Shown here: positions 1 through 64,000 of the stretch, piece after piece
How positions within the stretch are numbered: the first letter of the stretch is position 1
Layout: the number at the start of each line of letters is the position of its first letter
NCBI GenBank assembly: GCA_001897525.1
Contig: MKTB01000003.1
Location: 1-64,000 of the forward strand
Origin: Bacteroidetes bacterium 43-16
Lineage (GTDB): Bacteria; Bacteroidota; Bacteroidia; Chitinophagales; Chitinophagaceae
Reading direction: 5' to 3'
Length of the DNA stretch: 64,000 bases
Notes under the pieces: model-generated
The model's input: only the letters and a program-made list of their open reading frames with translations
What the model was told of the DNA's origin: nothing
Database searches by the model: none
Translations under genes and position numbers: made by a program

Positions 1-187
1 TACACTAATGGTGCGAAAAAAATTACAACATATCTTTGACTACCGGCATCGCATCTTAGAGCAATTATTCAACCAGTAAATACCTTGCGGTTTCGCTTAA
101 CTATAACTTAATGAATCAATATATCGGCACTAATAGGATACCTGTAACATGATACAAGAAAATCAGTGCTATAAAACAAGGCCAGCT

Positions 188-718
188 TTACTCCGCCAGT
201 TCTAGCATCTTCTTCACGGTATTCACATTTCTACCCGTCGCCTTCAATTTCAACCTGGATTCAAAATAATTATTGCTCATCTTTGATTTAGCCATTCCCT
301 CCGGTAAATAAAAATACAAAACCGCTCCCCGTACAGCGAAGACTTCTCCCTTATGATCTATAGCCTGCAAGGCTTCCAGCAAGGCCTTCTCCGGCTCACG
401 GTCCAGGAAAGTGACAAACACTTTATTGGGCGCACAATCCTCGCCGTAAGGACACTGGTCCAGGGCTTGCTGCAGCGCTTCCCGGCTTCTTACAAAAACT
501 TCAATATCCAATTGGAAGACTGCCGCGATCAGTGCCTTGATCTGCCTGCCCAGTTCAGGGGCATTCAAGTTACTATTGAGCAACAAATTGCCACTTTGTA
601 TATAGGTCTTTACTTCCCCGAAACCGGCTTCCTGCAGCACATCTTTCAATGCCTGCATCTTAATGATATTCTTGCCCGACACATTGACGGCACGTAAAAA
701 AACGATGTATAATGACAT
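188..718 (-). CDS. DUF1697 domain-containing protein
   Basis: ORF 188..796(-); internal start MSLYIVFLRAVNVSGKN...MQALKDVLQEAGFGEVKTYIQSGN is the typical DUF1697 N-terminus. Confidence 0.85.
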   Translation of the reverse strand: MSLYIVFLRAVNVSGKNIIKMQALKDVLQEAGFGEVKTYIQSGNLLLNSNLNAPELGRQIKALIAAVFQLDIEVFVRSREALQQALDQCPYGEDCAPNKVFVTFLDREPEKALLEALQAIDHKGEVFAVRGAVLYFYLPEGMAKSKMSNNYFESRLKLKATGRNVNTVKKMLELAE

Positions 719-728
719 ATTTAAAATA

Positions 729-1304
729 CTATTGATGGGCAAAATCTTTCCTGATCCGCGACAAAGAAGTATCTGTAACTCCCAGGAAAGAAGCAATATG
801 CTTCAGCGGTGCCGATTGCAATACCTGCGGATGACGCTCCAGCAATTGCTGGTAACGGCGCGAAGCCGGCAGCGTGATCATTTCCGTCGCCCTTATCTTA
901 CTACGGTACAGCTCATAAGCCATCCAGTTGCGCCCCCACTCCCGGAAGGCCGGTATACGGTGAAACAATTCCTGGAATCTGTCAAATTCTATTTTCCATA
1001 AAACACAATCGGTAAGGCATTGTATATTATCTTCCGTAGGTACCCGCTGGAAGATAGAGGCCACCTCGATCACCACATCACCGATACCGGAAAAACCAGT
1101 CGTGATCTCTCTCTGCTCGTAGTCAAATAAATAACTCCTTACCAGGCCGGATTCCAGCACATAATAGTCATTAGACACCTGCCCGCGCTCGAGCAGCAAG
1201 GTACCTTTATCTATCTCCACCTTGCTGTGCGCCTGGATGATCTCCTGCAGATCGCCGGGAGTAAACATAGGGTGCTGGTAGGCAATAGTCAGAATATGAT
1301 CCAT
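729..1304 (-). CDS. Crp/Fnr family transcriptional regulator (cyclic nucleotide-binding-like domain)
   Basis: 191 aa; cNMP-binding-like fold plus C-terminal HTH (HIASFLGVTDTSLSRIRKDF). Confidence 0.85.
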   Translation of the reverse strand: MDHILTIAYQHPMFTPGDLQEIIQAHSKVEIDKGTLLLERGQVSNDYYVLESGLVRSYLFDYEQREITTGFSGIGDVVIEVASIFQRVPTEDNIQCLTDCVLWKIEFDRFQELFHRIPAFREWGRNWMAYELYRSKIRATEMITLPASRRYQQLLERHPQVLQSAPLKHIASFLGVTDTSLSRIRKDFAHQ

Positions 1305-1452
1305 TCATTTTGTTTTTGAACATGAAAATTACAACATCTGTATCAATTAAGCTCATTCCTGCAAAAACATAAAGCTTTCACACATTTGACATATGTTTAA
1401 TAAAAATGGCCTTACATTTGAATGAGCGACAATCACCTAAGCGATCAGGCCC

Positions 1453-2814
1453 ATGACATACAAAGATTTATTTTCCGCACAGCAGGCTTACTTCAGGAGT
1501 CAGCAAACCAAAGACCTGGATTTCAGGAAAGCCAATCTTCTCAAGCTCAAAAAATTGCTTATCGAAAAGGAGCAGGCAATGAATGAGGCCATAGAAAAGG
1601 ATTTTGGCAAGTCTGCTTTCGAAACCTATATCACAGAGCTCTCAGCCGTGCTGCAGGAGATAGATTATTATGTAAAAAACATGCGCACGCTGGCCAGGCC
1701 AGGAAAAGTATGGACCAACCTACTCAACCTCCCGGGCAAAAGCAGGATCTATACAGAACCGCTGGGTGTAGTGTTGGTGATCGGTGCCTGGAATTATCCT
1801 TACCAGCTTTCCCTCTGCCCTATGGTGGCTGCCATGGCAGCAGGTAATTGCTGTATCCTGAAGCCGAGTGAACTCCCGGCACATACCATGCAGGTCATGA
1901 CACAACTCATCAATACCAACTTTGACCCGGCTTATATACATGTAGTGCCCGGTGGTGTGGAAGAGACTACAGCCCTGCTCGAATGTCCTTTTGATAAAAT
2001 ATTTTTCACCGGTAGTACCAAAGTGGGCCGGATCGTGTACGAGGCTGCTGCTAAGCACCTATGCCCCGTAACCCTGGAACTGGGCGGCAAATCCCCGGCC
2101 ATCGTAACCGCCGATGCCAATCTCGAAGTGGCTGCCAGGAGGATTACCTGGGGCAAGTTCTTAAATGCCGGGCAAACCTGTGTAGCCCCGGATTATGTAC
2201 TGGTAGAAGAAAAAGTAAAGCAGGCATTTATTGAGCAAATGAAAGCACAGGTACAGAAGAACGACTACCATGCCGGTGCCTCCCATTACACACAGATCAT
2301 TAATGAACGGAATTTCAACCGCCTGCTTTCCCTCATGGACCGCGATAAAGTGATCCTGGGCGGCGATTCAGATAAAAGCAAAAGATTTATAGCCCCTACC
2401 CTGCTTACCGGTGTCAGTACCGGTGATGCGATCATGCAGGAAGAAATTTTCGGCCCGCTCTTGCCCATCCTGTCTTTCTCCGACTACAGGCAGGCACTGG
2501 AGCAGGTAGCCGATGGAGAGAAACCCCTTTCTGCCTATCTTTTTTCCAACAATCAAAAAGAGCAGCAATTATTCCTCGACCATATCTCTTTCGGCGGCGG
2601 ATGCATTAATGATGTCATTGTTCACCTCACCAATAACCGGATGCCCTTTGGCGGCGTAGGCCATTCGGGTATGGGCAGCTATCATGGTAAGTTTGGTTTT
2701 GACACTTTTTCTCATAAAAAATCTGTGCTGAACAAGGCTACCTGGGGTGAGCCGGATTTAAAATTTCCACCCTATACCGCGTCTAAAATAAAATGGGTAC
2801 GCAAATTTCTCTGA
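1453..2814 (+). CDS. Aldehyde dehydrogenase family protein
   Basis: FTGSTKVGRIVYEAAAKHLCPVTLELGGKSP, GQTCVAPDY and PFGGVGHSGMGSYHGKFGFDTFSH motifs. Confidence 0.95.
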   Translation: MTYKDLFSAQQAYFRSQQTKDLDFRKANLLKLKKLLIEKEQAMNEAIEKDFGKSAFETYITELSAVLQEIDYYVKNMRTLARPGKVWTNLLNLPGKSRIYTEPLGVVLVIGAWNYPYQLSLCPMVAAMAAGNCCILKPSELPAHTMQVMTQLINTNFDPAYIHVVPGGVEETTALLECPFDKIFFTGSTKVGRIVYEAAAKHLCPVTLELGGKSPAIVTADANLEVAARRITWGKFLNAGQTCVAPDYVLVEEKVKQAFIEQMKAQVQKNDYHAGASHYTQIINERNFNRLLSLMDRDKVILGGDSDKSKRFIAPTLLTGVSTGDAIMQEEIFGPLLPILSFSDYRQALEQVADGEKPLSAYLFSNNQKEQQLFLDHISFGGGCINDVIVHLTNNRMPFGGVGHSGMGSYHGKFGFDTFSHKKSVLNKATWGEPDLKFPPYTASKIKWVRKFL

Positions 2815-2918
2815 TGCTTTTCAACAGGCAAAAAGCATCAACTGCTAAGCTTATGTAAACATATTATTATTTAATAGCTTAAAAAAAGCAGTAAATTGCG
2901 CCAAAATTCGGATTTATT

Positions 2919-3953
2919 TTGAGCAACAAATTTATATCTCTATTACTGGCCATAGCCCTTATTACCGGAACTACGGCTTGCAGCGATGACACAGCAGAAA
3001 AGAAAGTAGATGTCTCTGCCGTTAAAGTAGCCTTCAGCGTAAAGCCTTTTTATAAAGACTTTGCAGCCCTCGACACCAACCATTTTGCCGAAGGCCTGGG
3101 TGCGCTCAGGAATGCCTACCCGGCCTTTACCGATTTCTTCCTGGATACCTTATTGCCCTTCAATAAAGTAGAAGGTCAATACAATAATCCAGCAGCCACC
3201 GCTGCCATTAAGAATATATTTTCTTTTAAGGATTACACCCACTTAACCGATACGGTCTTGAAAGTATTTTCCAGTACTGAAAAGTATGATAAGGAGATCG
3301 GGCAGATGCTGCAGCATGTCAAATACTATTTCCCTAAGTGGCAACTACCCACAGAGGTAACCTATTTCGTTTCCTGCCTCAACAAATGGACTGCTTTTAC
3401 CCATGACCAGACTATAGGCATAGGCCTGGATATGTTCCTGGGTCAAAACTTCAGGCCCTATGAGGCATTGAGCATGCCCCAATATGCCCTGATCAACCAT
3501 ACCCCTGAAAACATTCCGCTATGGGCCGCCCGTGCCGTGTACCAGGACAATTTCGGAGGAAGCCCCTACCGCAAAGACCTGCTGGAACTCATGCTGGCCA
3601 ATGGTAAAGAAATCCTCTTCCTGAAAAAAGTGATGCCTGATTTTAAGTTTAATCTGATCATGGGTTATACACCGGAGCAGCTGAAATGGTGCGAGGCTAA
3701 TGAAGCCCTGATCTTCAATTTATTTTTACAGCAAAACTTACTGTTCAATAAAGATTACCAGGCCATCATGCGCTACGTCACGCCGGGGCCTAACTCTGCC
3801 GGCTTTCCTCCCGAAGCCCCGGGCAACCTGGGCACCTATATCGGGTATAAAATCCTGAAAGCCTACGAGCAAAAAACGGGTAAAACACTGGAAGAGATCC
3901 TTAGCGATGAAAATGCCAACAGCATCTTCCAGCAATCAAAATACAAACCATAA
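2919..3953 (+). CDS. GldB-like gliding motility lipoprotein family
   Basis: Lipoprotein signal (ALITGTTACSDD); GldB-like region FRPYEALSMPQYALINHTPENIPLWAARAVYQDNFG; TTG start. Confidence 0.65.
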   Translation: MSNKFISLLLAIALITGTTACSDDTAEKKVDVSAVKVAFSVKPFYKDFAALDTNHFAEGLGALRNAYPAFTDFFLDTLLPFNKVEGQYNNPAATAAIKNIFSFKDYTHLTDTVLKVFSSTEKYDKEIGQMLQHVKYYFPKWQLPTEVTYFVSCLNKWTAFTHDQTIGIGLDMFLGQNFRPYEALSMPQYALINHTPENIPLWAARAVYQDNFGGSPYRKDLLELMLANGKEILFLKKVMPDFKFNLIMGYTPEQLKWCEANEALIFNLFLQQNLLFNKDYQAIMRYVTPGPNSAGFPPEAPGNLGTYIGYKILKAYEQKTGKTLEEILSDENANSIFQQSKYKP

Positions 3954-3970
3954 ACCAAAAAATAAAAACA

Positions 3971-4990
3971 ATGAAAAAAATACTCTTTTCTGCATTAGTG
4001 GTCTTGTGTAGCTATGCCAGCTATGCACAATTGCAAAACGCTGATAAGGTCTATTCGGATCAGAAATATGACAACCAAAACAAAGACACCATAGCCTGGG
4101 TGAAGAATGCCACCTTTAACCTCGGGGGTAACCAAACCTTACTGCACAACTGGGCCGCCGGTGGAGAGCTGGCTTCCCTTGTCGTCAACAGCCGCCTGGA
4201 TGCCAACCTCTTCCGCTATTATGGCCGCCACATCTGGTCCAACAATTTACTGATGGCCTATGGCGTGCAAGCCAATTATTCTACCAACTTTGAACCCAGG
4301 AAGATTGATGATCGTATCGACTTCACTTCTAAATACGGGTACAGGCTTAAAGAAAACGGCAACTGGTACATGACCGGCTTACTGAATGCCAGGACCCAGT
4401 TTGCCAAAGGCTATTCCAACTACGACGTTCCTGATTGGCGCAACAACAGCAGCTCAGACTTTTTATCGCCCCTATACCTCATGGTCTCTCCGGGTATTGA
4501 ATACCGGAAAGGAGAAATGTTCAGCGTATTCTTCTCCCCTGCTGCCGGCAGAATGACGTTTGTAGACCGCTTTTATACCTCCCAAAGCCCGGAAGGTGCA
4601 TTTGGCGTTAAAAAAGACGAAACTACCCGTTTTGAACTGGGCGCTTACCTGTCCGCAAGATTCAGTAAAGATCTGGTGAAGAACTTACAACTGAAAAGCA
4701 GGCTGGACCTTTATTCCAACTACTTAGCCAAAGATGTAAGAGACAGCGTGGGCACGATCGTGAAAAAAGACAACCCGGGTAATATCGATATCATGTTTGA
4801 CAACTTACTCACCTACCAGTTCATGAAATATTTCAATGTAGGTTTTGCACTTACCGCTATTTATGATAATGATATCCCATACGTTCCGGCCTTTGATGCC
4901 CAGGGCAATAAAATCAAAGAACCGATCGGCGGCCTGGGCTGGTGGCAGATCCGCCAGGGCTTTACCCTGGGATTTGTTTATAATTTTTAA
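3971..4990 (+). CDS. DUF3078 domain-containing protein
   Basis: Signal peptide, then WVKNATFNLGGNQTLLHNWAAGGELAS..., C-terminal GFVYNF; beta-barrel-like. Confidence 0.8.
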   Translation: MKKILFSALVVLCSYASYAQLQNADKVYSDQKYDNQNKDTIAWVKNATFNLGGNQTLLHNWAAGGELASLVVNSRLDANLFRYYGRHIWSNNLLMAYGVQANYSTNFEPRKIDDRIDFTSKYGYRLKENGNWYMTGLLNARTQFAKGYSNYDVPDWRNNSSSDFLSPLYLMVSPGIEYRKGEMFSVFFSPAAGRMTFVDRFYTSQSPEGAFGVKKDETTRFELGAYLSARFSKDLVKNLQLKSRLDLYSNYLAKDVRDSVGTIVKKDNPGNIDIMFDNLLTYQFMKYFNVGFALTAIYDNDIPYVPAFDAQGNKIKEPIGGLGWWQIRQGFTLGFVYNF

Positions 4991-5108
4991 GCTTTCCGAG
5001 ATTTGCTAGTCCATAAAACGAGCAATCACCGTCTTATGGGCTGATAAAGGAATGGCAGGCCGGATATTGCGGCATTTTGCGTATTTTTGTTACAAACCAA
5101 TTAATGTT

Positions 5109-5843
5109 ATGAGTTATAATCTGAACTACAACAACAACGAAAGTGAGACGAACCTGGATGGGATTATTGACAATAAGCTTGCAGACCAGGGCATCATCGC
5201 CCGGTATATCGCTAAAGTATATGGCTGGATGTTCCTGGCCCTTTGCCTGACCGCAGTTACGGCATTTTTAGTGGCCACCAGCGAAGAGCTGCGCCAGATT
5301 ATGTTTAGTTCCAAATTTGTATTTTTTGGTCTTTTGATCGGGCAAATTTTCCTGGTAGGCTTTTTGACTTTAAGGATCCATAAAATGAGCAGTGGTACGG
5401 CAACGGCCATCTTCCTGGGCTATTCCATACTTACCGGTATTACTTTTTCAGTATTATTACTGGCCTATTCTCCTACCATCCTGGCGCAGACCTTCGGGAT
5501 TACCGCAGGTACCTTTGCCGTGATGTCAGCAGTAGGCTATTTCACGAAAAAAGACCTTACCTCTTTCGGCAGATTGATGATGATGATGCTGGTAGGAGTA
5601 ATTATAGCTTCTGTTGTTAACTTCTTCATGGGTAGCGCCACCTTATACTGGATCATTTCCTATGTAGGCGTTGCTGTATTTGTAGGCCTGATCGCTTATG
5701 ATACCCAAAAGATCAAACAATATGCCCTGCTGGATGCAGAAGAAGACCGCAAGAAAGGTGCTATTATGGGTGCATTGGCCCTGTACCTGGACTTCATTAA
5801 CCTGTTCTTAATGTTATTAAGAATTTTAGGTCGCAGAGACTAA
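5109..5843 (+). CDS. Bax inhibitor-1/YccA family membrane protein
   Basis: Multi-TM; C-terminal ALYLDFINLFLMLLRILGRRD typical of BI-1 family; start chosen at MSYNLNYN. Confidence 0.92.
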   Translation: MSYNLNYNNNESETNLDGIIDNKLADQGIIARYIAKVYGWMFLALCLTAVTAFLVATSEELRQIMFSSKFVFFGLLIGQIFLVGFLTLRIHKMSSGTATAIFLGYSILTGITFSVLLLAYSPTILAQTFGITAGTFAVMSAVGYFTKKDLTSFGRLMMMMLVGVIIASVVNFFMGSATLYWIISYVGVAVFVGLIAYDTQKIKQYALLDAEEDRKKGAIMGALALYLDFINLFLMLLRILGRRD

Positions 5844-5870
5844 AAAATATTTTCTTATTTTTGTTAGAAG

Positions 5871-5898
5871 AACAGCCTTTTATTATAGGCTGTTTTTT
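5871..5898 (+). terminator. Rho-independent terminator
   Basis: aacagcctttta/ttataggctgtt hairpin followed by T-run. Confidence 0.8.
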
Positions 5899-5945
5899 TA
5901 TGAGTAGCAATAAGTATAAATAAAAATTAACCAGGAGTGATTAAA

Positions 5946-6635
5946 ATGAATAAGCAACTGTTTGCCCTGCCTTTTTTTATTTTCTGTTTACTGACGATCA
6001 AGGTATTTGCCCAGCAGGAAAACAAAACACCTAAAGACATTAAAGTAGTATCTGAAAAGAAAGATGCCGAAGGCAATACAGTAAGGGTGATCCAATATAA
6101 CCAGGATGGCATGCGGGTGACCAAGACCACCATTACCCCCCCGATGCCCGGCTTTAAAGACCGCAAACCTTATAATGTGGACACGATGAACGCCGACTCT
6201 ATGCTGGTGTATGTGGACAAGACCAATTACCTGGTGGCACTGGTGTATAAACGCAAAAGAATCCGGCAGTACAGGGCCGTATTTGGGCCGGACCGCTTAA
6301 AAGACAAACTCAGGGAAGGAGACCGGAATACACCTGAAGGCTGGTTCAGGATACTGGCAGTAAGGGATAATGCCAACTGGGGCAAATTTATTCATATCAA
6401 TTACCCGAACGAGGAATCCTATAAGAAACATAATGAGGCCAAAACTAAAGGACTGATCCCGGGCAATGCCAGTATAGGCAGCGCCATAGGCATTCATGGT
6501 ACCTACCCTACCGGTGCCGGTATGGTGGAAATGGGCCTTGGCTGGACAGATGGCTGTATCTCCATGACCACTACAGACATTATGGACTTTTACAAATTTA
6601 TCAAACCGGGTATGCGTGTGTACATTAAGCGCTAA
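5946..6635 (+). CDS. L,D-transpeptidase (YkuD) family protein
   Basis: Signal peptide; catalytic-type motif IGIHGTYPTGAGMVEMGLGWTDGCISMTTTD. Confidence 0.88.
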   Translation: MNKQLFALPFFIFCLLTIKVFAQQENKTPKDIKVVSEKKDAEGNTVRVIQYNQDGMRVTKTTITPPMPGFKDRKPYNVDTMNADSMLVYVDKTNYLVALVYKRKRIRQYRAVFGPDRLKDKLREGDRNTPEGWFRILAVRDNANWGKFIHINYPNEESYKKHNEAKTKGLIPGNASIGSAIGIHGTYPTGAGMVEMGLGWTDGCISMTTTDIMDFYKFIKPGMRVYIKR

Positions 6636-6670
6636 AAACGCCTGCACATGGTACCGGACCTAAGACACTG

Positions 6671-6706
6671 AAAAGGGCTGCTATATTTTATAGCAGCCCT
6701 TTTTTT
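6671..6706. terminator. Rho-independent terminator
   Basis: aagggctgctatattttatagcagccctttttt. Confidence 0.8.
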
Positions 6707-6729
6707 AATAACTTCTTATGCCATCCGGC

Positions 6730-8505
6730 CTATTTCAGGATACTGATCTTCATCACACGCTCTCCTTTATTGGTCTTGATATGCACCATATAATGGCCAT
6801 TAGCTAAGGTACTAATATCCTGGACATACTGAGGCTTATTGATCTCATGGGTAACAATCATTTCCCTGCCTGCTGTATTTATTATGGAGAGGGATTGGAT
6901 GTACACCCCTGCAGCCGGGCTTTCAACGGTCAGCTTGCTTTGTGCCGGTACCGGGTACATATTGATCGCTACCTGCTCATCCACCAGGCTGATACCCGTA
7001 AAGCGATCTACATGGATCTTTAATATAGTATCCATTGATCCGCAACTATTAGACACTGTAAGCTTGACCTCATAAATACCTGTAGTATTATAGGTGTGCT
7101 GGGCATGCATCATAGTTGAAGTATTACCATCACCGAAATCCCAGAGATAACTGTCTACAGCAACATTATTCAGCGGAGCAAAATCCACTCTTCCCGGCTC
7201 AATATCGAAGCGCGGCACAAAAGTAAAACCACTTACGGCAGCAGCTTCAATCGCATCTATTACTATTTCATCACCATTGCTACAGTCATACATATTGGTA
7301 ACTTGTACCGAATAAGTACCCGGGCCCACTTCAAGGGTCTGCGTTTGCGCCCCGGTATTCCAGAGATAAGTAGCGCCGGTATTATCGGCATCCAGGGTCA
7401 TCAAAGCATTGGGGCAGATGATCGTATCGCTCCCGAGGTCTACTTTTGGTTTAGGGTTCAGAGTGAGGTTAACCGTATCCCTTTTGACACATCCGCTAGG
7501 ACTCGTTACCTGCACCCAATACGTTACCGCGGTACCATTACTCAATCCTGCATTTATAGCAGGTGTTGTGGCATTAGTGCTCCATAAATAAGTATAAGTA
7601 TTAGGATATGCAGGAGAAGTAGTCAGCTCCAGCATATTGCCATCCAGGCAATGACTCCCGTCTGCATTATCAATAGCCAGGCTTACCTGCTCAATAGTCA
7701 GTTCAACGGCAGTACGTGCAGAGACGCAGGTACTGTTCTGTGCCTGCACATAGACAGTTGTATTAGCCGTGTACACCGGCGAGGTGGTTGTGGCACCAGT
7801 ACCAATATTAGTTCCGCCGGTAGCTGCCGTCCACCAGGTAATCGTACTGCTGGCAGGGCTGGCAGTAGCGCTCAATTGCAACGTTCCGGAACCACATCTC
7901 CTGAAGCCTGGCACTACAGTAATTGTGGGCACTGCACAGGCAAAATTGGTGGTTAGCTGGCCTTGCACACCTAAGGTATTGATGGACCTGTTTTCAAATA
8001 AATAAGTGGTATTATTCTGGACAGAGCTAGTGGGCTTGATCACCCATTCCATTTCTGCCCGCGAGCTTACCGCAAGGTTGAGGAGCATACTGGGTGTATT
8101 TTGGGAGATCACTTTACCTGCAACATAGGTTCCTCCCGTGCTGGTACCCAGCTGGTTGGTCGTAGCGGCCCCATGGGCGACTTCTGTTGTCGTTACCATC
8201 ATAAAGTCATTGGCAGCAGATTCGCTGATCTGTGTCCAGGTCGTTCCCCCGTTTTTTGAATAAGAAAGATAATGACCGATATCAGAAGCAGCGCCGGTAC
8301 AATAATACTCGCCTCTGAATCTTATGATCTCGCTCATGGAGGTTAATGTAATAGCGGTATTCTCAGCGGCTTTCCAGGTAGCTGTAGTTTCATTCCCGTT
8401 ATTGTTTCTCCAGCGATATTTTGACTGCTTTAGGGCCGGGGAGGGAGTAGCAAATGCAATACAGGCAATGCATAAAAGCAAAAGTAAAATAAGTATTCTT
8501 TTCAT
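6730..8505 (-). CDS. PKD domain / T9SS type A sorting domain protein
   Basis: Ig-like repeats, PKD motif SYLWDFGDGNTST, C-terminal T9SS signal-like (NMYPVPAQSKLTVESPA...MKISILK). Confidence 0.85.
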   Translation of the reverse strand: MKRILILLLLLCIACIAFATPSPALKQSKYRWRNNNGNETTATWKAAENTAITLTSMSEIIRFRGEYYCTGAASDIGHYLSYSKNGGTTWTQISESAANDFMMVTTTEVAHGAATTNQLGTSTGGTYVAGKVISQNTPSMLLNLAVSSRAEMEWVIKPTSSVQNNTTYLFENRSINTLGVQGQLTTNFACAVPTITVVPGFRRCGSGTLQLSATASPASSTITWWTAATGGTNIGTGATTTSPVYTANTTVYVQAQNSTCVSARTAVELTIEQVSLAIDNADGSHCLDGNMLELTTSPAYPNTYTYLWSTNATTPAINAGLSNGTAVTYWVQVTSPSGCVKRDTVNLTLNPKPKVDLGSDTIICPNALMTLDADNTGATYLWNTGAQTQTLEVGPGTYSVQVTNMYDCSNGDEIVIDAIEAAAVSGFTFVPRFDIEPGRVDFAPLNNVAVDSYLWDFGDGNTSTMMHAQHTYNTTGIYEVKLTVSNSCGSMDTILKIHVDRFTGISLVDEQVAINMYPVPAQSKLTVESPAAGVYIQSLSIINTAGREMIVTHEINKPQYVQDISTLANGHYMVHIKTNKGERVMKISILK

Positions 8506-8847
8506 ATGATTTTAATTAAATTAAGCGTGAATTTCAATCTGACATAAATAAATTAAAAATATAACCAAGAGTTAAAGATAATTATTTGCAACATATATAA
8601 AAGTTTTCAGCAGAAAAATTTTACTGTTTTTGTTGGTTTTATAAGCCAGTAGATAAAAAATCTATCTACAGGCACTGATTATATCCAAAAAAATAATCTG
8701 AAAGTTAATATTTTTAAAATATATGTTAAAAAATAAAAAAAACTAAACATTCCTTTCTATATTTCATTATTAATAATAACTTAACAGGACCAATTACCTG
8801 TTACATCAACTTTCATCAATCTGAAATCACCCAGTTCCCTTAACGTT

Positions 8848-10350
8848 ATGTCACACCGGTATCGAATTCTGCTGGCCGCCTTATCTGGTTTATTATTTGC
8901 AATAAGTATCATTTTTATTGTCTTGCCCTTTTCCTTTGTCGCATTTGTTCCATTACTGATTGCCATAAATAAACTTAATCTCAAAAAGGCTTTATTCACC
9001 GGTTTTATCAGCGGAGTATCTACGGGTCTTTTTACCAGCTTCTGGATGCTGGAATCGCTTTCATCATTTGCCGGTATGCCCACAGCCATTTCTGTCTACC
9101 TGTTCGCAGTATTACTTATCGGCTTAATGATGACCCTGGGCACACTGATCCTCTATCCTTTTATGAACAGCAGGCTCCCCATTATTGCAAAAAGTATAGG
9201 TATAGCAAGCATATGGACCTTATTCGAGTTTTCTATTTGCAACCTGGTGCCGGGATCGTTCTGGTTTCACCCCAATTTGTATAAAGGAGTACTCAAAAGC
9301 GGGCTGCTGCTCCAGGTAGCTGTATTTGGCGGAGGCCTGCTCATCTCCTTCTTTTGCGCATGGATCAATGCCTTACTGGCCCTCTTCCTGCTGGACAAGA
9401 GGAAGCAGTCACTTATATGGCTTATTGTGGTCCTTGGTAGCTACATAGGGCTTTGCTATACAGCAAAACTGGCCTATCCGCTCAACACCAGCCCGGAAAC
9501 AGCAAAGGTAGCCTTGATCAATGCCAACCATCCCTTACATATGCAATGGAACGAAAGTACCGGAGACCAGGTGGTACGGGAGATGCTGCAACTTAACAAA
9601 GAGGCTTATGCCACACAAAGCCAATTACAGATCTGGACCGAATCCATCGTTCCCTGGAGTTTCAGGAAAGATGATGACTTAGTACTTGAAATCCTGAAAA
9701 ATCCGGAGCATCACAAAACAGGACATATCATTGGCTTACTTACAGATCATTCCACTGACAATTTTTACAACTCGGCTTACTATATTGAAGATATCAATGG
9801 ACCTGTGCAGAGATATGACAAGCAATATCCTTTAATGTACTCAGAAGCCCCGGTAACGCTCTTTTCCATTCCTCTGTTCAGCAGCCCCGGCTTCAATATT
9901 ATCCCCGGCCGCCAGGACATTATATTCAATACGCTGGCAGGAAAGGCCGGTATCACGATCTGTAATGAAGCATTAGTAGATAAAGTATTTTATCAGCTAC
10001 CCGCAAAAGGTGCTGAATTCCTGGTGGTTATTTCTAATGACGGATGGATCGCAAACAGCTATTTGTTGCAACAACATTTTTACAGCTCCCGGCTACATGC
10101 TGTTGAAAGCAGACGTGACTTATTGATTAACAGCAATTTGGGCTATTCAGGGGCATTCAACGGTATGGGACAAGAGTTAGTCAAGGCCAAAGAAGAAGCA
10201 GGATTTGTCCGTACAGTGAGTATCAGCAAAAACAAGCAGCTTACTTTTTATTCAAAAAATTATTACTTTTTCCTATACGTTTACTTACTTTTTACTGTCT
10301 TATTACTTACCATCCTATTTATTCAAAAAAAACAAAAAAAAGCCATATGA
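8848..10350 (+). CDS. lnt: Apolipoprotein N-acyltransferase-like protein (Lnt; nitrilase superfamily)
   Basis: N-terminal TM helices; Lnt-like Glu/Lys/Cys context: WTESIVPW, YDKQYPLMYSEAPV, GITICNEALV. Confidence 0.8.
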   Translation: MSHRYRILLAALSGLLFAISIIFIVLPFSFVAFVPLLIAINKLNLKKALFTGFISGVSTGLFTSFWMLESLSSFAGMPTAISVYLFAVLLIGLMMTLGTLILYPFMNSRLPIIAKSIGIASIWTLFEFSICNLVPGSFWFHPNLYKGVLKSGLLLQVAVFGGGLLISFFCAWINALLALFLLDKRKQSLIWLIVVLGSYIGLCYTAKLAYPLNTSPETAKVALINANHPLHMQWNESTGDQVVREMLQLNKEAYATQSQLQIWTESIVPWSFRKDDDLVLEILKNPEHHKTGHIIGLLTDHSTDNFYNSAYYIEDINGPVQRYDKQYPLMYSEAPVTLFSIPLFSSPGFNIIPGRQDIIFNTLAGKAGITICNEALVDKVFYQLPAKGAEFLVVISNDGWIANSYLLQQHFYSSRLHAVESRRDLLINSNLGYSGAFNGMGQELVKAKEEAGFVRTVSISKNKQLTFYSKNYYFFLYVYLLFTVLLLTILFIQKKQKKAI

Positions 10351-12131
10351 AAAACAGCTTTATCCTAATCCTATTCATGCTCATCAGCAGCATGGCCATG
10401 GCCACATTAACTCCGGCCCTTAAGCAATCAAAGTACCGCTGGCGGAACAACAACGGAGACGAGGCCACAGCTACCTGGAAAGCCGCCGAGAACACCGCTA
10501 TTACCCTAACAGATGCCCATGAAACATTCAGGCTGAGAACAGAATATTATTGCACCAATGCAGCTTCTAATGTAGATCACTTCGTCTCTTACTCAAAAGA
10601 TGGAGGTACTACATGGACTACCGTCACCGCTTCTGATACCAATGACTTTATGTTGACCAACAGTACATTGGTGACACATGGCACCAGTACAACCAACCAG
10701 CTGGGCACCAGCACCGGAGGTACTTTCGCCGCCGGGAAAGTGGTCTCCCAGAACAATCCAAGTATGACCATGCCCATCGCTGCAAGTGGCCGCATAGAAA
10801 TGGAATGGGTGATCAAACCTACGCTCTTTACACAAAACAGCACCACCTACCTGTTTGAAAACCGCTCTATCAATACCACCGGTACACGGGCAGTACTCAA
10901 TACAAACTTCAACTGTACCATGCCTGCACTTACATTGCCCTCATCTATAGGCCGATGTGGCCCGGGTACTGTAGAACTAAGCGGCAGCCTGAATACCACC
11001 GGTGGATCTATCATATGGCGTACTGCACCTACCGGAGGCACGATTTTAGGGACTGGCCTCTCCATCACCTCCCCAGCCTATACCGCCAACACGATCGTCT
11101 ATGCAAGAGGCACAAAAGATGGCTGTACCACAGCTTCACAAGCGGTCAATGTGTCTATTAACAGCAAGCCCGTGGTGAACCTGGGCCATGACCTGGACAC
11201 CTGCCTCTTTGCGGCACAGACCATCATGCTCAATGCAGGCCCACAACCTGCCGGTACTAATGTAGTTTGGGATAATAACAGTACCAACCTGCAAAGACAG
11301 GTTGACCAGTCCGGCACCTACTATGTGCTCGTAACCAGTGCTAATGGCTGCAAGGCCGAGGATACGATCAAAGTTTTAATGCGTGAAAAACCGGTAGTAA
11401 ACCTGAGTAAAGATGGCAATTCCATTTGCTTAGGGATCAGCAAAATACTTGATGCTGGAACCGGCGGGCAAAACGGCGGAAGCTATTACTGGAATACAGG
11501 AGAATTGACACAAAGTATATCTGTAAATAATCCCGGCACCTATATTGCCCTGGTAACGGCAAGCAATACCTGCAGCACTTCAGATACCATAGAAGTTGTT
11601 GCCAATGGCAATGCGCCCTCCATCACCGGTGTACAGGCAATGGCACAGGGAGGCAGTACCTTTAAATTTACAGCAGTCAATCCGCAATATGTCACCAGCT
11701 ATCTTTGGGACTTTGGAGATGGCAGCATACCGTCTACAAGTCCCAATCCAATGTACAGCTATGCCAGCAATGGTCTTTTCAACGCTAAGTTAAAGATCAG
11801 CAGTACTTGTGCAGATGTATGGGACAGCATCCAGGTGAATATTTTCGGAGTAGGCATTAATGATCCTAAAGCAGATGAACGCCTGCTTAATGTATACCCG
11901 AACCCGAATGTTGACGGGAAGCTAAATATTGAAACCCAGGGCGAAGTGAGCATCGAAAGTATTTCAATGATCAACCTTAGCGGCCAGGAAGTAAGCCGAT
12001 TTGCCATTATGGATAAAGGCCAGACGAAACATAGTATCGTGCTTCCTGCATCCTTAAGCGGCGGCCTGTATCATTTATTGATCAAAACAGACAAAGGCAT
12101 GATCGTTAAAAAGATCAATTTATTGCGATAA
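10347..12131 (+). CDS. PKD domain / T9SS type A sorting domain protein, paralog of 6730..8505
   Basis: N-terminus TPALKQSKYRWRNNNGDEATATWKAAENTAITLT nearly identical to the 6730 protein; SYLWDFGDGS PKD; C-terminal sorting-like domain. Confidence 0.85.
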   Translation: MKNSFILILFMLISSMAMATLTPALKQSKYRWRNNNGDEATATWKAAENTAITLTDAHETFRLRTEYYCTNAASNVDHFVSYSKDGGTTWTTVTASDTNDFMLTNSTLVTHGTSTTNQLGTSTGGTFAAGKVVSQNNPSMTMPIAASGRIEMEWVIKPTLFTQNSTTYLFENRSINTTGTRAVLNTNFNCTMPALTLPSSIGRCGPGTVELSGSLNTTGGSIIWRTAPTGGTILGTGLSITSPAYTANTIVYARGTKDGCTTASQAVNVSINSKPVVNLGHDLDTCLFAAQTIMLNAGPQPAGTNVVWDNNSTNLQRQVDQSGTYYVLVTSANGCKAEDTIKVLMREKPVVNLSKDGNSICLGISKILDAGTGGQNGGSYYWNTGELTQSISVNNPGTYIALVTASNTCSTSDTIEVVANGNAPSITGVQAMAQGGSTFKFTAVNPQYVTSYLWDFGDGSIPSTSPNPMYSYASNGLFNAKLKISSTCADVWDSIQVNIFGVGINDPKADERLLNVYPNPNVDGKLNIETQGEVSIESISMINLSGQEVSRFAIMDKGQTKHSIVLPASLSGGLYHLLIKTDKGMIVKKINLLR

Positions 12132-12151
12132 CAACATATCTCTTTATACAT

Positions 12152-12180
12152 AAAAAACACAGCTTATGGCTGTGTTTTTT
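12152..12180 (+). terminator. Rho-independent terminator
   Basis: aaaaaacacagcttatggctgtgtttttt. Confidence 0.85.
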
Positions 12181-12240
12181 ATGTACCAATACCTATCTAC
12201 GATACCAATACTATTTGTTGTATGATCTAACAGAGCTGTG

Positions 12241-12300
12241 CTGTTCGATAGGTTAGCGAAGCGCATGTCGAACAGTCGATAGTCGGGGATTTAAAATCCC
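12241..12300. repeat. REP-like composite palindromic extragenic element
   Basis: CTGTTCGA...TCGAACAG (12241-12248/12268-12275) followed by GGGATTT-A-AAATCCC (12286-12300). Confidence 0.5.
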
Positions 12301-12432
12301 TTATACGAGCAGTTCGATATGCAATTCAACGGGCGTAAGATCTATTGAATTTTTCCTGTTCAGACTTGCTAAACTCTATGCTTAAAAGTTTAATCCTCCA
12401 CAACTTTTCATGTTGCCCCCTGTATCTCCAGC

Positions 12433-12529
12433 CCTCAAAAATCAGGGCATAAAAAAAGAGACCACATCGCTGTGATCTCTTTTGCTCTCCCTTCAGGACT
12501 TGAACCTGAGACCCCCTGATTAACAGTCA
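12433..12529 (-). repeat. Left junction repeat (attL): tRNA-Asn terminator plus 3' 46 bp of tRNA-Asn
   Basis: About 97 bp nearly identical to 42331..42428; tRNA fragment 12484..12529 ends inside the anticodon stem, then diverges (cggggtatatgg). Confidence 0.9.
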
Positions 12530-12632
12530 CGGGGTATATGGTTTTTAGTGGTATAATAAAAACGTTTTATTGCTGATTGTCAGCATTTTATGATTTAACC
12601 AAATACAGAATAGACCAAACAAAACCAAAATT

Positions 12633-12654
12633 CCTGTGCAAATCCTGTGCAAAT
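12633..12654 (+). repeat. Tandem 11-bp repeat CCTGTGCAAAT x2 (candidate integrase arm-type site, left end)
   Basis: cctgtgcaaatcctgtgcaaat; also at 42056..42076 near the right end. Confidence 0.6.
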
Positions 12655-12673
12655 TTTTTCATAGCTTTGATCT

Positions 12674-13897
12674 ATGAAAGTAAATGTAATCCTCGCACAA
12701 GATACGCGATATAAGAAAAAAGACGGTACTTTTCCTATAATTCTTCGCCTTTCAGCAAGTGACGAAGAAAGGACTTTGCCCATTCCTACGGGAATTAGCG
12801 TACCGCTGAAAGATTGGGACAACAAAAAACGGGAAGTTAAAAGCTCTTACGATGGTGTCACTTCTGTAACACGGCTTAATAATAGCTTGGCTGCCAAAAA
12901 GAAAAATGCAAATGACATTCTTCTTAAGTTAGATGAAGCAGGCGTACTTGATGCCATGAGCCTCATGGACGTAAAGCAGAAAATCGCAAACAAAAGTGAT
13001 GCTAACTCTTTTTACGTGTTTGGTGATAATCTTGTAGAGGAACTTAAAAAAGCGAAACGGATCGGGACGGCTGAATCCACGAGGGGCGTATTAAATGTAC
13101 TGCGCACTTTCACCAAAGGAAAGGATTTAAAATTTCAAGATATTACCTATCGTTTTCTGACAAGTTTTGAAACCGACCATTATAGTAAAGGAAATACGCC
13201 TAATGGACTGGCTGTTTATATGCGTACAATCCGTTCCATGTATAACAAGGCAATCAAAGCGGGTTTTGCTGAAAAAGATAAATACCCTTTTGAGCAATAC
13301 AAAATCAAAACCGTACCGACTGAAAAGCGCGCCTTAGAATGGGATATACTAAAACGTATTATTCTTTTGGACCTTGAACAAGGCCACAGGCTGTTTCATG
13401 CTCGCAATTACTTTGTAGCCAGTTATATGATGTACGGCATGAATTATACTGACATGGCATATCTTGAAAAAGAACACATTACAGACGGCAGAATTAAATA
13501 CCGCCGCAGAAAAACAAGCAAACTTTATGATATAAAGATAACTCCCGCCCTCAATAAAATATTATCCTATTACATCGCCCTTGACCCTTCATCGCCCTTT
13601 GTATTTCCGATCATTAAACGTGATACAGCCATAGCAATAGACAAAGACATTAAATATTCACGCAAACGCTATAATAACAAACTAAAGGAAATTGCGACAG
13701 GATGTGAGATTGAGCAGAACTTAACCAGCTATGTAAGCCGTCACTCCTTTGCAACACAAGCGATGCTCCAAGATGTGCCTATCAATGCAATCAGCAGCAT
13801 GCTTGGGCATTCAAGCCTAAAAACGACACAAATCTATTTAAAAAGCTTGCCCAATAACATTCTTGACAATTATAACGAAAGAATAATGCAGAGGTGA
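12674..13897 (+). CDS. Tyrosine-type site-specific recombinase (integrase), Bacteroidota type
   Basis: 407 aa; catalytic-region motif SYVSRHSFATQAMLQDVPINAISSMLGHSSLKTTQIYLKSL; adjacent to attL. Confidence 0.93.
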   Translation: MKVNVILAQDTRYKKKDGTFPIILRLSASDEERTLPIPTGISVPLKDWDNKKREVKSSYDGVTSVTRLNNSLAAKKKNANDILLKLDEAGVLDAMSLMDVKQKIANKSDANSFYVFGDNLVEELKKAKRIGTAESTRGVLNVLRTFTKGKDLKFQDITYRFLTSFETDHYSKGNTPNGLAVYMRTIRSMYNKAIKAGFAEKDKYPFEQYKIKTVPTEKRALEWDILKRIILLDLEQGHRLFHARNYFVASYMMYGMNYTDMAYLEKEHITDGRIKYRRRKTSKLYDIKITPALNKILSYYIALDPSSPFVFPIIKRDTAIAIDKDIKYSRKRYNNKLKEIATGCEIEQNLTSYVSRHSFATQAMLQDVPINAISSMLGHSSLKTTQIYLKSLPNNILDNYNERIMQR

Positions 13898-13938
13898 GGA
13901 TTTTAAAAATAGGATGGTTTAACAGCTATCCTATTTTA

Positions 13939-14466
13939 TTACCCATTTGTTCCAAATAAATAAATATTACCATGCTGATGCGTATTAAACGAAAACCATA
14001 TACCCCTTAAAGTTCTATTATAATTAGTCATTCGGATCGTCATATCACTATAGGTTTTGTAGCTATCATCTTGATCATCTTCAAATGCCATTGGGTCATA
14101 AACAGTTAATTTAATTATCCCTCCATCTTTAATACCTTCAATTTTAAAAGTTTTTTCAAACATTGGTTTTCTAATTTGACAGTAACCAATTACTATTGGA
14201 GAATTTTGAGAAGTATCTTCCAAAAAAACTTTTATCGTGCCACCAGAACTCTTATCAGCGTTAGTTATAATACCTATGTAATAGCCCGAATGATTGTAAT
14301 GCTTTAAATCGTTATTGGGTTTACTAATGGGAATACTGTCAGGCTCAATACTATTGTTACGCTCCAAAAACAATGTCACAAGTTCGGGAAAATTTTTCCC
14401 AGTTGTAAACCAGACCCCTCCTGCGATTGTACAAAACCCCACAATAATCGCCCATAACCACCTCAT
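13939..14466 (-). CDS. Hypothetical protein with N-terminal TM segment
   Basis: ORF 13939..14544(-); likely start MRWLWAIIVGF. Confidence 0.55.
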   Translation of the reverse strand: MRWLWAIIVGFCTIAGGVWFTTGKNFPELVTLFLERNNSIEPDSIPISKPNNDLKHYNHSGYYIGIITNADKSSGGTIKVFLEDTSQNSPIVIGYCQIRKPMFEKTFKIEGIKDGGIIKLTVYDPMAFEDDQDDSYKTYSDMTIRMTNYNRTLRGIWFSFNTHQHGNIYLFGTNG

Positions 14467-14538
14467 ATTAACATAATTTACATTGACAAGATTGGTAAAA
14501 AACATTAAAGTAACTTCCCATATAAAGATAGGGAAAAG

Positions 14539-14838
14539 ATGCAAAAAAACCCGTCAGCTAAAAATGTTTTTTACAAGAACGCCTTAGAGATTGTAGGTTT
14601 CACTTGCTCTCTATCGGGAGCTGTTTTTTCATTATTGGGAATGTGCGAGTTTTTTACAGGCAATAAAGTATCATCATTATTGTCAGACTATCAAAATAAC
14701 ATTCCCGAATTGCTCTACAATACGATAGAGCAAATAGATGCCCCTCATCTTCTCACTAAAACAACAATTGGTACGTGGATATTATTGGCAGGAATGAAGA
14801 TTTCAGATTACGCAAAAAAAGCGAAGTTTAATCATTAA
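14539..14838 (+). CDS. Hypothetical membrane protein
   Basis: 99 aa ORF with hydrophobic segments. Confidence 0.5.
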   Translation: MQKNPSAKNVFYKNALEIVGFTCSLSGAVFSLLGMCEFFTGNKVSSLLSDYQNNIPELLYNTIEQIDAPHLLTKTTIGTWILLAGMKISDYAKKAKFNH

Positions 14839-14913
14839 AATTCCAATGTGACTAATCGTTTCAAAATTTGTCATTGTTTTCATTTTGTGGAAAATATATT
14901 ATTTTTACATCTA

Positions 14914-16260
14914 ATGAAACCTATTCTTACATTTCTAACTATATTATTTTGTCCATTTATTTCTTTAGGGCAAGGTATAGCAGTTCCTGAAACGCCGCAG
15001 CCAGCAACATTTCAGCAAGTCCAACCTCATGTAAATATTATGCCTCAACAAAGGCATTCCTTCGGTGCAATAGAGCAAACACCTGCAACATTGCCTAATC
15101 ATTATCTGGCAGACAAAGAAAGAATTGAAAGGCAGCGAATAGAATATCAACGTGAAGTAGCTTCAATCAATGAAGACATACAGGCATTGGAACAGAGTAG
15201 ATATATCAATAGTATGCTTGATACCACGTTTGGCAAACCTCCCGTCATGAGTAAGCAACAATATGAAGCAGGGAAATCATTTTGGGATGCTCTGGTAATC
15301 CTAACCGATATGCAGCAGGGTAAACGGGATTTTTCCATTACGGAAGCAGTTTACACAGTAGAAAATGCCTATTTAAGAGATAAGCTGAACAAAGAAGATT
15401 TTATTCAGTCTGTCCAATTAAGAGCGGAGCTGTGCAGGCAGATCATAAAGCAAGAAAAACTAGACCCAACAAGTAACCTTGCCAAGCATTTTGCTATCCA
15501 AAAGCTGTACCAGCAAGATCACAAATACAATGACCCCAATAGCAGGAAAAAAATATCTATTCCTAAACTTGGATATGATTTTACTGATTTCATGGGAGAT
15601 AGCAGCCATACGCAAATGTTTGTCAGCAAGCTTCTGACAACAGGAAAAGGGCAATGCCATTCTATGCCTTTATTATACTTGTGTATTGCCGAGCAACTGG
15701 GAGTAAAAGCTTATCTGTCGCTTGCTCCCGAACATTCATTTATCCGATTTACCGATGAAAACGGTAATTTGTACAATTTTGAAACCACAAACGGTAAAAT
15801 CGTTTCTGATAAGTGGGTGCTACAGTCAGGGTATATTAACACAACAGCCTTACAGAATAAAATCTATCTTGATACCCTTACTCAAAAGCAATTATTGTCA
15901 CTTTGCATTTTAGACTTGGCAATGGGCTATCAGGTTGATTATGGTTATGACGGGTTTACCGAAACGGCACTTAAATATGCTTTAAAACTTTACCCTACAG
16001 GAATACAAAATCATATTATGCTGTCCAACTTTTGGGCAACAAAGATGTTTAGTGCGATCAAATATTACAAGATCACCAATCCTGAAACATTACCCCGATA
16101 CCCGATAGCTCACACACTACAAAAAAGAATGCTAAGAGAATACGAGATCATAGACCGCTTAGGGTATCAGCAAATGCCCAAAGAGGCTTATCAGGCATGG
16201 CTACAATCGGTAGATGAAGAGCGGGAAAAACAAAATAAGCAGCTATCCAAACAACGTTAA
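14914..16260 (+). CDS. Secreted transglutaminase-like protein
   Basis: Signal peptide MKPILTFLTILFCPFISLGQ; GKGQCHSMPLLYLCIAEQLGVKAYLSLAPEHSFIRF...YNFETTNG fits a Cys/His transglutaminase-like core. Confidence 0.65.
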   Translation: MKPILTFLTILFCPFISLGQGIAVPETPQPATFQQVQPHVNIMPQQRHSFGAIEQTPATLPNHYLADKERIERQRIEYQREVASINEDIQALEQSRYINSMLDTTFGKPPVMSKQQYEAGKSFWDALVILTDMQQGKRDFSITEAVYTVENAYLRDKLNKEDFIQSVQLRAELCRQIIKQEKLDPTSNLAKHFAIQKLYQQDHKYNDPNSRKKISIPKLGYDFTDFMGDSSHTQMFVSKLLTTGKGQCHSMPLLYLCIAEQLGVKAYLSLAPEHSFIRFTDENGNLYNFETTNGKIVSDKWVLQSGYINTTALQNKIYLDTLTQKQLLSLCILDLAMGYQVDYGYDGFTETALKYALKLYPTGIQNHIMLSNFWATKMFSAIKYYKITNPETLPRYPIAHTLQKRMLREYEIIDRLGYQQMPKEAYQAWLQSVDEEREKQNKQLSKQR

Positions 16261-16305
16261 TCTATAAAAATCATAACTTCACCACAGTAACAATATCCAG
16301 TTCTT

Positions 16306-17310
16306 ATGAAATGCTTATCATTTATAACCCCTGCGTTCCTATTGCTACCCTGTTTAGTTCAGGCACAATCTTCTAATCCGTTTAAATCAATTGGAAAGGA
16401 TGCGGAAATGCTTACCCTTTCTAACGGTAGGTATCAGGAAACTTTCGATGAAGATACGTTGCAGCGTATTGGCTCGGTGGTCATTAACAGCCGTACCAAT
16501 CAAATAGTTCAGCTTCTGGATGCGGACAGTCTTAGTAATGAAACTACAGACAATAGTTCCGCAAGCCGTTGGTATAGTGTCGATCCATTGGCTGAGAAAT
16601 ATGCTAGTCATTCACCATATAATTTTGTGTTGAATAACCCTATAATATTTGTTGATCCAGATGGAAGAGAAGTCGTTGTTGCTCAAAAATATCAAGCACA
16701 ATTTAATAAAGCATTGAGTAGCGTTTTTGGAGCAGCAGCAAGCAATTTTAAGTACAATGACAAAGGAGTATTATCATATAGTGGTGTAGTAAAGGATTTA
16801 CCTAAAGCGCAACAAAAGATATTTAATAAACTTAATGGCGTTATGACATCAAAAGATGTAACAAATATCGTTTACGAAACTACATACACGATAACGGATA
16901 AAAACAGTAAAAACATTACCATTGACGCTTCCAAATCAGGGGGAGAGTCAACTATTTTAATGAAGGAAAATAGTAATGTCTCCCAAAACTATGTTATTGT
17001 CGATCCAAATGCTCCAACTTCAATTTCTGTTATGGAAGTGACCGAGCAATACTACAGTTCAAAAGGTAGTTTTCCAAAACCAGGCGATCCACCCAACTTT
17101 AAAGAGGCAAAAGTTACAACAAATACAGAAAATGCTACATGGCATGGTATTGGTCATGTTATATATGCTGGACAATCTCAAGATAAAGTAATTGATTTCG
17201 ATAACGAAGTAAGAAAGGCTTCCACACCGACACTCCCCGCAAGAAACCCTGATGAAACCCATAATAGCACTGTAACAAGCGGAACGGGAGCAGTTTGGGA
17301 ACAACAATAA
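16306..17310 (+). CDS. RHS repeat-associated core domain protein with variable C-terminal (toxin-like) domain
   Basis: RHS core RWYSVDPLAEKYASHSPYNFVLNNPIIFVDPDGRE; short N-terminus with signal peptide; distinct C-terminus containing WHGIGHVIYAG. Confidence 0.75.
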   Translation: MKCLSFITPAFLLLPCLVQAQSSNPFKSIGKDAEMLTLSNGRYQETFDEDTLQRIGSVVINSRTNQIVQLLDADSLSNETTDNSSASRWYSVDPLAEKYASHSPYNFVLNNPIIFVDPDGREVVVAQKYQAQFNKALSSVFGAAASNFKYNDKGVLSYSGVVKDLPKAQQKIFNKLNGVMTSKDVTNIVYETTYTITDKNSKNITIDASKSGGESTILMKENSNVSQNYVIVDPNAPTSISVMEVTEQYYSSKGSFPKPGDPPNFKEAKVTTNTENATWHGIGHVIYAGQSQDKVIDFDNEVRKASTPTLPARNPDETHNSTVTSGTGAVWEQQ

Positions 17311-17319
17311 ACAGACTTT

Positions 17320-18018
17320 ATGCTTAAATATATACTAATCTTCATTGCTTTTATATTTCAATATAGCACTTCAATTGCGCAGGATTTCAAGAGAACTAAT
17401 TACTGCCAATGTGAAGTAAAAGGCGAAAAAATCAATAGAAATAATAACAAGAAGGATATTGTCTATGCTATTGTAGACAGTCTTTCCTCCGATAATTTGC
17501 ATGTGTCATTTTATAACCATACAAATGATACTGTTTTCCTTTTTAAGAGTTATTTTGATAACGATATAAGCACATCGGAATACCTCTACAGATACGATAA
17601 GACAAATAGAAATTTATATTTATCATTTTTGCCTTTACTCCCCTACCTTTCAATAAAGTATAGTGATAGGGTTGTCACTCAAAATAGAGCAGTTACAAAA
17701 AATCAAGTCGTGTATGATTTTTACAAAATCCCCCCAAATCAAGTTTTCTGCTTCAATCTAAAGATAAAAGACCTTGCAAATGTTAAGCAAGCATTTCAAC
17801 AGCTTAACCCATATAGCTTCTCGAAGTTTGAAGATAATATAAGTTTTAAAAAATGTATGGCTTTAAAAGGAAAAACTAAAACAAAGTACATTTTGCAATT
17901 GGCTTATTACAAGAACATACAAACAATTTGTGACGGAAAATCCTATTACCTCGATGAATTGAAATTTAATGAAGAGGCTAAATCATTTATAATAATTGAT
18001 GCTGAAATCCCTATTTAG
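17320..18018 (+). CDS. Hypothetical secreted protein (candidate immunity or accessory)
   Basis: 232 aa ORF 9 bp after the RHS gene; signal peptide MLKYILIFIAFIFQYSTSIAQ. Confidence 0.55.
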   Translation: MLKYILIFIAFIFQYSTSIAQDFKRTNYCQCEVKGEKINRNNNKKDIVYAIVDSLSSDNLHVSFYNHTNDTVFLFKSYFDNDISTSEYLYRYDKTNRNLYLSFLPLLPYLSIKYSDRVVTQNRAVTKNQVVYDFYKIPPNQVFCFNLKIKDLANVKQAFQQLNPYSFSKFEDNISFKKCMALKGKTKTKYILQLAYYKNIQTICDGKSYYLDELKFNEEAKSFIIIDAEIPI

Positions 18019-18023
18019 CTGCC

Positions 18024-18509
18024 ATGAGAACATTACTATATCTCATTCTCCTAATACTATTTTCCACTTTTTGTTATTCTCAACAGAAATTAACAATGCT
18101 GTATTTAGGTAGAAAGGCAAGTAGTACACAAAATATAAGTTTTATAAATAACACCTTTGTATTTTTAAACGACAGAGATACCTTACTAATGAATGTGAAA
18201 GTACCCTTTGATACTGCGAAGAATGAAATTTTTAATATGGGTATTTTTTATAACTGTCACTTAAAAGAAGATAGTATTTATTCAATAACGATGAAAAAAA
18301 TTTGTCCGTCAGATATTCCAAAGGGATATCACAATTATTATGCGATCAACATAATATCAGACAAAAAAGACTGCTCAAAGTTCAAAGAAATAGTAAAAAA
18401 TACCAAATATAAATATCTGGGAAATTATGAGAAGTATGTAGATATAAACGGGGTTATATTTGAGATAATAGACTTAAATCCTAAAGGAGATTGTTTTCTT
18501 CCTCACTGA
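18024..18509 (+). CDS. Hypothetical secreted protein
   Basis: 161 aa ORF 5 bp downstream of 17320..18018; signal peptide MRTLLYLILLILFSTFCYSQ. Confidence 0.5.
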   Translation: MRTLLYLILLILFSTFCYSQQKLTMLYLGRKASSTQNISFINNTFVFLNDRDTLLMNVKVPFDTAKNEIFNMGIFYNCHLKEDSIYSITMKKICPSDIPKGYHNYYAINIISDKKDCSKFKEIVKNTKYKYLGNYEKYVDINGVIFEIIDLNPKGDCFLPH

Positions 18510-18520
18510 TAAAATTTCAC

Positions 18521-19585
18521 ATGAATATTTTCATTAAACGCATTACAGTTATTGCCTGTCTTTTATCTGGTTCTTGTTACTCATATAGCCAATCATACGA
18601 AACAAACTACTATGTGACGTATAATAAAGCCTTAGACAGCATTTCATACTTAGCCAAACATGACAAACCAAAATCATTTAAAGATGCTGTTTTTCTAGTA
18701 GAAAGAACTTATCTGGGTGGTGACCTCAATATAGAGCGTATCAATAACGCACTTAAATTGTTATATGCGTTTGCAACCTCATGGGCGGCATCTAATCATA
18801 TTAAGGATTATAAGGAAGTTGATAGTAATCAAATCTTATTAAATCAATCTGTTTTTAAGGTTATTAAAGATACAATCAGGGTAAGTAATCATGATAAAGT
18901 GATCTCACTTCTTCCCTATGAATATAACTTTGATGATTACAACGGTAAGAAAGACTGGAGCAATACATTCGTTTCAACTTCATTAGAAACCCATAAAGGG
19001 AACTGCCATTCTTTGCCGTACCTCTACAAGATTATTGCAGACGAAATAGGCGCAAACTGCTGGCTGGCATTGGCTCCGAACCATATGTATATCAAGAATT
19101 ACAGTAAACGGGATGGATGGTATAATACAGAACTTACCAGTGGTGAATTTCCTATTGATGCATGGCTGACCACAACGGGCTATATCTCTTTAAAGGCTAT
19201 TCAAAATGGCTTGTATTGCGATACATTAAGCAATCAACAAGCCATAGCATTATGCGCCATTGATTTGGCCAAATGTTACGAGAAGCAAACAGGCAATTAT
19301 TATGACGGCTTTATCCTGCAATGTTGTGATCTTGCTTTGTACTATCACCCAAGAAATGTACAAGCATTATTACTGGAAGCGGAAACCTTAAAACGTATCT
19401 ACGAAAAACAGCAGCAGGAAAAGAACCACGAAAACGCAAACGTGATCTTTGCAGAAATGCAGCGCCAATACTTAAATCTTTATGATCTTGGGTACAGAGA
19501 AATGCCAGAAAAAATGTATAAAGAGTGGCTTTCCAGTCTTCAAAGCCAAAAGAATAAATACAGCAACAAAGGGATTTCAAAATAG
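18521..19585 (+). CDS. Secreted transglutaminase-like protein, paralog of 14914..16260
   Basis: ETHKGNCHSLPYLYKIIADEIGANCWLALAPNHMYIK and C-terminal LYDLGYREMPEKMYKEWL parallel IIDRLGYQQMPKEAYQAWL. Confidence 0.65.
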   Translation: MNIFIKRITVIACLLSGSCYSYSQSYETNYYVTYNKALDSISYLAKHDKPKSFKDAVFLVERTYLGGDLNIERINNALKLLYAFATSWAASNHIKDYKEVDSNQILLNQSVFKVIKDTIRVSNHDKVISLLPYEYNFDDYNGKKDWSNTFVSTSLETHKGNCHSLPYLYKIIADEIGANCWLALAPNHMYIKNYSKRDGWYNTELTSGEFPIDAWLTTTGYISLKAIQNGLYCDTLSNQQAIALCAIDLAKCYEKQTGNYYDGFILQCCDLALYYHPRNVQALLLEAETLKRIYEKQQQEKNHENANVIFAEMQRQYLNLYDLGYREMPEKMYKEWLSSLQSQKNKYSNKGISK

Positions 19586-19622
19586 CATACGGCATAAAAT
19601 CTAACCATTCCCAATAATAGAA

Positions 19623-19985
19623 TTATTCCCCTGCAACACTCTTTAAACGTTTCACTTCCGCTTCTAATAATTGGATATACTTATCCTTGTATTCGTCACT
19701 ATGATTGTGATTTTCAACTTGTGAACCGAAACCCTGCACTAATTGATTATGCGTGATATTGAATATTTGAGTAGCATCAAAATTCAATATCTGCGAAATA
19801 TCAATCTCTAATATCTGTGCGATTTTCTGAATGCGGGAGATCGTCAAATCAACCTCGTTTCTTTCAATTTTACTGTAACCGCTCACGCTCATTTCAAGAT
19901 CGGCGGCCATTGCTTCGCGTGTAATATTTTTAAGCTCTCTAAACTTTTTTATATTATCACCAATATTTATGCTTTGGGTTTCCAT
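19623..19985 (-). CDS. XRE-family HTH transcriptional regulator
   Basis: IGDNIKKFRELKNITREAMAADLEMSVSGYSKIERNEVDLTISRIQKIAQIL. Confidence 0.9.
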   Translation of the reverse strand: METQSINIGDNIKKFRELKNITREAMAADLEMSVSGYSKIERNEVDLTISRIQKIAQILEIDISQILNFDATQIFNITHNQLVQGFGSQVENHNHSDEYKDKYIQLLEAEVKRLKSVAGE

Positions 19986-20161
19986 ACTTATTCAAGTTTA
20001 ATTAATATGCCTCAAAAGTAGCAAAATAATTTAAAAAGTAGCAAACAAACACTTTTAGTTTTATACCATTTATACAAAATGGCTTTGCTTTGTATTTATA
20101 AATTCATTCTCCCACATCCCATTTACCAATCACAAAATTCAACATTTTTAAAATTATAACC

Positions 20162-20578
20162 ATGCAATGCACACAATGTAAGTCGGATAATGTACAGCGT
20201 TTGGCTGTTCTCTACGAAGCAGGAACACAAAATATAAAAACTACCAGCAGCACATTTGGGGCGGGTATTGGTAGCGGTTATGGCCTCGGTTCTGCCACAA
20301 CAAACACGAGAGGCACTTCTCAATCCTATTTGGCAAAGAAAGCAGCTCCGCCGCAAAAGGTATCTTATATACCGATAGCCGGCTTCATCTTTGGTGGGTT
20401 CTTGGTCCCTAACTTTTTCCAATCGTTTAATGTGTTCGTGATGCTACTCTTTTTCGCTGCTGCGATCATCTACGGGGTCTATACCTACAAGCATAACAAA
20501 AACAAATACCCGCCTTTATATCAATCGTGGCTCCGTTCTTGGCACTGTAATAAATGCGGAACGATCTACACAACATAA
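20162..20578 (+). CDS. Hypothetical membrane protein with zinc-ribbon-like CxxC pairs
   Basis: N-terminal CTQC and C-terminal CNKCGTIY, central TM segments. Confidence 0.55.
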   Translation: MQCTQCKSDNVQRLAVLYEAGTQNIKTTSSTFGAGIGSGYGLGSATTNTRGTSQSYLAKKAAPPQKVSYIPIAGFIFGGFLVPNFFQSFNVFVMLLFFAAAIIYGVYTYKHNKNKYPPLYQSWLRSWHCNKCGTIYTT

Positions 20579-20618
20579 ACAATCAAATCCTATTCTTAAC
20601 ACTTAAAAATATAATGCG

Positions 20619-20837
20619 ATGAAAAAATTACTTACTACAATTTCACTATTAGCAATGACAGGGTTCTTTTTTGCATCCTGTAATAAGACGGCAAGCTGGC
20701 AATGCACCTGTACCAAAGACGGCGACATTGTTTATAAAACCATTGCCCACGATGCTAAAAAGAAAAATGAAAAAGCGGCCTGTGACAAGATGGAACAGGA
20801 GATTACAGGTGCTAAATGTGAACTAAGCAAAAACTAG
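20619..20837 (+). CDS. Small lipoprotein
   Basis: Lipobox FFFASCNK; 72 aa with RBS spacing. Confidence 0.5.
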   Translation: MKKLLTTISLLAMTGFFFASCNKTASWQCTCTKDGDIVYKTIAHDAKKKNEKAACDKMEQEITGAKCELSKN

Positions 20838-20843
20838 AAATAC

Positions 20844-21266
20844 ATGAGATCAATTAAACAACTGGCAATAGTGGCAGCGACATCAATTAGCCTGATAAGC
20901 TGCTCAAAAGATACAAATGATCCGACCCCTAAAGACAGTGCCGTCACGGAACTTGAAAAAAGGATTGTAGGAAGCTGGCGTTACCATAGCGGGGAACCTT
21001 GTCAGGCAGATGATATTTATATCTTTAGAAGCGACAAACGTTTCACCCTTGATGAAGGAAATACCAAGTGCGGGTTTCAATTTGCGGCTTCCGAATGGGA
21101 TTGGGAGATCACAAAAGACTCCGTTTTAAACCCCGTTTTCGGAGTACCTGGTAATTCATCATCACAGGCAGACCTGCGAATAATCAAGCTTGATAACGAT
21201 ACCATGTTACTTATGGGCGCAGAATGGGGCAGTAACGTAATATACAGGTATTCCAGAAAGAAGTAA
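20844..21266 (+). CDS. Lipocalin-like lipoprotein
   Basis: Lipobox ISLISCSKD; VGSWRYHSGEPC... lipocalin-like start. Confidence 0.55.
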   Translation: MRSIKQLAIVAATSISLISCSKDTNDPTPKDSAVTELEKRIVGSWRYHSGEPCQADDIYIFRSDKRFTLDEGNTKCGFQFAASEWDWEITKDSVLNPVFGVPGNSSSQADLRIIKLDNDTMLLMGAEWGSNVIYRYSRKK

Positions 21267-21329
21267 GGCTACAGTTATAGAAAAATGCGACCCTATCAAA
21301 AGCGCAGGAGTAAATTTCCTGTGCTTTTT

Positions 21330-21599
21330 TTATTCTTTGTCTATATCGCCTCTATCTTTATAATAATCTTCTTTTGACGGTGCATCCTCTCTTGAAAGAT
21401 AAGGAAAACTTTTAGCCATTTTCTTTTCAAGCTCGTATTCCATTACGCCGCCATAAAACCCTTTACTGCGTTCGCTTGTCCCTTTTTCAGATATTGCGCT
21501 TTTAGAAAATGACGGTATGTATTTTGAAATCAGATACCCCTCATTATACCCTTTCAAATATTCGGCAGAGGGGGTTATTTCTTCATTATTTACTTCCAT
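21330..21599 (-). CDS. Hypothetical protein
   Basis: 89 aa ORF co-oriented with 21601..21870. Confidence 0.4.
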   Translation of the reverse strand: MEVNNEEITPSAEYLKGYNEGYLISKYIPSFSKSAISEKGTSERSKGFYGGVMEYELEKKMAKSFPYLSREDAPSKEDYYKDRGDIDKE

Positions 21600-21600
21600 G

Positions 21601-21870
21601 TTAGAATGTTTCTTTTGAATGTTTATCCAAATAATCCATTAATGAACTGCGATCATAAAGAATGATTTTCCTTTCGGGTTGCGAATATCTAATACTTCCT
21701 TCATCGCGCAGCTTTTGAAGGGTCGTTTTAGATTTTATATTCAATAGACGCATTGCTTCTTCGTTTGAAATCCATTTATCCTCGCTAATATTCTTGGTTT
21801 CTTTTAGTCGTTCTACAACCTGTTCAACCAATTCATAAAATGCTTTTTCTTCAAGGCAAATCACCTGCAT
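21601..21870 (-). CDS. Excisionase-like helix-turn-helix protein
   Basis: WISNEEAMRLLNIKSKTTLQKLRDEGSIRYSQPERKIILYDRSSLMDYL. Confidence 0.8.
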   Translation of the reverse strand: MQVICLEEKAFYELVEQVVERLKETKNISEDKWISNEEAMRLLNIKSKTTLQKLRDEGSIRYSQPERKIILYDRSSLMDYLDKHSKETF

Positions 21871-21888
21871 AATTGAAGTATTTTAAAA

Positions 21889-22485
21889 CTATTCGTCATC
21901 TAATCTTGGCTCAATAGGTGGATCAACTTTTGGGTGAGGATCATTTATTGGCTCTTTCGGAGTTATATCATCTTTTTTGTTGTTATCGTAAGATTGAATT
22001 TCTTGTTCTTCAATATCCCTGAACAATTCTTTTTGCGATTTGAAGTTTTTTTCAGCTTCAGGGTTTCTCTTGAAATAATCTTTATGTGCCGCTTTATCTA
22101 TATAATCATCGGTGGACAGACTCTTATCGCTCTCCTTTATATATTTAGAAAACACCGGACTGTTTTCCTGCAATTTGGTTAGCTGCTCCTCTTGTTTTGC
22201 AACATTCGGATCAGGCTTTTTGTAGCCGTATTTATCACAAGCCAAATCCAAAGCCTTTTCTTTGTATTTGGTATCTATATTTGTCAAATCCTTAGTGGGG
22301 TCATAGGCTCCTCTATCCCTGTTTAACCTCATATGTCGGCTATTGCGCTCAGGATAAATATTTTGGTGGTAATCTGCGATTTCACTATAATAATTGGCAG
22401 ACAAATTCCTATAATCTCTATAACTATCTTCTCCGATAGCTCCTACATAGTCCATCATCCAGTCAGGCATTTTTCGTCTTCCCAT
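21889..22485 (-). CDS. Hypothetical protein (mobilization accessory candidate)
   Basis: 198 aa charged ORF in operon with 21601..21870. Confidence 0.45.
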   Translation of the reverse strand: MGRRKMPDWMMDYVGAIGEDSYRDYRNLSANYYSEIADYHQNIYPERNSRHMRLNRDRGAYDPTKDLTNIDTKYKEKALDLACDKYGYKKPDPNVAKQEEQLTKLQENSPVFSKYIKESDKSLSTDDYIDKAAHKDYFKRNPEAEKNFKSQKELFRDIEEQEIQSYDNNKKDDITPKEPINDPHPKVDPPIEPRLDDE

Positions 22486-22557
22486 AACAGTTTATATTGA
22501 TTTTAATTAAAATTTATTATATCATTATTTTCATTACAGTACTACTTACCCAAAGGT

Positions 22558-22986
22558 ATGAAAATGGACGATAAAAAATTCCTTTTTGATTTACCCGAAG
22601 TTGAAAAGAAGAAACAAAGCAATAGAGCAGCTTATATTTATGGGTCAGAGCGTAGAGATCGCGTGTTAAACGAGCCAGAATATTTACCTCGCTATGCTGC
22701 TTTGGGACGGAAGGTTTTGTCCTATTATGGGGGAGAACATTACAACCCTCATACTGTAGATTTAGGTACAGAGAGATTTATAAGAACGCTAATTCAAAGC
22801 TTCATAGAAAAGAAAGTTTTTTATAAACAGAGAGAATACGATTGGGAATATATCGACCATTTTTTTAGAGATGCTGTGGGCTTTGAACTAAAGATTAATA
22901 TCCCATACGATCAAAGTATTCTAGACAGAGGATTATCTCTTATAAATCCTACTTCTTTTTTGAATACAAGTGATACTGTAAATTAG
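22558..22986 (+). CDS. Hypothetical protein, tandem paralog 1
   Basis: MKMDDKKFLFDLPEVEKKKQSNRAAYIYGSERRDRVLNEP; duplicated in the next ORF. Confidence 0.6.
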   Translation: MKMDDKKFLFDLPEVEKKKQSNRAAYIYGSERRDRVLNEPEYLPRYAALGRKVLSYYGGEHYNPHTVDLGTERFIRTLIQSFIEKKVFYKQREYDWEYIDHFFRDAVGFELKINIPYDQSILDRGLSLINPTSFLNTSDTVN

Positions 22987-22997
22987 ATTTCGTAGGT

Positions 22998-23423
22998 ATG
23001 AAAATGGACAATAAAAAATTCCTTTTTGATTTACCCGAAGATGAAAAGAAAAAGCAAAGCTATAAAGCTGCCTATGTCTATGGATCAGAGATTAGGGATC
23101 GAATATTAAATGAACCCAAATCTTTGCCTCGCTATGCTGCTTTAGCATCCAAGGCTCTGTCATTTTATGGTGGGGAACACTACAATCCATATACTGTAGC
23201 TATTCATACAGAAGTATTCATTAGAAAGCTTATTCAAAACGGTATCGAAAAAAAAGTTTTTTACAAAGCCAAGTATAATTGGGTATATATCGACCATTTC
23301 CTACGAAAAGTGATCGGCACTGAATTACAGATCAATATTCCCTATGACCAATCTGTACTTGATACAGAATTAGCCTCCAAATATAAAGTAGCTTATTCCC
23401 ACCCCAACGACACCGTGAATTAG
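22998..23423 (+). CDS. Hypothetical protein, tandem paralog 2
   Basis: MKMDNKKFLFDLPEDEKKKQSYKAAYVYGSEIRDRILNEP; same length and order of motifs. Confidence 0.6.
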   Translation: MKMDNKKFLFDLPEDEKKKQSYKAAYVYGSEIRDRILNEPKSLPRYAALASKALSFYGGEHYNPYTVAIHTEVFIRKLIQNGIEKKVFYKAKYNWVYIDHFLRKVIGTELQINIPYDQSVLDTELASKYKVAYSHPNDTVN

Positions 23424-23519
23424 TGCGGCACATCGTTGATTAACTTAGTATTGTCATTTCTCTCCAAAGTTTCACTTTGATGAGAGAAATTATTATGTTT
23501 GTTTCAAATTCATTTTCAG

Positions 23520-25040
23520 ATGCTTCGATTTGATTTGGACGAACCGATATTAAAAATTGGCAAAAATCAAGTGCCTTGGACAATGGGCAACTCTTTTGAG
23601 GGCTTACAAATCTTTGGTGGCATCGGTTCTGGCAAAACATCAGGATCAGGGCGTTTTTTTGCCTTGAAATATTTATCAAAAGGTTATGGCGGTCTTGTAT
23701 TGACTGTAAAGAGTGACGAAAAGCAAGACTGGATTGAATACGCGAAACTTACGGGAAGATATAATGATTTGATTATTGTTGAACCGAAAGGGAGCAAGTA
23801 TTTCAATTTTTTGGACTACGAAACAACACATAGCAATAAAAAATCTTATTCTGAAAACATACTCCAAGTATTAAAGACGGTTATCAAAGCCAGTGAAGAA
23901 AAAGCCACAGGCAAAAACAATGATCCCTTCTGGGAAAATGCGTTGGATATGCTTATATCGAATACTATTGATCTAAGCTTGCTGGCTTACAATAAAATTT
24001 CGATAGAACACTTATACGATATTGCCCGTTCTGCATCTCGCTACAAGAAACCCCAAGAGAATAAAGACAGCAAAGAGAAAAAGGAAAATAAGGCAAAGCC
24101 GCCCGTTTTTAAAATCGCCTTAGATGTAGTCGAAAAGGGTATTCAAAAAGCCATTGAGGACACGATCGCAGAGTTTGGTCGGGAGTACATTACGAACCTT
24201 GACCAGAAAGCTTTTGATGAATTACTCCTTAAGAAAATCCCGCATGCACGCGAATTTAATTACATACAGGAGTTCTTTAACGAAACCTATGCCGAGTTGA
24301 GCGAAAAAACAAAATCAATTGTTGATTTTTCTTTCACCGGCTTTTTGTATCGACTTTTAAAAGACCCTATTTATTCCTTGTTTTGCAGTAATCCGTCAAA
24401 TTTCACGCCAGAGGATTGTTTAAAGGGTAAAATTATCCTGATTAATCTTCCTGTAAAACACTACCACAAAGTTGGCCGTGACACGCAGATCATGTTCAAA
24501 TACATTTGGCAGCGTGCAATGGAAAGAAGAAACGTCAGAGAAAATGAACGCCCCGTTTTTTTATGGGCAGATGAAGCACAAAACTTTCTTCATGAATACG
24601 ATGCCGAGTATCAGGCAACCGCAAGAAGCAGCCGTATTGCCACCGTCTATATCTCGCAGAACATCCCTAACTACTATGCGAACATGGCAGGCGTTAACGG
24701 TGAATATAAAGTCAAAAGCTTTCTTGGTACACTGGCGACAAAGGTTTTCCATGCAAACGCAGATATTGAAACGAACCAATTCGCGTCCACCTTAATTGGA
24801 GAAGAATACCGAGCCGAAGAAACGGAAGCGAGAAGTATTGTGGATGGCCAAGTAACGGTTACGAAAACAATTGCGCCAAAACTGGATAAAATGGTTCGTC
24901 CAGAGGTATTCAATACCCTTTTGACAGGCGGCAACAAAAATCAGTTTAAAATTACGGCTTATCTGCATGCTCAAGGCATGAAGCTGCGAGATGGATTTAG
25001 TTATGATAAAATACGCTTCGATCAAAATTTTGTTCCCTAA
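23520..25040 (+). CDS. TraG/VirD4-like type IV coupling ATPase (TraM recognition domain)
   Basis: Walker A FGGIGSGKTSGSGR; Walker B/TraM region PVFLWADEAQNFLHEYDAEYQATARSSRIATVYISQNIPNYYANM. Confidence 0.85.
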   Translation: MLRFDLDEPILKIGKNQVPWTMGNSFEGLQIFGGIGSGKTSGSGRFFALKYLSKGYGGLVLTVKSDEKQDWIEYAKLTGRYNDLIIVEPKGSKYFNFLDYETTHSNKKSYSENILQVLKTVIKASEEKATGKNNDPFWENALDMLISNTIDLSLLAYNKISIEHLYDIARSASRYKKPQENKDSKEKKENKAKPPVFKIALDVVEKGIQKAIEDTIAEFGREYITNLDQKAFDELLLKKIPHAREFNYIQEFFNETYAELSEKTKSIVDFSFTGFLYRLLKDPIYSLFCSNPSNFTPEDCLKGKIILINLPVKHYHKVGRDTQIMFKYIWQRAMERRNVRENERPVFLWADEAQNFLHEYDAEYQATARSSRIATVYISQNIPNYYANMAGVNGEYKVKSFLGTLATKVFHANADIETNQFASTLIGEEYRAEETEARSIVDGQVTVTKTIAPKLDKMVRPEVFNTLLTGGNKNQFKITAYLHAQGMKLRDGFSYDKIRFDQNFVP

Positions 25041-25068
25041 TTTTTGTTAACCAATAAATGTTTAGAAG

Positions 25069-25818
25069 ATGAAAAAGAACATGTATTACAAAACGCTGTA
25101 TCAGAGGAAAAACCTTATTAAAGAGTTTTTGCTCAACCTTTTTATCGAACTTTCTTCACACCCCCGAATGGTACTGGAAGTCTTTATCCGAAAAAAGATG
25201 GGTAGGCGATATTTCCGAACGAGTACCGCGATCACGGTCGCTGTTGCACTTTTCATTATTCCCTTTTTTTGGTCAAACCTTAGACAAGATTTTATTCAGA
25301 TTATTAGCGACAATTGGTTATGGTATTTGTTTATCCCCGTCTTTCTGTTTTTTTCCTTTTTAAGATATAAGGATATAAAACATATAAAATCCCAGTTTGA
25401 TTTTAACCATTTTAGTTTATCAACTGGTGAAATTCACCCTTTGTTCCATAAAATAAAAATCAACGGAAAACCATTTTCAGTTAGAACTATCGAGATATTT
25501 TTAGAGCCTTTGCTATTTTTCCTGATCGGTCTTTTTTTAATTTTCATTGACCAAAATTCGTTAGGTTGGCTGCTGGTCATATGCTCGGCCATTTACTCAT
25601 TAAGTTACTCCGGAACATACATGCACGGGGATAATTTTATCCTCGACAGGATTGATAATATAATCTCTGGAGAGGAAATTTACCGAACATTTGTATCGGA
25701 CGATGAACCAAGCAGGGGCTTTCGTTTCTATGGTGACAAGCCTACCTCGAAAGAAATGAGAGAAGAAGTTTTGGAAAATATTATTGTTGATGATGAGGAA
25801 ATAACGGATGCCGTATAA
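25069..25818 (+). CDS. Hypothetical membrane protein (mobilization cluster)
   Basis: 249 aa with paired TM segments; 28 bp after the coupling protein. Confidence 0.55.
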   Translation: MKKNMYYKTLYQRKNLIKEFLLNLFIELSSHPRMVLEVFIRKKMGRRYFRTSTAITVAVALFIIPFFWSNLRQDFIQIISDNWLWYLFIPVFLFFSFLRYKDIKHIKSQFDFNHFSLSTGEIHPLFHKIKINGKPFSVRTIEIFLEPLLFFLIGLFLIFIDQNSLGWLLVICSAIYSLSYSGTYMHGDNFILDRIDNIISGEEIYRTFVSDDEPSRGFRFYGDKPTSKEMREEVLENIIVDDEEITDAV

Positions 25819-25999
25819 CCCCTAAGCTATGCTTAGGGAAGATGTCTGATACAAATTATTTAATAGGTATTACGAGGTACGCTTGCATAGCTTTCAAAAA
25901 TTCCGAACACAGCTCCACATTATTGCTAATTTACTATTCCATATAAATCAGCATATCTAGTAAACTCGATTAAAATGCATTTTTCAAATAATATACTCT

Positions 26000-26797
26000 A
26001 TGGACAAGAAAAAAGACTATGCGAAAAGAATACACATACTCATTCTAGTTGTAGGAATATTACTTATAATAGCTGGTATAATTTCGCAATTATTTACCCT
26101 CTCTTCTCTTTTTAGCAATATTCTAACAACAATTGGTGGTGTTTTTTCTGGCCTTAGTTCTAGCTGGTTAATTGAGGAGTTCTATAAAAAGAAAGATGAA
26201 AGATATGATGCAAACGAACTATATAAAAAGTCGCTAGAAATTTTTGAAAAATCAATTGAATGCCCTGATATCTTTCCTCAAGAAGCCGATATAAAAGTAT
26301 TTAGAAATCAGAATATGCATTTATACTATTTGACAAGAAATGAATCAGGAAAACTATTTTGGAATTACACGACACTTAATTTCACTCAAGCATCTTTAGG
26401 TAAATTAAGGCGACTTACCAGTACTGCCATCATACGAAACTATAAAAAGAATAAAGACATCGAATATGAAGTAGAAATGTTTAGAAAATTCCCTTCTGAT
26501 CGCATCATTTTAATTAGTAGGAAGAAAGGAACAAGAGATCCTATCTACATTGCCGTATTTGAGCCTTATTCTAATACAAGTAAAGAAACAATCTGTGGTT
26601 TTGCACTTCATGATGATTGGACAAATGAATGGAGATTATCTCCTGCCGTACTTTCTTTTTCCTCAAAGTTTCCAAAACAGAAAGCTGGCCCATTATCAAA
26701 TGAAAATGCAAAATGGATGCAAAATTTATGGAATGAAATGTATAAAAATAAAGACATCAAATCAGTTTTTGATGAATACGTGGACATTAATCAATAA
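26000..26797 (+). CDS. Hypothetical protein with two N-terminal TM helices
   Basis: 265 aa ORF; ILILVVGILLIIAGII and ILTTIGGVFSGLSSSWLIEEFYKKKDERY. Confidence 0.55.
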   Translation: MDKKKDYAKRIHILILVVGILLIIAGIISQLFTLSSLFSNILTTIGGVFSGLSSSWLIEEFYKKKDERYDANELYKKSLEIFEKSIECPDIFPQEADIKVFRNQNMHLYYLTRNESGKLFWNYTTLNFTQASLGKLRRLTSTAIIRNYKKNKDIEYEVEMFRKFPSDRIILISRKKGTRDPIYIAVFEPYSNTSKETICGFALHDDWTNEWRLSPAVLSFSSKFPKQKAGPLSNENAKWMQNLWNEMYKNKDIKSVFDEYVDINQ

Positions 26798-26837
26798 TAT
26801 AATTGAACCAGACTTCTATACATGCTATTACGTTTTT

Positions 26838-27317
26838 ATGAAAAATTTTACCGCCACCTTTGTAAACCATCAATATATTTCCAAAAACTGGATGTATATA
26901 CAAAGCGCGATTATAGCTAGTTTTGAAAATGCTGAATTTAACAATAACTACACCCTACAAGCAATTGTTAATGAAGTTAGTAAAGATATAATCTCACAAA
27001 AGAAAAGTCATTTCCATATTGTGGCCAAAAATAAAAAAAATGAGATAGTGGGAGCAATTTTTAGTATTCCTGAGATAAAAATTGACAATTCCAATACCTG
27101 CCATATCGGGTGGTTTTTTAGCATCCCACAGCTTTATCGAAAGGAACGACTATTTGTTTCTGATCTGATGATTAATAAAGCTCATGCGTATTTAAGAAAT
27201 TTAGGTTACACAGCTATAACTACTGAAATTGGAACTGTTGCCGGCGAAAGGTTGTTAACGAAAAAATATGGATACAAAAAGACAAATAATTCAGAATGGA
27301 TTAAATACCTAATATAA
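26838..27317 (+). CDS. GNAT-like N-acetyltransferase
   Basis: Start at MKNFTATFVNHQ; HIVAKNKKNEIVGAIFSIPE...IGWFFSIPQLYRKERLFVSDLMINKAHAYLRNLGYTAITTEIG. Confidence 0.6.
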   Translation: MKNFTATFVNHQYISKNWMYIQSAIIASFENAEFNNNYTLQAIVNEVSKDIISQKKSHFHIVAKNKKNEIVGAIFSIPEIKIDNSNTCHIGWFFSIPQLYRKERLFVSDLMINKAHAYLRNLGYTAITTEIGTVAGERLLTKKYGYKKTNNSEWIKYLI

Positions 27318-27440
27318 GAAATATTCAACGAACATTATTTAATGGCTTCCAACAATAGCCCCCGATTTTATAAAGTTTATTTATATTTATTGAAACACGA
27401 ATTTTTGCAAAACGTGTTCTGACAAGCATAAACCATCCCT

Positions 27441-30182
27441 ATGATAAGGATGATACAAAGCACGTCTGCTTTGGGTGCGAAGTCTTACTTCTCCAATGCG
27501 CTTAATCAGGCAGATTACTACATAAATGACCAAGAGCTAAAAGGTCGGTTTCAGGGGAAACTGACCCAGCGGCTCGGTCTTGGGTATGATGCCAGTAAGG
27601 ACGATTTTTTCGCCCTTTGTGAGAATACCCATCCCCGAACAGGTAATCCCCTCACACCTAGAAGCAAGGAAAATCGAACCGTTGGTTACGATATAAATTT
27701 CCACTGTCCTAAATCGGTTTCGATTGTCCACGCCCTAAGCGGTGATCGTCATATTATGGATATTTTCGAGCAAAGCGTTTCGGAAACCATGCAGGAAATT
27801 GAAAAGGACGTACAAACACGCATCCGAAAAGAGGGCAAATATGCGGATAGGCAAACAGGCGAATTGGTATGGGCGGATTTTACCCACCAAACCGCAAGAC
27901 CTGTAGGAGATCATGCCCCCGACCCGCATTTACACGCTCATTGTTTTGTTTTTAACGCCACATGGGATAATTCCGAAAATCGCTTTAAGGCGGCACAGTT
28001 CCGCAATATCAAACGGGATATGCCGTACTATCAAGCAAGGTTTCATAAGCGATTATCCGACAAATTAAGCCATGCAGGATATGATATTGAGCAAACGAAA
28101 AATTCATTCGAGTTAAAAGGTGTTCCCAAACGGGCAATTGAACATTTCTCCAAGCGCACCGATGAAATCGGGCGCGTAGCTTCCGAAAAAGGCATTCATT
28201 CAGCCAAAGACCTTGACGCATTGGGCGCACGTACCCGCAGCAAGAAACAGGCGGGTATGTCTATGGCTGAATTACGGCAGGAATGGAAAAGGCAGATCAA
28301 ACAATTAGAAAGTGCCGAAAACCTGAACGATGATCCTGCTTACAATGCACCTATCCGAAGTTCAAAACACAAGAACGTTTCCACCCCTGAAACCAAAAAA
28401 TCCGTGGATTATGCTTTAAAACATGCTTTTGAACGTGCTTCTGTTGTTCCAGAAAGAAGACTGCTTGCGGAAGCCTACCGATATAACATTGGCAAAGACG
28501 ATACTTCACTTAGCTTGATTGACCGAGCATTTGCGGATAACAGCGACATTATTCGTGTTTCTGAAAACGGGCGTACCATGTGTACGACCAAAGAAGTTTT
28601 AAAAGAAGAAAAGGAAATGGTTGCACTTGCCCGCAAGGGTATCGGTGCAGTCACTCCGCTTTATAAGGAGCCACCAGACTTGTCATTAAAAGGGCAGCAA
28701 AAACGGGCGGCAGATCACGTATTAACCACAAGCAATCGGGTATCAATCATCCGTGGGGCGGCAGGATCTGGCAAAACAACGCTTATGAAAGAAACTGTTG
28801 ATAAGATAAAGCAAAGCGGCAAAGAAGTGACCGTCATTGCCCCCACTGCCAGTGCCTCCCGTGGGGTATTACAGGACGAAGGATTTAAAGACGCCGATAC
28901 GGTTGCCAAGTTCCTGATTGATCCCGCCATGCAGGAGCGCATTAAAAATCAGGTGCTTTGGGTTGATGAAGCAGGATTATTAGGTACAGGCGATATGAAA
29001 AAACTCCTGCAGGTGGTGGATCGACAAAATGCCCGTCTTATTTTAGGTGGCGACACCAAGCAGCATGCAAGCGTTGTAAGAGGTGATGCACTTCGCATAT
29101 TGAATACGGTTGGCGGCATTCGCACGGCAGAAGTAAACAAGATTTACAGGCAGCAAAAGGAAGCTTACCGCGATGCCGTACAGGACTTGTCAAATGGCGA
29201 TGTCAAGCTTGCATTTGGTAAGCTGGATCATATGGGGGCTGTAAAACAGATTGACCCTTTACTGCCCAATAACCAGCTTGTCAAAGACTATATCGCTACA
29301 TTGAAAAAAGGAAAATCAGGATTAATCATTTCCCCCACCCACAACCAGGGCGAAGCGGTCACGAATGCCGTTCGGGAGAAAATGAAACAAAGCAATATGC
29401 TTGGTAAAAAGGAGATTTCAGTAAAGAAGCTATCTAATCTAAGCCTTACCGATGCGGAAAAAACGGATTTCAGGCAATATAGAAAAGGACAGGTTTTGCA
29501 GTTTAATCAAAACCTCAAAGGCATTAAACGGGGTAGCCAGTGGGCGGTAGAAACATGCGATGAATACAATTTGACTATTCGCAATGCCGGTGATTTAAAA
29601 ACGGTTATTCCCCTATCTACTTCCAATAGTTTCGATGTATTCGAGGAAAAAGAAATTCTACTGGCTAAGGGTGACAAAATTCGGATCACTCGAAACGGTT
29701 TTGATAAGGGAAATAAGCGATTAAATAATGGTGAAAGCCTAGACGTTAAATCCGTATCGAAAAAAGGTGCTATTACACTTATCAATCCCAAGAGTAAACA
29801 CACTTACGAACTGGACAGTACCTTCGGGCATATCGACCATGCTCATTGTATTACTTCCTACGCAGCGCAAGGCAAAACGGTGGATGAAGTGTTTATTCAT
29901 CAGCCTGCCGCTACGTTTTCCGCTACAGATGCCCGACAATTTTATGTATCGGTATCAAGAGGGCGTGAAAATGTCCATATCTACACAGACAGTAAAGATC
30001 AGCTAATGGAATATGCTTCGGAATTGGGCAACAGGGCATCGGCTTTGGAACTCGTGGGAACACATCAGGAGTATGTAAGGCAGCACTTGATTAACACGAA
30101 AAAGCAAAAGGAACAGAACAAAGAGGAAATAACCAAACACTATAACAGAAACAATTACAACCGTGATGACTATGAGCCATGA
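27441..30182 (+). CDS. MobF-family relaxase (TrwC/TraI type) with RecD-like helicase domain
   Basis: HUH motif PDPHLHAHCFVFN; STSALGAKSYFSNALNQADYY N-terminus; Walker A RGAAGSGKTTLMKE; C-terminal HCITSYAAQGKTVDEVFIH...FYVSVSRGRENVHIYTD. Confidence 0.93.
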   Translation: MIRMIQSTSALGAKSYFSNALNQADYYINDQELKGRFQGKLTQRLGLGYDASKDDFFALCENTHPRTGNPLTPRSKENRTVGYDINFHCPKSVSIVHALSGDRHIMDIFEQSVSETMQEIEKDVQTRIRKEGKYADRQTGELVWADFTHQTARPVGDHAPDPHLHAHCFVFNATWDNSENRFKAAQFRNIKRDMPYYQARFHKRLSDKLSHAGYDIEQTKNSFELKGVPKRAIEHFSKRTDEIGRVASEKGIHSAKDLDALGARTRSKKQAGMSMAELRQEWKRQIKQLESAENLNDDPAYNAPIRSSKHKNVSTPETKKSVDYALKHAFERASVVPERRLLAEAYRYNIGKDDTSLSLIDRAFADNSDIIRVSENGRTMCTTKEVLKEEKEMVALARKGIGAVTPLYKEPPDLSLKGQQKRAADHVLTTSNRVSIIRGAAGSGKTTLMKETVDKIKQSGKEVTVIAPTASASRGVLQDEGFKDADTVAKFLIDPAMQERIKNQVLWVDEAGLLGTGDMKKLLQVVDRQNARLILGGDTKQHASVVRGDALRILNTVGGIRTAEVNKIYRQQKEAYRDAVQDLSNGDVKLAFGKLDHMGAVKQIDPLLPNNQLVKDYIATLKKGKSGLIISPTHNQGEAVTNAVREKMKQSNMLGKKEISVKKLSNLSLTDAEKTDFRQYRKGQVLQFNQNLKGIKRGSQWAVETCDEYNLTIRNAGDLKTVIPLSTSNSFDVFEEKEILLAKGDKIRITRNGFDKGNKRLNNGESLDVKSVSKKGAITLINPKSKHTYELDSTFGHIDHAHCITSYAAQGKTVDEVFIHQPAATFSATDARQFYVSVSRGRENVHIYTDSKDQLMEYASELGNRASALELVGTHQEYVRQHLINTKKQKEQNKEEITKHYNRNNYNRDDYEP

Positions 30183-30558
30183 TTTTAGAAGCCGATTAAA
30201 TGATTATATTTCGGGTAATCCTACCTCGAAAGAAAATCAGGAAGATCAGGAAGGCAATAATATTGAATATTACGACCCTGCTGTTGCGCATAAAGGCGAT
30301 ATTTGTTTTTTCCTCAAAGATGGCAGGCAGCTATCGTTAGAGTATAGTTATCTCATAGCTAAAGAATACAAGCCCGAAGACAATTCAATCACGCTAAGTT
30401 TTACCTCGCATAAAGTCATACTGAAAGGTTATCATCTTGAAAAACTGTTTCAGGATTTAAGACTGCATTTGCCCCGAACAATCGGCTTAACGGATGAACG
30501 GTATAGCAGTATTATCCAAGACAATACTACCATTATAACGGATATTGAGATAAGTTAA
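30163..30558 (+). CDS. Hypothetical protein overlapping the relaxase 3' end
   Basis: 131 aa ORF, 20 bp overlap. Confidence 0.45.
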   Translation: MMTMSHDFRSRLNDYISGNPTSKENQEDQEGNNIEYYDPAVAHKGDICFFLKDGRQLSLEYSYLIAKEYKPEDNSITLSFTSHKVILKGYHLEKLFQDLRLHLPRTIGLTDERYSSIIQDNTTIITDIEIS

Positions 30559-30570
30559 TTTTGAAACTAT

Positions 30571-32034
30571 TTAATCATCACTAATGTTATTCTTAGAATT
30601 TACGCTCACAAATTGAAATAGTAAATAAAACTTATAATTAGTATAAGATTTAATTCTTGCAGAACTTGAATTTGTTAGTTCTATTAGTTTATTTAGCATT
30701 GAAAAAGAAAAAACCTTTTTATCATTGCCGAAATCTAAATATTCTTTCCTATAAAATGCAATTGGCTCTTCTTCTGTGCGTTTTAACTCCAATTTTAAAC
30801 AGATCAAATCATCTCTATCTAATTCGGGAATACCTTCAATAATCAATCTTTCCTCATTTCCAATACTACCTAATAGTTGCGGTAATTTTTTGTAAGCAAG
30901 AAACTTGAAAAATTTACCTGATGCATTTGATATATAATCATTTAGATCAAGCGTGTATTTAACGCTATACTGTTTATGCTTTCTCTCTAAAAAAGTATAT
31001 CTTTCATCTAGTGTCATCCCCCTCATCTCATTTTGCGTTACCCCCAAATCTTCGGCTATTATCATTAGATGTTTTGGACGAATATTCCTAATATTTATAT
31101 TGGGTTTTTCTCGTTTAATAATGGTTTGATAATATATTTCAGAGATGTCATTGCCGTTGTAGTTATGATTTAATACAACATAATATTGAAAAGTGCTGAA
31201 TAAATCTATGTAACAAACCAATTTCGTCTTATTAAAGCTTTTGTCTGTATATAATATTAAAGTGTGTGTAGGAAATCCTTCTTCAGCAAGGCTCCTTGCT
31301 GACTCCATTGCAAAATCAAGACTACCCAATGGAAAAAAGGGAACAGTATTTGAATTAGCGATAATTTCTTCTGTTTGAATATTTAATGTACAAGGCATAT
31401 CCTCGCGTTTAACACCTTTAGATGCAGCAAAACCAGTCGCAATTTTGCTCAATCCGAGTTTAAATTTAGAATTAAAATTTTCAACCTTTTCACTAAAATA
31501 TATCCCTAGTTCGTGATAATCTTTAATATCATCTATTAGCTCAATATTGATATTTTGAATATCAACTCCTTCGCTTTGCAATTCCTTTAGAGAAAATTTT
31601 TTATAGTTTTCTAGTGCCTTTTTGTTCGCACCATAAATCTTTAGCGTGTGAGCCTCTTTTATATAGTCATAAACAGGTTTCTTAGGCGCAATCTTTCCCT
31701 CTTTGATATGTACATCTATTTTTTCACCATCTTTCTTTTTAATAAGATAGCCAAACAATGTTTTGGAGAAATCTTTACCATGATCTTTTGGTGCTAAAGA
31801 ATGACTTATAGGTGCCGTAAATAAGTCAAACAATTTAACAAATTCAGCATCTATATTCTTTGACAATTTACTGCCGCATATTTCACAAAGAATATTGCAG
31901 GCTGTCAATCTTCCATATAAAGCATTTTGAATAATATGTTCATCGTGTTTGAATTTAGGAATAGGTTTAGAGTTGTCTACAGTATAGTCCTTTCTATCAA
32001 CCATAACTTGTCCGCACAAATAGCAAATATCCAT
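30571..32034 (-). CDS. HNH-endonuclease-like protein
   Basis: CYLCGQ...KHDEHIIQNALYGRLTACNILCEICGSKLSKNIDAEF: CxxC-DEHI-CxxC zinc/HNH arrangement at the N-terminus of a 487 aa protein. Confidence 0.6.
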   Translation of the reverse strand: MDICYLCGQVMVDRKDYTVDNSKPIPKFKHDEHIIQNALYGRLTACNILCEICGSKLSKNIDAEFVKLFDLFTAPISHSLAPKDHGKDFSKTLFGYLIKKKDGEKIDVHIKEGKIAPKKPVYDYIKEAHTLKIYGANKKALENYKKFSLKELQSEGVDIQNINIELIDDIKDYHELGIYFSEKVENFNSKFKLGLSKIATGFAASKGVKREDMPCTLNIQTEEIIANSNTVPFFPLGSLDFAMESARSLAEEGFPTHTLILYTDKSFNKTKLVCYIDLFSTFQYYVVLNHNYNGNDISEIYYQTIIKREKPNINIRNIRPKHLMIIAEDLGVTQNEMRGMTLDERYTFLERKHKQYSVKYTLDLNDYISNASGKFFKFLAYKKLPQLLGSIGNEERLIIEGIPELDRDDLICLKLELKRTEEEPIAFYRKEYLDFGNDKKVFSFSMLNKLIELTNSSSARIKSYTNYKFYLLFQFVSVNSKNNISDD

Positions 32035-32121
32035 AGTGTTTTATCCATTAAAAATTCTTCATAAATTTAATACGTTTTGTTTAAATTGGAAAGCCTGATT
32101 TATACAGGCTTTCTATCTTGT

Positions 32122-33021
32122 CTATAGATTTAACTGTTTCATATAGTTGACGGCTTTAGAAGCCTCACTTGCTGCGGTAATAATACAATTTTTGTTGTCT
32201 TTCAGAACTTTTAGCCAGCCTGCAATATAATTGGCATGATCGCCTTTTTGCGTTGTTGCAATATCAAATTCAGCACACAGGAATGCCGCGCCAAGTTCGG
32301 CAATCAATTCTTCAACGGCATACGCATTATCACCAAACTTTTTGCCTTTGGTGCGGTTAAGGCGTTTTTCAGCACCTGACCAATGTACCAACTCATGAAG
32401 CAAGGTCGAATAATAGCCCTCGGTGGCTGTAGAGGTTGCCGTTTCTTGGAAAGCCTCAACAGAGGGCATATAGATTTTATCTTCGCTCGGGCGGTAAAAT
32501 GCCCCGTCTTTACCGTGTTCAATAACGGCTTGTGTATTCTCTACAAAGCTATCAACAATTTCTAAGCGCTGAACCAAAGGAATAACCTCTTCTTTTGGCT
32601 GTTCCTCTTGCGGCTCATACCTGTTAAGCTGACAACGATTGAATACATGATATGATTTCAGGAACGGAATTTTCTTGATCTCATTATCTTCTTCTTTCTC
32701 GATGACATCATAATAAACAATCATAGAACCTTTTTCACCCTTGCGGATTGTTTCGTTTTTTTCCGACCATTGTTTAAAGGTTGCCCATTCGGCATTATTG
32801 AAATTCTTATTGATGTTGGCGCACCACAAAAGAATGATATTAATACCCTGATAATAGTTGCTACTGACGGCATTATAAGGCAGATCAAAGAACCCCTTAC
32901 TTGCTCCTCCTTGCCACGGCTGATGCCATGGAATAGTACCTTTTTCAAGTTGTGTAAGGATTGTATTGGTTACTTCTTGGTGAATATCGCGGCGATTTTC
33001 TGTTTTTACGGAGATGGTCAT
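32122..33021 (-). CDS. ArdC-like antirestriction protein (ssDNA-binding domain plus zincin-like metallopeptidase)
   Basis: IHQEVTNTILTQLEKGTIPWHQPWQGG N-terminus and STLLHELVHWSGAEKRLNR HExxH motif. Confidence 0.9.
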   Translation of the reverse strand: MTISVKTENRRDIHQEVTNTILTQLEKGTIPWHQPWQGGASKGFFDLPYNAVSSNYYQGINIILLWCANINKNFNNAEWATFKQWSEKNETIRKGEKGSMIVYYDVIEKEEDNEIKKIPFLKSYHVFNRCQLNRYEPQEEQPKEEVIPLVQRLEIVDSFVENTQAVIEHGKDGAFYRPSEDKIYMPSVEAFQETATSTATEGYYSTLLHELVHWSGAEKRLNRTKGKKFGDNAYAVEELIAELGAAFLCAEFDIATTQKGDHANYIAGWLKVLKDNKNCIITAASEASKAVNYMKQLNL

Positions 33022-33232
33022 TTTTAAATCCTTTCCTGTGGGGTAATGGTTACGTGAAAAGGCAAACCAAAGGGCAAGCGACCAAACCAACTCTTATTTT
33101 GGTTGGGCGGGTGAATTGCGCAGCAAGAGGAAAATAATTGTTTGTGTCGGGAGCGGCTTTGGTATTTTCTCGGATAACCATTCCACCCCTCCCAAACGGG
33201 AAAGGTGGAATGATTTATGCGTTAATATCAAC

Positions 33233-34138
33233 TCACAATCCGAGTTTCACCATGTGTGCAGCGTTTACGTCCTTGTAGGGAGCATAATTCTGGTTCATGG
33301 GTTGATGGATAAGATTGTCTTCGGTCTTGAAAAATTCGGCAAAAGCTTCTGTAGCCTTTTGCCCTGCCTCGTCATTATCGAGCCATGTATAAGCCCTTTC
33401 ATAGCCATAGCCCTTGATATAGGCGACTGCTTCTTTTATCTGGCTTAATGAGTTCAGGATAAGGGCATCATGTTTCAAGCGTTTTCCTTCATGCTGTGTA
33501 ATAACAGAAAGAAAATCCATAAAGCCCTCGAAGATATGTATGGCGGGTGGTTTGGGAATTTGACCACGAATGAAAGTGATCGACTTTTTGCCTACACAAC
33601 CTTTGAAATAAAGGTTGCGATATTCATAGCCCCGTTCTTCGTTTTTGATAGCAAGGGCAAAGAATGTCTTATCAGTTTTAGTGTTGGCTACACGAATTTC
33701 TTGCAAATAGGTTTTGGCAACACTTAAAGGAATACCCCGCCCTGACAAATATTGAATAAGGGCTGCGTGTTTAATCGGCTTAATCCCTTTCAAAACCGTT
33801 GAACGTACTTCCTCGCTCTGCTGTTGTCTATTGTGCTGAATAATCGGGATATGTGGGACTTGAAACATATTGCGAAACCATCGCAGACCGTCAGCAGGGG
33901 TACATTGAACGCCTGATCGTTCCAAATGCAGGCATACAAAGCTAAAGGCATCGCCCCCAATACCTTCTCCGTGGTCATACCAGACATTTTTCTGCGTATT
34001 CACATGAAAACTGGCGGTCTTTTCATTTCGGAAAGGGGAAAGATACCAAAGGTCATGGCCGTTCTGTTTCACTGGATTTAAGCCAAGTTTGCTCAAAATT
34101 TCGGCAATAGGTATAGTATTCGCAAATTCGATATTCAT
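33233..34138 (-). CDS. Toprim / CHC2-like primase domain protein
   Basis: LSPFRNEKTASFHVNTQKNVWYDHGEGIGGDAFSFV and toprim-like IHIFEGFMDFLSV...YTWLDNDEAGQKA. Confidence 0.85.
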   Translation of the reverse strand: MNIEFANTIPIAEILSKLGLNPVKQNGHDLWYLSPFRNEKTASFHVNTQKNVWYDHGEGIGGDAFSFVCLHLERSGVQCTPADGLRWFRNMFQVPHIPIIQHNRQQQSEEVRSTVLKGIKPIKHAALIQYLSGRGIPLSVAKTYLQEIRVANTKTDKTFFALAIKNEERGYEYRNLYFKGCVGKKSITFIRGQIPKPPAIHIFEGFMDFLSVITQHEGKRLKHDALILNSLSQIKEAVAYIKGYGYERAYTWLDNDEAGQKATEAFAEFFKTEDNLIHQPMNQNYAPYKDVNAAHMVKLGL

Positions 34139-34211
34139 CGTGCGTTTCCTTGTATGATTTGTTTATTGGGAAAGGGATAAGAAGATGTGGCCGTCTTTTC
34201 TTATCCTGTTT

Positions 34212-34409
34212 TTATTGTTCCTGTTGCTGCTCGTTCAGAAAACGGATCAGGTTTGCCTTGCTATACCGAACACGACCGCCAACCTTGATCGGCTTTAGGT
34301 CATAACGCTTCGTGCAATCCCATACCGCCAATGTGGACGGTTTGATATTGAGAAAGTGCGCTGCTGATTTTCTGTCGAGTAATGGCTCATTAAAGTTAAG
34401 CGTGTCCAT
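34212..34409 (-). CDS. Helix-turn-helix/excisionase-like protein
   Basis: LDRKSAAHFLNIKPSTLAVWDCTKRYDLKPIKVGGRVRYSKANLIRFL. Confidence 0.85.
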   Translation of the reverse strand: MDTLNFNEPLLDRKSAAHFLNIKPSTLAVWDCTKRYDLKPIKVGGRVRYSKANLIRFLNEQQQEQ

Positions 34410-34547
34410 TGGATGCCTTTCTTTAAAATTTTCTCTGATTGCTTTCAGGGAAATTATACACCTCCTTTTTTTAAAATTTTGAAATGGGAGAGCGTAAATA
34501 GCAGAACATTTCGGTATGCGATTAGAAAAAGCGATTGAGTAATGCCT

Positions 34548-34612
34548 ATTAATGACTATGAATAGTTATAAATGGTTGCGTGCGTATTCTGATATGCCGT
34601 TTCATAACCATT
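34548..34612. other. Candidate oriT (R388-like nic motif with inverted repeats)
   Basis: GTGCGTATTCTGATATGCC at 34580-34598; flanked by imperfect hairpin 34548-34573 and AATGGTT/AACCATT IR (34571-34577/34606-34612). Confidence 0.4.
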
Positions 34613-34690
34613 GACAGGGTTTTACACATACAAAAGCATTCAAGCTTTATCTAATGTCATGCTAACCTGAACGCAAAACAGGAGTGCAGA

Positions 34691-34879
34691 ATGAAAAAAG
34701 AAGTTATCGTGACGGATGAAAATATTGAACAAGCTTATATCATCATGGCAAATATTGTCCGCAACTACGGCGACAAATATTTAACCATTTTTAAGCGTAT
34801 CCATGACGAGCGGGAAGTGAGAAAAGCCAATCAGGAGTTGAGAAATATTGCTTTACAGGTTTCTAGCAACAAAATGTAG
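34691..34879 (+). CDS. Small hypothetical protein
   Basis: 62 aa ORF with upstream caggag RBS-like sequence. Confidence 0.45.
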   Translation: MKKEVIVTDENIEQAYIIMANIVRNYGDKYLTIFKRIHDEREVRKANQELRNIALQVSSNKM

Positions 34880-35023
34880 GGAATTCCCCTATTTCTATTT
34901 CAGAAAACATTTAGCAACTTTACAGCTATTTATCCTTTAAGATAGATGCTATAGCTAAATTATAAGACTTTCTTTCATCAAATATTTTTTCTCTTTTTTA
35001 ATATATAACAAACGGTACAAACA

Positions 35024-36676
35024 ATGAAGATTAAAAGAATTAAAATTGAAAATTTTCGATCAATTGAGGCGGCAGAATTTTCAACCTCGGATTTCAACAT
35101 TTTTGTTGGTCAAAACAACTGTGGTAAAACCAACTTTTTCGAAGCCATTGAATTCTTTTTTAATGGCTTAGGTAGAGGAGCTAATATCAACGAACTAAAA
35201 TTCAGACGAGATAGCGAAAGAGAAATTCTTGTCGAAATTGAATTCGAGGGAGCATTAGATGGGGCAGCAAAAATGCAACACGCTGCTAATAAATCAAAGA
35301 TTGAAAATGCTTTAAACGGATCGGATAGCGTAATTCTAAGAAGGCTAAGTAGCACTGTAAGCAAACGAAAAATGTTTATAGGTGAAAATGAAGTGCAACC
35401 AGGTACGGGGTTTGATGCTGCCTTAAACGATTTCTTGCCCAAATTTGAATATATAAGCACCAAACAATATTATGATGCTGTTGCCAAATATTCAAAAACC
35501 ACACCAATCGGTGTGATGCTTTCCGGTGTTTTAAATGTGATTTTGCAAGGGAACCAACAATATCAGGAATTTCAAGATAAATTCTCCGAATTGTTTGAAG
35601 ACGATGGTTCCGAAATAAAAAAACAATTTGAAGCTATCGGAAATAAGGTTAAAATTCATTTAGAAAAGCAGTTTCCCGATACAACTAAAGTAAAATTTGA
35701 AGTAACCGCCCCTGCATTTGATGATTTATTGAAAAGCTTTTCTACGTCTATTGATGATGGAATAGAAACATCCGCAGAGGAAAAAGGTGATGGTATGCAA
35801 AGAGCTTTAATGCTTGCTATCATCCAAGCATACGCTGATTTTCGTAAACAAGGAGATGATACAGGTAAATCATTCTTGTTTTTTATTGATGAAGCTGAAT
35901 TACATTTGCATCCAACAGCCCAGCGTAATTTAAAAAATGTTCTTCATACGCTCTCGCAAGATACGGATCAGGTATTTATAAACACCCATTCTTCCGTCTT
36001 TGTTGCTGATAACTATCCTAATCAATCAATCTTGAAAGTAGAGAAAAGCGAAGGGAATACAGATATAAAGGTGACAACTGATTTAGAAAAACCCTATATC
36101 GTTTTTGAATTATTAGGGGGAAGCCCATCTGACCTTTTACTTCCCAGAAACTTTTTAATTGTTGAAGGAGAGAGTGAGTTTGAATTACTTACACGAGTAA
36201 TAAATAGATTTTATTCCGACAAGCCTGTTGTTCAGATCATCAAAGCAAATGGAGATATTGAGCAAGCAAAAAGAACAATTAATGCTATTGAGAAAGTATT
36301 TATCCCATTAAACACAAGTATTTATGCAGATAAATTAGTTATTTTACTTGATTGTCCGAGCGATCAAACTGTAGCTGGTGTAAATAATTTCAAAGCTAAC
36401 AACAACCATTTATCTGAAAATGGACAAATTCATATTTTAGCACATCGAGATATTGAACAAAGCTATCCTGATCAGGAGTGCGATATCTATACAAACTGGC
36501 GCAAAACACAAGAACAACTTGATGAAGTAAATCCAGCAGGGAGAAAGATAATTACAGGTACAAAGAAAAAGCAATTAGCGAAGTATGTCGGTAATAATAT
36601 TACGAGAGAACAATTTGAAGCTGATTTAAGTATTTGTCACGATGCTTTGAAAAAATGTTGGGAGCTTGCATTTTAA
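35024..36676 (+). CDS. OLD-family ATP-dependent endonuclease-like protein (AAA/ABC ATPase plus TOPRIM)
   Basis: MKIKRIKIENFRSIEAAEF...NIFVGQNNCGKTNFFEAIEFFF Walker A; FLFFIDEAELHLHPTAQRNL; TOPRIM-like FLIVEGESEFELLTRVI. Confidence 0.85.
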   Translation: MKIKRIKIENFRSIEAAEFSTSDFNIFVGQNNCGKTNFFEAIEFFFNGLGRGANINELKFRRDSEREILVEIEFEGALDGAAKMQHAANKSKIENALNGSDSVILRRLSSTVSKRKMFIGENEVQPGTGFDAALNDFLPKFEYISTKQYYDAVAKYSKTTPIGVMLSGVLNVILQGNQQYQEFQDKFSELFEDDGSEIKKQFEAIGNKVKIHLEKQFPDTTKVKFEVTAPAFDDLLKSFSTSIDDGIETSAEEKGDGMQRALMLAIIQAYADFRKQGDDTGKSFLFFIDEAELHLHPTAQRNLKNVLHTLSQDTDQVFINTHSSVFVADNYPNQSILKVEKSEGNTDIKVTTDLEKPYIVFELLGGSPSDLLLPRNFLIVEGESEFELLTRVINRFYSDKPVVQIIKANGDIEQAKRTINAIEKVFIPLNTSIYADKLVILLDCPSDQTVAGVNNFKANNNHLSENGQIHILAHRDIEQSYPDQECDIYTNWRKTQEQLDEVNPAGRKIITGTKKKQLAKYVGNNITREQFEADLSICHDALKKCWELAF

Positions 36677-36682
36677 TTTCTC

Positions 36683-36725
36683 AATTAAGGGAGCGTGCTT
36701 AGTATTTAAGCCGACTCCCTTAATT
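36683..36725. terminator. Inverted-repeat terminator
   Basis: AATTAAGGGAG...CTCCCTTAATT just after the OLD gene. Confidence 0.6.
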
Positions 36726-36978
36726 ATTTGCATGCTTATTGTATGCAATTACCGAAAAATTTCTTACAAAGTTGAACTATTCACCATCACAATCTATCAC
36801 ATATTGCTTTACAGGTAGCGTCAAAAATGCAATAATTAGATGTAAGATTTCCTGTCACATTATTAGTAAAACATACTGTCACATACAGAAATAGCATGTA
36901 GCCAATAAGTGTCTGATAAATCTTATAGCCAGTGGAAAGAGTGTCTAATATGTGCCCGACACCCTCTCCGCCATTTTT

Positions 36979-37019
36979 CTTGTGTTTTATAGGTATTTAT
37001 ATCCTTATAAAATAACAAG
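36979..37019. promoter_or_regulatory. Long imperfect inverted repeat upstream of the second integrase
   Basis: CTTGTGTTTTATAGG / CCTTATAAAATAACAAG. Confidence 0.5.
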
Positions 37020-37096
37020 AAAATTGCTTTTTGCATCACTTGCATAAATGGTTGTTATAGGAAAGTGGCACATGATTTGTCACATGGTGCTGTCCT

Positions 37097-38371
37097 ATGT
37101 CCTACCTTTTGAAGCGTGCAAACACCTACTATTACAACCGTAACACCCCTACCATTTACCGTGATCTTGACCCGCGCAAGAACGTGCGTATTTCTCTTGG
37201 CACGGCTTGCAAACGTACTGCATTGCGGAAATCATTGGCATTAGATGATTCCGTTGTGGAGTATTGGCAAAGCCTCCTTTCCGATAGTCAAAGCCACGAC
37301 CTTGAACGATTTGGAAAAATCGTTCATACAGCCCGCCAAATGGGCTTTGCCTATAAGCCAATCACCGAAATAGCAGCCCTGCCTATGCAGGAGCTATTAG
37401 AGCGGATATTGGCTTTACAGAGCGCATCCGAAAAACAGGTTAAAGCCGTTTTGGGTGGTAAAGAAGCGTCCAGCATCAGCCTAAGCCAAGCCTTAGAAAA
37501 ATACTGGCAGTTATCGCAAGACCTTGTATTCAACAAATCGGAAAGCCAGATAAGAAAGTGGCGTAATCCTCGTATCAAAGCCCTTAATAGCTTTATTGCC
37601 ATTGTCGGCGACAAGCCATTAAAAGAGATCACCAAAAGCGACATTACGGACTTTAGGGAATGGTGGGTAAAAAGGGTAAATAATGAGAACAAAGACCCTG
37701 ACAGTGCCAACAAGGATTTTATTCACCTGAAAGGCATTTTAGAGCTTGTTTCAGACCATGAAAGTATCGGGCTGGACATTTCCCACCTGTTTAAGAAAAT
37801 CAAGCTAAAAAAGGCGATTAAACAAACAAGGCTCCCCTTTACTTCGGAGCAAATTGTTTCGCTTGTAAACAATCCTAAGCTTTCAGAAATGGGAAGCGAT
37901 GGGCGCAATCTGCTTATGATCGTTGCGGAAACAGGCGCACGACCATCTGAAATTATCGGGTTACTGCCCGAAGATATTGTTCTTAATGATGCAATACCCC
38001 ATATCTGCATCAGGAACCGCAAAGATAAAATGCTGAAAACGCCACATAGCGAAAGAACAATTCCTTTGGTGGGCTATGCCTTAGAAGCATTCCGCAACTG
38101 TCCAAACGGATTTTTAAAATACCGCAATAAGCCCGACAACCTAACCAATGCAATTAGCAAATTTCTGCGGGATCATCGTTTAACTCCCTCCAAGCAGCAT
38201 ACCGTTTATTCTTTGCGGCATAGCTTCCAAGACAGGATTTTAAGTGTCAATGCGCCTGATCGGGTGCAAGCTGAATTGATGGGGCATAAATTCAACCGCC
38301 CTAAATACGGCAACGGGGCAAGTCTGGAACAAAAAAGAGATTGGCTGAATAAAATTAGGCTTACCACCTAA
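37097..38371 (+). CDS. Second tyrosine-type site-specific integrase (DUF6538-type N-terminus)
   Basis: MSYLLKRANTYYYNRNTPTIYRDLDPRKNVRISLGT; catalytic region TGARPSEIIGLLPEDI...VYSLRHSFQDRIL...AELMGHKF. Confidence 0.85.
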   Translation: MSYLLKRANTYYYNRNTPTIYRDLDPRKNVRISLGTACKRTALRKSLALDDSVVEYWQSLLSDSQSHDLERFGKIVHTARQMGFAYKPITEIAALPMQELLERILALQSASEKQVKAVLGGKEASSISLSQALEKYWQLSQDLVFNKSESQIRKWRNPRIKALNSFIAIVGDKPLKEITKSDITDFREWWVKRVNNENKDPDSANKDFIHLKGILELVSDHESIGLDISHLFKKIKLKKAIKQTRLPFTSEQIVSLVNNPKLSEMGSDGRNLLMIVAETGARPSEIIGLLPEDIVLNDAIPHICIRNRKDKMLKTPHSERTIPLVGYALEAFRNCPNGFLKYRNKPDNLTNAISKFLRDHRLTPSKQHTVYSLRHSFQDRILSVNAPDRVQAELMGHKFNRPKYGNGASLEQKRDWLNKIRLTT

Positions 38372-38373
38372 TT

Positions 38374-39021
38374 TTATTCAGATTCAAGATTGCTTTCAAA
38401 TGCAGCTTTCATATTTTCTATCTCTAGAAGGATCATATCAAGATTGCCATGTTGACTTTCATCGGAAAAGTAATTAGTCAATCCTGTATCTAGATGATCT
38501 TTCCAATTCAACAATGCATCAAAATATAATTCATCAATATAGCCTTTTTCGTTAGCTGCCTTCTCTCCAACATAACCATTATAAGGAATTGATGTTTCAT
38601 TTCTGAAAATTATAGTGGGGTCAACAATAGCCCCTATGCTTTCTCTAGCTCTTAACTCAAAGAATCCATAGACATTCAAAACAAGAGCATTAAAATTCCT
38701 ATCATCACCTTGTTTAATAACTGACGTCAGTTGTTCCTTACTCGGCAAAAGCGGAAAAAAATCTCTTACAACAAAAATATTGTAATATAGCTCTCCATCT
38801 GGCTCAAACAAACTCGAAGATTCTTTGTTAATCATCCAGATTTGACCATCAATTTCAATCGGAGTGTTAAATACCTGCAGTTTAGTTAAATCGTGAGTAT
38901 TATTTGTTAGAAACTCTGAACCTTCCAGACCATTAAATTCAACTTTTTTCCAAGTTTGCTTGTCATTCTGTAATCGGAAACGGGCACCTCTACCGGATAA
39001 TTCAATAAAATAATTGATCAT
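38374..39021 (-). CDS. Hypothetical protein
   Basis: 215 aa ORF, same strand as the peptidase operon. Confidence 0.5.
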   Translation of the reverse strand: MINYFIELSGRGARFRLQNDKQTWKKVEFNGLEGSEFLTNNTHDLTKLQVFNTPIEIDGQIWMINKESSSLFEPDGELYYNIFVVRDFFPLLPSKEQLTSVIKQGDDRNFNALVLNVYGFFELRARESIGAIVDPTIIFRNETSIPYNGYVGEKAANEKGYIDELYFDALLNWKDHLDTGLTNYFSDESQHGNLDMILLEIENMKAAFESNLESE

Positions 39022-39119
39022 TTACGTTAAGATTGAAAAATGTTTAGTAATAAAGAATTATGCGATTAAAAAAGCACAGAAAAGACTGATGCCCTTCCTA
39101 TGCTTAAAAAGTAATTTGA

Positions 39120-39614
39120 TTAATTTGCTCCTTGACAAATATAATCTATATCAGAGGAAAGTGCACAAACAAAATAACAAGAAACAACAATCCCAACAAC
39201 AGGATTAGTTATACCTAATCCTGCTAGCGCAACATTTGAAAAATAGAATTTAACAACATCTTTCCATGCATCTGAAGCTCCTTGCTGAACAAAGCTCTTA
39301 TCTGGATTTGATTGCACTAATTTACAAAGGACAGTCTTTAAGCTCCTAACCATTTCAATGAGCTTGTCTTCTATATCTTGTATTTTAAACCCTTTATAGA
39401 GTTCGTCCGGTAAGCCTTGTTGATTATCATAGAACAATTCTAAACAGTCTACAGTAAAACTATCAGGGTTTACTTTAGCATCATTAATTAATAGATGATG
39501 AAATTTTTCGCTCAATTCTTCCATTGAGTTCTTGTATATTTTTTCATCATTATCACTTAAATTTTCTGATACAAACTGTAATAAATATTCAACTTGTTCC
39601 TTTTTGTTGCTCAT
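39120..39614 (-). CDS. Hypothetical protein with hydrophobic C-terminus, coupled to peptidase gene
   Basis: 164 aa; TAATG overlap with upstream gene; C-terminal NVALAGLGITNPVVGIVVSCYFVCALSSDIDYICQGAN. Confidence 0.6.
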   Translation of the reverse strand: MSNKKEQVEYLLQFVSENLSDNDEKIYKNSMEELSEKFHHLLINDAKVNPDSFTVDCLELFYDNQQGLPDELYKGFKIQDIEDKLIEMVRSLKTVLCKLVQSNPDKSFVQQGASDAWKDVVKFYFSNVALAGLGITNPVVGIVVSCYFVCALSSDIDYICQGAN

Positions 39615-41194
39615 TATATTAAAATTTTTGGATAAAAGTCTGCTCCCATTTTTATAATTGGGTTGTAATAAATAATCTCTTTTGAAATACCTTTCTTTTT
39701 AGAATCTGTTGCATCAAAAATGAGTTCAAGTTCAGTTTTTCTATTTCTGCTATCTGTATCAAGCCAACCAATTGTAATGGCACGAGCGCGCCATAAGTAT
39801 TTTGCGTACCCTTTCTTCAATATTTTCTCACGATCTATAACATCTGGTTGACTTAATATATCCTTTTTAAAGTCACCAACTTCTGTAAGAAATATTTCCC
39901 ACTCAAAATATTGGAAATCAGATCCTGTTAAAGTGGATAATTCTTTCATCAACAAGTCTAGTTTACTAGAAAATCCTTGTACCTCATCAAGAATATCATG
40001 ATAACTAATTCTGATCTTATGATACAGAGGGATAATTAAACCTTCAATTATAGCAACTTTATGCTCTTTGTATTTTTTCTTAGCAGTTGGTTTTGGTGCA
40101 TGCCAAGTTGTGGAAACCTTCTGCCCAGTTGATTCTCCTATCTTACAATAACTATTATCAAATTCCATTTTTGTAAATGGACACAACTGATCATCATGTA
40201 CATAAAATTGCGTCATCCTTGATGTCAGTAATCTTAATCCATCAGACATCGGAAGTTCTCCTTCACCTCCTTCAAATGAAAAACCATTTATTGTTACAGC
40301 ATGATAACTTTTGCTGTTTTCATCGATTACAACCTTACCATCCTTTTCTAATTCGTTATATAATGATAATCCACAAATTAACGGAATCCCAGCTTTTAAA
40401 TAAGCGTATATATGAGATTTAATATTTCTATGTTGCTTTAGTCCAACTAACAAAGGATTCAATCCTAATTTTGATACCGCTACTCCCATTTGTTGCTGAC
40501 TCAACCCTATGCTAGGAAAACTTCTCATGTAAGAAGTTTCCGACAGCGCAAGTTTTGTGACCTCAGAAGGGGATGGAATACGATGCTGAAAACGTTTGCC
40601 AGTAATGTTAAATGCAGACCACAAAGCAATAGAGGCACAAACAGCTACTGTTTCATCTTGCTCTTGAAACGCCATACTTTGTACTTTTAGCTCAATCCCG
40701 TAAAGATTTACCGAATAATCTCTTTTTGCATGGTATCTTCTATTCCTCTCTTCATCTTCTTCATAATGCCTTATACAAGTACGACCAAGCATGAATCCAT
40801 TTTTAGCAGGCTTTAAGACGATAAATCCTAAATAATTGTCTTGCAAACTATACAGAGTTTTATCGTCTAAGCCTTCTGTCCAAATTTTTTTTAGTAGCCT
40901 ATTAGAAAATGAGAATTTTTCACCACGCTTATTATTACCCTTAAAGAAGTGTAAGCGCTTACAAAATCTATTATAATCCTGAAAACATCGTGCATAAAAA
41001 TTAGCGTAATCTTCCAAATAGTCTTTATCAACATAATTAGGCTCTATAAGAAACCTATCTGCCTTTAAATTTGCAAGTGTCTTTTCAAATGCTAAACTTG
41101 TCTGTGAATTATTTCCCGTCAACAGTTCAATTAAAGCCTTAGATTCTGTTTTGTAAGAATAAGTAGAGTTATCCTTTAATAAAGTAGAGGCCAT
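39614..41194 (-). CDS. Papain/C39-like cysteine peptidase-like protein
   Basis: FQEQDETVAVCASIALWSAF (Cys), ENSKSYHAVTINGF (His), FYVHDDQLCPFTKM (Asp) consistent with a papain-like triad. Confidence 0.6.
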   Translation of the reverse strand: MASTLLKDNSTYSYKTESKALIELLTGNNSQTSLAFEKTLANLKADRFLIEPNYVDKDYLEDYANFYARCFQDYNRFCKRLHFFKGNNKRGEKFSFSNRLLKKIWTEGLDDKTLYSLQDNYLGFIVLKPAKNGFMLGRTCIRHYEEDEERNRRYHAKRDYSVNLYGIELKVQSMAFQEQDETVAVCASIALWSAFNITGKRFQHRIPSPSEVTKLALSETSYMRSFPSIGLSQQQMGVAVSKLGLNPLLVGLKQHRNIKSHIYAYLKAGIPLICGLSLYNELEKDGKVVIDENSKSYHAVTINGFSFEGGEGELPMSDGLRLLTSRMTQFYVHDDQLCPFTKMEFDNSYCKIGESTGQKVSTTWHAPKPTAKKKYKEHKVAIIEGLIIPLYHKIRISYHDILDEVQGFSSKLDLLMKELSTLTGSDFQYFEWEIFLTEVGDFKKDILSQPDVIDREKILKKGYAKYLWRARAITIGWLDTDSRNRKTELELIFDATDSKKKGISKEIIYYNPIIKMGADFYPKILI

Positions 41195-41203
41195 AAAATG
41201 GAA

Positions 41204-41422
41204 TTATTTTACAATCTCGAAAGGCTTATGCAACATTTCATTTGATACGCGGGTATCAAATGCACTTTCTCGGCACTGGATATTTTTTGCGGCTTCATTT
41301 GCTTCGTTAACAAGTTGCTCAATTTCTTCTTTAGAGCGTTTGCCTTCAACAGCAGCTTTAAAATTCTCAATAGACATATCTAACAGCCTATTGCTTTTAG
41401 TTGTTTCTTCGAGTGTTGCCAT
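41204..41422 (-). CDS. Small hypothetical protein at the head of the peptidase operon
   Basis: 72 aa, ends 9 bp before the peptidase start. Confidence 0.5.
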   Translation of the reverse strand: MATLEETTKSNRLLDMSIENFKAAVEGKRSKEEIEQLVNEANEAAKNIQCRESAFDTRVSNEMLHKPFEIVK

Positions 41423-41966
41423 GTGTGTCGTTTTAATAAAAGGAGTGCAAAATTAAGAACAATTTTTTAATTAAAATCATTATAATGCTAAAATAAATAA
41501 AACAACAAATAATATTTAGTTTACTTATTCACAGGCATCTAACAAAATTTCTCTCTGTTTTTCAATCACCTATTAAAATGGACAATAATTATTCCTACTA
41601 AATTTTGTTCAATTTAACCGTTTTTCATCAAAAACATTTCAAATCAATACTTAGAACGATAGAAAACAAGCGATTTTTAAAGCGTCTATTTAACCCAATC
41701 GAGCTCAATCACCACTTGGAAATTCCCATGGAATACTTGTTTCTTTAGTCAATAACGCCAATTGGCTCATGCATTGTTACATACATATACTTCTCCAACC
41801 ATTGAAATAGTGCATTCCATTTTTTCGGTGCCCCAAACCAAGTGCTAATCTCCATATCAAAACTCACTACAAAACCATTGTGAACTATTTTGACAACAGG
41901 CCTAACAGTGCATCCGCAGAATCATTCAATGCTAAGATCAAGGCCTTCAGAAGACAATTTAGGAGA

Positions 41967-42040
41967 GTAAGGTCTGTTGAATTTTTCTTATTCAGGATCG
42001 CTAAACTTTATGCTTAATAATGGTTGCTCCACAAGTTTTT
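41967..42040. repeat. Diverged copy of left chromosomal flank 12335..12410
   Basis: GTAAGGTCTGTTGAATTTTTCTTATTCAGGATCGCTAAACTTTATGCTTAA...CTCCACAA aligned by eye to the left flank with roughly one mismatch in five. Confidence 0.7.
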
Positions 42041-42055
42041 AATTTGATCCATTTT

Positions 42056-42076
42056 CTGTGCAAATCCTGTGCAAAT
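42056..42076 (+). repeat. Tandem 11-bp repeat (C)CTGTGCAAAT x2 (candidate integrase arm-type site, right end)
   Basis: ctgtgcaaatcctgtgcaaat matching 12633..12654. Confidence 0.6.
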
Positions 42077-42079
42077 AAA

Positions 42080-42113
42080 AAAGGGTTTCAGTTTTAAAAC
42101 GCTGAAACCCTTT
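42080..42113 (-). terminator. tRNA-Asn copy 1 terminator
   Basis: AAAGGGTTTCAG/CTGAAACCCTTT with T-run on the minus strand. Confidence 0.75.
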
Positions 42114-42121
42114 ACTGGCTT

Positions 42122-42197
42122 GCTCTCCCTGCTGGACTTGAACCAGCGACCCCCTGATTAACAGTCAGGTGCTCTAACCAACTGAGCTAAGGAAGAA
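42122..42197 (-). tRNA. tRNA-Asn(GTT), copy 1
   Basis: Reverse complement TTCTTCCTTAGCTCAGTTGGTTAGAGCACCTGACTGTTAATCAGGGGGTCGCTGGTTCAAGTCCAGCAGGGAGAGC; anticodon GTT. Confidence 0.93.
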
Positions 42198-42355
42198 TTT
42201 TTCAATCCGCTTTCCGCTGATTGGACTGCAAATATAAGGAGCGTTTTGGATTCTCCAAATATCTTTTTTCACCGAACAGCAAAGCTATATGTTTTTATTA
42301 ATCCACAAGTTTTGCTATTGATCACTAACCCCTCAAAAATCAGGGCATAAAAAAA

Positions 42356-42379
42356 AGAGACCACATTACTGTGATCTCT
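42356..42379 (-). terminator. tRNA-Asn copy 2 terminator
   Basis: AGAGACCAC-attact-GTGATCTCT with T-run on the minus strand; same structure at 12457..12480. Confidence 0.7.
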
Positions 42380-42382
42380 TTT

Positions 42383-42458
42383 GCTCTCCCTTCAGGACTT
42401 GAACCTGAGACCCCCTGATTAACAGTCAGGTGCTCTAACCAACTGAGCTAAGGAAGAA
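42383..42458 (-). tRNA. tRNA-Asn(GTT), copy 2
   Basis: Same cloverleaf as copy 1 with a different T-arm (CTCAGGTTCAAGTCCTGAA); 3' half identical to the attL fragment. Confidence 0.93.
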
Positions 42459-42553
42459 TTTTTCAATCCGTTTTTCGTTGATTGGATTGCAAAGATAAGA
42501 CGTGTTTCGGATTCTCCAAAATATTTTTTAAGAATTTTTAAATATTTTTCAGC

Positions 42554-45500
42554 CTAATATTTAGACTTGTAATAATCGCTGTACAACTGCCAGTTTTTAT
42601 CGGTGTACAGCTTTAAAATATTATCGTTAGAAATGATCAGGATCTCGTACTCATTTGCATTAGTAAACTCCCGGAACAGTTCTTTTACTTTTGTTATTTC
42701 TGCAACATACTTTTTCGCTTCAGCGGCATTTTTAAACTCCTGCACCACGATAACACTCCTTTGCCCGTCCAGTGGCGTTACAGACACCTCCAGCTGCTTA
42801 CGTGCTGCCTTGCTGCTGTTGTAATCCCTTAAGCCCGCCCTGAGCCCGTTGATCTTATTATCGGTCACGGGTGTGCTCAGCATTACATAATGCAGGTTAT
42901 TGGGCTTATAGCTATACTGCAGGCTGCTATCACCCGGCAGCACTGCCGGAGCGCTTACCTGGTGGCTTAAGCGGGCAGAATCTTTGCGCCATTCTTCTAA
43001 CTGTGCTTTCACATAGGTCTGCAGATTTTTCGCCCACTGTATGGTCTCGTCACTTTGATTCTGGGCCACAAAAATGGTCAATAAACTATCTGCTTCTTTA
43101 TAGTCTTTATTGCCTGCGATGGCCGCATACCGCACCAGGGTGTACTTCTTCTGGTAAGGTGCTATTTCCTTAGGATATAAAGCCGGTGCGGCTTCTGCAT
43201 CCCTGTATGCTTTCGAGAAGTCCTGGCTCATCAATGCGCCGTAAGCACCTTCATAGTGCTCGGCAATAGACATACCGTTTGCCGTAGCTCCGACTTGCTC
43301 TTGCTCCCGGCTGGCTGCAGCCACCATCTTCGCCCATTCTGATGCAGCATATTGCGATTGCAGCTTACTCAGGTATTCCTCTGTCTTGCTTTTTTCTCCT
43401 TTGTTTAATGCGATCAGGTAACGGTAATAGGTGATCTCTGCACCATAAGGATGTTGCGGGTATTTACGGTCCAGCTCTTCAAAAGTATTTAAGGCCATAG
43501 GAATATCTTCCATATGCTTGTAATAGCCTATTCCCAGCTGATACAGGGCCGTTTCCAGGGCTTTGCCGACACTGTCTATGGCAGGCTTTCCTTTCGGGAT
43601 CAACGCTATCAGGTCGCTTTCTGCAGGCAATGTGGCCCTTAGCTGGTCTTCTTCTGACATAGCAGTCGATTCCTCTCCTGAGCTGCCCCCCGAATTGCCG
43701 AACTGGCTGCTGCGGTTCCAGTCATCTTTCAGCTTACGGTCGCCCCATTTCTGTTTAAAGCTCGCGATCCCTTTCTGCATATTGGCAGGATTGGAGAAAT
43801 ACCAGGATTGCTTGCCCGAACTTAAAGCAGTGGGCGCAGGTAAAGCCTGAGGCGCATTCTGCGCATTCTTGGCGGCATATAAGCTATCCAGCAAATGCTT
43901 CTCTAGGTCTTTGATCTGTTTACGCACCACAGACAGCTGGTCTTTTTCTCTCATCTGGGCCAGGCGCAATAAACTATCATTATATTTTACATTATTACCC
44001 GGCTCAGCAATATAATCCAAAGCTCCCGCACGCTGTAAGGCTATGCCGTAAGTAGGATTCTGGGCTTCGGTCAGGAAGGCCAGGGCGCTGTCATAAACAG
44101 ACTTAGCGGTATTGTAATTATTCTGGAGATAATAGATATTACCCAGACCGGCAAATGCCAGGCCTTTTTGGCTCACATTCTTTGTACTGGTATTGATCGC
44201 TTTTCTATACGAGGCGATGGCCATAGCCGTATCCTTATTGGCTTCATAGATCCTGGCCTGGGCAAAGTGAATTTTATCGTAGTAGTCTTTATACTTTGTT
44301 TCCCTGCTCATTTTTTGCAGGCTCGACAGCAGGGCACGTGTATCTGAAGCTCCACCGGCAATGCTGTTGTTTACTTTATTCATTTTGGCATAGAAGTCCA
44401 TTTCCATAGCAGGCTTCAAAGCGATCACTTTATCAAAAGCAGAGTCCGAGGCCAGGTAGCGGCCTTCTCTTTGCAGTAATTGTCCCCTGATAAAGGAAGC
44501 TCTCTGCCTCAACCAGTCGGGGCTGCTCTTATCTTCTGACAGAGCCACCAGGTCATTAACGGCCGCGGAATGATTGTTTTGCTTGAGGTCTACAAAAGAC
44601 TGTACGGTAGCAAACCTGCCATCCAAAAGACTGCTGTACTGCTTACTGCTGCGCATCATATTCAGTACGGTCTGCGCCAGGCTCAGCTGGCTATCCTGGG
44701 CCAGCGTTCTGGCCAGCCACATGATGGCATCGTTCTTGGAGGATTGGTGCAGGAGGAAGTTGTTAGATACTTCATCCGGCAGTTCGCCCAGTGCTTTTTC
44801 GGCTTTCTTGTCTTTCTTTTTTGCTTTTTCTTTTTTCTCCTGCTCGGCAGTAGCTACAATATATTTGAAGGCTGCGGATGCATTCTTATAATCTCCTTTA
44901 TAGTAATAGGCTTTACCTACAATAAAATACATATTGTCCTGCCACCTGCTCCGGGGATCGTGGATCTGTATGCCTACGCCCGCTTTCCTGATCAGGGAGT
45001 CCAGGTCTACGGCATATTTAGCCGAGTCCACATCCGGATCAAAAGGGAACAGGGGCAACAGCGAATCATACTGGGTCACGCTACTGCGGAGCATATTATC
45101 TTCTACCTTCTTAAGCCGCTCCTGGGCATTAAAGTGGTAGTTGTATTTGGTCGTGGTATTGTGCCAGGCACGGCGCAGGAAAGACCATTTCTTTTTGCGC
45201 ATATCCTCATTGGAATAGGCATCTCTTTTCTTCTTCTCCTTGGCCCTCATTTTGGCGTTATAGGCCTTCTCCCGGTCTTTGACCCGTTTCTTGGCCTGGG
45301 CTTCCCGTTCCACCTTAGCCTTCGCCAGGCTGTCTGTCCGGATGGCCCGGACGGCAGCAATACTATCTTTTAAGGCCTGGTTACGGGCTTTCTGCTCCGT
45401 AAGAACGGTCTGTATACTATCATTATACTGTTTGCGGACGGCCGCTAAGGAGTCCTGCATATTCTTGCGCACTGTGGCCAGGCTATCCTGCATCTGCTGG

Positions 45501-46102
45501 CGGGCTGTAGCCAGGCTGTCTTTCATCCTGACCCTGACTTTGGCCAGGGAATCTGCCCTTGCCTGCCTTACGCGGGCAATACTATCAGTACGGGCCTGCT
45601 TTGCTGTGGCTACACTGTCTTTATAGGCTTTGCTTTCCCGGTAAGCCTTCAGCCGGTCCAGGCTGTCTTTCCTGGCGGTCTGGATGGCCTTTAAGCTATC
45701 TGCGGCCCTTTGCCTTTCCTGTTTCTGGAACTCCAGGACCGTGCGTACACTATCATTATAACGCTTATTGGCTATTGCAGTACTGTCGGCAACACGCTGG
45801 CGCTCTTTTTTCAAGCTGTCCTGCAAGGCAGCCTGGGCAGCTTTCATACTGTCCACATAGCGTTGCCGGGCCTGCTTCATGCTGTCAATATACTCGGGAG
45901 AGCCGGGTTTGAGACTGGCCTGCCGGATCACTTCTTTTTTCTTTACCGTATCTTCCTCTTTGTTCAGGGTATCTTGTACGGGATCATAATAATAAAAAGC
46001 ATTATCCCCCCGGGGCATCGGCTTATTTAAGGCAGACACACGGGCTAAAACGATCAGACCAATGATGGTCAATATAATATATACTACTTTTCGGTTCTTC
46101 AA
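42554..46102 (-). CDS. SprE/PorW-like T9SS/gliding TPR protein with long DSL-rich repetitive N-terminus
   Basis: TTKYNYHFNAQERLKKVEDNML...LPLFPFDPD...GIQIHDPRSRWQDNMYFIVGKAYYYKGDY resembles SprE/PorW; TPRs; KDSLA/RADSLA heptad-like repeats. Confidence 0.7.
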   Translation of the reverse strand: MKNRKVVYIILTIIGLIVLARVSALNKPMPRGDNAFYYYDPVQDTLNKEEDTVKKKEVIRQASLKPGSPEYIDSMKQARQRYVDSMKAAQAALQDSLKKERQRVADSTAIANKRYNDSVRTVLEFQKQERQRAADSLKAIQTARKDSLDRLKAYRESKAYKDSVATAKQARTDSIARVRQARADSLAKVRVRMKDSLATARQQMQDSLATVRKNMQDSLAAVRKQYNDSIQTVLTEQKARNQALKDSIAAVRAIRTDSLAKAKVEREAQAKKRVKDREKAYNAKMRAKEKKKRDAYSNEDMRKKKWSFLRRAWHNTTTKYNYHFNAQERLKKVEDNMLRSSVTQYDSLLPLFPFDPDVDSAKYAVDLDSLIRKAGVGIQIHDPRSRWQDNMYFIVGKAYYYKGDYKNASAAFKYIVATAEQEKKEKAKKKDKKAEKALGELPDEVSNNFLLHQSSKNDAIMWLARTLAQDSQLSLAQTVLNMMRSSKQYSSLLDGRFATVQSFVDLKQNNHSAAVNDLVALSEDKSSPDWLRQRASFIRGQLLQREGRYLASDSAFDKVIALKPAMEMDFYAKMNKVNNSIAGGASDTRALLSSLQKMSRETKYKDYYDKIHFAQARIYEANKDTAMAIASYRKAINTSTKNVSQKGLAFAGLGNIYYLQNNYNTAKSVYDSALAFLTEAQNPTYGIALQRAGALDYIAEPGNNVKYNDSLLRLAQMREKDQLSVVRKQIKDLEKHLLDSLYAAKNAQNAPQALPAPTALSSGKQSWYFSNPANMQKGIASFKQKWGDRKLKDDWNRSSQFGNSGGSSGEESTAMSEEDQLRATLPAESDLIALIPKGKPAIDSVGKALETALYQLGIGYYKHMEDIPMALNTFEELDRKYPQHPYGAEITYYRYLIALNKGEKSKTEEYLSKLQSQYAASEWAKMVAAASREQEQVGATANGMSIAEHYEGAYGALMSQDFSKAYRDAEAAPALYPKEIAPYQKKYTLVRYAAIAGNKDYKEADSLLTIFVAQNQSDETIQWAKNLQTYVKAQLEEWRKDSARLSHQVSAPAVLPGDSSLQYSYKPNNLHYVMLSTPVTDNKINGLRAGLRDYNSSKAARKQLEVSVTPLDGQRSVIVVQEFKNAAEAKKYVAEITKVKELFREFTNANEYEILIISNDNILKLYTDKNWQLYSDYYKSKY

Positions 46103-46231
46103 GCTTTATATAAGAAAATAAAGATGTTACAAAGTTAATAACTACTTTAAAAATAAAATATTGCGCATATTAAGACTTTTTTTACGCTTATGTTATACTA
46201 TTTTGCAGTTTTATAAGTTTAAGCAGCTATT

Positions 46232-46732
46232 ATGAGCGAATTTAAAATAATTAAGGCCGGACCGGAACAGATAGAAGATATTATAAATATAGCACATGCC
46301 ACATGGCCTGAGGCCTATGCACAGATTCTTTCTGAAGTGCAATTGAATTATATGCTGGGTGAGTTTTACAATAAACCTTACCTCGCTCAAAGAATGGAGC
46401 AAGGCAATTTATTTTACCTGGTGCAACACAAGGAGGAGTTGCTGGGATTCATGGAGATTGAACTGGATGAAAAACCGGGCTACACCAAATTGCACAAGCT
46501 CTATGTACTCCCCAGGGCACAAGGCTTAAAGCTGGGTCGTTTATTGATGGAGGAAGCAATTGTTATCGCTAAACGGGCCGGACAGCAGGGAATTTTCCTC
46601 AATGTCAACCGCTATAATAAGGCGCAGCAATTTTATGAAAGACAGGGTTTTTCTGTTATTGAAACGGTAGATATAAACATTGGCAATGGCTTTTATATGA
46701 ATGATTTTATAATGCAGCTCAATTTTAAGTAA
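46232..46732 (+). CDS. GNAT family N-acetyltransferase
   Basis: LHKLYVLPRAQGLKLGRLLMEEAIVIAKRAGQQGIFLNVNRYNKAQQFYERQGF. Confidence 0.9.
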   Translation: MSEFKIIKAGPEQIEDIINIAHATWPEAYAQILSEVQLNYMLGEFYNKPYLAQRMEQGNLFYLVQHKEELLGFMEIELDEKPGYTKLHKLYVLPRAQGLKLGRLLMEEAIVIAKRAGQQGIFLNVNRYNKAQQFYERQGFSVIETVDINIGNGFYMNDFIMQLNFK

Positions 46733-46789
46733 CTTTGTAACGGCTTTTTGTGCATATTTTTATGTTCCAGGCCTAAAAAAATCAATCAT

Positions 46790-47401
46790 ATGCTCGTACA
46801 TCTTCATCCTGACAATCCACAAGAAAGAATTTTAAATCAAATTGCGGACCTGTTGCGCAAGGGAGGGGTGATCATCTACCCTACTGATACTATTTATGGT
46901 ATTGGTTGTGACATTCATAATGTACAGGCGATTGAACGTATTTGTAAGATCAAAAACATTCAACCGGCAAAAGCCCAGTTTTCTTTTATCTGCAAAGACC
47001 TGAGTGAGCTCAATGTTTATGCTGCGAATATCAGTAATCCTATATTCAGGTTCCTGAAGCGGAGCATACCTGGGCCTTATACTTTTATTTTAAATGCAAC
47101 CAAACTGGTGCCTAAGCTTTTAAAAACGAAAAAAGATACGGTAGGCATCCGTGTGCCGGACCATAAGATCTCTTTAGCAATTGCCCATGCTTTAGGCAAC
47201 CCGATCATGAGCACTTCTTTACCCCAGGAAAGTTTTGTGGAGTACTACACTGACCCGGAACTGATCCATGACCAGTTCGGACACCTGGTAGATATGGTCA
47301 TTGACGGGGGCATAGGGAATACGGAAGGCTCTACGGTCATCAGTCTCCTGCATGACGAGCCGGAACTGATCCGGCAGGGTGCCGGGGTATTTGAGCCTTA
47401 A
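46790..47401 (+). CDS. L-threonylcarbamoyladenylate synthase (Sua5/YciO/YrdC family)
   Basis: GGVIIYPTDTIYGIGCDIHN...PGPYTFIL...VGIRVPDH motifs. Confidence 0.92.
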   Translation: MLVHLHPDNPQERILNQIADLLRKGGVIIYPTDTIYGIGCDIHNVQAIERICKIKNIQPAKAQFSFICKDLSELNVYAANISNPIFRFLKRSIPGPYTFILNATKLVPKLLKTKKDTVGIRVPDHKISLAIAHALGNPIMSTSLPQESFVEYYTDPELIHDQFGHLVDMVIDGGIGNTEGSTVISLLHDEPELIRQGAGVFEP

Positions 47402-47473
47402 TCATAAATAAAGGGCCAGAACGCTTTAACCTGCAACACATTCATACATAGTTTTTCTTATTGAATTTATAAG

Positions 47474-48511
47474 ATGTCATCAAAAATCCAATTACAAATA
47501 AATCATACCCCGATAGAAGATTATAAGCACCAGGTACATCACCATTGTGAAAGTGGTGCTGTATCCAACCTGTTTTCCAGTTACGGACTACCTTTATCGG
47601 AGGAAATGGTTTTTGGAATAGGTGCAGGGCTTTATTTTGCCCATGTTACTTTTCTTAAGACACTGGGGGCACCAACTACAACGTTCCGCTTTTTCCCGGG
47701 ACAGGTATTTAAAATGGCGGCCAAAACTTTAGGGGTACAATGTACGGTACGCACCTATAAGGATGCAGAAAAAGGCATGAATGACCTGGATGCCCTGCTC
47801 GCAGAGCAGAAGCCGGCAGGCCTCTTCACCAATATGCTGCACCTGGCTTACCTGCCTGATATTTTCAAGTTTGAGTTCAGTGCTCATAATATTATTGTTT
47901 ATGGCAAAGAGGGCGATGATTACCTGATCAGTGATTCCATTATTGAATTCCCGGTTAAGATCAGCAGGGAGGCTTTAGCCAAAGCGCGCTTCGGTAAAGG
48001 ATTCCTGGGTTCTAAAGGCAGGATGTATCATGTCACGGACTTTAATCCAAAAGTATCTCTGGAAGAGGCCATACGCACGGGTATCCGGAAGATGTGCAAA
48101 CGGATGCTGCGCAAGGTGTATCCCTGGGGCGGCTTAAGGGGTATGCGCAGGCTGGCGAAGGGCATCAAAAAGTACCCGGAAAAATTCAGTACAGAGCAGG
48201 TGGCTTTTTACCTGACCAATATTGTGCGGATGCAGGAGATCGTGGGTACGGGAGGTTCAGGCTTCCGGCTTATCTATGCACGCTTTCTGCAGGAAGCGGC
48301 AACCCGTCTCAACAGTCCGGCACTTAATGAACTTGCCGGGGAGCTCAAATCGATTGCTATGGACTGGCGCAACTTTGCCCTGAAGGCAGGGAAGACGGCA
48401 AAAACCAAAGGTGAGGCCATGACTGCCGGCTGCGCGCAACTGAGTGATATGCTTTCGGACATTGCTGATAAAGAGGAGCAATTATATCTAAAGCTTTTAA
48501 AAACCGTTTAA
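47474..48511 (+). CDS. BtrH N-terminal domain / DUF4872-like protein
   Basis: HHHCESGAVSNLFSSYGLPLSEEMVFGIGAGLYFAH. Confidence 0.7.
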   Translation: MSSKIQLQINHTPIEDYKHQVHHHCESGAVSNLFSSYGLPLSEEMVFGIGAGLYFAHVTFLKTLGAPTTTFRFFPGQVFKMAAKTLGVQCTVRTYKDAEKGMNDLDALLAEQKPAGLFTNMLHLAYLPDIFKFEFSAHNIIVYGKEGDDYLISDSIIEFPVKISREALAKARFGKGFLGSKGRMYHVTDFNPKVSLEEAIRTGIRKMCKRMLRKVYPWGGLRGMRRLAKGIKKYPEKFSTEQVAFYLTNIVRMQEIVGTGGSGFRLIYARFLQEAATRLNSPALNELAGELKSIAMDWRNFALKAGKTAKTKGEAMTAGCAQLSDMLSDIADKEEQLYLKLLKTV

Positions 48512-48531
48512 GCCTACTCAATCAACGACTC

Positions 48532-48885
48532 ATGAAAACACCGATACCGGCAGATATGTTGATGTTCTTCATCATAAGAATGGACATCCCGATGATAGAA
48601 ACCATGCTCGATGAAACTGAATCTTATGTAGGCATGGATTATCCCTCTTTTATACAATTCCTGGAGCAAGGCTTTGCCCGGCACCAGGCCCTGGGAGACA
48701 GTACTGTACTGGCATTACAAGGTAAGTTCGGTCCGGACCAGAAAGCGGGCTATTCCTTTATGGGCAACAAAAGCTTCCAGCCTTTTGAACTGGTACTGAT
48801 CGCTGATGATCAGAAAATGGTCATTGATATGAATACGGATCCTTCATTCGTATTTGATGCAAATAGTTTTGTGATCCAGAAATAA
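48532..48885 (+). CDS. Hypothetical protein
   Basis: 117 aa ORF between BtrH-like and AlkB-like genes, same strand. Confidence 0.55.
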   Translation: MKTPIPADMLMFFIIRMDIPMIETMLDETESYVGMDYPSFIQFLEQGFARHQALGDSTVLALQGKFGPDQKAGYSFMGNKSFQPFELVLIADDQKMVIDMNTDPSFVFDANSFVIQK

Positions 48886-48898
48886 CCGTTTTTTTCCA

Positions 48899-50014
48899 AT
48901 GACAAAAAGAGGATTGCAATGGAGCGACATGAAGTATTTAATGGTATTATCGATACCGTTTGCCGTCTTCAGCTCTTTATATATTGATGGAATAGGCTCT
49001 TATATGGTGCCTATTATGAATTTTGTGGGCATTCCCTTACTGGATTACCTGTTCCCGGAGATCGGGAAAAATGAAACGGAGCAGGTCTATAATGAAAAGA
49101 AGGTCCATCCTTTTTTTGACTGGCTGCTGTACATCAATGTACCGCTTCAATATGCCTTATTATTTTATACTTTTTATATCCTTACCTATTCCGGTTTGCC
49201 GCTCTGGATATTGATCGGGAAGGTCATGAGCATGGGGATATGCTGTGCGGTACTGGGCATCAATACGGCTCATGAACTGGGCCATAGAAAGAACAAGACA
49301 GAGCGTTTTCTCGCAAAAGCGCTGTTGTTAAGTTCTATGTATATGCATTTCATCATTACGCATAACCGCTGGCACCATCATTATGTGGCCACTCCCCTGG
49401 ACCCGGCAACGGCCAAAAGGAGGGAAACGGTATTTCATTTTTTATTCCGTTCTATATTCGGCAATTATTTCCTCGCCTGGAGACTGGAACAGGAACGCTT
49501 GCGTAAACAGGGTTTATCCGCATTTTCGTTCAGGAATGAAATGCTGCGGTTTACGCTGATACAAACGGCTTTCCTGCTGCTCATTTATTTTATTTTTGAT
49601 CTGCAGTGCGTGTTCTGGTTCATATTGATGGCCGGTATCGGCATCACGGTCCTGGAAACCATCAATTACGTGGAGCATTATGGTCTTTCGAGGCAACAGG
49701 ATGCTACAGGTAAGTTTGAGAAGGTAAGGCCCTGGCACAGCTGGAACTCTGATCATATCCTGGGCAGGATCATGCTCCTGGAGCTCACCCGCCACTCTGA
49801 CCATCACTATAAAGCCTCCAGGAAATACCAGACACTGCGCTCTGTCACCAACAGCCCGCAGCTGATCCTGGGTTACCCGGGATCACTGGTGGTCGCCTGG
49901 CTCCCCCCTTTGTGGTTTAAGATCATGGATAAGCAGTTGAAAGATTGGGAGGCACAGGCAGACGGGATCAACCAGGATTACCAGTTTGACTATACCATTG
50001 AAGAAGCGGAATAA
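48899..50014 (+). CDS. AlkB-like alkane 1-monooxygenase / membrane fatty-acid hydroxylase family
   Basis: Histidine boxes HELGHRK, HNRWHHHYVATPLDPATA, NYVEHYGLSR, LTRHSDHHYKASRKYQTL. Confidence 0.85.
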   Translation: MTKRGLQWSDMKYLMVLSIPFAVFSSLYIDGIGSYMVPIMNFVGIPLLDYLFPEIGKNETEQVYNEKKVHPFFDWLLYINVPLQYALLFYTFYILTYSGLPLWILIGKVMSMGICCAVLGINTAHELGHRKNKTERFLAKALLLSSMYMHFIITHNRWHHHYVATPLDPATAKRRETVFHFLFRSIFGNYFLAWRLEQERLRKQGLSAFSFRNEMLRFTLIQTAFLLLIYFIFDLQCVFWFILMAGIGITVLETINYVEHYGLSRQQDATGKFEKVRPWHSWNSDHILGRIMLLELTRHSDHHYKASRKYQTLRSVTNSPQLILGYPGSLVVAWLPPLWFKIMDKQLKDWEAQADGINQDYQFDYTIEEAE

Positions 50015-50075
50015 TTACCGTTCCGTTTGCACAATAACCCATATATTATCCTCTTAATACCCTACGCTACATAAA

Positions 50076-51545
50076 ATGACCCCGGATATTAAAGTAAACA
50101 AATGGCTTTATCCTTGTTTATTTTTACTGATCATAGCTTACCCTGTCTTCGGTGTGCTGGACATACTGCCCATTCGCTTATGGGATGAATCGCGCCTGGC
50201 CATAAATGCTTATGAAATGGCCCGATCCAACAATTGGCTGGTGACCACTTATGAGGGTGCACCTGAAATGTGGAATACCAAACCGCCATTATTGATCTGG
50301 TTTCAGGCCCTTTTTATTAAAGTATTCGGTTTTGGTGCTTTAGCTTTAAGGTTACCGGTTGCAATTGCTGTTGGCCTTACTCTTTACTACCTGTTTTCTT
50401 TCCTGGCCAAAGGGGCTAAGAGTTATGCTTTAGGTTTTATTACTGTGCTTATTTTAGTCACCTGTACGGGCTATATGACTGAGCATGTCAGCAGGACCGG
50501 TGATTATGATGGCTTGCTCATCCTCTTCACTACGCTGTCTTGTTTATCCTTTTTCAGCTTTACCGAAAATGGGCGATACCGCTATTTATACTATTGCTTT
50601 ATCTTTTTGGCGCTTGGTGTACTTACCAAAAGTGTCGCCGGTTTGCTCTTTCTCCCGGCATTGCTGCTCTATGCCATTTTCCGTAAACAATTCATTTTTT
50701 TACTAAGATCGCGGCATCTATACCTTGGCCTGCTGCTATTTATTATTCCTGTTGCATTATATTATTTAGTAAGAGAGCAATATAATCCCGGGTATATCAA
50801 AGCGGTGCTGGAAAATGAGTTTGGCGGCAGGTATTTAGCAACGCTGGACCACCATAACAGTCCCTTTAGTTTTTACTATATACTTATTTATGAGCAGCAT
50901 TTCAGGTATTGGCTGCCCATAGCTTTGGCAGGCATTCCTGCAGGCATTTTTCATAAGCATCTTTTTATCCGCAGGCTCACCCTGTTTTCCCTGATCTGTA
51001 TTGTTTGTTTTAGCCTCGTCATTTCGTTTAGCCAGACTAAATTATTATGGTATGATGCTCCTATCTACCCTTTCCTGGCGATACTGGCTGCAATCCCTAT
51101 ATATACGCTTTATGAGTTCATCGCAGCAAGACTTTCTGACGGGCCAAAATGGCGAAAACTATTTGCTGTTGCGGGCCTCAGTTTGCTCTTTATCATCCCC
51201 TACTTTTCTACGGTATTCAAAATAGCAGCAGCGGCCGAACTCCCAGGCCAGGAAAGAACTTTTGCCATTTCACGATACCTCATAAAAGGGATAAAAGGCA
51301 AAGCGGCGCTTAATGGATATAAGGTGGTAGCCGATGAATACATTCCGCACATTATGGCTTATATCTATATAGCTGAGGAAAAAAAGATGAACGTGAAAAG
51401 AATTACACAGTTTCAATTGCAGCCCGGTGATACAGTGATTGTAGAAGAGGACCCGATCAAAATATTGATCAAGCAAAAGTTTGACTCAGAACTGCTGCAT
51501 AATGAGGACTGTGTTGAAATTTATCATTTGCTGCGCGTAAAATGA
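50076..51545 (+). CDS. ArnT-like / GT39-type membrane glycosyltransferase
   Basis: LWDESRLAINAYEMARSNNWLVTTYEGAPEMWNTKPPLLIW; multi-TM. Confidence 0.88.
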   Translation: MTPDIKVNKWLYPCLFLLIIAYPVFGVLDILPIRLWDESRLAINAYEMARSNNWLVTTYEGAPEMWNTKPPLLIWFQALFIKVFGFGALALRLPVAIAVGLTLYYLFSFLAKGAKSYALGFITVLILVTCTGYMTEHVSRTGDYDGLLILFTTLSCLSFFSFTENGRYRYLYYCFIFLALGVLTKSVAGLLFLPALLLYAIFRKQFIFLLRSRHLYLGLLLFIIPVALYYLVREQYNPGYIKAVLENEFGGRYLATLDHHNSPFSFYYILIYEQHFRYWLPIALAGIPAGIFHKHLFIRRLTLFSLICIVCFSLVISFSQTKLLWYDAPIYPFLAILAAIPIYTLYEFIAARLSDGPKWRKLFAVAGLSLLFIIPYFSTVFKIAAAAELPGQERTFAISRYLIKGIKGKAALNGYKVVADEYIPHIMAYIYIAEEKKMNVKRITQFQLQPGDTVIVEEDPIKILIKQKFDSELLHNEDCVEIYHLLRVK

Positions 51546-51585
51546 TGCTTAAATAGTTAATTTTGGACGGCATAGTATACAAAAC

Positions 51586-52536
51586 ATGAGAGATTCCATC
51601 CCCAGTCTGGCCATTGTCATTCCCTGCTATAATGAACAGGAAGTATTGCCGGAAACCAGTTCGCGGCTGATTGCCCTGATGCACGCTTTTGTCGGTGAAA
51701 ACATGGTACAGCCGGACTCTTATATCCTGCTGGTAGATGATGGCAGTAAAGACAATACCTGGTCTCAGATAGAGGCGCTGGCCTTAAAATACCCTGAGTT
51801 CAGGGGATTAAAATTGTCACGCAACTTCGGGCATCAGCATGCTTTGCTGGCCGGTCTGCACCAGGCTAATGATGTTACCATTACGGTATCTGTAGATGCC
51901 GACCTGCAGGATGACCTGGAGGCGATCCGGGAAATGATCCTCAAATATCAACAAGGAGCGGAAATAGTATATGGTGTGCGGGACGACCGGGGCAGCGACT
52001 CAGTATTCAAGCGCAATTCGGCCTTGTTATTTTACAAATTACTTTCCCGGATGGGTATAGAGTCGGTATATAATCATGCTGACTTCAGGCTCATGAGCCA
52101 GGTGGCTCTGGATGCCTTCCGGCAGTTTGGCGAAAGTAATATTTACCTCAGGGGCATGATCCCTATGCTGGGCTTCAGCTCTGATACGGTTTATTATAAA
52201 AGGGCCGAAAGGTTTGCCGGGACCAGTAAATATAATTTAAGAAAAATGTTTTCGCTTGCCTGGAACGGGGTGAGCAGCCTCAGCATCCAGCCGCTCCGCT
52301 TTGTGACTTTCTGCGGCTTTACCATTTTTAGCATCAGCATTTTACTGAGCCTGTATGCACTTTATTCTTACCTCTTTTTAGAAACGACCATGGGCTGGAC
52401 CTCTACGGTATTGCCTATTTATTTCTTAGGAGGCATACAGCTCCTGTGCATTGGTTTGCTGGGAGAGTATGTGGCCAAGATCTATAAAGAAGTGAAGCAG
52501 CGGCCTAAGTATATCATAGAGAAGATGCTGCGCTAA
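51586..52536 (+). CDS. Glycosyltransferase family 2 (DPM1/ArnC-like)
   Basis: VIPCYNEQEVLPETSSRL, LVDDGSKDNTW, VDADLQDDLE; C-terminal TM pair. Confidence 0.93.
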   Translation: MRDSIPSLAIVIPCYNEQEVLPETSSRLIALMHAFVGENMVQPDSYILLVDDGSKDNTWSQIEALALKYPEFRGLKLSRNFGHQHALLAGLHQANDVTITVSVDADLQDDLEAIREMILKYQQGAEIVYGVRDDRGSDSVFKRNSALLFYKLLSRMGIESVYNHADFRLMSQVALDAFRQFGESNIYLRGMIPMLGFSSDTVYYKRAERFAGTSKYNLRKMFSLAWNGVSSLSIQPLRFVTFCGFTIFSISILLSLYALYSYLFLETTMGWTSTVLPIYFLGGIQLLCIGLLGEYVAKIYKEVKQRPKYIIEKMLR

Positions 52537-52569
52537 TTTAATTCCGGCTCAACTGAATTTCATAAAAAA

Positions 52570-52614
52570 AGGCTGTCTTCTATGTTTGCATGGAGCAAAT
52601 GCAGGAGACAGCCT
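52570..52614. terminator. Bidirectional terminator between convergent genes
   Basis: AGGCTGTCT...AGACAGCCT flanked by A- and T-rich runs. Confidence 0.7.
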
Positions 52615-52621
52615 CTTTCTT

Positions 52622-53575
52622 TTATTTGATCAGTCCGATCTCTCTTAAACGCTGGGTCAGGAATTCACCGGCTGTGATGTCTTCATATAATTTAGGGTGC
52701 TCCGCATCAATACAATTATCCAGGCAGCTGAGGTCCATCTCGCTGATCGGGTGCATAAAGAAGGGAATGGAAAACCTGGGACTGCCCCATAACTCTCTAG
52801 GTGGATTAACGACCTGGTGAATGGTGGATTTCAGTTTATTATTGGTATGGCGGCTCAGCATATCACCTACATTGATCACCAGTTCGTCTTCTTCGGCAAT
52901 GGCATCGATCCATTCGCCTTCATGGTTTTGCACCTGCAATCCTTTGCCTTGTGCGCCCATAAGCAGGGTGATGAGGTTGATGTCTCCATGTGCGCCTGCA
53001 CGTACGGCACCTTTAGGTTCTTCCAGGATCGGCGGGTAGTGAATGGCCCTCAGGATTGAGTTTCCTTTCATGACTTTATGATCGAAGTAATTTTCATCCA
53101 GGCCCAGGAACAGGGCCAGTGCTCTCAATACATAGATACCTGTTTTTTCCAGCTGCTGGTAAGTTTCTTTTCCGGCTTCATCAAACTCCGGTATTTCCTG
53201 CACGGCTACATTATCGGGATAGCCGAATTGTTCTTTATCTGCGGCATCCAGGTATTGCCCGAAATGCCAGAACTCTTTCAGGTCGCCTTCTTTCTTGCCT
53301 TTGGCATGTTCTTTCCCGAAGGAAGTAAAGCCTCTCTGCCCTCCTATCCCGGGTACTTCATACTGCTCTTTCACGTCTGTAGGTAAAGCAAAAAATGCTT
53401 TTACGGAGGTATACAGTTTATTGACCAATTCGGGGGAAAGGAAGTGTCCTTTTAGGGCTACGAAGCCGATCTCTTCATAGGCCTTGCCTATTTCATGTAC
53501 AAATTTTTGTTTCCTGGCCGGATCTTCGGATAAGAAATCGCCCAGGTCTACGGATGGTATTCTTTTTATGGACAT
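52622..53575 (-). CDS. Isopenicillin N synthase-like 2OG-Fe(II) oxygenase
   Basis: AHGDINLITLLMGAQGKGLQVQNHEGEWIDA...NVGDMLSRHTNNKLKSTIHQVVNP. Confidence 0.93.
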   Translation of the reverse strand: MSIKRIPSVDLGDFLSEDPARKQKFVHEIGKAYEEIGFVALKGHFLSPELVNKLYTSVKAFFALPTDVKEQYEVPGIGGQRGFTSFGKEHAKGKKEGDLKEFWHFGQYLDAADKEQFGYPDNVAVQEIPEFDEAGKETYQQLEKTGIYVLRALALFLGLDENYFDHKVMKGNSILRAIHYPPILEEPKGAVRAGAHGDINLITLLMGAQGKGLQVQNHEGEWIDAIAEEDELVINVGDMLSRHTNNKLKSTIHQVVNPPRELWGSPRFSIPFFMHPISEMDLSCLDNCIDAEHPKLYEDITAGEFLTQRLREIGLIK

Positions 53576-53594
53576 AAATATGTTTTTTGATTGC

Positions 53595-54473
53595 TTAGTG
53601 TTTTACGATTTCTTTGACAATACCTCCCTGCGGCTCGCGTACGGTCTGGGTAAAGATAAAAGCCTTGGGATCTATCTCATGAACGATGTTTTTAAGTTTA
53701 CGCACTTCCAGGCGGGTCACTATAGTAAATATGATATCTACCTCATTGCTCACTTCAAAAGTCTCTTTCATAAACCCACGCTCTCCTTTGTAAACGGTAA
53801 TACCCCGGTTCAGCACCATTACAAGGGCTTTTTTGATGGCATCACTGTTCCCGGAAACGATGGTCACTCCGGTATATGCTTCTATACCTTCGATCACGTA
53901 TTTTGTGGTCTGTCCGGCGATGATGTAGGTCAGTATGGCATAGAGTGCTGTTTCAATTTTCATAAATGCAGCAGCGATCACAAAGATGATCATGTTCATC
54001 CCGAGAATGATCTCGGTGATGCTGAAACTGCTTTTCTTAAAGGTCAGGAGGGCCACGACTTCCATCCCATCAAAGGTTCCGCCTCCGCGCATGGAAAGCC
54101 CGATACCAATCCCCAGGAAGAAGCCTCCGAACATGGCCACGAGCAATTTATCATGGGTCAGCTCGGGGAAGGGGATGAAGTACATGGTGAGGGCAATCAA
54201 TATAACGGTAAGGCTGCTGCGGATGGCGAAGTGCCGGCCTACTTTAAAGTAGGACAATATAATAAAAGGAATATTGAGCAGGATGAGTAAGAGTCCCAGG
54301 TTCCAGCCCTTCACTTCAAACAGTAAGAGGGAAAGACCGGTAACGCCGCCATCCAGGAAGTGATTGGGCACCAGGAAGCTTTTAAGGGCAAAACTGGCCG
54401 ACAATACGCCTAAAATAAGGTAAATGACATCTGATGCGGTAAACAGAGGGCCGTGATGTTTGGCTGAAGACAT
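53595..54473 (-). CDS. YitT family membrane protein (DUF2179 C-terminus)
   Basis: FLVPNHFLDGGVTGLSLLL...GGTFDGMEVVALL; C-terminal DUF2179-like. Confidence 0.9.
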   Translation of the reverse strand: MSSAKHHGPLFTASDVIYLILGVLSASFALKSFLVPNHFLDGGVTGLSLLLFEVKGWNLGLLLILLNIPFIILSYFKVGRHFAIRSSLTVILIALTMYFIPFPELTHDKLLVAMFGGFFLGIGIGLSMRGGGTFDGMEVVALLTFKKSSFSITEIILGMNMIIFVIAAAFMKIETALYAILTYIIAGQTTKYVIEGIEAYTGVTIVSGNSDAIKKALVMVLNRGITVYKGERGFMKETFEVSNEVDIIFTIVTRLEVRKLKNIVHEIDPKAFIFTQTVREPQGGIVKEIVKH

Positions 54474-54481
54474 AATGCGTT

Positions 54482-55063
54482 TTATTGTGCTAATTTAGTT
54501 TTAATGATATCCAGGTTCTCCTGTTTTTTTGCATTACGGTTGCTGATCGCCGTCCGGGTATGGTAAACATGACTTTCCAGGAAGCGCTCCTGCAACAGGT
54601 TCCAATCCCTTTCGTTGGTAATGATGCCGAACATGGCCAGTTCATCATACAGCTTATCGCCTATGGTAAAGAAGTCGTCTCTGCCCAGATAGTCCAGGTC
54701 TGCATCTGCGAGTATCTGCTCCAGGTGATTCTGTGGTGCCTGCGGAATTTTTGTGGCCATGATCATTCCTTTGATCTGGTCGATCTGAGCCTGGTCATAT
54801 CCAAACTGGGGCAGGTATTCTGCTGCCACTTCACAGGATTTTTGTTCATGGTCTTTGGCCCCGAAGAGGAAGCCACTGTCATGAAAAAGTGCTGCGGTCT
54901 TAAGCAAGACCAGGTCTTCGCCGGAAATGCCTTCGCCGGTGGCTATTTGTTCTGTCGCATCGATCACGTCCAGTACGTGTGATACGCTATGATAGGAAAG
55001 GTGCTTGGGTAGTTCTTCCCGCAACTTTTGTAAGATAACTTTGTTGATAGCCTGGTAATCCAT
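54482..55063 (-). CDS. HD domain-containing protein
   Basis: YHSVSHVLDV...AALFHDSGFLFGAKDHE...ADADLDYLG. Confidence 0.85.
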   Translation of the reverse strand: MDYQAINKVILQKLREELPKHLSYHSVSHVLDVIDATEQIATGEGISGEDLVLLKTAALFHDSGFLFGAKDHEQKSCEVAAEYLPQFGYDQAQIDQIKGMIMATKIPQAPQNHLEQILADADLDYLGRDDFFTIGDKLYDELAMFGIITNERDWNLLQERFLESHVYHTRTAISNRNAKKQENLDIIKTKLAQ

Positions 55064-55110
55064 AGTCCAAAATAAATTAAAATTTAGGAATCTTGCCGCG
55101 TATTTGCCGC

Positions 55111-57093
55111 TTACTTTTTATTTTCTACAAAATACATGTCCATTTCGCCTTTTCCTTTGGCCTGCAATTTGCCCCTATAGGTACAGTTGAATGTTTGTTC
55201 TATTAAGTGATACGTATTTTCAGAAATATTTATTTTGCCGGGAGCAGAGCTCTGCTCCATACGCGCAGCTGTATTTACGGTATCGCCCCAGATGTCGAAG
55301 GCAAATTTTTTAACGCCTACTATGCCCGCAATGAGGGAACCGGAATGAATCCCGATCCTGATATTGAGGCCATAGGGCACTTGCTTTTTGCGCTCTGCTA
55401 CAAAAGCAAGGATGTCTAAAGCAGCAGCAGCAGCATTTAAGGCATGATCTGTATTTTTTACGGGCAAGCCGCTTACGGCCAGGTAAGCATCGCCGATTGT
55501 TTTTATTTTTTCCAGTCCATGCTTTTCCATGATCTGGTCAAAGGCTGTAAAATTAGCATTCAGCTCTTCCAGTAATTCTTCTACGCCCAATTTCTGGGCA
55601 ATGGCCGTAAAGTTGACAAAGTCGGTAAACAGCACTGATACTTCATCATAGTATTGTGCTTTGGATGCGCCCTTTTCTTTCAGTTCTTCTGCCACCTCCT
55701 GGGGTAAGATGTTCAGCAGGAGATTGTCTGATTTCTGCTTTTCAGACTGCAATTCCCTGGTCCGCTCTGATACCTGCAATTCCAGTTGCTCGTTTTGCTG
55801 TTCCAGTATCTGCTGCTTTTCCACAGATAGCCGTTCTACTTCATCCAATTGTTTTTTCAGCCGGTTGCTGGTATTGGAAAACTGCCAGGCCAGGTAGGCG
55901 GATATGGAGATAGGAAAGCTGACCAGTAAAGCTATAAACAGGGTATCCAGGGAGGCAACGACCCATCCGCTCGTCCTGCTGGTATCTATCTCTCCCCCGT
56001 TAACGACCAGCCCCACTATTAACAGGGCAATCATACAAAAGAAAAGCATGATCCCGCCACCTACGATAAATGCCGCACGTTCTCTCCGGAACATGGCACG
56101 GATAATGACGAAAAAGCCTTCTACGACAACAAACAAAATGTATATTATTAAAATAAAGGCCCCGATACGGGCATCTAACAGGTATACAATGGGTAATAGT
56201 AAAGCAATAATCAACAGGATATAAAAACGGGTCTTTCTTTTCCCGAAAAGATCATTTACAAAACCTGTAATGGACAGCCCGAAGAGTAAAAACCCATAGA
56301 ACAGCCAACCCAGGGCCTGGCTGGACTCTAAAAAATTGTTGTTACTGCTTAATGTAAAAGCGGTGTATGCCAGGAAGGCAATGGATAAGTTGTACAGACC
56401 AAAGAACAGGTTGTACAAGGCTTTCCAATAGAACACAAAAAGCAGGAGGTGAATAAAGCTCAGGGCCACAAAAACGCCAACAATAAGCATTAATATGCTT
56501 ACGGTGTCTTCACGGTCCGGTAAATAGTGGCTGTAATAGTTATTGGCTTCATAGATCCCTAAAGAGATCCCTGCTTTGGCCTTCTCTCCAGGCGGGAACA
56601 GGGTATTATCGTAGCGCACCGCCAGTGTGTGCCAGCCGGCATCCTTCAAGGTAAATATATAGGGATGATCAAAACCGGTTTGATATTCTGTCTTATGTTT
56701 AGTGCCTACGGTACCTAAAGTACATAAAAGTGTGCCATCCAGGTAAATTTCAGATGCTCCGCCTTGTTTAATGATGATACTTAAGGGGGTCTGCAATAAG
56801 GAGGAATCTACCTGAAACCGGTAGCGTAGCCAGGCAATACCCCTGTAGGATGTAGCGCTATCTGTTGTCTTCAGGTAGCGGCTGTTGACGATCGCCCAGG
56901 TACTATCCGGCCAGTCGGCCTTTTTATAACCAGGATCATCGCCTGCCTTAAATTTCCAGCTTTCTGTAAAATAATAGCCATTGCTGAAGCTATCTGCCGT
57001 AAGTACCGCCTGTGGTCCCTGTTGCGCATAGCTCCATTGATCTGCCAGCAAAAGCAGGAATAAGCATTTAAGAATAATAAAATATCTAATCAT
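55111..57093 (-). CDS. Adenylate/guanylate cyclase with 7TM sensor region
   Basis: VLFTDFVNFTAIAQ...IKTIGDAYLAVSGLP...RIGIHSGSLIAGIVGVKKFAFDIWGDTVNTAARMEQ; N-terminal extracellular domain plus TM. Confidence 0.92.
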   Translation of the reverse strand: MIRYFIILKCLFLLLLADQWSYAQQGPQAVLTADSFSNGYYFTESWKFKAGDDPGYKKADWPDSTWAIVNSRYLKTTDSATSYRGIAWLRYRFQVDSSLLQTPLSIIIKQGGASEIYLDGTLLCTLGTVGTKHKTEYQTGFDHPYIFTLKDAGWHTLAVRYDNTLFPPGEKAKAGISLGIYEANNYYSHYLPDREDTVSILMLIVGVFVALSFIHLLLFVFYWKALYNLFFGLYNLSIAFLAYTAFTLSSNNNFLESSQALGWLFYGFLLFGLSITGFVNDLFGKRKTRFYILLIIALLLPIVYLLDARIGAFILIIYILFVVVEGFFVIIRAMFRRERAAFIVGGGIMLFFCMIALLIVGLVVNGGEIDTSRTSGWVVASLDTLFIALLVSFPISISAYLAWQFSNTSNRLKKQLDEVERLSVEKQQILEQQNEQLELQVSERTRELQSEKQKSDNLLLNILPQEVAEELKEKGASKAQYYDEVSVLFTDFVNFTAIAQKLGVEELLEELNANFTAFDQIMEKHGLEKIKTIGDAYLAVSGLPVKNTDHALNAAAAALDILAFVAERKKQVPYGLNIRIGIHSGSLIAGIVGVKKFAFDIWGDTVNTAARMEQSSAPGKINISENTYHLIEQTFNCTYRGKLQAKGKGEMDMYFVENKK

Positions 57094-57186
57094 AAGCCGG
57101 AATCAGTATCAATGCTGCTCAATAAAACAATGGCACAATAAAAGTACAAAAAATGTAATAAGACCGGATCGTACCGCCCTTTTCGG

Positions 57187-59190
57187 TTATTTTTTATTTT
57201 CCACAAAATACATATCCATTTCGCCTTTTCCTTTGGCCTGCAATTTGCCCCTATAGGTACAGTTGAATGTTTCTTCTATTAAGTGATAAGTGCTTTCAGA
57301 AATATTGACTTTACCTGGAGCAGAGCTTTGCTCCATACGCGCAGCTGTATTGACGGTATCGCCCCAGATGTCAAAGGCAAACTTCTTAACGCCTACTATG
57401 CCTGCAATAAGGGAACCGGAATGAATCCCGATCCTGATATCGAGGCCATAGGGCACTTGCTTTTTACGCTCTGCTACGAAAGCAAGGATGTCTAAAGCAG
57501 CGGCAGCAGCGTTTAAGGCATGATCTGTATTTTTTACGGGCAAGCCGCTTACGGCCAGGTAGGCATCGCCAATGGTTTTTATTTTTTCCAGTCCATGCTT
57601 TTCCATGATCTGGTCAAAGGCCGTAAAATTGGTATTCAGCTCTGCCAGCAGCTCTTCTACGCCCAACTGCTGAGCTATAGCGGTGAAGTTGACAAAGTCG
57701 GTAAACAGCACTGATACTTCATCATAGTATTGTGCTTTGGATGCGCCTTTTTCTTTCAGCTCTTCGGCCACCTCCTGCGGTAAAATGTTCAGCAGCAGGT
57801 CATCTGATTTCTGTTTTTCCATCTTCAACTCTTTTGTCCGTTCCGATACCTGTAGTTCCAGCTGCTCGTTCTGATGTTCCAGGATCTGTTGTTTTTCCAG
57901 CGATAAAGCCGCTACATTGTTCAGCTCTTTACTCAGTGCCTTGCTCGTGGTAGAAAAGCGCCAGGCCAGGTAAGCGGATATGGATAAAGGAATGCCTAAT
58001 ATGGCCGAAAGTGTGAGGTAGGACAAGGTTGTGTCAAAATTGATCGTACCTCTGGCTATGGAAATACCTAATAAGCTAAAGGCAAACAGGAGGAAGTAAA
58101 GCACCCCGCTGCCGAGGATCAGGGAGCCGGGCACTTTCCGGAACATAGCCACCACGATCATTACAATGGTATAGACCAGGGAACCGGCAAGCAGGATCCA
58201 GATAAATATGACTGACAGGTCGAAGAAACTGTAGGCATCCAGGCCGGCCAGTATTAAGGATAAGCCACAAAGTATGATGATAACGAGCAGGGTCTTATTG
58301 CTTTTACTGAATACATAGGAGATAAAAGCACAAAGGGAAAAGCAGCTGATGATGGGTACAAAATTGACTACGGATATATAGAAACGATCATATCTCATGG
58401 TCGCTGCATTGAAATAGGCATAGCTCGACATCAGGCATAGTGTAATGCTGAAGGCGAATATGGCAAAAATAAGGTTGGCCTTTTCTTTTTTATAGAAAAG
58501 AAAGAATAAGGAGTGCACAAGGAAAAGGGCAAAGAATAATGCTCCCAGTCCTACCAAGATCATCCCGGAGAACATACTTCCGAATTTAGACTGATGAAAG
58601 TGGTTCAGGGTATCATCTACCCGGAAACGGAACCATGCCGGAGTACCATCGGCCTGCTCTATACTGCTCTTGAAGCGTATGGCTACCTGGTGGTAAGCGG
58701 TATCTGTAAAGTTGAGCAAAACAGGACTTGCTTTGAGGTAATGATACACGCCTGTATGTCCCAGGGCAGGCAGGGTACCAATGGTGGCTTTGAGGCTGCC
58801 GTCTACATAGAGTTCCAGAGCGCCTTCTCCATCGAAGAGCATCACAAAAGATCTGCCCTGCATAGCACTGTCGATACGCAGCTTGAAGCGATACCAGATA
58901 ACGTTTATTGCATATTTGTTGTCTATCTGGAAGCTGCTGTCTGTTTTCCAGTTACTATCATCATAATCTATATCGGCAAAGCGGCTGTTGTCTTCATGAT
59001 TCACCTTAAACACCTGTTGCAGCATACGGGGCGCAAAGGAGTATCCCATGCTGTCAAAAGCATTCTGGTCAAATTGATTGACCTGCACGGTTAAGGTGTC
59101 TCCTTTAAAGTAAGACTGCCCGGTGGCTGTGGCAACTCCCAGCATCAAAACCAGGTACAGCAATATAGTGGAATAACAGCGTTTGCTCAT
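57187..59190 (-). CDS. Adenylate/guanylate cyclase with 7TM sensor region, paralog of 55111..57093
   Basis: Same architecture; catalytic domain almost identical to upstream-numbered paralog. Confidence 0.92.
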   Translation of the reverse strand: MSKRCYSTILLYLVLMLGVATATGQSYFKGDTLTVQVNQFDQNAFDSMGYSFAPRMLQQVFKVNHEDNSRFADIDYDDSNWKTDSSFQIDNKYAINVIWYRFKLRIDSAMQGRSFVMLFDGEGALELYVDGSLKATIGTLPALGHTGVYHYLKASPVLLNFTDTAYHQVAIRFKSSIEQADGTPAWFRFRVDDTLNHFHQSKFGSMFSGMILVGLGALFFALFLVHSLFFLFYKKEKANLIFAIFAFSITLCLMSSYAYFNAATMRYDRFYISVVNFVPIISCFSLCAFISYVFSKSNKTLLVIIILCGLSLILAGLDAYSFFDLSVIFIWILLAGSLVYTIVMIVVAMFRKVPGSLILGSGVLYFLLFAFSLLGISIARGTINFDTTLSYLTLSAILGIPLSISAYLAWRFSTTSKALSKELNNVAALSLEKQQILEHQNEQLELQVSERTKELKMEKQKSDDLLLNILPQEVAEELKEKGASKAQYYDEVSVLFTDFVNFTAIAQQLGVEELLAELNTNFTAFDQIMEKHGLEKIKTIGDAYLAVSGLPVKNTDHALNAAAAALDILAFVAERKKQVPYGLDIRIGIHSGSLIAGIVGVKKFAFDIWGDTVNTAARMEQSSAPGKVNISESTYHLIEETFNCTYRGKLQAKGKGEMDMYFVENKK

Positions 59191-59354
59191 ATCGGCCTAC
59201 TTAGTGAATCGGGAATAAGGCAGGAAAGTTACAATTTACTTTATAGTATACATAAGATATGCAGCTATTTAAATTGCTGCAGGTCGATGATTTAACCTGC
59301 AAAAGACAGAATACACTAAATTTCACCTGCTTTTAGCGATCCTACGATAAGGGG

Positions 59355-60110
59355 CTATTGAGGAAGGATAAACTCTGTCTTTAAGGTAAGCTCTCCTTCT
59401 TCCAAAAACAAGGCAAGTTCTCGGCTTCTGTTTTTCTTTACCTGTTCCGGGAATGCCTCCTCTGCGGCATAAGGATTGTTCCGGATGCTGACACTTACCA
59501 CCTGTCCTTTTTTCAATTTCAATGCCGGTACGTCGCTTTCCATCCTTAGCCTGGCCTTCATACCGAAAGGATCGTCTTTTATTGCTACAGGAAGCGGATC
59601 CAGGAAGGTGACTTTTGCCCAGCCACCTGCGGTTTCCGAGAAAAAATATTGTGCCATTATTTTTTTGAAAGTGCCTTTATCTCTTAATGAGGCAATAAAG
59701 GGAGTGTCTTTGAGCGCAAACCCGGCATTCTCCAGCCAATAATAAGACTCCTTACCGGCCTGCACAGGCTCAGTAGTATCTGGTTTTCCCTTGAGCAGGT
59801 AGTAACCCCGGAGTGTACCTGCCTGCCAGACCGGCTGGTGGCTTTCGAGCCAGGCCCTGAATGTTCTTTGCTTTGTGTGACCTTTATAGTATTGAATGGG
59901 TTCAAAGGCGACTTCCTGTATGGTATAGGACCCGATGGTATCCAGGATCTTTGTCTCGCCTACCCTTACCAGGCATACGAGATCTGCCGTGGCATAGTCT
60001 GTGAGGTTGTTCGCATAATACCAGTTGCTATCCTGCGCAGGAGCTTGCAGCGCAGCGACCAGGCAGCACAGGAAGAGCAGGCAGCGCTGCTTATACGTCT
60101 TCAATGCCAT
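59355..60110 (-). CDS. Hypothetical secreted protein
   Basis: Signal peptide from MALKTYKQRCLLFLCCLVAALQAPAQ. Confidence 0.6.
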   Translation of the reverse strand: MALKTYKQRCLLFLCCLVAALQAPAQDSNWYYANNLTDYATADLVCLVRVGETKILDTIGSYTIQEVAFEPIQYYKGHTKQRTFRAWLESHQPVWQAGTLRGYYLLKGKPDTTEPVQAGKESYYWLENAGFALKDTPFIASLRDKGTFKKIMAQYFFSETAGGWAKVTFLDPLPVAIKDDPFGMKARLRMESDVPALKLKKGQVVSVSIRNNPYAAEEAFPEQVKKNRSRELALFLEEGELTLKTEFILPQ

Positions 60111-61452
60111 ATTTTGCCAGTTTGTTGTACAAAGTGGTGCGATCAATATTTAAGAGTTTGGCCGCTTTGGATTTGTTGTATTTAGTTTCAGCAAGGGTTT
60201 TGATAATAAGTTCTTTCTCCGTTTGCTGCTGTACGGCTTTAAGATCGGCAGTAGGCTCCAGTTCCTGCTCCATCAGGGTGAGTTCCATATCTTCGGGCAA
60301 CTCCAGCCTGGTGATGAGGTCGCCCTGGGCCAGCAGAACGGCACGCTTAATGATATTTTTCAATTCACGGATATTGCCGGGCCAATGGTACTGCATGAAA
60401 ATTTTACGCACGTCAGTATCTATGCCTCTTACATTCTTTTGCAGTTCCTGGTTAGATTTTTGAATAAAGTAGCGGATAAATTCATCAATATCTTCTCTGC
60501 GCTCTCTTAAGGCCGGGATCTTAATTTTGAATTCATTGATCCGGTGATAGAGGTCTTCCCGGAAACTGGCGCTCTGGATGGCTGATTTAAAATCTTCATT
60601 GGTCGCGGTCACCAGCCTTACATCTACTTTGATCACCTTATGGCTGCCTACGGGTACTACTTCTCTTTGTTCGATGGCTCGTAAGAGCTTTACCTGTACA
60701 TCGTAGCTCAGGTTACCTACTTCATCCAGGAATATGGTGCCACCGTTAGCCAGTTCAAAGATGCCTGTTTTGTCGATAATGGCACCTGTAAAGGCCCCTT
60801 TAACATGACCAAACAGCTCTGAGGCGGCCAGTTCTGAGGATAAGGCACCGCAGTCTACGGCTATGAAGGGTTTGGAGGCCCGCTTGCTCCTGTCATGCAG
60901 GGCACGCGCTATATGTTCTTTACCGGTACCGCTCTCACCGTTGATCAGCACCGACATCTCTGTCTGGGCTACCAGGGCCACATGCTGGTGCAGTACCTGC
61001 GCTGCATCTGAAGTTCCCTTCACGAAAGCGTCTTTGGATTCTTTTTTGGTTTCTTCTACTTTTTCAGGCTCTTCCCGGGCCACAAGGGGCTCTGGTGTAC
61101 CTGCATTTTTGAGCAACATCAACAGCTCTTCCTGGTTAATGGGCTTTGTAATGTACTCGTAGGCCCCTTTCTTGATACACTGAACGGCTACTTTAACATC
61201 GTTAAAGCTGGTCATCATGATCACGGGTATCTTTATGTTGTGCTGTACTTTAAAATCGAGGAGATCTAATCCGTTTCCATCGGGCAACCGGTAATCCAGT
61301 AACATTGCCTTAAATCCTTTATCCTTGTTAAGCGCTGTCTTTGCCTGTTCCACATTGTGTGTCAGTACCACTTCGTATCCGTGCCGGCTCAGATACCGTT
61401 CCAATATCTGGGCAAATGTGATATCATCTTCTGTTATAAGAACTTTATCCAT
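60091..61452 (-). CDS. Sigma-54-dependent NtrC-family response regulator
   Basis: Receiver domain; GESGTGKEHIARALHDRS, GAFTGAI, FIS-like HTH NKSKAAKLLNIDRTTLYNKLAKYGI. Confidence 0.95.
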   Translation of the reverse strand: MDKVLITEDDITFAQILERYLSRHGYEVVLTHNVEQAKTALNKDKGFKAMLLDYRLPDGNGLDLLDFKVQHNIKIPVIMMTSFNDVKVAVQCIKKGAYEYITKPINQEELLMLLKNAGTPEPLVAREEPEKVEETKKESKDAFVKGTSDAAQVLHQHVALVAQTEMSVLINGESGTGKEHIARALHDRSKRASKPFIAVDCGALSSELAASELFGHVKGAFTGAIIDKTGIFELANGGTIFLDEVGNLSYDVQVKLLRAIEQREVVPVGSHKVIKVDVRLVTATNEDFKSAIQSASFREDLYHRINEFKIKIPALRERREDIDEFIRYFIQKSNQELQKNVRGIDTDVRKIFMQYHWPGNIRELKNIIKRAVLLAQGDLITRLELPEDMELTLMEQELEPTADLKAVQQQTEKELIIKTLAETKYNKSKAAKLLNIDRTTLYNKLAKYGIEDV

Positions 61453-61472
61453 ATTGATTAAAGGTACTAAAA

Positions 61473-61508
61473 AAAACGAAAGCCACCCTTGAGAGGTGGC
61501 TTCGTTTT
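61473..61508. terminator. Hairpin terminator
   Basis: aaaacgaaagccacccttgagaggtggcttcgtttt. Confidence 0.7.
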
Positions 61509-61926
61509 CCCTTTTTTTGTTTGTTTTAGTCGCGATGTATGAAGATGAAAAATCTTATGTCAATGTTTTGCGTTGGGTAAAAATCAGACTATAACCTTTA
61601 AGATTATAGCCTGACTTTAAAATTTATAACCTTAACGTGAATAGTATAGTACCATAACTGTGCCAGAATTTAAAAATAAACATAAACAATTGACTATCAA
61701 TTATTTAATATTTTTTGAGGAAATAAAATCAGTTGAAAAAATGTGGCATAAATCAACAAAGTGTAGAAACTGTAGAAAAAACCACACACTTTTAAGTACA
61801 CTGAAATAAAGGTGCAGGAGTAAAAACGATGAGGCCAGCCCTTGAAAAAAGGCCGGCCTTCCGATTTTGAGTTTAATCTACTATGTTGAAAAACTTATAA
61901 TAAATTAATGACTAATTAATCTTGAT

Positions 61927-62232
61927 TTATTTAGCAACTTGTTTGCCATCTGCACCGAAATGCAATACTTCTGTTTTATCAGCTCTTTTACCGGTAACTT
62001 CATACATTACCTGTGTGCCACTTTGGATAATTGTTGCAGATTCTGCTTTAAAATCTTTAAAGCCATCTGAAGCTAATGTTGCTTTAACAGCTTCCGGAAG
62101 TTCGTCTAAAGTGATTGCTTTTTTAGCATCCTGAACTCTTTCCTGAGCAACTGTTGTTACGTTTGCATTAACTGCTGTAGACATTCCCAAAACTAATGCT
62201 GAACTTAGCATTACTACAAATAATTTTTTCAT
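61927..62232 (-). CDS. Small secreted PepSY-like hypothetical protein
   Basis: Signal peptide MKKLFVVMLSSALVLGMSTAVNA; LDELPEAVKATLASDGFKDFK...VMYEVTG. Confidence 0.6.
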   Translation of the reverse strand: MKKLFVVMLSSALVLGMSTAVNANVTTVAQERVQDAKKAITLDELPEAVKATLASDGFKDFKAESATIIQSGTQVMYEVTGKRADKTEVLHFGADGKQVAK

Positions 62233-62415
62233 AATTATTTCCTTTTTTTTGATTTAAAACATTGTATAACAAGGATATGTATTACCAAGACCATGCCAGA
62301 AGGCCTGAAATATGTTATGCACTGAAAATCAGGGAATAAGAAATAAGTTTTGCCTGCCATTCACATAAGTTTATGTTGAAAACATCAACAGATAGTTGCG
62401 AAACGGGTACAGGAA

Positions 62416-64000
62416 TTAAGCTTTCAGTATTTGCTCGATCTCATCTATAAGGTTGATAATCGCTTGTTTATCATACATTCCTTTGCGCAATTGCAATTCC
62501 TGTATGCGCGCCTGCCGGCCTGTTGCATTATAGCCCAGTTGAGAGAGGCGGGAGGCCAGTTTATGGAAAACCTCAGATAATTGCAAAGTATCTTCTGTAT
62601 GATTGTAGGCCTGGAGCTGGTCCAGGTCTGAGCGGGTCTCTTTGCGGAACAGGGCCAGGATATGATCGCCTTCAACAAGGGGCTTTGCTTCCTGCTGAAG
62701 CACCTGCTCTTGCAGATCAATCCCTATGGTACGTAGCAATTCTTCCACTACAAATGGCTTTCTCACCAAAGCTTCAAAGCCGGCAGCAAATATATCGCTG
62801 ACCTCTTCGGGCAAGACCTGCGCGGTGAGGGCCACAAACTGCACTTCCTGCTCGTCCTGCACTTTAGCTTTCATTATTTTCACCAGTTCCATGCCGGAGT
62901 ATTCCGGCATACGGATATCCATGATCACATGACTGAGCTCTGGCGGTATTTCTTCTGCCAGCAATTCTTTTGCGCTGTAAAAGATTTTATACCTGACCTG
63001 CTGTTTTTTCAGCACCTCGGCACAAAGCTCCAGGATAAAACTGTCGTCATCTATCACCCACACTAATGTGGGCGGGGCTTTCACCCGTCTCTGCTGCAGA
63101 TCTTCCAAAGCCGCAGGGTTTGTGTCCTTTAAGGCATAAGGTATCGTGACGGAAAATGTAGCGCCTTTATGGGGCTCGGAGGCCACTTCTATGCTTCCGC
63201 CCTGCAGCTCTACCAGTGCTTTTACGATGGTAAGGCCCAGGCCGCTCCCCTGGCTCAGTTGTTCTGAGGGGGCTTGTTCAAATTCATTGAATATGCGGCG
63301 CTGGTCATCGGGCAATATCCCGATACCGGTATCTTTTATTTCGAAGGTATAGTGTACCTGGTCTTCCTGGTAAACCTGGCTGATCTTGAGTCCTACACTG
63401 CCTTGATTGGTAAATTTAACGGCATTGTTCAGCAGGTTAAGCAAGATCTGCTTTAAACGGAAGGGATCTCCATAGATTATTTGCTGAGGGTCCAGTGCTG
63501 CCAGTGTTTTCTCGAATACCAGGTTTTTTCTTTGTGCCTGGATGGCAATAATATCGACGACTTGCTCTACAACGGACAATAGGTTGAATGGCTTGGAGGT
63601 AATGACAAATTTGTCGGAATTGATGCGGTTGAAATCAAGGATCTCGTTGACGATATGCAAGAGGTGTAGCGAGGACTGGTGCACCACTCCCAGGAACTGC
63701 CTCTGGTTCTGTGCATCTTCTTCGCGCTGCACCAGTTCGGTATAGCCGATAATAGATTGCAGGGGGGTGCGTATCTCATGGCTCATGTTGGACAGGAACT
63801 TTTGCTTGATCCGGCCGGCCTCATCGGCTTCCTCTTTAGCCAGGATCAAAGCTTTACGGTAGCGGTTGCTCCTGGCAATATCATTAAAGATAAGGGCTGC
63901 CAGCACAATGCTCAATATAACAAAGGAGATGAGCAACACCCTGTTGGTCTGTAATCCGGAATTGATAATGTCTGCGGCCTCTTTATTGTTAGCATAGTTG
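62416..64000 (-). CDS. Hybrid sensor histidine kinase / response regulator (5' end outside window)
   Basis: KFLSNMSHEIRTPLQSIIGYTELV H-box, GSGLGLTIVKALVELQGGSI, receiver VIDDDSFILEL...VIMDIRMPEYSGMELV; frame stays open to window edge. Confidence 0.93.
   Translation of the reverse strand, partial: NYANNKEAADIINSGLQTNRVLLISFVILSIVLAALIFNDIARSNRYRKALILAKEEADEAGRIKQKFLSNMSHEIRTPLQSIIGYTELVQREEDAQNQRQFLGVVHQSSLHLLHIVNEILDFNRINSDKFVITSKPFNLLSVVEQVVDIIAIQAQRKNLVFEKTLAALDPQQIIYGDPFRLKQILLNLLNNAVKFTNQGSVGLKISQVYQEDQVHYTFEIKDTGIGILPDDQRRIFNEFEQAPSEQLSQGSGLGLTIVKALVELQGGSIEVASEPHKGATFSVTIPYALKDTNPAALEDLQQRRVKAPPTLVWVIDDDSFILELCAEVLKKQQVRYKIFYSAKELLAEEIPPELSHVIMDIRMPEYSGMELVKIMKAKVQDEQEVQFVALTAQVLPEEVSDIFAAGFEALVRKPFVVEELLRTIGIDLQEQVLQQEAKPLVEGDHILALFRKETRSDLDQLQAYNHTEDTLQLSEVFHKLASRLSQLGYNATGRQARIQELQLRKGMYDKQAIINLIDEIEQILKA

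What the first reader, a model, noticed from the sequence alone, without database searches (positions are those of the whole stretch)
38374..41422. Undescribed-looking operon: papain/C39-like cysteine peptidase coupled to a membrane-tail protein in mobile cargo
Minus-strand cluster of a 72 aa protein, a 526 aa protein with Cys (AVCASIALWSAF), His (SYHAVTINGF) and Asp (YVHDDQLCPF) in papain-like order, a 164 aa protein whose start overlaps the peptidase stop (TAATG) and which ends in a hydrophobic segment, and a 215 aa unknown. Proximity to a dedicated integrase and an OLD-family protein is the setting where anti-phage or abortive-infection modules are found. The peptidase fold is inference from motifs. 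The idea that the membrane-tailed or 72 aa protein is a substrate or effector is speculation.
Basis: partly seen in the sequence, partly recalled or inferred. Interest (0 to 1): 0.72.

Follow-up and report, generated by a model that had tools for sequence, protein, structure and literature searches.

The report
Mobile cysteine protease with tail-bearing partner
A mobile element carries a papain-like protease encoded beside a tiny partner protein whose last few residues are conserved and may sit in the protease's active site; the pair occurs, unnamed, in scattered bacteria (including some E. coli), often among anti-virus genes, and looks like an undescribed protein switch.

Summary
The four minus-strand ORFs are real, with the Cys, His and Asp motifs as reported. 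None of the four proteins reaches a curated cut-off in Pfam or NCBIfam, and PADLOC and PHROGs give only weak hits. AlphaFold2 (pLDDT 80, pTM 0.80) plus Foldseek give a papain-like fold, and some homologues hit Pfam Peptidase_C39_2.

The conserved unit is not the four-gene operon but two genes: the peptidase and a tiny helical protein. In the main clade the tiny gene lies upstream in 31 of 32 checkable loci; in a distant sister clade it follows the peptidase. The tiny protein's C-terminus is conserved. In a fused model that tail forms a strand, apparently in the substrate cleft. A Proteus/E. coli branch that has lost the catalytic Cys and His has also changed the tail, while staying under purifying selection.

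The pair is patchy and mobile. It lies beside bacterial ubiquitin-like conjugation operons in 7 loci, in four separate parts of the tree. The 164-aa membrane-tailed protein was found only here and in Chryseobacterium; the 215-aa protein is not part of the unit.

Best reading: a cysteine-protease switch gated by its partner's tail, probably defensive. Fold and pairing are supported; gating and defence are inferred.

The parts
41204..41422 (-). 72-aa helical small protein, partner of the peptidase; conserved C-terminal tail (NEMLHKPFEIVK-COOH)
   Evidence: A counterpart lies upstream of the peptidase in nearly all main-clade loci with a conserved C-terminus. Coding shown by codon-position bias in related pairs.
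39614..41194 (-). 526-aa papain/C39-fold cysteine peptidase; triad C186, H298, D334 (or D335)
   Evidence: Structure model. Triad conservation. Homologues hit Pfam PF13529.
40637..40639 (-). codon of the catalytic Cys186
   Evidence: Sequence and alignment; Cys at the start of helix 186-202 in the model.
39120..39614 (-). 164-aa protein with hydrophobic C-terminal segment, start overlapping the peptidase stop (TAATG); lineage-specific third gene
   Evidence: Only relative in the same position: 158 aa in Chryseobacterium defluvii L011 9629-10105, 31% identity, E about 1e-21. Hydropathy.
38374..39021 (-). 215-aa protein; adjacent passenger, not part of the conserved unit
   Evidence: No relative near any peptidase homologue or in 150 related genomes. 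Partial matches on Lactiplantibacillus and Paenibacillus plasmids.
37097..38371 (+). tyrosine integrase with DUF6538, ending just before the end of the convergent 215-aa gene (mobile context)
35024..36676 (+). OLD-like ATPase (defence-type neighbour, opposite strand)
42053..42457 (.). right end of the integrated element: att-like repeat 42053-42076 and tandem tRNA-Asn genes 42122-42196 and 42383-42457
   Evidence: direct repeats of 12432-12538 and 12631-12654.

Best explanation
This is a two-gene, horizontally moving module: a papain/C39-fold cysteine peptidase made together with a 40-84-aa mostly helical partner. SHOWN: the pairing, coding status and selection, conserved triad, patchy mobile distribution, the conserved C-terminus of the partner, and recurrent placement beside ubiquitin-like (Ubl) conjugation operons; the fold is a confident prediction. 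INFERRED: the partner's C-terminal tail lies in the substrate cleft of the peptidase and keeps it off (or is its built-in substrate); infection or stress removes the partner, freeing the protease to cut one or more cell or phage proteins, giving abortive-type protection and maintenance of the mobile element. In the window's lineage a translationally coupled 164-aa membrane-tailed protein has been added, perhaps as anchor, substrate or membrane effector. The 215-aa neighbour is a passenger.
For: Fold: AF2 pLDDT 80/pTM 0.80; Foldseek top hits staphopains, probability 0.99-1.0 and E 1e-4 to 1e-3, and C39 ComA probability 0.99. A second, longer homologue again hits staphopain, xylellain and phytochelatin synthase. 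Some homologues reach Pfam Peptidase_C39_2 (best 7.2e-7; P. aeruginosa 3.9e-5, above the cut-off). Triad present in the main-clade and sister-clade members with that stretch, except Proteus/E. coli W2-5 and one doubtful distant hit, L062. Pairing: a small same-strand ORF upstream in 31 of 32 checkable main-clade loci and downstream, overlapping the stop or directly after it, in 7 of 7 checkable sister-clade loci, ending e.g. SQITAANVILTM. Codon-position changes in the Geobacteraceae/Desulfuromonadaceae small ORF pair are 8/6/27, dN 0.15 vs dS 2.8. Tail: hydrophobic residue at -1, -3 and -7 in 18, 20 and 21 of 25 against a 27% background (sequences not independent). Fused-chain AF2 of the Neptunomonas pair: tail residues TYT become a strand in an otherwise helical partner, with the linker below pLDDT 50; a matching 3-residue strand GLT appears in the conserved FPNxGL(T/S) loop before the next helix, the place of papain's Gly65-Gly66. 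Proteus and 19 E. coli genomes carry a branch in which, in the two members read, Cys and His are both Tyr and the tail ends YEA instead of Y-x-L, while peptidase and partner stay under purifying selection (dN/dS about 0.05 and 0.11). Patchy: 12 of 396 Bacteroidota and 6 of 369 gammaproteobacterial genomes. Defence-type neighbours: OLD, ABC-3C with HNH, caspase-like and HamB-like helicase, Ppl/TrlF-like, UvrD-like helicase, Ubl operons.
Against: No functional data. The docking comes from an artificial fused chain with 19 rows and tail pLDDT around 70; I saw only secondary structure, not coordinates, and ran no mutated-tail control. The pseudo-enzyme branch shows catalysis is not needed everywhere. 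The partner's N-terminal part is very variable. Defence islands gather unrelated systems, so neighbours are weak evidence. One locus (L055) lacks a recognisable partner gene.
Confidence: 0.45

Rival explanations
1. The small protein is the substrate, not the inhibitor: the peptidase trims or cuts its C-terminal region, releasing a bioactive fragment or maturing the protein, as C39 peptidases do with leader peptides.
For: C39 peptidases process small co-encoded peptides; the tail pattern (short helix then extended tail with spaced hydrophobics) recalls leader binding by C39 domains (known structures 6mpz and 6v9z appear among Foldseek hits). The tail seems to sit in the cleft.
Against: The tail ends at or near the modelled cleft, so little would be released; no double-glycine motif at the tail; no exporter or modifying enzyme noticed beside the pair; the conserved part is the C-terminus, the reverse of leader-core precursors; a catalytically dead branch keeps a coding partner.
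Confidence: 0.22
2. The peptidase is an accessory of bacterial ubiquitin-like systems: it removes or processes the Ubl, or the Ubl system tags the small partner to switch the peptidase.
For: Multiubiquitin + E1 (with E2 and/or DUF6527 or JAB in several) lie within 4.5 kb in 7 of about 33 main-clade loci, in four separate parts of the tree (at least four changes forced by starred branches), in tandem, convergent and divergent orders. Multi_ubiq occurs in only 21 of 396 Bacteroidota genomes, so such proximity is not expected by chance.
Against: Most loci, including the window, have no Ubl genes nearby, and the window's genome has no Multi_ubiq match (no control genome rang, but the same search finds the family in related genomes). 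At least one of the Ubl operons already encodes a JAB peptidase domain.
Confidence: 0.13
3. A plain addiction module: protease toxin and small antitoxin that stabilise mobile elements, with no anti-phage role.
For: Small gene first, overlapping or close genes, plasmid, tRNA-island and integrated-element carriers, patchy distribution.
Against: Peptidases of 500-700 aa with extra conserved regions are unusual TA toxins; recurrent Ubl and defence-type neighbours; a conserved pseudo-enzyme branch.
Confidence: 0.12
4. In the window the 164-aa membrane-tailed protein is the effector, cleaved and released by the peptidase (gasdermin-like logic).
For: Overlapping start codon and C-terminal hydrophobic segment in both lineages that have it.
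Against: Only two lineages have it; the rest of the family does without. No structure or homology to a pore former.
Confidence: 0.05

Closest known systems
Peptidase family C39 / Pfam PF13529 Peptidase_C39_2
   Same: Papain-like fold, Cys-His-Asp order with matching local motifs; several homologues hit PF13529.
   Different: Window protein has no Pfam match; about 180 residues precede the catalytic Cys and about 190 follow the Asp, both parts conserved and unassigned; no ABC transporter.
Staphopain-staphostatin pairs
   Same: Papain-fold protease with a small co-encoded protein; staphopains are the best structural matches, and staphostatin-bound chains are among them. That staphostatin is a small inhibitor lying in the cleft is general knowledge plus the PDB titles.
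   Different: Here the partner is predicted helical with a conserved free C-terminus rather than a beta-barrel; no secretion signal was noticed (not scanned for); cytoplasmic setting is inferred.
Bacterial ubiquitin-like conjugation operons (multiubiquitin/E1/E2/JAB, described in PMC1779556 and reviewed in PMC11354881; Bub operons in PMC13373217)
   Same: Repeated neighbours of the pair.
   Different: The peptidase is not a JAB protein; the passages searched in those papers do not describe a papain-like peptidase as part of such operons.
Protease-armed anti-phage systems (caspase-like CBASS, gasdermin, SAVED/CRISPR proteases; general knowledge)
   Same: A protease as presumed effector in defence-rich mobile regions.
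   Different: No sensor domain, nucleotide cyclase or gasdermin recognised with it; PADLOC has no model for it.

Membership tests
Papain-like fold, C39-type peptidase | Cys at the start of the central helix, followed by His on a strand and Asp/Asn on the next strand | tested here: met
   Helix 186-202 starts at C186; H298 in strand 287-306; D334 ends strand 329-334; conserved in the family
Papain-like fold, C39-type peptidase | Fold match to solved members | tested here: met
   Staphopains probability 0.99-1.0, ComA peptidase 0.99
Papain-like fold, C39-type peptidase | Match to the curated profile PF13529 | tested here: inconclusive
   Not for the window protein; yes for 3 of 12 aligned homologues (best 7.2e-7) and the P. 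aeruginosa homologue above cut-off
C39 bacteriocin-processing peptidase (leader peptidase) | Attached to or beside an ABC exporter, with a double-glycine substrate | tested here: not met
   No exporter noticed beside the pair and no GG at the conserved tail of the small proteins
Protease-inhibitor pair of staphopain-staphostatin type | Small co-encoded protein binds in the active-site cleft | tested here: inconclusive
   Fused AF2 model places the tail as a strand, apparently in the cleft; no coordinates or experiment
Type II toxin-antitoxin module | Toxicity of one gene neutralised by the other | not testable with these tools
   Needs expression experiment
Known anti-phage defence system (PADLOC 2.0.0) | Match to a model of a described system | tested here: not met
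   Peptidase, 72-aa and 215-aa proteins 0 families; the 164-aa protein only one weak hit, E 0.011
Bacterial ubiquitin-like operon component | Present in the operon in most carriers | tested here: not met
   7 of about 33 main-clade loci; none in the window, no Multi_ubiq match in its genome

The most novel reading that the evidence does not exclude
A tail-gated protease switch of bacterial immunity: the free C-terminus of a tiny partner is threaded into the active site of a papain-fold protease, losing or editing it (infection, stress, or Ubl tagging) fires the protease, one branch has become a pseudo-protease that still keeps its re-tuned partner, and the window's branch adds a membrane-tailed effector. 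It would link papain-type proteases to ubiquitin-like conjugation in bacteria.
Probability: 0.18. Interest if true: 0.87.

Novelty: new variant of a known kind. Interest (0 to 1): 0.62.

Why it matters
The pair is spread over at least three phyla, including 20 of 5,426 complete E. coli genomes, and every annotated copy seen is called 'hypothetical protein'. It gives a concrete protease-partner system in which a conserved C-terminal tail can be tested by point mutation, it includes a natural active-site-dead branch with a correspondingly altered tail, and it repeatedly sits beside bacterial ubiquitin-like operons. It could supply a bacterial example of papain-fold proteases tied to Ubl biology, a link that PMC1779556 raised as a possibility in 2006.

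Tried and rejected
Four-gene operon: rejected, because the 215-aa gene shows no co-occurrence and the 164-aa gene is in two lineages only. Phage origin: no match of a homologue in 50,697 phage records; a few viral-contig hits exist. Host Ubl system: Multi_ubiq not found in the window's genome. Solved-structure sequence search with the family profile: nothing; 164-aa nothing; 215-aa only noise. BFVD fold search: phage-protein matches with E above 0.001, not pursued. Literature: no paper in the library names DUF6527 or the protein accessions tried, and a search for C39-like peptidase with anti-phage found none; DefensePredictor (PMC13092281) does not mention such a peptidase in its main text. 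The library lacks most subscription papers, so this is not proof that the pair is undescribed. A Pfam DUF2570 hit for the 72-aa protein (9e-4, below cut-off) was taken as helical-composition noise.

Full report
Observation. The four minus-strand ORFs and the motifs are exactly as described. None of the four proteins reaches a curated cut-off in Pfam or NCBIfam, and PADLOC and PHROGs give nothing better than weak hits. Upstream on the plus strand lie an OLD-like ATPase and a tyrosine integrase. The low-GC region from about 12.4 to 42.4 kb is bounded by direct repeats of tRNA-Asn 3' sequence and a 24-nt repeat (12432-12538 and 12631-12654 against 42330-42437 and 42053-42076) and starts with another integrase-like gene (12674-13897, by eye). 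It therefore reads as an integrated element, with the peptidase genes at its tRNA end.

What the peptidase is. With 12 homologues, AlphaFold2 gives pLDDT 80 and pTM 0.80. Foldseek's best solved matches are staphopains (probability 0.99-1.0), and C39 peptidase domains follow. C186 starts a helix, H298 is on a strand and D334 ends the next strand. A longer homologue gives the same fold. The window protein has no Pfam hit, but several homologues hit Peptidase_C39_2. So 'papain-like fold, C39-type' is supported; 'C39 leader peptidase' is not (no exporter noticed beside it, no GG site).

The conserved unit. Relatives were taken from 200 related genomes, a species-level genome collection, a phylum draw, a class draw around Proteus, plasmids, viral contigs and complete E. 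coli. In the main clade a 40-84-aa same-strand ORF lies upstream in 31 of 32 loci with enough sequence to check. Three further loci could not be checked and L055 lacks it. In most the gap is under 90 nt; in L081 it is 274 nt. In the four plasmid and two E. coli records the small ORF is an annotated gene. In a distant sister clade (eight loci) the order is reversed: a 62-76-aa ORF overlaps the peptidase stop or follows it directly in all seven loci that could be checked, usually with a closely similar C-terminus. Coding is shown by third-position bias (8/6/27; dN 0.15, dS 2.8).

The tail. Aligned without gaps from the C-terminus, 25 small proteins show hydrophobic residues at -1, -3 and -7 (18, 20 and 21 of 25; background 27%). 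The window and Chryseobacterium proteins carry the same pattern two residues further in (NEMLHKPFEI-VK, DEIMKKPFEI-VR). The sequences are related, so the binomial values overstate significance, but the pattern recurs in divergent sub-clades.

Does the tail reach the active site? In many loci the small ORF and the peptidase are in one frame, so reading the intervening stops as residues gives a fused chain. For Neptunomonas the small part is helical except for residues TYT of ...ARTYTL, which become a strand; confidence drops below 50 immediately after it. A matching short strand in the peptidase, absent at that place in the window model, is GLT in the conserved FPNxGL(T/S) loop just before the next helix, which by position corresponds to papain's Gly65-Gly66 that pairs with substrate backbone (general knowledge). 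I infer substrate-like docking. Limits: shallow alignment, artificial linker, no coordinates seen, no mutant control.

A natural test. In Proteus hauseri the catalytic Cys and His are both Tyr, and its partner ends YEA instead of Y-x-L. The same double change and tail occur in E. coli W2-5; 19 of 5,426 E. coli genomes carry this form at about 73% DNA identity to Proteus (only W2-5 was read). The pair is under purifying selection (peptidase dN 0.16/dS 2.95; small protein 0.19/1.68). Another E. coli (R2) has an intact triad and a SYSL tail. The tail therefore changes together with the active site, which fits contact between them, and one branch seems to work without catalysis. This is one evolutionary event, so it is suggestive only.

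Context. The family is rare and patchy (12 of 396 Bacteroidota, 6 of 369 gammaproteobacteria), sits on plasmids and islands, and its tree mixes phyla. Neighbours include the OLD ATPase (window), an ABC-3C system with HNH (E. coli W2-5), a caspase-like protein and HamB-like helicase (Hymenobacter), a Ppl/TrlF-like ATPase (Shewanella), a UvrD-like helicase (Caballeronia), and FRG-domain, GTPase and CbtA genes (E. coli R2). Seven loci lie within 4.5 kb of a multiubiquitin/E1 operon, some with Prok-E2, JAB or DUF6527. These loci occupy four separate places on the tree (at least four changes forced by well-supported branches) and use different gene orders. Since Multi_ubiq occurs in about 5% of Bacteroidota genomes, this is unlikely to be chance, though shared residence in defence islands could explain part of it.

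The other genes. The 164-aa protein has one clear relative, in the same position in Chryseobacterium (31% identity), with a hydrophobic C-terminal segment in both. The 215-aa protein matches only sequences on Gram-positive plasmids, over half its length. Neither is needed for the family at large.

Interpretation. I rank a protease held by its partner's tail highest (0.45), then substrate processing (0.22), a Ubl accessory (0.13) and plain addiction (0.12).

Noticed in passing
L020 7638-9920 (Proteus hauseri) and L111 11760-14049 (E. coli W2-5): Branch with catalytic Cys and His both replaced by Tyr, under purifying selection, and a partner tail ending YEA: a conserved pseudo-peptidase.
   Followed up: partly
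L053, L057-L061 (mostly distant Bacteroidota): Sister clade with reversed gene order: small ORF overlaps or follows the peptidase stop and usually ends ...VILTM-like.
   Followed up: partly
L016-L020, L026, L027, L042, L043, L112: Long forms (about 660-726 aa) carry a conserved C-terminal region with GHPxLTGxKPARIxGE and NxKSGRYS-like motifs and no Pfam match.
   Followed up: no
L078 and L080: An HTH-like gene of about 123 aa lies between the divergent Ubl operon and the small gene plus peptidase; possible shared regulation.
   Followed up: no
window 12432-42457: Integrated element at tandem tRNA-Asn genes with direct-repeat ends, an integrase-like gene at 12674-13897 and a second integrase at 37097-38371.
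   Followed up: partly
window 32122-33090 and 33233-34138: By eye an ArdC-like antirestriction protein and a primase/TOPRIM-type protein; not tested with profiles.
   Followed up: no
window 38374-39021; L109 1157-1477: The 215-aa protein shares about 34% identity over half its length with a hypothetical protein on a 3.3-kb Lactiplantibacillus plasmid.
   Followed up: partly
window 41448-41455: TAATTTTG, matching the Bacteroidota -7 element TAnnTTTG, 26 nt before the 72-aa start; no clear -33 TTG seen.
   Followed up: no
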